Shown in pieces: positions 1 through 41,204 of a stretch of 41,204 bases of DNA. A model generated the notes under the pieces. That model had not been told where the DNA came from and ran no database searches. It worked only from the letters and a program-made list of their open reading frames with translations. Both the position numbers and the translations under genes were made by a program. This DNA comes from Oscillospiraceae bacterium (lineage in GTDB: Bacteria; Bacillota; Clostridia; Oscillospirales; CAG-272). Location: positions 1-41,204 of the forward strand of contig SVSC01000006.1 in assembly GCA_015064525.1 (NCBI GenBank), in the 5' to 3' direction. The first letter of the stretch is position 1. Each line of letters starts with the position of its first letter.

Positions 1-1
1 A

Positions 2-907
2 ACGCCAAACCGCAAAATGAGCATCTCCCGTCACCAGTACGTGCTGGACATGAGCCGTGCCGACGTTCGGGATTATCTCTTCGATTGCATCAAAAAGGTG
101 TTGGACAGCGCCAATATCGCCTACATCAAGTGGGACTTTAACCGTAGCCTCACCGAGGTTGGTAGCGCCCCTCTGGAGTCCAACCGTCAGCAGGAGGTTT
201 TCCACCGCTACGTTCTGGGACTTTACGAGCTTTTGGAGCGCCTGCTCCACGCTTACCCCAACCTGCTTCTGGAGGGATGCGCCAGCGGAGGCGGTCGCTT
301 TGATCCCGCATGGCTCTACTATGCCCCTCAATACTGGACCAGCGATGATTCCGACGCCATGGAACGCTTGGACATCCAGTACGGCACCTCCATGTGCTAT
401 CCCGTTTCCACGGTTGGCGCGCACGTTTCCGCCTGCCCCAACCATCAGGTAAAGCGCAACACGCCTTTGGAAACCCGCGGTCACGTTGCGCTGGCAGGCA
501 CCTTTGGCTATGAGCTGGATCCCACCAAGCTCACCGACACCGAAAAGGAGATCGTGAAGCGGCAATGCGCCGACTACCATAAGTACTATAACGTCATCCA
601 CAACGGCGAGCTGTATCGCTTGATCTCCCCGCAGGAAAACCGTTGTCGCTGTGCTTGGTCCTATGTGCTTCCCGATAAGAGCGAGGCGCTGGTAACCTAC
701 GTTGTGATCCGCACCGGCGTTTACGAGCGCCACTACCTTCGTCTTGCGGGTCTGGATCCCAACCGCCGCTACCGCATTGAGGGAACCGATCAGGTTCTTT
801 GCGGCAACACCCTGATGAATGCGGGATTGAACCTCATGCAAGCCTTCCGCGATCACACCTCTGCCCTGATCCATCTGATCGCGGTAGACGAAGGAGAAGC
901 GGAATGA
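2..907 (+). CDS. Alpha-galactosidase, GH36-type, C-terminal part (5' end outside window)
   Basis: Frame is open to the window edge (PNRKMSISRHQYVLDMSR...); motifs IKWDFNR, LLEGCASGGGRFD and YWTSDDSDAMER are typical of the GH36 catalytic domain. Confidence 0.9.
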   Translation, partial: TPNRKMSISRHQYVLDMSRADVRDYLFDCIKKVLDSANIAYIKWDFNRSLTEVGSAPLESNRQQEVFHRYVLGLYELLERLLHAYPNLLLEGCASGGGRFDPAWLYYAPQYWTSDDSDAMERLDIQYGTSMCYPVSTVGAHVSACPNHQVKRNTPLETRGHVALAGTFGYELDPTKLTDTEKEIVKRQCADYHKYYNVIHNGELYRLISPQENRCRCAWSYVLPDKSEALVTYVVIRTGVYERHYLRLAGLDPNRRYRIEGTDQVLCGNTLMNAGLNLMQAFRDHTSALIHLIAVDEGEAE

Positions 908-1611
908 AGCTGGGATTGTTTTCGGATTCTCACTACTGTAAGCTCGCCACCTCCTGCGGAACGCGGCGCCCTTCCCTATCGCTGGGCAAGCTCCGCGAGG
1001 CAATGGATGCCTTCCGCGAGGAAAAGGTAGACTACGTGCTTTGCCTCGGTGATCTTACCGACAAGGGTACCACTCCCGAGGAGCCCCGAGAGTGCATGGA
1101 GGAAATTCTGCGGTTGATCGGCTCCTACGGGCTTCCCTTCCGCGCCATTGCGGGAAATCACGACTACGCCGTGTTCAGCGGTGCCGAATTTTCAGCGCTT
1201 ACGGGTAGCCCCGAGGCACCGTTTCTTCTGGAAACCGATACCCACACGCTGATCTTTTTGGACGCCAACTTCCGCTCCGACCTCCGCCGCTTCGACGTTG
1301 CGGGGGTGGAATGGAAGGACTCCAATCTGCCTCACGATCAGCTAATCTTTTTGAAAAACGCGCTTGACGCCGCAACCAAGCCCTGCGTGGTATTGCTTCA
1401 CGAAAACCTCGACCCTACCGTTCAGGTAGATCATATCGTAAAGAACGCAGCAGAAGCAAGAGCAATTCTTGAAGCGAGCGGAAAGGTGTCGCTTGTGCTG
1501 CAGGGACACTACCATTGGGGCGCCGACACCGTGATAAACGGCATTCGCTACCTCACTCTGCCTGCCATGTGCGAGGGAGAGGACAATCACTTTTTGATCC
1601 TGGAGATTTGA
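904..1611 (+). CDS. Metallophosphoesterase (calcineurin-like)
   Basis: MKLGLFSDSHY...LCLGDLTDKG...AIAGNHD...LQGHYHWG motifs; ATGA overlap with the upstream gene supports the 904 start. Confidence 0.85.
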   Translation: MKLGLFSDSHYCKLATSCGTRRPSLSLGKLREAMDAFREEKVDYVLCLGDLTDKGTTPEEPRECMEEILRLIGSYGLPFRAIAGNHDYAVFSGAEFSALTGSPEAPFLLETDTHTLIFLDANFRSDLRRFDVAGVEWKDSNLPHDQLIFLKNALDAATKPCVVLLHENLDPTVQVDHIVKNAAEARAILEASGKVSLVLQGHYHWGADTVINGIRYLTLPAMCEGEDNHFLILEI

Positions 1612-1624
1612 TGCAAAGATCAAA

Positions 1625-1658
1625 GAAGCCCGCGCAGGCGAATGCCTGCGCGGGCTTC
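1625..1658 (+). terminator. Strong hairpin after the metallophosphoesterase gene (terminator-like, weak T tract)
   Basis: gaagcccgcgcaggc-gaat-gcctgcgcgggcttc, 15-bp perfect stem. Confidence 0.55.
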
Positions 1659-1934
1659 AGCTTGCTGACAAAGGGGTTAGCACTATCATTTTGACGAAAA
1701 GTTTTCGCCAACGCGCTTGCGCGTTTCCTTTTCTCAAAAGGCGGCGCGGTGGAGGGCGCGGAGCCCTCCTCGCCCGTCGCAACGGGCGAAATTCCCCTAA
1801 TCGGCGTTTCTTTTTGATAACTTTTTCTTTGCGCCTCTTTCTGCAAAGAAAAAGTGGCGAAAGTTGTATAATAATAGTGGACACCTCGAAGAGAGAATGG
1901 TATAATAAAGAAAACAGACAGAGAGGAGTCCAAA

Positions 1935-2228
1935 ATGAGCAGGAAATACACAAAGGAGTTTAAGGTAAAAATATGCCAAATGGTATTAGAAGATGATGTA
2001 AAGATCTCTGAAATTGCAGAGAAGTTCTCCATCAACAATACCATGGTATATCGCTGGGTGGAGCAATATCGACGACAAGGCGACGAGGCTTTTGTCGGAA
2101 CAGGACATTTGACCCCCACAGAGGCTGCACTGAAAAAACTTCAAAAGGAAAACGAAAGACTTCGTATTGAGAATGAAATCTTAAAAAAAGCAGCAGCATA
2201 CTTTGCCAAACATCCAAAAGGAAAATAA
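1935..2228 (+). CDS. IS3-family transposase OrfA (HTH, leucine-zipper-like C-terminus)
   Basis: MSRKYTKEFKVKICQMVLEDDVKISEIAEKFSINNTMVYRWVEQYRRQG...LKKLQKENERLRIENEILKKAAAYF. Confidence 0.93.
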   Translation: MSRKYTKEFKVKICQMVLEDDVKISEIAEKFSINNTMVYRWVEQYRRQGDEAFVGTGHLTPTEAALKKLQKENERLRIENEILKKAAAYFAKHPKGK

Positions 2229-3085
2229 GCTTCGCCATTAAGGAACTTTTGGACTATGACACCACCAAGGTATGCAAGCTTTTAGGGGTGTCAAGAAGCA
2301 ACTACTATAAACAGAGAACGCGCAATCTCACAGAGAAAAGACAAAAAGATGAACAGTTGGTGATACAATGCTTCAAGGATCACCATGGAAGATACGGTCG
2401 CATCCGTATCAGAAAAGCACTGTTGGAGCAAGGATGCACGGTAAGCGAATACCAAATCGCACGTGTTTTGGAGGAAAACGGTCTTATTGCCAAGAGTGGA
2501 CGTAAAAGACGTCACTATGCTAATAGGGCGACCGAGCAACAATGTATTGAGGAAAACCTAATTCAAAACAAGACATCTGTTACCGAGATCAATTATCTTT
2601 GGTGTGCGGATATTACCGAATTGAAGTATGCTTCCAAAGAAAAACTGTTCTTGGCAGGAGTGATTGATGTGGCCAGCCGCAGATTGATTGGCTGGGCAAT
2701 CGGGAAAAGACAAACCAAGGAACTGGTTCAGGATGCGTTTCGCATGGCGGTAGGAAGAAACCCGATCCGGCCAAGGGATGCAGTCTTTCATAGTGACCGA
2801 GGTGTTCAATATACAGCCTTATCTACAAAGACATTGATTGAATCCTATGGTTTCCGAAAAAGCATGTCCAAACCCGGAACTCCACACGACAATCAACCCA
2901 TCGAGAGTTTCTGGCGAACCCTCGAAGTTGAGATGCCTGATATCAGGCATCTCAACTTCGAGGAGGCCTGTCGTAGTATCGTCGCCTATATTGAGTGTTA
3001 CTATAATCCCATTCGCTTGCATTCTTCACTCAATTATTTATCCCCAAATACTTTTTTCTCTCTTTCTTCTGTCCACTTATCTTGA
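2189..3085 (+). CDS. IS3-family transposase OrfB (rve integrase core), probably made as an OrfAB -1 frameshift product
   Basis: DDE-type motifs WCADITEL, FHSDRGVQYT and PIESFWRTLE; the -1 frame is open back to the A7 run at 2183-2189 near the end of orfA. The ORF track starts at TTG 2249. Confidence 0.9.
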   Translation, partial: SSSILCQTSKRKISFAIKELLDYDTTKVCKLLGVSRSNYYKQRTRNLTEKRQKDEQLVIQCFKDHHGRYGRIRIRKALLEQGCTVSEYQIARVLEENGLIAKSGRKRRHYANRATEQQCIEENLIQNKTSVTEINYLWCADITELKYASKEKLFLAGVIDVASRRLIGWAIGKRQTKELVQDAFRMAVGRNPIRPRDAVFHSDRGVQYTALSTKTLIESYGFRKSMSKPGTPHDNQPIESFWRTLEVEMPDIRHLNFEEACRSIVAYIECYYNPIRLHSSLNYLSPNTFFSLSSVHLS

Positions 3086-3156
3086 CAAGTTTCGGCTAAC
3101 ATATTTGTACTATTTAACGAACTGTCATTTTGGCAATACGGTTTGTCAGTGATCTG

Positions 3157-3187
3157 GAGCCGCCCGATCGGGCGGCTCGATTTTTGT
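3157..3187 (+). terminator. Rho-independent terminator-like palindrome
   Basis: gagccgcccgatcgggcggctc followed by gattttt. Confidence 0.6.
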
Positions 3188-3208
3188 GGAGAGATATATG
3201 TGGAGATA

Positions 3209-3238
3209 TTGACAAGCCCACCGCGGATATGGTATAAT
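3209..3238 (+). promoter_or_regulatory. Sigma-A-type promoter
   Basis: TTGACA - 18 nt - TATAAT upstream of the 3289 gene. Confidence 0.7.
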
Positions 3239-3288
3239 AGGGCAGATCACCCGAGACCGGCATGGACAACGAAAAAGGAGAGCGCGGT

Positions 3289-3774
3289 ATGAATTTGAAA
3301 TTGGCAAGGATTGCCGAGGCGGAAACAAAGAACAATTATCATGGCAACACCCTGGCTGCCATTGGAAATCTTCAAGTCCTGCGGGAGCATTTTCCGCCGT
3401 CGGTCACGGTGGAGGACCTGGAGGGGGATTGGAGCGGCGCTTTTGCCTACCATTGCGCCGTACTTGCAGGCTCGTCTCTGCCGCCCAAGTATCCCGATCC
3501 CAGAGTGCGCGGTTGCTTCAACCTCGTTTCCTCTTGGTGGGAGTATGCTCGCCTGCCCAAGATCCGCATTCTCCATTCCCCCGCGGAACTGCCGGAGGTG
3601 GGAGATCTTGCCGTGTTCCGCTTGTCCTCGGAAAAGCCCCCCATGATCGGTATTGTGCTTTCGGTGGGGGAGGGCTCGGTGGAATTGGCAATGGGAGATT
3701 ATCACAACCATTCCGCCATTGCGGAGCGCCCGCTGAATGAGCTGATGGAGGGATTTATCCGCTTGGAGCGGTGA
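3289..3774 (+). CDS. Hypothetical protein, possibly CHAP/NlpC-P60-like without clear catalytic residues
   Basis: aaaggag SD before ATG at 3289; the layout DWSGAFAYHCAVLAG...PEVGDLAVFRL...IGIVLSVGEGSVELAMGDYHNHSAI resembles CHAP folds. Confidence 0.45.
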   Translation: MNLKLARIAEAETKNNYHGNTLAAIGNLQVLREHFPPSVTVEDLEGDWSGAFAYHCAVLAGSSLPPKYPDPRVRGCFNLVSSWWEYARLPKIRILHSPAELPEVGDLAVFRLSSEKPPMIGIVLSVGEGSVELAMGDYHNHSAIAERPLNELMEGFIRLER

Positions 3775-3800
3775 AGCAGTTCCTTTGGAATACGTTGATG

Positions 3801-3841
3801 CCCGACAGTGTATCCCGAAACGGGAAAACTGTCGGGTTTTT
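3801..3841 (+). terminator. Rho-independent terminator
   Basis: cccgacagt ... actgtcggg ttttt with an inner cccg-aaa-cggg. Confidence 0.8.
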
Positions 3842-3873
3842 CCATGGAATGGCGAAAAAGCGTTGGTAGGGGC

Positions 3874-3902
3874 TTGACAAAACGGCGTTTTTTGTGTATA
3901 AT
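3874..3902 (+). promoter_or_regulatory. Sigma-A-type promoter of rny
   Basis: TTGACA - 17 nt - TATAAT, perfect consensus. Confidence 0.8.
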
Positions 3903-3975
3903 AAAAGAAGTATGATGCAGGCGTGTTTGCTTTTTTTCATACAAGAAACCAATTCACACACAGGGAGGTGTTCGT

Positions 3976-5538
3976 ATCGAAATTTTGTATGCCGTAATCG
4001 GCGCTATCGCAGGTGCAGCCATTGGAGTGCTCGTGTTCTGGGGGATCACATCCGCCATCAAACGGGCTCGGCTGAAGAGCGGTAAGGAAAAAATCGCTTC
4101 CGCGGAAGAGGAAGCCAAGAAGCTGCTGGAGGTCGCCGCAAAGGAGGCTGAGGCAAAGAAGAAGGATATGGTCCTTGAGGCCAAGGAAGAGGTGCTTCGC
4201 TTAAGAAATGAGGCGGAGCGTGAAATCAAGGAGCGTCGCTCCGAGGTTTCCAGACAGGAGCGCAAGCTCAGCCAGAAGGAAGAAAATCTGGATAGAAAAA
4301 TCGAAATTGCAGAGCGAAAGAGCGAGCAACTCGATGAAAAAATGCGGGAAAACGATGAGGTTCGTGTGAAGATCGAGGAGGTTCTCGCCCAGCACGTAAA
4401 GCGCTTGGAGGAGATTTCCGGCTACACCACCGAGGAGGCAAAGCGTGAGCTTTTGATCCGCTTTGAGGAGGAAACCCGTCATGAAATGGCGCAAAAGCTG
4501 GATGAGCTGGAAAGCCAATTCAAGGAGGAATCCGAGGCAAAGGCAAGAAACCTTCTGAGCCTTGCCATTCAGAGATGCGCCGCAGACCACGTGGCGGAGG
4601 CAACCATTTCGGTGGTGTCGCTCCCCAGCGAGGAAATGAAGGGGCGCATCATCGGCCGCGAAGGCAGAAACATTCAGAAGCTGGAAACTCTCACGGGTGT
4701 GGAGCTGATCATCGACGACACTCCCGAGGCGATCACCGTTTCCGGATTTGATCCCGTTCGCCGCGAGATTGCGCGGCTGGCACTGGAGAAGCTGATCTCC
4801 GACGGACGTATCCACCCCGCTCGCATCGAGGAGATGGTGGAGAAATCCAAAAAAGAGGTTGAGGCTGTCATCAAGCAGGCAGGCGAGAGAGCCACCTTTG
4901 AAACCGGTGTTCACGGGGTGCATCCCGAGCTGGTTCGTATGCTTGGCAGACTTCGCTACCGCACCAGCTACGGTCAGAACGTGCTGAAGCATTCGATTGA
5001 GGTGTCCTGGCTGGCAGGCATCATGGCAGAGGAATTGGGGCTGGACGGTACCCTTGCCCGCCGCGCGGGTCTGCTCCACGACATTGGTAAGGCGTTCCCG
5101 CAGGATGCGGAGGGCTCCCACGTTGAGTTGGGTGTGAACGCCGTGAAGAAGTTCAAGGAGAACGCCGACGTGATCCACGCCATCGAGGCGCACCACAACG
5201 ACGTTGAGCCCAGAACCATCATTGCCATTCTTGTGCAGGCTGCCGATGCGGTTTCCGCCGCAAGACCCGGCGCTCGCAGAGAGGACATGGAAAACTACAT
5301 CAAGCGTTTGGAAAAGCTGGAGGAGATCGCGGTTGGCTTCAAGGGCGTGGAGAGAGCCTTTGCCATTCAGGCAGGCAGAGAGATCCGCGTGATGGTGAAG
5401 CCGGAGATGGTTTCCGACGAGGATATGAAGCTGATCGCCAGAGAAATGGCGAAGAAGATCGAGGACGAGGTCAAGTATCCCGGTCAGATCAAGCTCAATC
5501 TCATCCGCGAAACCAGAACGGTGGATTACGCCAAGTAA
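3976..5538 (+). CDS. rny: Ribonuclease Y (start either ATC 3976 or TTG 3985)
   Basis: N-terminal TM segment and coiled coil, KH motif [40 protein letters not shown] motif [12 protein letters not shown]; ends ETRTVDYAK. Confidence 0.95.
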
Positions 5539-5579
5539 TTTCACAGCGGTATCGCGATTCAAAACAGAAAAAAACAAAG

Positions 5580-5627
5580 CCGCACCCCACCCCTCTGCGA
5601 TTTGCAGAGGCGTTGGGTGCGTTTTTT
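5580..5627 (+). terminator. Rho-independent terminator after rny
   Basis: cgcaccccacccctctgc-gattt-gcagaggcgttgggtgcg tttttt. Confidence 0.85.
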
Positions 5628-5652
5628 CGTGTATGCTCGGCGCGCGATATCG

Positions 5653-5715
5653 CTTGACGGTGGAGGTCTGCCGCAGATTTGACGGTGGAGGTCTGCCGCA
5701 GGCTTGACGGTGGGA
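5653..5715. repeat. 25-bp tandem direct repeat, about 2.5 copies
   Basis: ttgacggtggaggtctgccgcaga units starting at 5654, 5679 and 5704 (third partial). Confidence 0.85.
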
Positions 5716-5760
5716 GCTGTCGGTGAATTTGTTGATGAACGGCTTCCTATCCGTTTTTGT

Positions 5761-6393
5761 TTACGTCTTTTTATTCCTGTCCTCGGCGAGCCTGCCCGCA
5801 ATGCGGGCGGCAACGATCTCCAACGCGGTCTTGTTCTGACCGCCGTTGATGATGATGTCGGCGTATTTCTTGGTGGGCTCCACATAAAGGGCGTGCATGG
5901 GCTTTACGGTGGTAATGTACTGGTGGATTACTCCGTCGATATCTCTGCCGCGCTCCCGAACGTCTCGACGGAGGCGGCGGAGAATGCGCTCGTCGGCATC
6001 GGCGTCGGTGTAGATTTTTATGTCAAACAGCTCCCGCAGGCGCTCATCGTGAAAGGTGAGAATACCGTCCACCAGCATCACGGGGGCGGGGAGGAGCCGC
6101 TGAAGCTCCTTTTTGCGGGTGTGGTTGCAGAAATCGTAGCAGGGCATATCCACCGCGTTTCCTGCCTGCAGCTCCCGCAAATGCTTCACCAAAAGATCGG
6201 TGTCCAGCGCGTCGGGGCAATCGTAGTTGGTTTTCAGGCGCTCCTCCATGGGGAGATGATCCTGAGGCTTGTAGTAGTTGTCGTAGCTGATCACGGTAAT
6301 GGAATTGGAAAAGAGCGAGAGCAGCCCCTCCGTGAAGGTGGATTTCCCCGCGCCGGTTCCCCCCGCGATACCAATAAACATGGGTGACTTCAT
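5761..6393 (-). CDS. udk: Uridine kinase / phosphoribulokinase-like P-loop kinase
   Basis: MKSPMFIGIAGGTGAGKSTFTEGLL...ISYDNYYKPQDHLPMEER...NYDCPDALDTDLL...RRLRRDVRERGRDIDGVI; start refined from the longer 447-aa ORF. Confidence 0.88.
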   Translation of the reverse strand: MKSPMFIGIAGGTGAGKSTFTEGLLSLFSNSITVISYDNYYKPQDHLPMEERLKTNYDCPDALDTDLLVKHLRELQAGNAVDMPCYDFCNHTRKKELQRLLPAPVMLVDGILTFHDERLRELFDIKIYTDADADERILRRLRRDVRERGRDIDGVIHQYITTVKPMHALYVEPTKKYADIIINGGQNKTALEIVAARIAGRLAEDRNKKT

Positions 6394-6522
6394 ATGAAAG
6401 CTCCTTCCGTTTTTTTTCAGTATATCACAGAAAGGAAAGTTTGTCAACTCCTGTCGAAGGATTTGCATATGCTGATAGCAGGACGCCAAGGGCGTCCAAA
6501 CCCGAACAAAGGAGACAACGCA

Positions 6523-7371
6523 ATGGCAACCTTTACCAATAAAGCCACCCTCAGCTACAGCGGCAGAACCACCGAATCCAATACGGTAACGGGAACCCTG
6601 CCCGAAACGCTGACGGTGACCAAGCAGCCGCTTTCCGACACCTACGCCCCCGGGGGTACCGTCACCTATGCGATTACCCTGATCAACGATGGCGCCGTGG
6701 CGCAAAGCGGCTTGACCCTCACCGATAATCTGGGCGCCTACGAGCTTACGGAGGGCGTCACCGTTTATCCGCTCACCTACGTTGGCGGCACCCTCACCTA
6801 CTACGTCAACGGTGTTTTGCAGGCAACGCCCACGATTGATGATGCCGTCCCTCTTACCGTTAGCGGTCTTTCGGTTCCCGCGGGCGGAAACGGGATCCTG
6901 CTCTATCAGGCAACCGCCAACGGCTTCGCGCCTCTTGAGGCGGGTGGCAGTATTGTGAACACCGTCACGCTGCAAAGCGTTGGCGGAGAGGTGGAAACGG
7001 CGTCGGCAACCGTTTTGGCGGAAGCCGACGCCCAATTGAGCATTGTGAAATCGCTCTCTCCCACCACCGTTCCCGAAAACGGCAGAGTCACCTATACCTT
7101 CCAAATTCTCAACACGGGAAACGAGGCAGCGGTGGCAACCGATAACGTGACCGTGACCGACCTCTTCCAGCCGATACTCAACGACATTACCGTCACCCTC
7201 AACGGTGCCGTGTTGGAGGAGGGAAGCGGCTACACCTACGATGAGGCAACGGGGCTGTTCACCACCGTTCCGAGCGTGATCACGGTTCCCGCCGCCACCT
7301 ACGTGTTGGGGGAGGACGGCTACACCGTGGTTCCCGGCTCGGCTGTGCTGACGGTTACGGGAACCATTTGA
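6523..7371 (+). CDS. DUF11-repeat protein without signal peptide
   Basis: aaaggag SD before ATG 6523; two DUF11-like blocks (VTKQPLSDTYAPGGTVTYAITLINDG and IVKSLSPTTVPENGRVTYTFQILNTGNEAA). Confidence 0.75.
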   Translation: MATFTNKATLSYSGRTTESNTVTGTLPETLTVTKQPLSDTYAPGGTVTYAITLINDGAVAQSGLTLTDNLGAYELTEGVTVYPLTYVGGTLTYYVNGVLQATPTIDDAVPLTVSGLSVPAGGNGILLYQATANGFAPLEAGGSIVNTVTLQSVGGEVETASATVLAEADAQLSIVKSLSPTTVPENGRVTYTFQILNTGNEAAVATDNVTVTDLFQPILNDITVTLNGAVLEEGSGYTYDEATGLFTTVPSVITVPAATYVLGEDGYTVVPGSAVLTVTGTI

Positions 7372-8340
7372 TCAGAAACGCCGCAAAGGGAGTTCCCGAT
7401 GAATTTCAGCGTCCTCCCGTAAGGGGTGGATAATGAGATAGGCGCCGTTCAGCTCCTCCGCGAATAAGCGGACGGCGGTAATCTCCACGCTGTTGTAGGT
7501 GCGGTAATAGTAGACGCAGGATTCCAGACCGCAGCAGGAGGAGTAGAGCGTTCGGTAGAGCGGAGAGGCTCCGCAGCCCTGCACTTGGGAAACCGCTCCC
7601 AGCACGTGAAATGCCTGATGCACCGATTCCGAAACGCTTGCGGGGCGGTGGGCGCCCGCAAGCACAAGGGCGCCTCGCACAAAGCGAGCGGCAGAGGAGC
7701 AATCTCCGGGCAGAGGCGGAGCGGGCTCCGATAGATTCCGCTCCGAAAAGAGCTTTTCCTGAAGCTCCTTGGGAAACAGAGCGCTGTGGCGCGCAAGGGC
7801 TTTCCATTGCAGGGGGAAGGGAGGCTCGTTGGTGAGGACGTTTGCGGGATTGGGGTGAAGCTGAAGCCCTCTTTCCGTAATCTCGATCACCAAGGAGCCC
7901 TCCCGATCCGAAAGAAGCCAATGGAGGGGCTCGGCGGGCAACGCTTCCAAAAAACGGTGATCGGTGATGCAAATGCTTTGAAGCAATCGCTCCGCTTCCG
8001 CAATCGAGCGGCACTTTCCAAGCAGATAAGGAATCAGCTCAAAGGATGCCACGTTGTGGAGGTGATCATTGGACTTTTGGTATCGGGCGCTTTCGGCAAA
8101 CCGTAGCCCCGCCATGGCAAGCCCATGCTCGTTCACCGCGTCGAAATAGAGCGGATAATCCTCCAACACCTTTGCCATTCCGATGATGGCATAATGGTTG
8201 AGGTCGCTCTCCCCCGAGCGAAAGCGGAAGGGGTAGCGTCGCGGTGTGATCACAACGCTCTCTCCAAAGCTATGATCCCAATCTAAATTTCTGCCGAAAT
8301 AGCAGGCGTTTTCCGTGGAAAAACGTATGGCGGTACAGAT
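7372..8340 (-). CDS. Linear amide C-N hydrolase, choloylglycine hydrolase / penicillin acylase family (Ntn hydrolase), predicted ATC start
   Basis: Extending the 8253 ORF upstream gives (ATC)CTAIRFSTENACYFGRNLDWDHSFGESVVITPRRYPFRF, the classic MCTxxx N-terminus with nucleophile Cys2; also YPLYFDAVNEHGLAMAGL. Confidence 0.82.
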   Translation of the reverse strand: MCTAIRFSTENACYFGRNLDWDHSFGESVVITPRRYPFRFRSGESDLNHYAIIGMAKVLEDYPLYFDAVNEHGLAMAGLRFAESARYQKSNDHLHNVASFELIPYLLGKCRSIAEAERLLQSICITDHRFLEALPAEPLHWLLSDREGSLVIEITERGLQLHPNPANVLTNEPPFPLQWKALARHSALFPKELQEKLFSERNLSEPAPPLPGDCSSAARFVRGALVLAGAHRPASVSESVHQAFHVLGAVSQVQGCGASPLYRTLYSSCCGLESCVYYYRTYNSVEITAVRLFAEELNGAYLIIHPLREDAEIHRELPLRRF

Positions 8341-8387
8341 AAAAATCCCCCCTTTTTTCGTATTATTTACGAAGGAAGGGGGGATTA
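8333..8387 (-). terminator. Hairpin acting as terminator of the upstream gene and containing the SD of the Ntn hydrolase gene
   Basis: Minus strand AATCCCCCCTTCCTTCGTA-AATAA-TACGAAAAAAGGGGGGATTTTT: 19-bp stem with 2 mismatches followed by T5. Confidence 0.65.
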
Positions 8388-8394
8388 TTCGGAT

Positions 8395-9894
8395 TTATTC
8401 AAAAAACATTCCCTCAACGAACCGATCCATAAAATAAGGGTCGGTGGAGAGGTCGATGGATTCCGCCTCCTTGGCAATCGCAAGAACGCGGGCTTCGGCG
8501 TCACGGTCCAGAAGCAGGGCGCAGGCGCCTGTGAGGGCGGCGTTGCCCAGCACCTGCACGCGGGAGCGGAGCGACGGGGGAAAGAGCCCGATTTCCGCGG
8601 CGGAGGAAAGATCCAGAAAGCTGCCGAAGCCGCCCGCGATCAGCAGTCGGTCGATCTGCTCCTCGCTTGCGCTTCCGCGAAGCAAAAGGGTGCGGATCCC
8701 CGCGCAAACGGCGCTTTTTGCCAGCTGAACCGCGCGGATGTCGCTTTGCGTCAGGTAAACCGTTTCCGAAAGATGATAGGGATCCTCCTCCAAAAGTCCG
8801 GTTTCGTCCAGCTCCTCCAGTCGGAGCAAACAGGCAACGGCATCAAACAAGCCGCTTCCGCAAATGCCTTGGGGGGCTTGTTCGCCAACGGTGGTGTAAT
8901 GGAGCTTGCCGTTCACGATCGACACGTGGTCGATGGCGCCGGGACGCCCCAGCATTCCGCAGGCAATGCCCGCTCCCTCAAAGGCGGGGCCTGCCGCCGT
9001 GGAGCAGCAAAGGAGACGGTCGTTGGCGCGCAGAAGGATCTCTCCGTTGGTGCCAATGTCGGCAAGCAGCGTGCCGTCCCGCGCTCCGTCTGCCTCAGCG
9101 GCAAGGAGGGCGCAGGTGCTATCGGCGCCAACGAAGGCGGAAATGCAGGGGGGGAGATAGACTGTCGCATCCTCGGAAAGGGCTTGGATGCCAAGCGCTC
9201 CCGCCTTGTGCCACTCGCCAAAGAGGCGATCGGCTTGGAAGGGGGCGTGGGAGAGGGGATGGGTTGGGTGGTTGGTGAGGAGGCATAGCATCACGGTGTT
9301 GCCCGTAATCACGGCACCGTCGATGGCGGCGGCGCTTATGCCCGCCTGCAGAGCAAGGGTCTCGGCAAGGTGGGAAATGGCATTCCGCACCAGCCGCGCC
9401 AGCTCATTGCCGTGCCCCGCCATGGACGCTTCGATGCGCGACATCACGTCGGCGCCAAAGCTGCCCTGGGGGTTGCGCTCCCCTGCAACAGCCAGTAATT
9501 CGCCGTTTTTTCCGTAAAGTCTTGCCGCCAGAGTGGTGGTGCCAATATCCACCGCCATGCCGTAGTCGGTAAAAACAGGGGAGAGGGACGAGAGACGAAG
9601 CTCGCCGTGGGTTTGCACCTGCACGTCGCCGTTCTCTCGGGTTAACACCGTGCAGCTGCCCAGCGCGCGGGCTTGGCAGGCAAGTCGCCAACCGCGGTTC
9701 AGGCGTTCTCCAAGCGCCGCCCGCTCGCTGTCGGTGGGCTCGGAAAGCGCTCCCTCGGCGCGCACCGCGCATTTGCCGCAGGAGCCCCGACCGTTGCAGG
9801 GGAGCTCTAAATGATGATCCTCCCGAAGAAGCTCGGAAAGCAGGATTCCCTCGGGAGCTTCGATGGAAGCTCCGTTTACGGTAACAAAGATCAT
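8395..9894 (-). CDS. ASKHA-domain / RACo-like protein with N-terminal 2Fe-2S ferredoxin domain (DUF4445-type)
   Basis: LPCNGRGSCGKCAVRAEG (2Fe-2S), YGMAVDIGTTTLAARLYG, NPQGSFGADVMSRIEA, LLADIGTNGEILL, CGSGLFDAVA; ggaggtg SD upstream of ATG at 9894. Confidence 0.88.
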   Translation of the reverse strand: MIFVTVNGASIEAPEGILLSELLREDHHLELPCNGRGSCGKCAVRAEGALSEPTDSERAALGERLNRGWRLACQARALGSCTVLTRENGDVQVQTHGELRLSSLSPVFTDYGMAVDIGTTTLAARLYGKNGELLAVAGERNPQGSFGADVMSRIEASMAGHGNELARLVRNAISHLAETLALQAGISAAAIDGAVITGNTVMLCLLTNHPTHPLSHAPFQADRLFGEWHKAGALGIQALSEDATVYLPPCISAFVGADSTCALLAAEADGARDGTLLADIGTNGEILLRANDRLLCCSTAAGPAFEGAGIACGMLGRPGAIDHVSIVNGKLHYTTVGEQAPQGICGSGLFDAVACLLRLEELDETGLLEEDPYHLSETVYLTQSDIRAVQLAKSAVCAGIRTLLLRGSASEEQIDRLLIAGGFGSFLDLSSAAEIGLFPPSLRSRVQVLGNAALTGACALLLDRDAEARVLAIAKEAESIDLSTDPYFMDRFVEGMFFE

Positions 9895-9932
9895 GTCGGT
9901 TGCACCTCCATACGATTGTGGTATCGTGATTT

Positions 9933-10808
9933 TCAGCCGTTTTCCTCGTCGGGGGCTTCGGATTTGTCCGCGCGCTTGCCCGAAACCAAACGGCGCACTC
10001 TTTTGAGGTTCTCCTGCAGATCGCTGAAGAAGAAGGAGAAGGCGAGTCCCGCAAGGCAGAGGATCAGGGAAACCGCGGTGGCGCCGTTGAAGCCGAAGGG
10101 CATGGGCGCCTCGGAGCGAAGCACGTTGGGAATGATGGAGATAAATAAGCCGAAAATAATCGAGAAGGTTGCGGTGTAGAACCGCTTGAGCAAGGCGGTG
10201 ATGGCAAGAGAGAAGACAAGCACGCCGATCACGCCTCCGATCCCAATGGGGATCAGCAGGGAAATATCGAAATTTCCCACGGCGGTGAGCCAAACGCTGT
10301 AAAATCCGAGCGTGGAGAGAATGACCGCGCTGTCCACGCAGGGAAGGATGTAGGAGCCCGCAACGGCAATGCCAACCAGAACGCATTGGAAAGAATTTGG
10401 CTCCTGCAGCTGGGGAAACGACTGCGTGTTCAGAGAAAAGAGCAGGAGACCGAGAACCGCGGCAACCGCCATATGAACGTAGTATTTTTTGGAGAAGCCT
10501 TCTTTTTTTACCTCCTTCAAAAGCAGGGGAAGGGTTCCCAGCACCAAGCCCAGAAAGAGAAAGCGGGTTTGCATTTCAAAGGAGGAGAGGGCAAGCTCAA
10601 TGAGCTTGGAGGAGCCCACAAGACCAATGCCCATGCCCAGCGCCAGCGGCACTAAAAACAGCAGGTTTTTTTTGAAGTTCTTGAAAATGTGACCAATGGC
10701 GTCAACGGTTTGTCTGTAAAGCCCGAACACCACCAGCAGCACGCTTCCGCTGAGACCGGGCGCCATACCGCCGATGCCAACGACGATACCCTTAAGAAAA
10801 TTTTTCAT
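9933..10808 (-). CDS. DUF368 membrane protein (PopT-type undecaprenyl-phosphate transporter family)
   Basis: MKNFLKGIVVGIGGMAPGLSGSVLLVVFGLY... and internal GSYILPCVDSAVILSTLGFY. Confidence 0.82.
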   Translation of the reverse strand: MKNFLKGIVVGIGGMAPGLSGSVLLVVFGLYRQTVDAIGHIFKNFKKNLLFLVPLALGMGIGLVGSSKLIELALSSFEMQTRFLFLGLVLGTLPLLLKEVKKEGFSKKYYVHMAVAAVLGLLLFSLNTQSFPQLQEPNSFQCVLVGIAVAGSYILPCVDSAVILSTLGFYSVWLTAVGNFDISLLIPIGIGGVIGVLVFSLAITALLKRFYTATFSIIFGLFISIIPNVLRSEAPMPFGFNGATAVSLILCLAGLAFSFFFSDLQENLKRVRRLVSGKRADKSEAPDEENG

Positions 10809-10817
10809 ATAAGCTCC

Positions 10818-11612
10818 TTACGTTTCGGTGTTTAAGAGATCCTTACTCGGCTCTCCCTGTTGCTTCTTTGCCCGACGGTCGATCAAATACCAGGGCAGAT
10901 AGGAAAGGAAGAACATCAGCGTTACAACAGCCGTCATCACGGTGAGGCGCAGGGCAAAATTGGGGGGCAGAATGTCGAGAATGGAGGGGGTGTCCTCGGG
11001 GCGCGCCATGAACAGATAGTTGGCGCCCGGCCCGATCACCCGATTGGCGAGGTACGCCACCGCCGCCAGCACAACCAGCATTCCGTAGGATTTGAATGCC
11101 GAGCGAACGGTGGGGCGCATACGGTGAACGAAGATCATATAGAAGATGGTAACGTAGCCCAGCGTATGCTCCAGCCAGAACTGATAATAGCGGAAACGGG
11201 TGGGCCCCGTGTTGGTGATCACGGTGGGGGTGATGAGGGCGAACACGGTTCCGGAAAAGAGCCAGAAATAGGCAATGTCGAACAGCGATTGGGATTTTCC
11301 GATCAGCAGATAGCTGCAAAAGATCACAGCCCAGCCGCAAACCGTGATGGGAAGATGATCCACGGGGTTGGGATTCAATTCGGTGATGCCAACCAGACGC
11401 CAGAAATATGACATTTCCGAAACGATCAGAGCAAACGCCAACGTATATCGAATGGCGGTATCATGCTTGGAGCTTGCCAAGCGCTCCCGATAGCGGTAGA
11501 TCAGAAGAATGGCGAGAATCATCAAAAGGATGGGGAGCAGGTGGGCAAGAGAAAAGTTGTTGAATTCCACCTCGGTGCCCTTGCCGAAAAAATAATGGAA
11601 AAAATCCTTCAT
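10818..11612 (-). CDS. TIGR02206 / YwaF family membrane protein
   Basis: Multi-TM; HLPITVCGWAVIFCSYLLIGKSQSLFDIAYFWLFSGTVFALITP pattern. Confidence 0.75.
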   Translation of the reverse strand: MKDFFHYFFGKGTEVEFNNFSLAHLLPILLMILAILLIYRYRERLASSKHDTAIRYTLAFALIVSEMSYFWRLVGITELNPNPVDHLPITVCGWAVIFCSYLLIGKSQSLFDIAYFWLFSGTVFALITPTVITNTGPTRFRYYQFWLEHTLGYVTIFYMIFVHRMRPTVRSAFKSYGMLVVLAAVAYLANRVIGPGANYLFMARPEDTPSILDILPPNFALRLTVMTAVVTLMFFLSYLPWYLIDRRAKKQQGEPSKDLLNTET

Positions 11613-11711
11613 ATCGGGTCTCTCTTTCGTTGTAATTTAGTAAAAATTCGGGATGGAGTCAGAGTTGCGCATTTCGGAGAGAGCAGCGATCGTTATTTGC
11701 AACGAAAGGTT

Positions 11712-12623
11712 TCAGAGAGGATCGAGCAGCTTCCGCAGATCGTTTTCGTCGAAGGCGGGCGTGTAGTGAGAAACGGCAGAGGAGCGCGCCTGCAGATAGC
11801 CCTCAAAGCCAAGGGAGCACGCGGTGTTAAGCACGTCCTCATACTCAAAGGACGTAACCCGACGGCGGAGATTTTTGGGCGCGTCGGCGGGGGCAAACGC
11901 GGGGGTGTACTGGCTCATCAGGGAGAGTAGAAAGGCGCGATTGCCAAAGCGTTGGCAAAGGGCATTCAGGAGAGCCTTGGAGTCCTCCCTGCAGCCGGGA
12001 AGCACCAAATGCCGCAGGATCACGCCCCTTCGGAGCAGTCCGTTTTCATCAAAAACGGGAGCGCCAACCTGAGAGAGCATTTCCTCCAATGCCGCCATCG
12101 CAACGGGAAAATAATCGGGCGCGGCAGAATAGGCAAGGGACAGCTCGGATGAAAAATACTTACAGTCGGGGAGGTAGACGTCGATCAGCCCCTGCAGTCC
12201 TTTGAGCGATTCTGCCGAGTCATAGCCTCCGCAGTTGTAGACCACGGGAATGCCCAGCTTTGGTCGAGCCTTTTGCAGAATGGGGATCAATTGATCCGTG
12301 TAATGGGTGGGGGTGACCAGATTGATATTGGCGGCGCCCCGATCCCGCAGGCGAAGGAACAGGCGCTCCAGCTCCTCGGGAGAAACGGCAACGCCTGCCT
12401 GCTCGCCGTTGCTGATGCGACGATTCTGACAGTAGACGCACCGCAGGTTACAGCCGCAAAAAAAGACCGTTCCCGAACCGTTTGCTCCGCTGATCGAGGG
12501 CTCCTCCCAGGGGTGGAGGTCGGCGCGGGCGATGCGAAGCTCCGCGGGCATTCCGCAATAGCCCCGTCTGCGTTGTCGGTCAACGCCGCAGGCGCGGGGG
12601 CAGGCGTTACAGCTCGCTCTCAT
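11712..12623 (-). CDS. Radical SAM protein, pyruvate formate-lyase-activating-enzyme-like (PflX type)
   Basis: CNACPRACGVDR...GYCGMP, FFCGCNLRCVYCQNRRIS (CxxxCxxC), VYNCGGYDS. Confidence 0.88.
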   Translation of the reverse strand: MRASCNACPRACGVDRQRRRGYCGMPAELRIARADLHPWEEPSISGANGSGTVFFCGCNLRCVYCQNRRISNGEQAGVAVSPEELERLFLRLRDRGAANINLVTPTHYTDQLIPILQKARPKLGIPVVYNCGGYDSAESLKGLQGLIDVYLPDCKYFSSELSLAYSAAPDYFPVAMAALEEMLSQVGAPVFDENGLLRRGVILRHLVLPGCREDSKALLNALCQRFGNRAFLLSLMSQYTPAFAPADAPKNLRRRVTSFEYEDVLNTACSLGFEGYLQARSSAVSHYTPAFDENDLRKLLDPL

Positions 12624-13197
12624 GGGGAGCGCCCTCCTTTTCGTAGCGGAACAGTTTTTTGTTGTAAACGTATCCTACCTCGGTTTGGTTGTTTACCAGC
12701 ACCAAATAGAATTCGTTTTCGGGAACAGAGGTGTTCATAAGTCCCTCGCCGGACAGATGGCAGTTCTTGCTCCATGAATAGTGCCTGTAGATGGATGGCA
12801 CTCTCCATTGCCCGGAGGGAAAATAGAAAAAGGTGACCACTTTTGAAAAGTGTGCGCTTCGTCTGCCGGCGTGCGGCTCATAGATCTGCTCCTCGCCAAT
12901 GTGGGTCAGCTTATCGGTGATCACGGTGAAGCCGCCGTTTTTGATGCTCTGCCTGCGACGCCGCTTTTCCTGCCAAATGAGGATCAGACGATAGAAATTG
13001 TAAACGGGGATCAGCATGATCACCCCGAACACGATCCAGCTGTCCAGCAGTCGCCCCAGCACAATGGCGAGCGCAGCGTAGGGAATGATAAAGGTAAAGC
13101 GATGTTCCTCGGCGTTGGAAAATTTCCGATCCTCATATTTCAGCAGGTCGGAAATGATGCCTTGATCGGTTAGCAGCTCTCGGTGGGATTCGTTCAT
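12607..13197 (-). CDS. Hypothetical membrane protein
   Basis: MNESHRELLTDQGIISDLL... with two hydrophobic segments; overlaps the start of the radical SAM gene by 17 bp. Confidence 0.6.
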   Translation of the reverse strand: MNESHRELLTDQGIISDLLKYEDRKFSNAEEHRFTFIIPYAALAIVLGRLLDSWIVFGVIMLIPVYNFYRLILIWQEKRRRRQSIKNGGFTVITDKLTHIGEEQIYEPHAGRRSAHFSKVVTFFYFPSGQWRVPSIYRHYSWSKNCHLSGEGLMNTSVPENEFYLVLVNNQTEVGYVYNKKLFRYEKEGAPHESEL

Positions 13198-13296
13198 GGG
13201 GGCCTCCGATTGGGGGATTTTGGGTACAGTATAGCATAAAATCCGCGCTGTGTCAAGAAAACATCCGCGGCTTTCTTGAAAAAAAGAAAAAAACGG

Positions 13297-13325
13297 GTGA
13301 CAAATTGCGGAAAATGTGGTATAAT
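13297..13325 (+). promoter_or_regulatory. Sigma-A-type promoter of pncC
   Basis: GTGACA - 17 nt - TATAAT. Confidence 0.6.
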
Positions 13326-13418
13326 CAAGGAAAGAACCGAGAAAACGGGGGCAGGGAAGGCGCAGAAGCAAGTTCCGAGAACCGCGAAGCTCACGTTCGG
13401 AAACGGGAGGAGTATTTC

Positions 13419-13913
13419 ATGAAAAACGCCATGCGTCAGGCGCGTTGCCTGACCAAGCTGTTGCTGCAAAGAGGGGAGACGCTTGCAACGGCGGAGTCCT
13501 GCACGGGAGGGCTGATTGCCAAGCTGATCACCGATATTCCCGGAAGCTCCGCGGCTTTTCCGGGAGGATGCGTTACCTATACCAATGAGATCAAGGAGAA
13601 GCTCCTTGGAGTTCGCGCCGAAACGATCGAAAAATATACCGAGGTCAGCCTTCCGTGTGCCGAGGAAATGGCGGAGGGGGCGCGGCGAGCGCTGGGAGCC
13701 CATTGGGGTGTTTCCACAACGGGCTATGCGGGTCCCGCGGGCGGCACCGAGGCAGATCCCGTTGGAACGGTGTATATTGCCGTTGCGGGAGAGACGGGGG
13801 TCTTCAGCTTCCGTTTTTCGGCACCGTTGGGCGCCACCAGAGCGCAAGTGCGGGCTGCGGCGGCAAAAGCGGCGCTGGAAGCGGTGGAGGCGCGGATGCG
13901 CGAGGCGCGTTGA
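13419..13913 (+). CDS. pncC: Nicotinamide-nucleotide amidohydrolase (CinA C-terminal domain, stand-alone)
   Basis: LATAESCTGGLIAKLITDIPGSSAAFPGGCVTYTNEIKEKLLGV...STTGYAGPAGGTEADPVGTVYIAV; gggaggag SD. Confidence 0.9.
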   Translation: MKNAMRQARCLTKLLLQRGETLATAESCTGGLIAKLITDIPGSSAAFPGGCVTYTNEIKEKLLGVRAETIEKYTEVSLPCAEEMAEGARRALGAHWGVSTTGYAGPAGGTEADPVGTVYIAVAGETGVFSFRFSAPLGATRAQVRAAAAKAALEAVEARMREAR

Positions 13914-13976
13914 TCGGGGCGATTGGCGCCCTCGGCGCGTTGGTTGTCCTTCCGTGAGCCTTTTTTGAAAAACACC

Positions 13977-14005
13977 TTGACAAAGCAGAAAAAATATGGC
14001 ATAAT
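13977..14005 (+). promoter_or_regulatory. Sigma-A-type promoter of the beta-galactosidase gene
   Basis: TTGACA - 17 nt - CATAAT. Confidence 0.65.
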
Positions 14006-14051
14006 ACCCATAGTTTCCGCCAAGCTTGATCGAATAACATACAAACAATAG

Positions 14052-17141
<3,090 letters not shown>

Positions 17142-17152
17142 AAAGGATTCTG

Positions 17153-17536
17153 AACCCAAACGCTCCAAGGGGTTAGTTTGGGAAGAAAAGGGTGGCTTGT
17201 GGAACCTTCTTGAAAGAAGGTTCCACACCTCCAAGAACTTTCTCGTAGGGGTTGGTTTAGAGTTTGTGATACATGGCTGGCTGGTCGGTAGTTTTATGCC
17301 GCCTATCTGCGGTACGCTGATCAAGCAATCGCTGCCGCAAGCGTTTAGGTACCACCACCCTAAACGCTCCATAAGGTTAGATTGTTTGAACTGTTTTGGA
17401 CACAGATAAAATCTCATTCTCGGGGATAGCATGACCGAATTACAATCAAACAAGAGTCGAGTCTGGAAAGCGGGCTTGCCCGCCGAGTTTGGAAAGTGGG
17501 CTTGTCCGCCGAGTTTGGAAAGTAGGCTTGTCCGCC
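17153..17536 (+). repeat. Modular dispersed intergenic repeat, copy A
   Basis: Shares blocks with 23703-24410 and the reverse complement of 39045-39402: tgtggaaccttctt..aagaaggttccacacctccaagaactttc; gcggtacgctgatcaagcaat..gctgccgcaagcg; gaactgttttggacacagataaaatctcattctcgggga. Confidence 0.85.
17459..17536 (+). repeat. 26-bp tandem repeat x3 just upstream of obgE
   Basis: gagtctggaaagcgggcttgcccgcc / gagtttggaaagtgggcttgtccgcc / gagtttggaaagtaggcttgtccgcc. Confidence 0.9.
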
Positions 17537-17571
17537 CGACGATTTCGCATTCAAAGAGAGGAGTGTTCACA

Positions 17572-18852
17572 TTGTTTGTAGATCACGTAAAAATCCACAT
17601 CAAAGCAGGTGACGGAGGCAACGGCGCCGTAGCGTTTCACCGAGAAAAATATGTCTCCGCGGGCGGCCCCGACGGTGGAGACGGCGGCAGAGGCGGAAAC
17701 GTTGTCTTTCGCGTTGATCAGGGAACCAACACCCTTCTCGCCTTCCGCTATAAGCACCACTTCGCGGCAGAGCGGGGGGGTGACGGAAAGGGCTCCAAGT
17801 TTCACGGAGCCAACGGCAAGGATCTGATCATCATGGTTCCTCCGGGAACACTGATCCTCGACGTGGAAAGCGGCAAGATCATCCACGATATGTCCGAGGA
17901 TGACGGCGCCGACTATATTGCCTGCAAGGGCGGTCGGGGCGGTTGGGGCAACCGTCATTTCGCAACCCCCACCCGTCAGGTTCCCATGTTTGCCAAAAAC
18001 GGCACCCGCGGTGAGGAAAAAGAGGTGACTCTGGAGCTGAAAATGCTTGCCGACGTTGGCATCATCGGTTACCCCAGCGTTGGAAAGTCCTCGATTCTTG
18101 CCCGCATCAGCGCCGCCAAGCCCAAGATTGCCGACTATCATTTTACCACTCTTTCCCCAAACCTTGGCGTTGTTCGCACAGGGGGCGAGCAGGGCTTTGT
18201 TGCCGCCGACATTCCGGGGCTCATTGAGGGCGCCGCCGACGGCGCCGGATTGGGTCACGAATTCCTCCGCCACATCGACCGTTGCCGTCTCCTTTGGCAC
18301 GTGGTGGATATCTCCTGTTTTGAGGGCAGAGATCCCATTGACGACGTGGAGAGCATCAACGTGGAATTGGATCGCTACAGTCCCGAGCTTGCCGACCGCC
18401 CCCAGATCATTGTTTGCAACAAGACCGACGCGCTGGATCGGGAGCTGGTGGACGTGGATGCCTTTGAGCATTTTGTGGAGGTGAACGGCTGGGAGCTGTT
18501 CTACGTTTCCGCCGCCACGGGAGAGGGACTGGACGCCTTGCTCCGCCGCACCGCGGAGCGCCTGCGGGAGCTTCCCCCCATGAAGGTCTACGCCAAGGAA
18601 TACGATCCCGAGGATGCCTACGTTGGCGGTGGCAAGGAAACCGTAATCCGCCGCGAGAACGATACCTTCTTTGTGGAAGGCGAATGGCTTCTGAACCTGA
18701 TGGGGCAGATCAATTTCAGCGACTATGAGTCTCTCAATTTCTTCCAGAGAGTTCTCCAGAGAAGCGGTGTGTTTGAGGCGCTGGAGGCAAAGGGCTGTCG
18801 CGACGGTCACACGGTGTCGATCTATGACTTTGAATTTGAATACGTGAAATAA
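17572..18852 (+). CDS. obgE: GTPase Obg/CgtA (TTG start)
   Basis: FVDHVKIHIKAGDGGNGAVAFHREKYVSAGGPDGGDGGRGGNV; G1 GYPSVGKSS, G3 DIPGLIEGAADGAGLGHEFLRH, NKTD; C-terminal OCT domain. Confidence 0.95.
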   Translation: MFVDHVKIHIKAGDGGNGAVAFHREKYVSAGGPDGGDGGRGGNVVFRVDQGTNTLLAFRYKHHFAAERGGDGKGSKFHGANGKDLIIMVPPGTLILDVESGKIIHDMSEDDGADYIACKGGRGGWGNRHFATPTRQVPMFAKNGTRGEEKEVTLELKMLADVGIIGYPSVGKSSILARISAAKPKIADYHFTTLSPNLGVVRTGGEQGFVAADIPGLIEGAADGAGLGHEFLRHIDRCRLLWHVVDISCFEGRDPIDDVESINVELDRYSPELADRPQIIVCNKTDALDRELVDVDAFEHFVEVNGWELFYVSAATGEGLDALLRRTAERLRELPPMKVYAKEYDPEDAYVGGGKETVIRRENDTFFVEGEWLLNLMGQINFSDYESLNFFQRVLQRSGVFEALEAKGCRDGHTVSIYDFEFEYVK

Positions 18853-18874
18853 AATGCAGAAAGAGGCGAACACT

Positions 18875-20014
18875 ATGAATTTTGAAAAGCTGAACGCGCT
18901 GATGGAAGCGCAGCCCGCCCGCGGAATCCCCTTTAGTCATGTTATCGTAACCAAGGACGGTGAAACCGTTTTTGAAAAGTCGGTTGGCTTTGCCGATGCC
19001 GAGGGGAAGGTTCCCTACACCAACGACCACCTTTGCTGGATCTTCTCCTGCACCAAGGTGATCACCTGCGTTGCCGCTATGCGGCTGGTGGAGGAGGGGC
19101 GGTTGCAGCTGAGCGATCCCGTTTCCAAATATCTCCCCGCCTTTGCGGAGCTGACCGTAATGCAGAAGGATAAGACCGTTACTCCCGCGAAGAACGTGAT
19201 GACCGTTGAGCATCTTTTCACCATGACGGGCGGTCTGGACTACGATCTTCGCGCTCCGGCGATTCTGGAGGCGCTGTCGAACCCCGAAAACGGAACGGTG
19301 GAGATCGTTTCCGCCATGGCAAAGAAGCCCCTCCAGTTTGAGCCCGGCACACACTATGCCTACAGCCTTTGCCACGACGTTTTGGCGGCTGTGGTGGAGG
19401 TGGTGAGCGGGATGCGCTTCTCCGACTATCTGCAAGCCAATCTGCTGGACCCGCTGGGAATGACCGAAACGGGATTTCGCCCCACCCCCGAGCAGAAGGA
19501 GAGAATCTGCAGCTCCTTCGATTTTCATATCGCCAAGGGAGAGGCAATGCCCCGCGTTCCCGACAACGCCTACGCCCTCAGCTCCAACTATGATAGCGGC
19601 GGAGCAGGTCTGTTCAGCCGTCCTGCCGACTACATCAAGCTTCTCACAGCCCTCGCCTGCAACGGCGTTGCGCCCAACGGTTATCGGGTACTAAAGCCCG
19701 AAACCATTGCCATGATGGAGGAGAACCGCCTGTGCGATACTGCTTGGAAAGACTTTATCAACCGCAACGGCAGACACTACGGCTACGGTTGGGGACTCTG
19801 CGGACGGGTTCACGTGAATCCCGTTTACTCTCACGCCGCCACCTCCGTAGGTGAATTCGGATGGGATGGTGCCGCAGGAGCCTATGCCTTGGTGGATCGG
19901 AAAAACGGCGTTGCCATCTACTACGCCCAGCAGGTGCGTGGCTGCGGCTACGTTTACAACGTGATTCATCCGCGTATTCGCGACCTTGCCATGGAGGGCA
20001 TTTTCGGAGAATAA
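18875..20014 (+). CDS. Serine hydrolase, class C beta-lactamase-like
   Basis: WIFSCTKVIT (SxxK), HYAYSLCHDVLAAVVEVVSG (YxN-type region), C-terminal HAATSVGEFGWDGAAGAYALVDRKNGVAIYYAQQV. Confidence 0.88.
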   Translation: MNFEKLNALMEAQPARGIPFSHVIVTKDGETVFEKSVGFADAEGKVPYTNDHLCWIFSCTKVITCVAAMRLVEEGRLQLSDPVSKYLPAFAELTVMQKDKTVTPAKNVMTVEHLFTMTGGLDYDLRAPAILEALSNPENGTVEIVSAMAKKPLQFEPGTHYAYSLCHDVLAAVVEVVSGMRFSDYLQANLLDPLGMTETGFRPTPEQKERICSSFDFHIAKGEAMPRVPDNAYALSSNYDSGGAGLFSRPADYIKLLTALACNGVAPNGYRVLKPETIAMMEENRLCDTAWKDFINRNGRHYGYGWGLCGRVHVNPVYSHAATSVGEFGWDGAAGAYALVDRKNGVAIYYAQQVRGCGYVYNVIHPRIRDLAMEGIFGE

Positions 20015-20028
20015 TTTCGGTTCCGACG

Positions 20029-20061
20029 GAGGGGCTGCGCATTTGGCGCAGCCCCTCTTAA
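20029..20061 (+). terminator. Rho-independent terminator
   Basis: gaggggctgcgc-atttg-gcgcagcccctc ttaa. Confidence 0.65.
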
Positions 20062-20331
20062 TACGCTCCCCTTGTGCAAAACATCGAAAAAATATGGCGA
20101 TCTCTTTTTTTGCTGTTTTTATGGGAATACCATTTAAAATCATGGATTTCCCGTTTCCTTTTGTGGGATTTCTCGCCTCTTTTTTGAAAATCCTCGGCTC
20201 CTCCGCCAAAGCGTCCGTTGCTTTTTTTCATTCCCCTTGTGGCTTTTTCCAACAAGCTTCGTGATAATTCCCAATTTGTGAAAAACCTGTTTTCTTTCTG
20301 TTAAAACCAAGTATCTTTTTTTCGAAAACGG

Positions 20332-20359
20332 TTGACATTCCACTCCATCGTGCTATAAT
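20332..20359 (+). promoter_or_regulatory. Sigma-A-type promoter of the ABC exporter gene
   Basis: TTGACA - 16 nt - TATAAT, followed by a leader of about 150 nt. Confidence 0.65.
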
Positions 20360-20511
20360 ACCGACAAGCAAAAGCCCCCTCGCTTTTCTGCTTGTCGGAT
20401 CTGTTGTTTTTCACTCACCACACGTCAAGGGATATGCTCCCCCCTCGTCCTCCGCGATGAGCTTCACGGAGGGATCGGAACGCGTCGCCGTTGCCGATCC
20501 GCGAGAAAGGA

Positions 20512-22821
20512 ATGGACAATCAAATGAAGAAAAAGAACGCACGTAACACAGCCGAACCCTCCTCCCCCGAGTGGAGAATTTGCTCCAACCGCCCCCTCCC
20601 ACGGGAGCTGACCGCCATTGTATCTGAGGCGTTGGAGATTGGCGAGGAGCCCCTCTTCGCGGTTGTATGCGATCTCACCACCAACGCTCGCTATGGTGAT
20701 TCTCTGCTTCTGGCAACCAACCGCCGCATCATAGCGGTTGAGCGGGGTGAGCTTGTTTCCGCCCCTTATGCCGAGATTCAATCGGTGCGGGTGAAGCGAA
20801 TGTACGGCAATGCCAGCCTGCTGCTCACCCCAAAAAACGGCGGCGTCAAGCGGATTCTGCGCTTCTCCTACGCCGTTGGGGATCTCTGTGAAATGGCTTC
20901 TCAATTTGTCAACGCCGTAGCGTCGGGCTCCCCCCTCTCGGAGGAAATGGAGATTGTTCGCGCTACCTACGACAAGCTGAACCTGGTTTGTCCCAAGTGC
21001 GGCAGAAATCTGATCCGCGCGGGAGCGGATTGCATCCACTGTCGGGCAAAATCTCAGGTGGCGGCAAAGCTGCTTCGCTACGTGCGCCCCGAGCTGAAAA
21101 CCATTCTGATCTGCATACTCATTTCTTGCGTTACTACTGCAATCTCCCTGCTCCCTCCCTACATGACGCAAACCATTGTGGACGAGGTGCTTCCCCTGCG
21201 AGAGCTGGGGCTGGCGCCCGATGGAATCCGTCGGCTCACCTTTTTGGTGGTCTTTCTGCTCTGCGCCTACGTGGTGCAATTCTCCCTTTCGGCATTGCGA
21301 GGCTATCTTTCCCGCAGAACCAGTGATCGCATGGTGCTGAGTCTACGAAACGACGTTTACGAAAAGGCGCAGCATCTTCCCATGAAGTTCTACGACAAAA
21401 CCTCCACAGGTGCCGTGATCAACCGCATCAGCGGCGACACCAACACCATTCAAGCCTTTATCATTCGGATCACCCAGGATTGTTTGATCCAGTTCGCGCT
21501 GATGGTTGGCATCATCACCGTGATGCTCTGCATGAACTGGAGGCTCACCCTTCTTTCCCTCATTCCCGTTCCCCTGGTGGTGATCGGCTCCCGTATCTTT
21601 TCCAAGCGGATCGCACCCTACTATAAAAAGATCTGGCGCCGCTGGGCATCGGTCACCTCGATTATGACCGACACGATCCCTTGCGTTCGCGTGATCAAGG
21701 CGTTCGCGGGGGAAAAACGGGCGCGGGAGAAGTTCACTCGCTACAGCAATGAGTGGTATCGCGTGGACATGGCGTCCGCTAAGATCACCCAAACCTTCCC
21801 CTGGATCATCAGCTTTGCCGTGACCTGCGGCTCTCTCCTGATCTGGGCGGTGGGCGGAAGATGGGCGCTTTTGGGTCAGGTGACCGCGGGAACGCTGGTT
21901 TCCTTTATTTCCTACGCCTCCATGTTTTATAATCCCGTCAACTTCTTTGCCAATCTTTCCGACTCCTATCAGGCTGCGCTGGCATCGGTGGAGCGTGTGT
22001 TCGATATTTTGGACGCGGAATGTGAGCAAAGCAACGAGAACGGTCTCAAGCCTCAATACCTGAAGGGCAAGATCGAATTCCGACAGGTTAATTTCTCCTT
22101 TGATAAAACCAAAAAGACCCTTTCCGACATCAACGTAACCATCAATCCCGGGGATATCGTTGGCATTGTTGGTACCACGGGATCGGGAAAATCCACCCTC
22201 ATCAATCTGCTCATGCGCTTCTACGATCACTATGAGGGGGATATTCTGGTGGATGGTCACAACATCAAGGACATCAACCTGGAGGCGTTTCGCAGCTGCA
22301 TCGGATACGTGCAGCAGGAGCCTATGATGTTCTCGGACACCATCTTTAACAACATTGCATACGGCGCCCCCAACGCTTCCGTGGAGGAGGTGATTCACGC
22401 CGCCGAGGTTGCCAACGCCCATTCCTTTATCGTTCGCCAGCCCGACGGCTACGATTCCATGCTGGGCGAGCGCGGCGTGGGACTTTCGGGCGGCGAAAAG
22501 CAACGGCTTTCCATTGCCCGCGCGGTGCTGAAGAACCCCTCCATTTTGGTGTTCGACGAGGCAACCGCCGCCGTGGACTCTGAAACCGAAAGTCTCATTC
22601 AGGAGGCCATTGAGCGGCTGATTTCGGGCAGAACCACCCTCATGATCGCCCACCGCCTCTCCACCCTTCGAAAGGCAAATCTGATTCTTGTGATGGATAA
22701 GGGCAGGATTATTGAGGCGGGCTCTCACGAGGAGCTGATGGAGCTGGGTGGCAAATACAAAAAGCTCATCGACATTCAGTCTATGGGCAATCAACGTGGG
22801 GAACTCACGGTTCCCTCCTGA
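20512..22821 (+). CDS. ABC exporter (TM-NBD fusion) with N-terminal PH-like region and zinc ribbon
   Basis: LLLATNRRIIAVERGELVSAPYAEIQSVRVKRMYGNASLLL (bacterial PH-like), CPKCGRNLIRAGADCIHC (Zn ribbon), then ABC TM domain and VGTTGSGKST / LSGGEKQRLSIARA / LVFDEATAAVDSETE. Confidence 0.93.
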   Translation: MDNQMKKKNARNTAEPSSPEWRICSNRPLPRELTAIVSEALEIGEEPLFAVVCDLTTNARYGDSLLLATNRRIIAVERGELVSAPYAEIQSVRVKRMYGNASLLLTPKNGGVKRILRFSYAVGDLCEMASQFVNAVASGSPLSEEMEIVRATYDKLNLVCPKCGRNLIRAGADCIHCRAKSQVAAKLLRYVRPELKTILICILISCVTTAISLLPPYMTQTIVDEVLPLRELGLAPDGIRRLTFLVVFLLCAYVVQFSLSALRGYLSRRTSDRMVLSLRNDVYEKAQHLPMKFYDKTSTGAVINRISGDTNTIQAFIIRITQDCLIQFALMVGIITVMLCMNWRLTLLSLIPVPLVVIGSRIFSKRIAPYYKKIWRRWASVTSIMTDTIPCVRVIKAFAGEKRAREKFTRYSNEWYRVDMASAKITQTFPWIISFAVTCGSLLIWAVGGRWALLGQVTAGTLVSFISYASMFYNPVNFFANLSDSYQAALASVERVFDILDAECEQSNENGLKPQYLKGKIEFRQVNFSFDKTKKTLSDINVTINPGDIVGIVGTTGSGKSTLINLLMRFYDHYEGDILVDGHNIKDINLEAFRSCIGYVQQEPMMFSDTIFNNIAYGAPNASVEEVIHAAEVANAHSFIVRQPDGYDSMLGERGVGLSGGEKQRLSIARAVLKNPSILVFDEATAAVDSETESLIQEAIERLISGRTTLMIAHRLSTLRKANLILVMDKGRIIEAGSHEELMELGGKYKKLIDIQSMGNQRGELTVPS

Positions 22822-22835
22822 AAAAAGGAGGTATT

Positions 22836-23320
22836 ATGGCTATCTACATCGACGGTCCCGAGGTGCAGATCAGGAGGATCGACCACACCCAAGTGGAGCT
22901 GCGCATCTACAACGGCGAAACCTACGCTCCCCTGGAGCCTCGCAGGCTATTCCCGCTCTCGGGTCTCACCCGCTACATTGCCCTGCTGGACGAGGAGCTG
23001 AAGGAAAAGGCGATCATTCGGGATTTGGAGCAATTGGATCCCGACTCGGCTCGGGCTGTGTCCGAGTGTCTGCAGGACTACTACATGATCCCGAAAATTA
23101 CGGCGGTCTATTCTGCCGTGGAGAAATTCGGCACCCTCACCTGGACCTGCAACACCAACCGCGGCGAACGCTCCTTCCGCATTCGAATCGACACAGCGAC
23201 ATCAAATTTCTCTACGACGGCAGAGTGCTGATCCGCGATACCAATGACAACCGCTATGAAATTGAGGACGTGAAGGCGCTGGATCGTCGCTCCCAACGAA
23301 TTCTTTCCGGCGAGCTGTAA
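22836..23320 (+). pseudogene. DUF1854 protein (ABC exporter partner), reading frame split by one frameshift
   Basis: Frame 22836-23231 encodes the N-terminal part (...NTNRGERSFRIRI); the C-terminal part DIKFLYDGRVLIRDTNDNRYEIEDVKALDRRSQRILSGEL* is in the -1 frame, ending at 23320. Confidence 0.8.
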
Positions 23321-23358
23321 TAAAAAATCCTCTAAACATAAATGGAACGGAGATTACT

Positions 23359-23685
23359 ATGAAACTGATACTTGCAATCATCAATAACGACGACACCGCA
23401 AAGGCATCCGCAGAGCTGAACCATGCAGGCTTTTTCGTAACCAAGCTCTCCACCACGGGAGGCTTTCTCATGGTGGGAAACACCACCCTGCTCATCGGCA
23501 CCGACGATAACGGTGTTGATGCTGTGAAGGAGATCCTACACGCTACCTGCGCCAGAAGAAAACACGTTTCCTCCACCGTGAACTCCCTGGGACGGGGCTT
23601 GGGCAACAACGGACTCCCCGATGAGGTGGAGGTTGGCGGCGCAACCGTCTTTGTGCTGAACGTGGAGGACATGACTAAGCTTTAA
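23359..23685 (+). CDS. darA: PII-like cyclic-di-AMP receptor (DarA/PstA family)
   Basis: MKLILAIINNDDTAKASAELNHAGFFVTKLSTTGGFLMVGNTTLLIGTDD...VGGATVFVLNVE. Confidence 0.9.
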   Translation: MKLILAIINNDDTAKASAELNHAGFFVTKLSTTGGFLMVGNTTLLIGTDDNGVDAVKEILHATCARRKHVSSTVNSLGRGLGNNGLPDEVEVGGATVFVLNVEDMTKL

Positions 23686-23702
23686 GATATGGCAGCTTCT
23701 TG

Positions 23703-24410
23703 GGGGAAGTTCGTTTCGGAAGGAAGGGGGGATTGTGGAACCTTCTTGGAAAAAGGTTCCACACCTCCAAGAACTTTCCCGTAGTTATTTTTGGGGAATG
23801 TCGCGACAAGTAGCGGCATTCCCTTTCATTTTATGTCTCCTGTCTGCAGTACGCTGATCAAGCAATAGCTCCCGCAAGCGTTTTGGTACCACCACCCAAA
23901 ACGCTCCAAAGAGTTAGTTTCGGAAGGGAAGGATGGCTTGTGGAACCTTCTTGGAAGAAGGTTCCACACCTCCAAGAACTTCCTCAGGGGTTGGTTTAAA
24001 GTTAGCGATACATGGCGGCTCGGTTTTTAGTTTGGAATTAGCGATACATAGCGGCTCTGTCTATAGTTTTATGCCGCCTATCTGCGGTACGCTCACCAAA
24101 CAATAGCTGCCGCAAGCGTTTAGGTGCCGCCACCCTAAACGCTCCATAAGGTTAGATTGTTTGAACTGTTTTGGACACAGATATAATTTCATTCTCGGGG
24201 ACGGAATAATCAAATTTTAACCGAACGAACGTCGAGCTTGGAAAGCGGGCTTGCCCGCCCGCCACCCCATCCGCTCCATGATGTTAGTGAAGTTGAACTG
24301 TTTTGGAAACAGATAAAATCTCATTCTCGGGGACGGAATAATCAAATTTTAACTGAACGAACGTCGAGCTTGGAAAGCGGGCTTGCCCACCCTTCTTTCA
24401 AGAAGGTGTC
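23703..24410 (+). repeat. Modular dispersed intergenic repeat, copy B (compound, about three partial units)
   Basis: tgtggaacctt..aaggttccacacctccaagaactt occurs twice, the c(t)gtctgc(a/g)gtacgct..ccgcaagcg module twice, and gaactgttttgga(c/a)acagata..ttctcggggacggaataatcaaattttaac(c/t)gaacgaacgtcgagcttggaaagcgggcttgccc twice. Confidence 0.88.
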
Positions 24411-24412
24411 TC

Positions 24413-25744
24413 TTAAGGCGCTTCGTCGCCTTTCATGCGGATGATCAGCTTGATGGGGGTGCCATGGAAGCCGAAGGTATCACGGAGGCAATTTTCGATG
24501 AAGCGCTGATAGGAGAAGTGGAAAAGCTCGATGTTATTACAGAAGATCACAAAGGTGGGGGGCGCCACGGAGATCTGGGTCATGTAGTAGATCTTGAGGC
24601 GCTTGCCTTTGTCGGAGGGGGGCTGAACGCGGATCATGGCGTCACCGAGGACATCGTTGAGCAGACCCGTGGAAATTCTTTGGGTTGCCTGACCGAAGAC
24701 CTCGTTGATTTTCTCATAAAGAGTCTCCACCCGCTGTCCCGTTTTGGCGGAGACGAAGAAGATGGGGGCATAGGGCATATACGCCAGCGCGAGGCGGATC
24801 TGATCGGTGAATTCCTTCACGGTGCTGTTGTCCTTTTCGATCAGATCCCACTTGTTCACCACGATCACGGTTGCCTTACCCGCCTCGTGGGCAATCCCCG
24901 CGATCTTTTCGTCCTGCTCGGTGATGCCTTGCTGGGCGTCGATCATCAAGAGACAAACGTCGGCGCGCTCCACCGCCATGTGGGCGCGGAGAACGCTGAA
25001 ATGCTCGATCTTATCGTCGATCTTGGATTGGCGGCGAATCCCCGCCGTGTCAATGAAGGTGTACTTTCCGTGGGTGTTTTCCACACGGGTGTCAACCGCG
25101 TCTCGGGTGGTTCCCGCAATGTTGGAAACGATGAGACGGTTCTCGCCAACCATGCGGTTGATGATCGAGGACTTGCCCGCGTTGGGCTTGCCGATCACGG
25201 CAACCTTAATGGTGTCATCCTCCTCGGGAATATCCTCATAGTCGCCCAGCTCCTCCAGGCAGGCGTCGAGAATATCGCCCGAACCAGAGCCATGGATTCC
25301 CGAAACCTGAATCAGCTCACGGTCAAAGCCCAGCTCGTAGAATTCATAGAACTCCATGGGGGGATTGCCGATGCTGTCGCATTTGTTGATGGCGGGAACA
25401 ATGGGCTTGCCGCTCTTTTTCAGCATCACGGCAATGTCGCGATCATTGGCGGTCACGCCGGTGCGAACGTCGCAGAGAAATACGATCACGTCGGCGGTGT
25501 CGATGGCGATCTGCGCTTGCGTTTTCATTTGGGAGAGGATCACGTCATCGCTCTTGGGCTCAATTCCGCCGGTGTCGATGAGGATCAGCTTTTTGCCGCG
25601 CCATTCGGTTTCACCGTAGATACGGTCACGGGTTACGCCGGGAGTATCCTCCACAATCGAGCGGCGCTCGCCGATCAGTTTATTGAATAAGGTGCTTTTT
25701 CCAACGTTGGGTCTGCCAACGATGGCGATGATAGGTTTGGACAT
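24413..25744 (-). CDS. der: Ribosome biogenesis GTPase Der (EngA)
   Basis: Two G domains: IIAIVGRPNVGKSTLFNKLIGERRSIVEDTPGVTRDR and VAVIGKPNAGKSSIINRMVGENRLIVSNIAGTTRDAVDT; KH-like C-terminus. Confidence 0.96.
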   Translation of the reverse strand: MSKPIIAIVGRPNVGKSTLFNKLIGERRSIVEDTPGVTRDRIYGETEWRGKKLILIDTGGIEPKSDDVILSQMKTQAQIAIDTADVIVFLCDVRTGVTANDRDIAVMLKKSGKPIVPAINKCDSIGNPPMEFYEFYELGFDRELIQVSGIHGSGSGDILDACLEELGDYEDIPEEDDTIKVAVIGKPNAGKSSIINRMVGENRLIVSNIAGTTRDAVDTRVENTHGKYTFIDTAGIRRQSKIDDKIEHFSVLRAHMAVERADVCLLMIDAQQGITEQDEKIAGIAHEAGKATVIVVNKWDLIEKDNSTVKEFTDQIRLALAYMPYAPIFFVSAKTGQRVETLYEKINEVFGQATQRISTGLLNDVLGDAMIRVQPPSDKGKRLKIYYMTQISVAPPTFVIFCNNIELFHFSYQRFIENCLRDTFGFHGTPIKLIIRMKGDEAP

Positions 25745-25805
25745 CGGAACACTTCCTTTCTGTGGGACTTGCGTTGGTGAATCTATGTAAACGGCGGTGG
25801 GAGAA

Positions 25806-27116
25806 TCACACGCCGAGGAATGCGCGAATCAGTTCGGCACCGTCATTTTTGCAGGAGCGCAGGGGAACGCCGAGACGGGAGGAAAGCTCTGCGGGGGAGA
25901 GATCGTCGAGAAAGAGATCTCCGTCGGCGCGGAGCATCACGGAGGGGAAGAGCAATTCGTCGCCAAGCGGCTTGTCCTTCAGATGATCAAGAATGTCGCC
26001 TCCCGTGATCAGTCCCGCAACCGTCACGCTTTCTCCGAAAAAGCGGTTGACGATGGGATAAACGGTGATGCGAAGCCCCTCCACACGCGCCTCCAATCGG
26101 CGCGCCAAACGGGAAATGGTCTCGGCGGCGTCAACACCCGTTGCAACCGACACGGTGCGGGGGGCGCGGAAAACGGGGAGATGATCCTCCAGGCAGTCCA
26201 GCTCAAAGTCAAATTCCGATTCCAAAGAGGTGATCATGCCCACGCCGTTCTCAATCTGAGAGTAGTCCTCATAATAGTCCTCACTCGGGAGAGGAAGTCC
26301 CGCGCGAATATAAAATTCATCCGAGCAATAAAAGAGACGGGAGCCGTGCTTTTGCAGGCAGGCGTTTCCAAAGCGGTTCACCTGCTCGATCACCGCGGCG
26401 CACTCCTCGGGGGAGAAGGGCGATAGGGGATAGAGCCCCTCGCGGTGGCGGGTGAGCCCCACGGGAACAACGGCGCAGGAGCGGAGCGCGGGGAAGAGCC
26501 TTGCAAGCTCCTCCATGGAGCGATCCAGCTCGGCGCCGTCGTTGAGCCCCTTGCAAAGCACGATCTGGGTGCAGAGGGCGATCCCTGCCTCAGCCAAGCG
26601 CGGAAGATAGGAAAGCACCTCGCCCGCCCGCTTGTTTTTCATCATTTGCACCCGCAGCGCGGGATTGGTGGTGTGAACCGACACGTTTACGGGGGAGATG
26701 TGCATTTCAATGATTCGTTGAATGTCCTCCTCCCCGAGATTTGTGAGGGTGACATAGTTGCCGTGAAGAAAGGACAACCGATCGTCATCGTCCTTGAAAT
26801 AAAGGGTTTTTCGCATCCCACGGGGCAATTGGTCGATAAAGCAGAAGACGCATCGGTTGCGGCAGGTGTGCTTTTGATCCATCAGCGGAGTTTCAAATTC
26901 CAAGCCGACGTCATCGTATTCGCCCTTGTTGACCAAAACGGCATATTCCTCTCCGTTGCGGGAGAGAACCAGACGCACGCGGGTGTCGGTGAGATAAAAG
27001 CGATAGTCCAGCACGTCGCGGATGGGATGCCCGTTGGCGGAGATGAGAAGATCTCCCGCGCGAATTCCCGCCCGCGCCGCAATGCTGTTGGATAAAACCG
27101 CCTGAATATGAACCAT
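25806..27116 (-). CDS. DUF512 / TIGR03279-type putative radical SAM protein with N-terminal PDZ
   Basis: VLSNSIAARAGIRAGDLLISANGHPI (PDZ), CRNRCVFCFIDQLPRGMRKTLYFKDDDDRLSFLHGNYVTLTNL; next to der as often seen in Firmicutes. Confidence 0.9.
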   Translation of the reverse strand: MVHIQAVLSNSIAARAGIRAGDLLISANGHPIRDVLDYRFYLTDTRVRLVLSRNGEEYAVLVNKGEYDDVGLEFETPLMDQKHTCRNRCVFCFIDQLPRGMRKTLYFKDDDDRLSFLHGNYVTLTNLGEEDIQRIIEMHISPVNVSVHTTNPALRVQMMKNKRAGEVLSYLPRLAEAGIALCTQIVLCKGLNDGAELDRSMEELARLFPALRSCAVVPVGLTRHREGLYPLSPFSPEECAAVIEQVNRFGNACLQKHGSRLFYCSDEFYIRAGLPLPSEDYYEDYSQIENGVGMITSLESEFDFELDCLEDHLPVFRAPRTVSVATGVDAAETISRLARRLEARVEGLRITVYPIVNRFFGESVTVAGLITGGDILDHLKDKPLGDELLFPSVMLRADGDLFLDDLSPAELSSRLGVPLRSCKNDGAELIRAFLGV

Positions 27117-27215
27117 GGTGCCAATTCCTTTCCTTGGGATGTAGGGTGTCGCGAGGGGCTGTCACATGGAAAGAACCCTTCCTTGCGGCAGGGTTCCTTT
27201 CATGCGCTTGCGAGA

Positions 27216-27653
27216 TCAGATAAAGTCCTCAACAGAGGTTTCGTCGTCTACCTCAACGGTTCTCTGGGGAGCCGCCACGGGCTCGCCTCTGTCGGCGCCG
27301 TTGCCGAGGGTCTCTCGGATCTGTTCGTCGGCAATGGCAATGTCCTCCTCGGTGAACATATCTTCAACGATCAGCTTTTTGCGGGTTTCCTGTCTCTTGG
27401 GCTCGGAAGCCAGCAACGCACCAATGGCAACGCCTGCCAGACCCGCAATCAGCTCACCAACGCGAGATACCTTGTCTTTTCTCTTGCGCTCGATATAGTC
27501 GGCAACGGTAATCACGGAGCCCGCAATCACAAGCGCGCCTGCCACGGTGAGAACCACCTTCTGATCAAAGGTAGGCTTTTTCACGTTCTCCAGAAATGCG
27601 GGCTTTTTGATGGTGGGCATTTTGATCTTCTCAATGAATTCGGGTTTCTTCAT
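27216..27653 (-). CDS. Hypothetical small membrane protein with N-terminal KKP repeats
   Basis: MKKPEFIEKIKMPTIKKPAFLENVKKPTFDQKVVLTVAGALVIAGSVITVADYI... Confidence 0.6.
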   Translation of the reverse strand: MKKPEFIEKIKMPTIKKPAFLENVKKPTFDQKVVLTVAGALVIAGSVITVADYIERKRKDKVSRVGELIAGLAGVAIGALLASEPKRQETRKKLIVEDMFTEEDIAIADEQIRETLGNGADRGEPVAAPQRTVEVDDETSVEDFI

Positions 27654-27689
27654 GTTTTTTTCCTCCGGAATATATTATTTGTTTTTCAA

Positions 27690-28799
27690 TCAGCTTTTGG
27701 AAGTGTGCTTCAGATAAGCGTTGATGAAGCCGTCCAGCTCTCCGTCCATCACCGCTTGAATATTTCCGGTTTCAAAGCCGGTTCTGGTGTCCTTCACCAG
27801 CGTGTAGGGCATGAACACGTAGGAACGGATCTGGGCGCCCCACTCGATGTTGGTTTTGTTGCCCTGAATGTCCTCAATGGTGTCCAGCCGCTCCTGCAGC
27901 TTGATCTCCATCAGCTTGGATTTCAGCATACGGAGCGCGGTTTCCTTGTTCTGAAGCTGAGAGCGCTCGGTCTGACAGCCCACCACGATTCCCGTGGGCT
28001 TGTGGACAATGCGGATTGCCGAGTCGGTTTTGTTGATGTGCTGACCGCCCGCGCCGCTGGAGCGGTGAGCGGTGATCTCCAGATCCTCGTCGCGGAGAAC
28101 CACGGCGTCCACGTTTTCAAATTCGGGCATGACCTCAATGGACGCGAAGGAGGTTTGACGTCTGCCGTTGGCGTCAAAGGGAGAAACGCGCACCAAGCGG
28201 TGAACGCCGTTCTCGCTTTTCAGGTAACCGTAGGCATTCATGCCGGAAATCATCACGGTAGCGCTTTTAATGCCTGCGCCGTCACCGTCCAGCCAGTCGG
28301 TGAGCTTCACCTGGAAGCCGCTCTTTTCCGCCCAGCGTGTGATCATGCGGTAGAGCATTTGCGCCCAATCCTGCGCTTCGGTTCCGCCCGCACCCGGGTG
28401 GAAAGAGACGATGGCGTTGTTTTTGTCGTATTCACCGGAAAGAAGAACCTCAATGCGGCGATGCTCTTCTTCGGCGGCGATCTCCGACAGCTCGGTTTCC
28501 ACCTCCTCCACAAAGGAGTCGTCATTTTCCTCAATTGCCATTTCCGCCAGAGCAATGGCGTCCTCCAGGCGGGCGCAAAGCCGCTCGTAGCCCGAAACCT
28601 TATCCTGCGATTGCTTGATCACCTGCAGAACCTTGGATGAATTTTCGGCGCTGTTCCAGAAATCGGGGGAGGTGGTTTGCGCCTCCAGATCCACCAGCTT
28701 TTCTTTTGTTTCCTCAATTCGCAGAGCCGAGCCCAATTCCTTCACCTGATCTCTCAGGGCAAGCAGTTCTCTCTTTGCGTTTTCCAATGCAACGATCAA
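27690..28799 (-). CDS. prfB: Peptide chain release factor 2 (TTG start, no programmed frameshift)
   Basis: SFHPGAGGTEAQDWAQMLYRMI, HRSSGAGGQHINKTDSAIRI, TGIVVGCQTERSQLQNKE; ggaggt SD 6 nt before TTG 28799. Confidence 0.95.
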   Translation of the reverse strand: MIVALENAKRELLALRDQVKELGSALRIEETKEKLVDLEAQTTSPDFWNSAENSSKVLQVIKQSQDKVSGYERLCARLEDAIALAEMAIEENDDSFVEEVETELSEIAAEEEHRRIEVLLSGEYDKNNAIVSFHPGAGGTEAQDWAQMLYRMITRWAEKSGFQVKLTDWLDGDGAGIKSATVMISGMNAYGYLKSENGVHRLVRVSPFDANGRRQTSFASIEVMPEFENVDAVVLRDEDLEITAHRSSGAGGQHINKTDSAIRIVHKPTGIVVGCQTERSQLQNKETALRMLKSKLMEIKLQERLDTIEDIQGNKTNIEWGAQIRSYVFMPYTLVKDTRTGFETGNIQAVMDGELDGFINAYLKHTSKS

Positions 28800-28901
28800 A
28801 TGTTACCTCCAGCGCCCGCGGCGCATTTTCCTCAATTAGTATTTTCCCATTATTATTATATCATGCAATGCTTCTTCTTTCAAGGGCTTTTTTGATTTTT
28901 T

Positions 28902-29840
28902 TTACAAATTTTTTGGAGCGGCAAGGGAGTCCCCCTGTTGGAAGGCTTTTCTGTACTCCGAGGGAGATAGCTCCGTATGCTTTTTGAAAAAAACCGTGAA
29001 AGTAGTTTCATTTTCAAAGCCCAGCATATAGGCGATTTTTTTGATCATGAAATCGGTGGTGGTAAGAAGCTCAACGGCGCGGGAAAGCTTCAAGCCCGAA
29101 ATATATCGGCTCACGGAAATGCCCTCCTGCTCGGTGAAAATACGGTTCAATTGCTTGGCGCTGATATAAACGTGCGCGGCAACCGTGTTGGTTCGCAGGG
29201 GAGAATCCAGATTGTCCTGGATAAATTGCTTAACCCGCTCGATTCTGTGATTGATCACCGATTCGGTTGGCGTTTGCAGGGCGGCAAATCCCGGGTGAAG
29301 GCTGTTGCAGATTTCCAGCAGCAAACAGATCAGATGATCCCGAATAATATAAGGAGAAAAAAAGGTGGCGTTTTCGCAGTCTGCCAGAATGCGCGCGAGA
29401 ATCTGCCGCATTTCGTTGGTTTGCGGCTTCATGAAATATTGAGTCGCGGAAAGAATTTCCTGCATTCGAGCGGAGTATCCGTCGTTGCTGTGGTGGGTGA
29501 ATCGAATTCCAAAGCTGATTTTCAGCATGGAGGGCGGGGTGTTGATCCGATGATGCTCCACCTGGGGGGAAATGACGATATATTGGTCGTTTTCAACGGT
29601 CACGGTGTTGTAGTTGTTCTGAAAGCGGTAGTATAATTCGCTTCGCAGGGGAAAATGAATCTCAAAATACGAGTGGTGGTGGGGAATCTGAATTTTCTCC
29701 TTTGTGGGCAGCTCCTTTGCGGTTCCGTTCACGTAGATGAATTGGATCTCCACGGGGGAGGTGACGTTGGGGATAATGACCCGATTCATAATGCCAACGC
29801 ACCGTTCGAAACGATCGGTGTTGTTCAAATAATTCTCCAT
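28902..29840 (-). CDS. AraC-family transcriptional regulator
   Basis: C-terminal double HTH: VAAHVYISAKQLNRIFTEQEGISVSRYISGLKLSRAVELLTTTDFMIKKIAYMLGFENETTFTVFFKKHTELSPSEYRK. Confidence 0.9.
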   Translation of the reverse strand: MENYLNNTDRFERCVGIMNRVIIPNVTSPVEIQFIYVNGTAKELPTKEKIQIPHHHSYFEIHFPLRSELYYRFQNNYNTVTVENDQYIVISPQVEHHRINTPPSMLKISFGIRFTHHSNDGYSARMQEILSATQYFMKPQTNEMRQILARILADCENATFFSPYIIRDHLICLLLEICNSLHPGFAALQTPTESVINHRIERVKQFIQDNLDSPLRTNTVAAHVYISAKQLNRIFTEQEGISVSRYISGLKLSRAVELLTTTDFMIKKIAYMLGFENETTFTVFFKKHTELSPSEYRKAFQQGDSLAAPKNL

Positions 29841-29908
29841 ATAACGTTCCTCCCCACGGATTGTTTTACATAATGGCTAAAAAAATAAACTGAATGTCCA
29901 AAAAAATA

Positions 29909-29937
29909 ATTGACATTGCCAATTCCAAGATTTATAA
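29909..29937 (+). promoter_or_regulatory. Consensus sigma-A promoter with overlapping inverted repeat
   Basis: TTGACA - 17 nt - TATAAT; AATGTC-N13-GACATT (29892-29916) overlaps the -35. Confidence 0.7.
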
Positions 29938-30007
29938 TGGATATACAATACTATAACACATTTTGGGGATGCTGTCAAGTATGTCCCAAAATAAAAGGAG
30001 GAAAAAA

Positions 30008-31582
30008 ATGAAAAAAGCGTTCCTGATTCTGTTAGTTATTGCGATGATCGCAATGCCCGTTCTCTCTGTTGGAGCAGCAGAGGGAGATGCCGCTGTACCC
30101 GAAAAGTCCTATGACGTTTTCATTGACTTCAACACGATCACCGAGCTTTCCTCTACCGCCACCACGATCGGCTCAGGAAAGACTGTTTTGAAGCACAACT
30201 GCATGACCGACGCCGCCCTGGTGAAGGATGGCGACAAGCAGGTTCTTTACTTCCCCAAGACCGACACCAAAAACTACGGTGGCGTTACCGTGAATCCCCT
30301 GACCACCGCAGCAAAAAATTACATTTACATTACCACTACCTTGAAGGTTGCCAAGCTGACCGAGAAGGCGCTGATTCAGTTTGCCTACGTTGCAAAGAGC
30401 GATGCGAACAAGAACCAGTGGCTGTACGGCTGGGGTATCGCCGGCACCGCGGACGGTAGCGGTGAGCTGGTTTGCGATCAGAACGCAAACAACAACGTTG
30501 ACGCACCTGCCGCTTACGATCAGAAGACCGTTCTGGCAAAGCTGGAGAAGGATCGCTACTACACCATTACCGCAAAGTATGACCTGGTGAACCAGAAGCT
30601 GAGCCTGTATCTGGACGGCGTTGAGGTGGCTTCCGACAAGACCTTCATGAACCAGAGCAACACCGCAACCTACGAGGGCCAGAAGGTGAACGCCCCCTAC
30701 CGCTTCACTCAGTTCCATATGTATCAGGGTGAGTACGAGGTTTACTACGCGAATATGGGCGTTTACTCCTCCAACACCGTGGAGTATCCCTATGAGTATA
30801 AGATTCCCGACAGTGAGATGCAGGAATACAAGGCATCCGCAAAGACCGAGCTGGAGACAACCGTTCCGGATATGAACGTTTACCGCGACGCGCAGAAGAC
30901 CGAGGTTGAGGCAATCATCGCAGAGGGTAAGGCAGCCATCGACGCAGCCGCCGATTCCGACGCAGTGCAGGCAGCGCTTGCCGCGGCAAAGGCGAAGCTG
31001 CAGGCAGTAAAGACCAACGCTCAGCTCACTGCCGAGGAGAAGCTTGCCGCCGCAAAGACCTCCGCCAAGGAGACTCTGGCAACCTTTGTGAAGCTTGAGG
31101 ACTACTCCGCCGCAAATCAGGCAGCCATCACCGAGCTTCTCACCAAGTTCAACACCGATATCGACGCGCAGACCACCGAGGACGGTGTGAGCAAGATCGT
31201 ATCCTCCGCAAAGAATAAGCTGTTGGATTTCGCAACGCTTGCCGACGAAGCCCTTGCCGCAAAGATGGAGAGCGCCGTTGCCGAGCTGGAGGCGTTCGTT
31301 GATCTTTCCACACTGGATGCTGCCGTAAAGGCTTCCGTTGAGGATGCCATTGAGGAGGGCATTGAAGCCATTGAGACCGCGGAGGACGAAGCGGGCGTGG
31401 ATGCCGCGCTTGCTGCCGCAAAGACCGCGATCACCAACCTGCTTCCCAAGGCAACCGAGGCTCCCACCACCGAGGCTCCCACCGAAAAGAAGGGCTGCGG
31501 CGCGTCCGTTGCCGTGTCCGCGATCCTGCTGCCTCTGCTTGGTGTGGGTGTTCTGTTGAAAAAGTCCAAGAAAGAGGACTAA
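30008..31582 (+). CDS. Secreted protein: signal peptide, LamG/concanavalin-like region, three FIVAR-like helical repeats, C-terminal CG-TM-KK tail
   Basis: MKKAFLILLVIAMIAMPVLSVGAAEG; LYLDGVEVASDKTF; Ala-rich repeats with ALAAAK/SAKxxL; tail EKKGCGASVAVSAILLPLLGVGVLLKKSKKED. Confidence 0.8.
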   Translation: MKKAFLILLVIAMIAMPVLSVGAAEGDAAVPEKSYDVFIDFNTITELSSTATTIGSGKTVLKHNCMTDAALVKDGDKQVLYFPKTDTKNYGGVTVNPLTTAAKNYIYITTTLKVAKLTEKALIQFAYVAKSDANKNQWLYGWGIAGTADGSGELVCDQNANNNVDAPAAYDQKTVLAKLEKDRYYTITAKYDLVNQKLSLYLDGVEVASDKTFMNQSNTATYEGQKVNAPYRFTQFHMYQGEYEVYYANMGVYSSNTVEYPYEYKIPDSEMQEYKASAKTELETTVPDMNVYRDAQKTEVEAIIAEGKAAIDAAADSDAVQAALAAAKAKLQAVKTNAQLTAEEKLAAAKTSAKETLATFVKLEDYSAANQAAITELLTKFNTDIDAQTTEDGVSKIVSSAKNKLLDFATLADEALAAKMESAVAELEAFVDLSTLDAAVKASVEDAIEEGIEAIETAEDEAGVDAALAAAKTAITNLLPKATEAPTTEAPTEKKGCGASVAVSAILLPLLGVGVLLKKSKKED

Positions 31583-31613
31583 GCTCTTTCCTGAAAAAAG
31601 AAAGGAGAAGGCT

Positions 31614-33068
31614 GTGAAGAAATATCGCTTCTTTTGTCTGCTGCTTGTTTTGATCACGGCGTTGCTTTCGCTGAGCGCCTGCGGAACAGGCGGGAATACC
31701 GAGGTTACCACCGGTCCCAACGAAACGAAGGAGCCCTCAACGGTGATCGGAGAGGAAACCTATCGGTTCAAGTCGGCGAATTACAAGAACAAGGATCTGG
31801 GCATTCTGAATATGACCGACCTGGATGATTTTTACACCGCCAAGGACGATCATTCCGCGCCCGTGGATGACGCCGTGTTCAAGCGGAACCTCGCCGTGGA
31901 GGAAAAGTACAACGTCAATATCGTTTACTACCCCATGGAGGGAAAAAACAAGGGAAAGGCTGCCTTCAATGCCGAAATCCGCTCTAACGAGGCTTCCGGC
32001 TTGGGAACCTACGGGCTGTATATGGGGCAGACCTTCTACACCAACTCTCTGATCGTGGAGGGAATGTACTACGACATTCTGAAGGCAAAGCATCTGAATT
32101 TGGATGCTCCCTGGTGGGATGGCTCCGTGAACGACACCCTGGAAATCAACGGGAAGCTGTACTGCTCCATCGGCTCCTTCAACGCGGGTCAGCTGACCTC
32201 TATGATGGGAGTGTATTACAACAAAACGCTGTATGAAAACTACAATTTGGGCGCCTTCGTTGCGGATAAGAGCATTTACGACGTGGTGCGGGACGGAGAA
32301 TGGACCTTTGAGGTTATGTCCGCCATGACAAAGACCTTCAGCAACCACGAAACCATTATGGGCTTGGGCTACGACCTGCATGGAATTTACTGTTCCATTG
32401 CGGGCTCGGGAGTAACCATGGTTGAGGAGGATGAATCGGGTAATCTCTCTATTCTCGGGCTTTATAACGATCATTTTGTTTCGTACTACGAGGATTACTA
32501 TGAATTTTTCGTGGAGGAGCCCGCAACCCTGTACTACACGGATATTCCCGCGATGCGTCAACGGTTCAGCGAAGATAAGATGCTGTTCATGGTGGAGGTT
32601 ATCAATACCATGGGAAGCGGACATCTGCTGAATAGCGAGACGGTTTACGGAATCCTGCCGTTCCCCATGTACACCACCGATCAAGGGGAGTATCGCACCA
32701 ACGTGGAGGTTAACGAGATTATTCAGGTGTCTCCCACCTCCAACACCGAAATGGTTTGCGTGCTTCTGGAGTATTTGCATTATCAATCGCGCCACGTGCT
32801 GTTCCCCGTGTATTTCGAGGAAAAGCTGCAATATCGCCTGACCGATCATCCCGATGACGCTGAAATGCTGCAGCTGATTCGCGATTCCCTGCATTATGAT
32901 TTCGGAACCCTGTTCACCACCGAGATCAACTACGTTTGGGAGGGAATCATGAATTCGGTGCGTGATCACAATCCCAACATCGCCTCTTGGTGGGCGGGGC
33001 TGGACAACGGCAATGTTCCTCAAGGACTTTTGGATGAGCTGCTGTTCGCCTATAACTCAATGAGTTGA
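31614..33068 (+). CDS. Extracellular solute-binding lipoprotein (family 1-like)
   Basis: GTG start, lipobox LLSLSACG; DGEWTFEVM and YGILPFPMYTTDQGEYRT are typical of carbohydrate SBP-like proteins. Confidence 0.82.
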   Translation: MKKYRFFCLLLVLITALLSLSACGTGGNTEVTTGPNETKEPSTVIGEETYRFKSANYKNKDLGILNMTDLDDFYTAKDDHSAPVDDAVFKRNLAVEEKYNVNIVYYPMEGKNKGKAAFNAEIRSNEASGLGTYGLYMGQTFYTNSLIVEGMYYDILKAKHLNLDAPWWDGSVNDTLEINGKLYCSIGSFNAGQLTSMMGVYYNKTLYENYNLGAFVADKSIYDVVRDGEWTFEVMSAMTKTFSNHETIMGLGYDLHGIYCSIAGSGVTMVEEDESGNLSILGLYNDHFVSYYEDYYEFFVEEPATLYYTDIPAMRQRFSEDKMLFMVEVINTMGSGHLLNSETVYGILPFPMYTTDQGEYRTNVEVNEIIQVSPTSNTEMVCVLLEYLHYQSRHVLFPVYFEEKLQYRLTDHPDDAEMLQLIRDSLHYDFGTLFTTEINYVWEGIMNSVRDHNPNIASWWAGLDNGNVPQGLLDELLFAYNSMS

Positions 33069-33081
33069 TTCTTGAAAATCG

Positions 33082-33131
33082 GGGGCAGTTCAATGCCGAC
33101 GCTTTGAACTGCCCCTCGGAGGTTTTTGTTG
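33082..33131 (+). terminator. Hairpin/T-tract structure overlapping the RBS of the next gene
   Basis: ggggcagttcaa-N10-ttgaactgcccc then tcggaggtttttgttgatg. Confidence 0.55.
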
Positions 33132-34811
33132 ATGAAAATATCACGTTTTTTTGAAAGGATAACGGCTATGGGTCTTTTACTTGCAACTATGGGAGGGCTG
33201 TTAGCCTGCGGGGAAAACCAGCCTGTCGCGGAGCCCTCTCCGAGCACTGCCGTTTCGGAGGAGTTGAATGAGCCTGCGGCGGAGCAGAATGGGAAAACGC
33301 TGTTTTACATTCACGATCCGGGTGGACTCGGCATGAAGTCTCTCTATAATTTTTCCGCGGATTCGCGGATAACCCTTCCCAGATTGAACGCCGCGGTGGA
33401 CGAGGCGGTGGATGCGGGCGCCGATGTGTTTATCAGCGAGATTTATGGCATGGTGCCTTGGTATCCCTCCGAGGTGTATTCGGTGCAGGCGCATCGGGAA
33501 TGGTTCAATTCCTATTTTCAAAAGGAGGCTGTCAGATCCTATCTTACCTATACCGAGCAGGGTGGGGATTTTATTCGGGTGCAAAGCAACAGAGCCCATG
33601 AAAAGGGCGCGGAGTATTGGCTGTCCTACCGTTTGAACGATCACCACGGTATGACAAGACCCGTTACCGCCGACACCGCGAATCCATCCTTTGTTTCCAG
33701 GTTTTATATGGAGCATCAAAGCATGATCATCGGAGAGCCGCAGAGCAATTGCGATTGGTTCCGATATATGCTCGACTTCCAATATGAGGAGGTGCGGGCG
33801 TATAAGCTCTCTCTCATTCGTGAGTTGATTGAAAATTACGAGATCGACGGACTGATGATCGACTTCATGCGAACGCCCGCGCTGTTTAAGCTCAGTGCCA
33901 CCACAGAGGAGCAGAGAAAGGAGATTATGGTGTCCTTCCTTTCCGAGATCGGCAAGGCGTTGGAGGAAAAGTCCGAGAAAACGGGAAGGGACTATTCCTT
34001 TGCCGTCAAAATTCCCATGGATCGGGATGCCTACGGAAAGCTGGGGATTGACGTGAGCGCCTTCAGCCGGGAGGCGGGGGTTGACACGTTTTTCCTATTT
34101 GACTATTTCACGGCGCGGCAGGAGTATGAAATGCTCGACGAGGTTCGGCGGCTTTGCCCCGAAAGCACGGTTGTTTTGGAAATGGGGCATGCCACCACGT
34201 GGCAAAAATTGCCCGAGATGTCCAGAGCCATGCGGCTGGTAACCAAGGAGCAGTTTTACACCACCGCGTATCTGGCGTACTGCCACGGAGCCGACGGCGT
34301 GTCGCTTTTCAATTTGCCTTGGTACCGTGCGGATGAGGAAACGGGTGCTGTGTATCAGCCGCCCTTTGAGATCTTCCGAGGGCTGAAGGATCCCGCGTTT
34401 TTGGAGAAGCAGCCGCAGCATTATTTCGAGGGAGCAACCGAGAATATGCTGATTCACGATTTTGATTTGAAATCGGCTGTCTGGGAGGCGGGAGAAACGC
34501 ACAGCTTCACCATGGAGATGCAAGCGCCCGAGGGAGGCTGGAAGCAAGATGGCGTGCTTCGTTTGGAGAGCCTGCAGAAGGTATCCGGGCTTGACATCGA
34601 GGTTCACGTAAACGGCGTGCTGGTGCAGCTCACCACCGTTTTGGAGGAGCCCTACGAGAATCCGTATCTGAATCTGTTGGGTACGCCCGAGCAATGGCGC
34701 GCCTATACGGTGCCTGCTTATCTGCTTCAGAACGGAGCCAACGAGATTACGGTTGTGAACCGATCAAGCAGCAGCATCCGACTTTATTTCGTGGATCTGG
34801 CGATTCGCTAA
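33132..34811 (+). CDS. Lipoprotein with glycoside-hydrolase-like TIM barrel (GHL10/COG1649-like) and C-terminal beta domain
   Basis: Lipobox GGLLACG; YEIDGLMIDFMRTP resembles the conserved strand of family-10-like glycosidases. ATG at 33126 or 33132. Confidence 0.6.
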   Translation: MKISRFFERITAMGLLLATMGGLLACGENQPVAEPSPSTAVSEELNEPAAEQNGKTLFYIHDPGGLGMKSLYNFSADSRITLPRLNAAVDEAVDAGADVFISEIYGMVPWYPSEVYSVQAHREWFNSYFQKEAVRSYLTYTEQGGDFIRVQSNRAHEKGAEYWLSYRLNDHHGMTRPVTADTANPSFVSRFYMEHQSMIIGEPQSNCDWFRYMLDFQYEEVRAYKLSLIRELIENYEIDGLMIDFMRTPALFKLSATTEEQRKEIMVSFLSEIGKALEEKSEKTGRDYSFAVKIPMDRDAYGKLGIDVSAFSREAGVDTFFLFDYFTARQEYEMLDEVRRLCPESTVVLEMGHATTWQKLPEMSRAMRLVTKEQFYTTAYLAYCHGADGVSLFNLPWYRADEETGAVYQPPFEIFRGLKDPAFLEKQPQHYFEGATENMLIHDFDLKSAVWEAGETHSFTMEMQAPEGGWKQDGVLRLESLQKVSGLDIEVHVNGVLVQLTTVLEEPYENPYLNLLGTPEQWRAYTVPAYLLQNGANEITVVNRSSSSIRLYFVDLAIR

Positions 34812-34840
34812 TCGAGATTGTAAACGAAACTGAATCAGCA

Positions 34841-34879
34841 GAGAGCCGAACGCAATCCGCGTTCGGCTCTCTGTCTTTT
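34841..34879. terminator. Rho-independent terminator
   Basis: gagagccgaacgc-aatcc-gcgttcggctctc tgtctttt. Confidence 0.75.
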
Positions 34880-34903
34880 GAAATGATGGTTGGATTGTGA
34901 GGA

Positions 34904-35527
34904 TCACTTTTGGGGATCGAGATATTTCCAGTAGGCGAGGATATAGTTGATTCCCGACCAAAGGGTGAAGAACGCCATGACCGCGGTGGTGAGCAGAGAG
35001 AGGGGCAGATACCGACTCAACACGCTCACGAAGGAAAGCTCCAGAGGCGCCAAAAGACCGTAGAAGGCGGGCTCCACAATGCAAACGATCACGCAGGTGA
35101 TCTGGGTGCAGGTCTTGATCTTGCCCAGCATATTGGCGGCGATCACAATGCCGCTGGAGCCGGAAACCACCAAGCGCATGGAGGTGACAGCCAGCTCGCG
35201 GAAGATCACGATCAGCACAGCAAAGAAGAAGATCACCGAGAACAGCAGTCCCGTGGACTGGCGTGTGAAGGATTTGAGGAGAATCATCATCATAGCGCCC
35301 AGCACCATGAACTTGTCAGCCAGCGGGTCGAGAAATTTGCCAAAGTCGGTTACCAGCCCGTGCTTGCGGGCGATCTTGCCGTCCAGCAGGTCGGTTACCG
35401 ATGCTCCGATGAACAGAAGCAGCCCCAGAATGTCCGCCCACAGCGCGTCAAAATACATGACCACCATAAAGATCGGCACCATGATCAGGCGGAGAACGGT
35501 TAGCTTGTTGGGTAAATTCAATTTCAC
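34904..35527 (-). CDS. pgsA: CDP-diacylglycerol-glycerol-3-phosphate 3-phosphatidyltransferase (GTG start)
   Basis: NLPNKLTVLRLIMVPIF; DLLDGKIARKHGLVTDFGKFLDPLADK (CDP-alcohol phosphotransferase motif); gaggaggg SD upstream of GTG. Confidence 0.93.
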   Translation of the reverse strand: MKLNLPNKLTVLRLIMVPIFMVVMYFDALWADILGLLLFIGASVTDLLDGKIARKHGLVTDFGKFLDPLADKFMVLGAMMMILLKSFTRQSTGLLFSVIFFFAVLIVIFRELAVTSMRLVVSGSSGIVIAANMLGKIKTCTQITCVIVCIVEPAFYGLLAPLELSFVSVLSRYLPLSLLTTAVMAFFTLWSGINYILAYWKYLDPQK

Positions 35528-35544
35528 GGTTGTACCCTCCTCTT

Positions 35545-36888
35545 TCATTTTGTCACGCGAACACCGTAAAGATCATAGTCCAGAACCTTTCGTACCTTCA
35601 CGCGCACAAAGGCTCCTTCCTTAACTCGACGGTCGCTCTTAAAATATACCTTGCCGTCGATTTCGGGGGAATCGGCGGTGCTTCTGCCGTAGTGGATCTC
35701 CGCCACGGTGTCATAGCCCTCGCAAAGCACCTCCACAACCTTTCCGATCTTCTCGCGGTTCAGGGCTTCGTTAATGTCCACCTGCTCCCGCATGAGAATG
35801 TCCAGTCTGTCCTGCTTCACCTGCTCGTCGATCTGATCGGGAAGGTCAAAGGCGGGGGTGTCCTCCTCTCGGGAATAGGTAAAGGCGCCTGCGTGGTCGA
35901 AGCGTTGCTCCTTCACAAACTCGCAAAGCTCCTCAAAGTCCTCATCGGTTTCTCCGGGGAAGCCCACAATGAAGGTTGTGCGGATCACAATGTCGGGAAT
36001 TTCGCGGCGGAGCTTTGCCAGCACTTGGCGGATCATGGCGCCGTCTCCGTGGCGGTTCATCGCCCGCAGAACGCGGTCGCTGATGTGCTGGAGGGGCATA
36101 TCAATGTATTTGAGAATCCGCGGATTGTCGCGAATTTCCGCGATCAGCTCGTCGGTCACCTTGTCGGGGTAGCAGTAGAGCAGGCGGATCCAAGGGATCT
36201 CGGTTGCCTCGGTGATGCGGCGGAGCAGCTCCGCGAGGGAATATTTGCCGTAGAGATCCAGACCGTAGCGGGTAACGTCCTGTGCCACGATGGTCAATTC
36301 CTTTACCCCAAGTGATTCCAGCTGACGCGCCTCGGCGATCAGATCCTCCATGGGGCGGGAGCGGAAATTGCCGCGGATCGAGGGGATGGCGCAGTAGGAG
36401 CAGCGGTTGTCGCAGCCCTCTGCGATTTTTAAGTAGGCGGAATATTCGGGCGTGGTCAGCACGCGATCGCCGCCCAGGCGAACGGTATTTTTGTCCTCAT
36501 GGGGATAGTATTTTGCTTTCGAGCCCTTTTTCTTTTTGACGGTGACCGCCTCAATGGCTTCCACGATGTTGTGGATGCTTCCGACGCCCAGAACGGCGTC
36601 CACCTCGGGCAGCTCCTGAAAGATTTCCTCTCCGTAGCGCTCGGCAAGACAGCCTGTCACAATGATCGCCTTGAGGTTGTGATGCTCCTTGAGCCAGGCA
36701 ACGTCCAGAATATTGTCGATCGCTTCCTGCTTGGCGCTCTCGATGAAGGCGCAGGTGTTCACAATGATCACATCCGCCTCAATGTCCTCGGGGGTAATTT
36801 CATAGCCCGCCGAAACGATCTCATGCAGCATCACCTCGGTATCCAGCTGATTTTTGGGACATCCGAGGGAAACAAATCCAATTTTCAT
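35545..36888 (-). CDS. rimO: Ribosomal protein S12 methylthiotransferase RimO
   Basis: MKIGFVSLGCPKNQLDTEVML; AEGCDNRCSYCAIPSIRGNFRSRPMEDLIAEA; C-terminal TRAM domain. Confidence 0.95.
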   Translation of the reverse strand: MKIGFVSLGCPKNQLDTEVMLHEIVSAGYEITPEDIEADVIIVNTCAFIESAKQEAIDNILDVAWLKEHHNLKAIIVTGCLAERYGEEIFQELPEVDAVLGVGSIHNIVEAIEAVTVKKKKGSKAKYYPHEDKNTVRLGGDRVLTTPEYSAYLKIAEGCDNRCSYCAIPSIRGNFRSRPMEDLIAEARQLESLGVKELTIVAQDVTRYGLDLYGKYSLAELLRRITEATEIPWIRLLYCYPDKVTDELIAEIRDNPRILKYIDMPLQHISDRVLRAMNRHGDGAMIRQVLAKLRREIPDIVIRTTFIVGFPGETDEDFEELCEFVKEQRFDHAGAFTYSREEDTPAFDLPDQIDEQVKQDRLDILMREQVDINEALNREKIGKVVEVLCEGYDTVAEIHYGRSTADSPEIDGKVYFKSDRRVKEGAFVRVKVRKVLDYDLYGVRVTK

Positions 36889-37116
36889 AAAACAATTCCT
36901 TTGCAAACAGTGATACCGAATGGCTTCGGCAGATTTTGCGGAGATTTTGGCATGGCTCTGCCGTTCCACCCTTTATTGTATCACAACAGGCAGAATTTTA
37001 CAAGTGCATTACCAAAAAAAGAATAAAAAAATCTACAAATCCTTGGGAACGACTTGCTTTTTTTTGAAAAAAGTGATATGATATAAGGGAATAAGGAAAG
37101 GGGGCGAGAGGCAACC

Positions 37117-37998
37117 ATGTCTTCGGAACGCTTGCTGGGGATCAATTTGCAGGGTGGAAATCGCTTTGAGCAGCATTTGGAGATGCTTTCGGAGACTGGC
37201 TGGAACGGCTTTTTCACGGGCTGGTATCCCGAAAAAACAGGCGAGATCACGCGGGCATCGGAGCGATTGGGCTTGCGATATCTTTCCATTCACGCGCCCT
37301 TTGATCGAATTGAATCCATGTGGCAGGAGGGAAGTGCGGGCAGAGACTTTGCCCAAGGGCTGATTGACTGCATTCACGATTGCGCTGACCACGGCGTTCC
37401 CGTTGCGGTGATCCATCCCTTCAAGGGATTTCTGGATCACACGCCAACCAAGGCTGGCTTGGAGAACTACGCCCTCGTTGTGAAGGTTGCGGAGGACGCA
37501 GGGGTTCGGATCGGCTTTGAAAACGTGGAGGGCGAGGAATATCTTGCGGCGCTCATGGAAACCTTTGGCGATTCTCCCGCCTGCGGCTTTTGCTTCGACA
37601 CGGGGCATGAGCTTTGCTATAACGGCGGAAAGGATCTGCTGGGGCTCTACGGCGAAAAGCTTTGCTTCACTCATTTCAACGATAATTTGGGCGTTTACGA
37701 TCCCCAAAAGACCTGGCAAAACGATTTTCACCTCACCATGGGGGATGGAATCGTGGATTGGCTTGGGGTGATGGATCGGATCGACGCGCTTGGCTACAAG
37801 GGAGCCTTAAGCTGCGAATTGTTGCGTGGCTCCGACTATGCGCCCTCGGCAAGGGAGCGCTACGGAAGCATGGAAATTAAGGAGTTCTATGCCTTTGCCC
37901 TCAACCGTATGCGGGCTGTTGTGGAGCGGCGATTGCGCTCCGAGCCCATTCGGATGGAAGCATCCCCGCGCCGAGGGCTTCACGTTGGGAATCTGTAA
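37117..37998 (+). CDS. Sugar phosphate isomerase/epimerase-type TIM barrel
   Basis: LSIHAPFD, IGFENVEGEEYL, CFDTGHELCY, FTHFNDN, LSCELLRG. Confidence 0.82.
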   Translation: MSSERLLGINLQGGNRFEQHLEMLSETGWNGFFTGWYPEKTGEITRASERLGLRYLSIHAPFDRIESMWQEGSAGRDFAQGLIDCIHDCADHGVPVAVIHPFKGFLDHTPTKAGLENYALVVKVAEDAGVRIGFENVEGEEYLAALMETFGDSPACGFCFDTGHELCYNGGKDLLGLYGEKLCFTHFNDNLGVYDPQKTWQNDFHLTMGDGIVDWLGVMDRIDALGYKGALSCELLRGSDYAPSARERYGSMEIKEFYAFALNRMRAVVERRLRSEPIRMEASPRRGLHVGNL

Positions 37999-38043
37999 AA
38001 TCATAATAAAAAATAAATACATCATGAAAAAGGAGAAATTACC

Positions 38044-39012
38044 ATGAAATTAAGCGTACTTGCAAATCTGTACGGCACCAAGTCCTTGGAGGAGACTCTG
38101 CAGATCCTCACGGGATTGGGCGTGCATACTGTTGAATTGGGCGCGGGCGGCTATCCCGGAAAGGCACATTGCAACCCTGCCGAGCTGCTTGCCGACGAAG
38201 CGAAGTATGATGCCTTTCTGGCAACCCTGAAGAAATACGACGTTTCCGTTTGCGCGCTTGCCGTTCACGGAAACGCTCTGCACCCCAACAAGGAGATCGC
38301 CAAGTCCTTCGACGCGGATTTCCGCGCCGCTGTTCTGCTGGCAGAGAAGATGGGTGTGGACACCGTGATCACCTTCTCGGGATGCCCCGGCGACCATGAG
38401 GGCGCCAAGTATCCCAACTGGGTCACCTGCCCCTGGCCCGAGGATTTCCTTGCCATTCTGGATTGGCAATGGAACGAAAAGCTCATTCCCTATTGGAAGG
38501 AGGCAGGCGCATTTGCCGAGGCGCACAAGGTTCCTCACATCGCCTTTGAAATGCACCCCGGCTTCTGCGTTTACAATCCCGAAACGCTTCTGAAGCTCCG
38601 CGCTGCCGTTGGCCCTGTGATCGGCGCGAACTTCGACCCCTCTCACTTGATCTGGCAGGGCATGGATCCCGTTGCCGCTATCCGCGAGCTGGCGGGCGCC
38701 ATCTACCACGTTCACGCCAAGGATACGAAAATCGACCACTACAACACCGCGAAAAACGGCGTTCTGGACACCAAGCACTACGGCGATGAATTGCACCGCG
38801 CTTGGGTGTTCCGCACCGTTGGCTACGGTAACGGCGAAACCTACTGGAGAGATCTGGTTTCCAACCTCCGTCTCTGCGGCTACGATCGCGTGCTGTCCAT
38901 TGAGCATGAGGATAGCCTGATGTCTATCGACGAAGGCCTCCGCAAGGCAGTTTCCTTCCTCCAAGACGTGATTATTACCGAGGAGAAGCCCACCACCATG
39001 GCTTGGGCGTAA
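38044..39012 (+). CDS. Sugar phosphate isomerase/epimerase-type TIM barrel
   Basis: GVHTVELGAGGYPGKAHCNPAELL, IAFEMHPGFCVYNPETLL, GANFDPSHLIWQGMDP, YHVHAKDTKID, LSIEHEDSLMS; aaggag SD. Confidence 0.88.
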   Translation: MKLSVLANLYGTKSLEETLQILTGLGVHTVELGAGGYPGKAHCNPAELLADEAKYDAFLATLKKYDVSVCALAVHGNALHPNKEIAKSFDADFRAAVLLAEKMGVDTVITFSGCPGDHEGAKYPNWVTCPWPEDFLAILDWQWNEKLIPYWKEAGAFAEAHKVPHIAFEMHPGFCVYNPETLLKLRAAVGPVIGANFDPSHLIWQGMDPVAAIRELAGAIYHVHAKDTKIDHYNTAKNGVLDTKHYGDELHRAWVFRTVGYGNGETYWRDLVSNLRLCGYDRVLSIEHEDSLMSIDEGLRKAVSFLQDVIITEEKPTTMAWA

Positions 39013-39044
39013 TTGCGTCAAACATACTATTGCGGAGTTAGCTT

Positions 39045-39402
39045 AGGAGGACGGGATGGATTTTGGAACCTTCTTTCAAGAAGGGCGGGCAAGCCCGCTT
39101 TCAAGGATCGACATTCGTCCAGTTAAAATTTGATTATTCCGTCCCCGAGAATGAAATTTTATCTGTTTCCAAAACAGTTCGACCTCACTAATACCATGGA
39201 GCGGGCAGGGTGGTGGTACCTGACCACTTGCGGGAGCTAATGCTCGGTGAGCGTACTGCACGAACAAATTTATAAAACGAAAGGGAGTGTCGCTATCTAT
39301 CGCGACACTCCCAAAAAACATCTACAGGAAAGTTCTTGGAGGTGTGGAAACTTCTTTCAAGAAGGTTCCACAAGCCACCCTTTCCTTCCAAAACGAACTT
39401 CA
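39045..39402 (-). repeat. Modular dispersed intergenic repeat, copy C (inverted relative to A and B)
   Basis: Reverse complement contains gaagttcgttttggaaggaaagggtggcttgtggaaccttcttgaaagaag, cctccaagaactttcctgtag, gaactgttttggaaacagataaaatttcattctcggggacggaataatcaaattttaactgga. Confidence 0.88.
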
Positions 39403-39403
39403 T

Positions 39404-40249
39404 TCAATTTTCAATTTCAGCGTAGGTAGCGAGGATAAGATCGCGGGCTTGCTTGATGTCCTTGATCTGTTGCTCACCCGTGATCTCGCGTTCAATGGTG
39501 AGGGAGCCGTTGTAGTCCAGCTCCTGCAAGCGACGGATGATGGCGGGAATATTCGCTTTGCCCTCACCTGCGGGAACCTGACGTCCCAGCTTCATGCCGT
39601 CGGTGGGGTAGAAGCCGTCCTTGATGTGGGTGTCCATCACGTAGGAGCCAAAGGTATCCAGCGCGTCCAGCGAGTTAGACTTTCCGTAGAGCATGAGGTT
39701 GGCGGTGTCGAAATTGATGCCGAGATTTGAGGTGCCAATGGCTTGAATGGTGCGGAGCATGGTAACGGGAGTTTCCTGACCGGTTTCAAAGAGGAAGAAC
39801 TGGTTTTTTGTCTTCATGTAGCTGCAAAGATGGCGAAGCGCCGCAACGGTGCCGTTAAAGTCGGGATCATCGGGACTTTCGGGCAGAAAGCCAACGTGGG
39901 TGATCACTTGGTTCACGCCGATCTTCTCGGCAAAGTCGGAGGCGTCCTTCAGCTCCTGCAGGCGCTGATAGCGATAAGCGGCGGGAACCAGACCGATGGT
40001 TGCGGGGCCCGCGGTGAAGTTCCATTCGCAGGGGCCGCTCCAGCCTGCCCAAACACCGGTAACGGGGAAGCCCGTTTTTTTCAGGACATCCTTGACGTGA
40101 GCGGCGAATTCGTCGCTCTTGAATTTGCTCACGTTCCAGATGCAAAGCTGACAGCTTTCCAGCCCCAGCTCCTGCGCCTTGCGAATTTCCTTTTCCAACT
40201 CCACGCCCTCGTCCAGGCGGATCATAATGCCAATGGGAAACCTTTTCAT
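39404..40249 (-). CDS. Sugar phosphate isomerase/epimerase-type TIM barrel
   Basis: GLESCQLCIWN, VTGVWAGWSGPCEWNF, LFETGQETPVTML, GINFDTANLMLYGKSN, DTHIKDGFYP, LTIEREITGEQQ. Confidence 0.87.
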   Translation of the reverse strand: MKRFPIGIMIRLDEGVELEKEIRKAQELGLESCQLCIWNVSKFKSDEFAAHVKDVLKKTGFPVTGVWAGWSGPCEWNFTAGPATIGLVPAAYRYQRLQELKDASDFAEKIGVNQVITHVGFLPESPDDPDFNGTVAALRHLCSYMKTKNQFFLFETGQETPVTMLRTIQAIGTSNLGINFDTANLMLYGKSNSLDALDTFGSYVMDTHIKDGFYPTDGMKLGRQVPAGEGKANIPAIIRRLQELDYNGSLTIEREITGEQQIKDIKQARDLILATYAEIEN

Positions 40250-40311
40250 AATATTGTTTCTTTTCCTTTCTGTTTGTTGTTTCGTTTACGGCTATATTAT
40301 GGTTGCGCTGT

Positions 40312-41204
40312 TTACGGTTGCTCCGGTTGGGCGGCATCACGGAAGCTCCATTTCAGAATGGCGCGAATATTGGAGGAATCCTCCTTGTAGGTTACTGTGA
40401 GCGCATCGCCCGATTGCACAAAGATGGCGGGCTCGTTTTCTTTGTTGAACTCCATACGGTAGACGTTTCCGTCGGTATCGGTGATATAAACATAGGAAAC
40501 ACCGGACATGGTAAGGAAGCGAACGGTGTCCACCGCAACCACGCTTTCAACACCGCCTTCGGTATTGGGCGTGGCTTGGATGCCGTTTTGATTGAGGAGC
40601 TTTACATAGGTGTTGATGGTTGCCTCTTGGGTTTCGCCCGTTGCTACAAGACTGTATTGCTGTACGTTTACCAGGGCGTATAGCTTTACCAGTCCGTGAT
40701 CATCCTTCAGCACCATAATGTAGGTGGGCTCTCCCGCAATGTTCACCAGGGAGGGGAAGGAGGCAACGTAGCCCTTTTCCTGAACCTCGCCCTCAGCGGC
40801 GCCCATGGCGGAATGCTCCTCGGCGCCGATGACCGAATAAAACTTGTATTCGCCGGTTCTGGCGCAGGAGAGGATGAAGCCGATATTGGAGGCATCGGAG
40901 GTGACGGAGGTAACACCTGTGAAGTACCAAACGTCGTCATCGAGCATAATGTAGCCGAAATCGTCGGTGGTTTGCTTGCAGCCCTTGTTGCCGATGATGC
41001 TGTTGAGGAAGCCGCCCGAAAGGGTGCCCTGCCAGTTGTATTTCTCGCAGGCAAGGTATCCGTCGTAAACGATGTCCACCCAGGTGGGGGTGTCCGCAAC
41101 GGCGCAGATGGAGGAGGCGCCGTCCACGGGATTGAAGATGATCACCTCGTCAATGTCCATGGCGCCCGTGAGTCCCACGCGGGGAGAGGCGCAGGAGACG
41201 ATAT
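40312..41204 (-). CDS. Hypothetical protein, C-terminal part (5' end outside window)
   Basis: Frame open to the window edge (...VSCASPRVGLTGAMDIDEVIIFNPVDG...); no family assigned. Confidence 0.55.
   Translation of the reverse strand, partial: IVSCASPRVGLTGAMDIDEVIIFNPVDGASSICAVADTPTWVDIVYDGYLACEKYNWQGTLSGGFLNSIIGNKGCKQTTDDFGYIMLDDDVWYFTGVTSVTSDASNIGFILSCARTGEYKFYSVIGAEEHSAMGAAEGEVQEKGYVASFPSLVNIAGEPTYIMVLKDDHGLVKLYALVNVQQYSLVATGETQEATINTYVKLLNQNGIQATPNTEGGVESVVAVDTVRFLTMSGVSYVYITDTDGNVYRMEFNKENEPAIFVQSGDALTVTYKEDSSNIRAILKWSFRDAAQPEQP

Follow-up and report, generated by a model that had tools for sequence, protein, structure and literature searches.

Between lacZ and obgE in the window (the whole 41,204-nt stretch of DNA that was analysed) lies a hairpin-rich block, at 17153-17536, and the question it raises is whether this sequence belongs to its neighbouring genes, to a class of structured RNAs, or to something that has spread. 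A sequence-only reading had proposed a modular, hairpin-rich interspersed repeat with two further copies on the same contig. We found all five of its modules at 17153-17536 (array A), at 23.69-24.41 kb in the same orientation (array B) and, inverted, at 39.04-39.40 kb (array C), and copies across the genome bear the proposal out. Specifically, a BLAST search with 17142-17560 against its own genome (2.18 Mb in 149 contigs, 82% complete, from an uncultured organism) returned 126 matches at E <= 1e-3, which group into about 40 arrays; these lie on 27 contigs and so are not confined to this one. Non-self similarity within the genome is far above chance (best E for the block 1.3e-117). The array count is a lower bound: scoring covered 40 of the 49 first-look candidates, and many arrays are located at contig ends, where the family breaks metagenome assemblies. 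By this search the block is part of a high-copy, intergenic repeat family.

What recurs is an arm of about 330 nt (positions 14-343 of the query) whose units, when the arrays are read out, keep a fixed order: left end, H1, CCTCCAAGAACTTTC, a variable middle hairpin, H2, H3, the junction CGCTCCAnnnGTTAG and a 132-nt type-II unit. The window holds the following parts of the family:

17155-17197, + strand: left end of the arm (CCCAAACGCTCCAAGGGGTTAGTTTGGGAAGAAAAGGGTGGCT), with a GTTAGTTT..GGAAG end
17198-17227, + strand: H1, a 13-bp hairpin (TGTGGAACCTTCT-TGAA-AGAAGGTTCCACA) whose stem covaries across congeners
17228-17242, + strand: conserved trailer CCTCCAAGAACTTTC, a diverged inverse of the H1 5' arm
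17308-17339, + strand: H2, TGCGGTA...TGCCGCA (helix 1; 83% of cells paired, few double changes)
17340-17368, + strand: H3, AGCGTTTAGG-TACCACCAC-CCTAAACGCT (helix 2; 94% of cells paired)
17352-17483, + strand: type-II unit of 132 nt (query 211-343, matched repeatedly at 132-nt spacing)
17458-17535, + strand: three tandem 26-nt units CGAGTTTGGAAAGCGGGCTTGCCCGC
23709-24391, + strand: array B (type I, type I, type II, type II), in the gap from a cyclic-di-AMP receptor gene to engA
39084-39398, - strand: array C, one arm, beginning 5 nt past the stop of the gene at 39404-40249 (- strand)
39043-39084, + strand: inverted copy of the left end that closes array C, forming a terminal inverted repeat with 39351-39391

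The left end has the form (A)GTTAGTTTnGGAAGGnAAGGGTGGATT, and a scan for its pattern gave 46 matches in the genome versus 2 for the reversed control. It recurs in inverted form at the right ends of arrays. Arrays L011 (dnaN-recF), L017, L019, L022, L024 and L030 have two facing arms, and others, such as array C, close with the inverted left end. In a complete element the trailer CCTCCAAGAACTTTC forms base pairs with the arm opposite, and the middle hairpin exists in two dissimilar sequence versions among arrays. The type-II unit starts in the loop and 3' half of H3 (general form AGCGnnnnGG-TACCACCAC-CCnnnnCGCT), ends in the palindrome GGGCTTGCCC and terminates in GGGCTTGCCCGCC; it is seen in tandem in contig C77. 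Type-I units, of about 205 nt, share the junction CGCTCCAnnnGTTAG with it, and both kinds can repeat. The mosaic of modules proposed from the sequence alone is thereby upheld in part. Units are indeed repeated or lost between copies, but they always stand in the same order, and the modules belong to the ~330-nt arm (one of them, ggaaagcgggcttgcccgcc, is a piece of the 26-nt unit that stands in tandem three times at 17458-17535); the mosaic look arises because whole type-I and 132-nt type-II units repeat or drop out at the shared CGCTCCAnnnGTTAG. As a separate observation, the right ends of arrays L005, L008, L010, L014 and L018 often run directly into another repeat that starts GTGTCATCCTGAGCGGAGGCGGTGAGGAG, and some repeats with this beginning reach contig ends.

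The base-pair covariation predicted for the hairpins is present in H1 and H3, the stems of which carry double-sided changes. At least seven stem types of H3 are seen here (TTTT/AAAA, TTTA/TAAA, TTTG/CAAA, GCTG/CATC, CGCC/CGCG, GTCA/TGCC and TTCA/TGAA); they are nearly always matched, with one mismatch in GCTG/CATC and GTCA/TGCC. For H2 and H3 together, 60 cells in 50 sequences show a change in both partners of the pair (H3 accounts for 59), where shuffles give 22.5 and slid controls 7-20. For H1, 19 sequences (mostly from congeners) are 97% paired and 7 of the 12 pairs have changed on both sides, a level reached by 0 of 500 shuffles; an apex-anchored count, the rows of which were pre-chosen for pairing, agrees. 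The hairpins are thus preserved. An RNA function does not follow from this, because the arms of a palindrome can correct one another by template switching or gene conversion. In arrays L042, L046 and L051, a variant of H3 has a loop with a nested hairpin (AACGGCTTGCCGTT / AACGACTTGTCGTT), itself with one compensated pair. The sequence-only reading had recognised no described family here, and Rfam likewise gave no gathering hit in the window and, on the block at E <= 10, chance-level hits only. A likeness to the T-box in the complement of the H3 loop (AGGGTGGTGGTACC), seen by eye, was dropped since Rfam returned no T-box hit.

The complete element is apparent in relatives, where two arms face each other in a near-palindrome of 350-800 bp. 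In the congener G020, a full copy (L156) has its two arms in inverted orientation. H1, trailer, AATAGCTCCCGC and H3 are present in both arms, and the copy is bounded by the ends GCATAAGCTTnnTTAACGTAATATTTTT, for which that genome has 37 matches versus 0 for the reversed control; in its predicted fold, a fishbone, H1 and H3 each appear twice as side hairpins (-193 kcal/mol, z -15). A genome of a different genus, G355 (96% complete), holds about 20 copies, several of them nearly identical, that end in AAATTAGGATTTATCGG...CCGATAAATCCTAATTT. The AAATTAGGATTTATCGG ends there pair up at 208-450 bp (e.g., C1:2582-2808, C4:8400-8680 and C16:61627-62072) and seem to bracket several different interiors, as if a single set of ends could carry various hairpin cargoes. 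A covariance model built on H1 and its trailer (R1) detected the H1 unit in 35 of 35 genomes of the genus, the largest count being at least 142 copies with 150 candidates scored per genome. Across the GTDB family, 82 of 146 genomes gave a match, and these represent 49 of 71 genera. In a class-wide sample, which doubles as a specificity control, the unit was found in 7 of 291 genomes, this one included. The H1 structure is therefore conserved over much of the family and rare beyond it. Where the H3 pattern matched a named genome, this was always an uncultured "Clostridia bacterium" assembly from the gut of roe deer. With more than 100 copies in each of several genomes of this ruminant-gut lineage, the repeat would rank among the larger undescribed structured repeat families in Clostridia; in the open-licence full-text literature we found no description of palindromic or dispersed repeats like this from Clostridia or the gut.

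The element appears to have moved about the genome, because it is present or absent at dnaN-recF, has near-identical copies within one genome and has defined inverted ends. The dnaN-recF gap measures 15-62 nt in 15 of the 25 genomes having the pair, and 824 nt here, where two facing arms fill the stretch between the dnaN stop and the ribosome-binding site of recF; the same gap contains H1-type elements, which differ in sequence, in G002, G010, G014, G017, G024, G025 and G026. Arm identity within a genome is 0.79 here, 0.58 in G020 and 0.53 in G022, versus 0.32-0.40 between genomes. Our main reading, to which we give a probability of roughly 0.7, takes the block to be a single arm of a mobile repeat that is palindromic (foldback/MITE-like) and non-autonomous, is mobilised in trans and settles past stop codons. 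Its spread would depend on a trans-acting enzyme that recognises the ends or the folded arms, and it would settle mainly just past stop codons, either as a target or as a tolerated site; recombination between units may have left solo arms and tandem arrays such as those of the window as remnants. Pattern scans found no autonomous element sharing these ends in this assembly, where all left-end matches sit in arrays, and no kilobase-scale pair of ends in G355, and the mobilising enzyme could be absent from the data because the present assembly is 82% complete. No target-site duplication is visible at two-ended copies, for which close relatives offer no base-precise empty site to compare. Carriage by plasmids or phages was considered and set aside: no plasmid matched the arm, no phage matched the G020 element, and viral contigs contained no exact H3 core.

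The position of the arrays relative to genes bears on what the arms might do once settled. Of 32 solo arrays in this genome, 24 come after the 3' end of a gene on their own strand (p = 0.007; genes being simple ORF picks), with H1 a median 33 nt past the stop in those 24. The genes preceding arrays include gyrA, gyrB, dnaN, ksgA and birA, and in array L003 the GTTAG of the element provides the gene's stop codon; in strictly co-directional gaps the orientation is only 6:2. In G022, 15 of 18 hits follow a same-strand gene (within 400 kb picked by contig, not by hit), two-armed copies such as those in L202 and L207 sit between convergent genes, and a T-tract follows each of the 8 H3 stems examined. 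Both arms of one G022 copy were called as facing terminators (2 found versus 1.0 in shuffles). The window's block lacks the T-tract and a scan called no terminator-like site there, and an intrinsic terminator in this copy was set aside; in array B two such sites were called, a number not clearly higher than in shuffles. Judged from these predicted sites, a terminator role is plausible in some lineages and unproven in the window's own.

Somewhat short of even odds, in our estimate, is the proposal that an arm downstream of a gene enters the transcript and gives it a structured 3' end. H3 plus T-tract would then act as an intrinsic terminator in at least one congener, and a two-armed copy between convergent genes as a two-way one; in the window's lineage the arm would be a 3'-UTR structure at most, because the T-tract is missing there. 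A wider proposal, which we regard as rather unlikely, is that a mobile lineage in one family of gut Clostridia spreads the folded arm as a portable 3'-end module, its mobiliser reading folded arms and not a fixed sequence. Each jump would set hairpins behind a gene, forming a true terminator in some lineages and acting in both directions in the two-armed form, and structure would be kept while sequence turns over between genomes because the enzyme would read the folded arms. Should the arms indeed terminate transcripts, a mobile element would be rewriting the 3' ends of genes in this family.

Several of these observations also fit a structured RNA. Under such an explanation the block would primarily be a 3'-UTR stabiliser or terminator maintained by RNA selection, its dispersal being incidental, and the double-sided changes in H1 and H3, the same-strand placement directly past stop codons and the T-tracts after H3 in G022 are consistent with it. 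However, congeners differ in whether they have an element at the same site, copies are near-identical within one genome against identities of 0.32-0.40 between genomes, and the T-tract is lacking in the window's lineage. Compensatory changes, moreover, are also produced by template switching or gene conversion between arms. We consider RNA selection as the primary cause unlikely.

A second alternative retains mobility and assigns it to a known enzyme, with the family being a REP/REPIN family moved by a resident RAYT (Y1, IS200-like) transposase. The inverted hairpin pairs, remnants, tandem clusters, downstream position and compensatory changes all have counterparts in REP/REPIN families (PMC3116915, PMC3733652). 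Yet the corresponding domain, Y1_Tnp (PF01797), has no match in this assembly; it matches 6 of the 35 genomes of the genus and none of the other 29, which include G022 (97% complete, at least 129 H1 copies) and G026 (91% complete, 100 copies). Nor is there a GT(A/G)G head (GTAG or GTGG) directly 5' of H1, where a T-run or GGATT/GGCTT stands instead. Movement by a resident RAYT is, on this evidence, very improbable.

The block fills the lacZ-obgE gap, and it had been suggested that it could form part of the obgE 5' UTR, a reading that would give it a role in regulating that gene. We do not favour this reading, and rate it as close to negligible. The block begins about 13 nt past the lacZ stop codon on the same strand, solo arrays elsewhere mostly trail same-strand genes that are unrelated to obgE, and obgE has no fixed leader of this kind. 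All 28 congeners whose obgE start is intact have engA as the preceding, same-strand gene (within 400 bp in 21), the gap being short in most of them. In the window the two genes are about 5.6 kb apart (engA 24413-25744, - strand; obgE 17572-18852, + strand), with the engA stop (24413) facing array B and the obgE start facing array A. Arrays A and B coincide with rearrangement breakpoints, because inversion of 17.54-23.7 kb would restore engA-obgE, and we infer that the rearrangement took place through recombination between the two arrays. Other features of the region may be recorded here. The cyclic-di-AMP receptor gene beside array B (23359-23685) has a detectable relative in 1 of 34 congeners; a perfect 44-nt palindrome without spacer, CCTCGAAGTTGAGATGCCTGATATCAGGCATCTCAACTTCGAGG, lies within an ORF at 2920-2963 and could be an assembly or sequencing artefact; and a tandem pair of 25-nt direct repeats, 92% alike, occupies 5654-5703 (TTGACGGTGGAGGTCTGCCGCAGAT).

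Least probable of all, to the point of being discountable, is an integron-type cassette array with the GTTAG junctions as attC core sites, which follow the rule GTTRRRY: tandem units do share a junction, one junction (GTTAGAT) fits the rule and folded single-strand sites tolerate stem variation, but most junctions read GTTAGTT or GTTAGTG, against the rule, and the units are dispersed over 27 contigs with no cassette gene evident within them.

How, then, does the repeat compare with known systems? REPINs and REPs occur as inverted hairpin pairs around a spacer, as solitary remnants and as tandem clusters, and show compensatory stem changes (PMC3116915, PMC2817692, PMC3733652), and REPs prefer gaps downstream of genes (PMC3733652). 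The present family shares with them high-copy extragenic hairpins, inverted doublets (as in L156, L157, L202, L207 and L196), remnants, clusters, compensatory changes and the downstream-of-gene bias, but its arms measure about 170-340 nt and contain several hairpins, whereas a REP measures 20-40 nt. The BOX element of Streptococcus pneumoniae combines an outer hairpin module with internal units of variable number, is MITE-like, is overrepresented between convergent genes and has a reported TIR and TSD (PMC3049150). The BOX-like architecture noted in the sequence-only reading is confirmed as modularity only: set against the published architecture of BOX, the present family has no TSD that we could see, and its whole arms are duplicated or inverted. 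SPRITE, also of S. pneumoniae, is a single 18-bp duplex with a U-rich tract (PMC3049150) and is likewise a terminator-like repeat near the 3' ends of genes; here, in contrast, T-tracts follow H3 in G022 only, inside a larger two-armed element. With bacterial MITEs the family has in common short, non-coding copies, many of them near-identical (G355), and inverted ends, seen both in G355 and in the window (39043-39084 with 39351-39391), but no parent transposase and no target-site duplication were found here. The repeat works like a REPIN, yet fails the RAYT and GTAG-head tests, and it is MITE-like, although neither a TSD nor a parent was found; its best reading is that of a new, non-autonomous, foldback/MITE-like repeat family.
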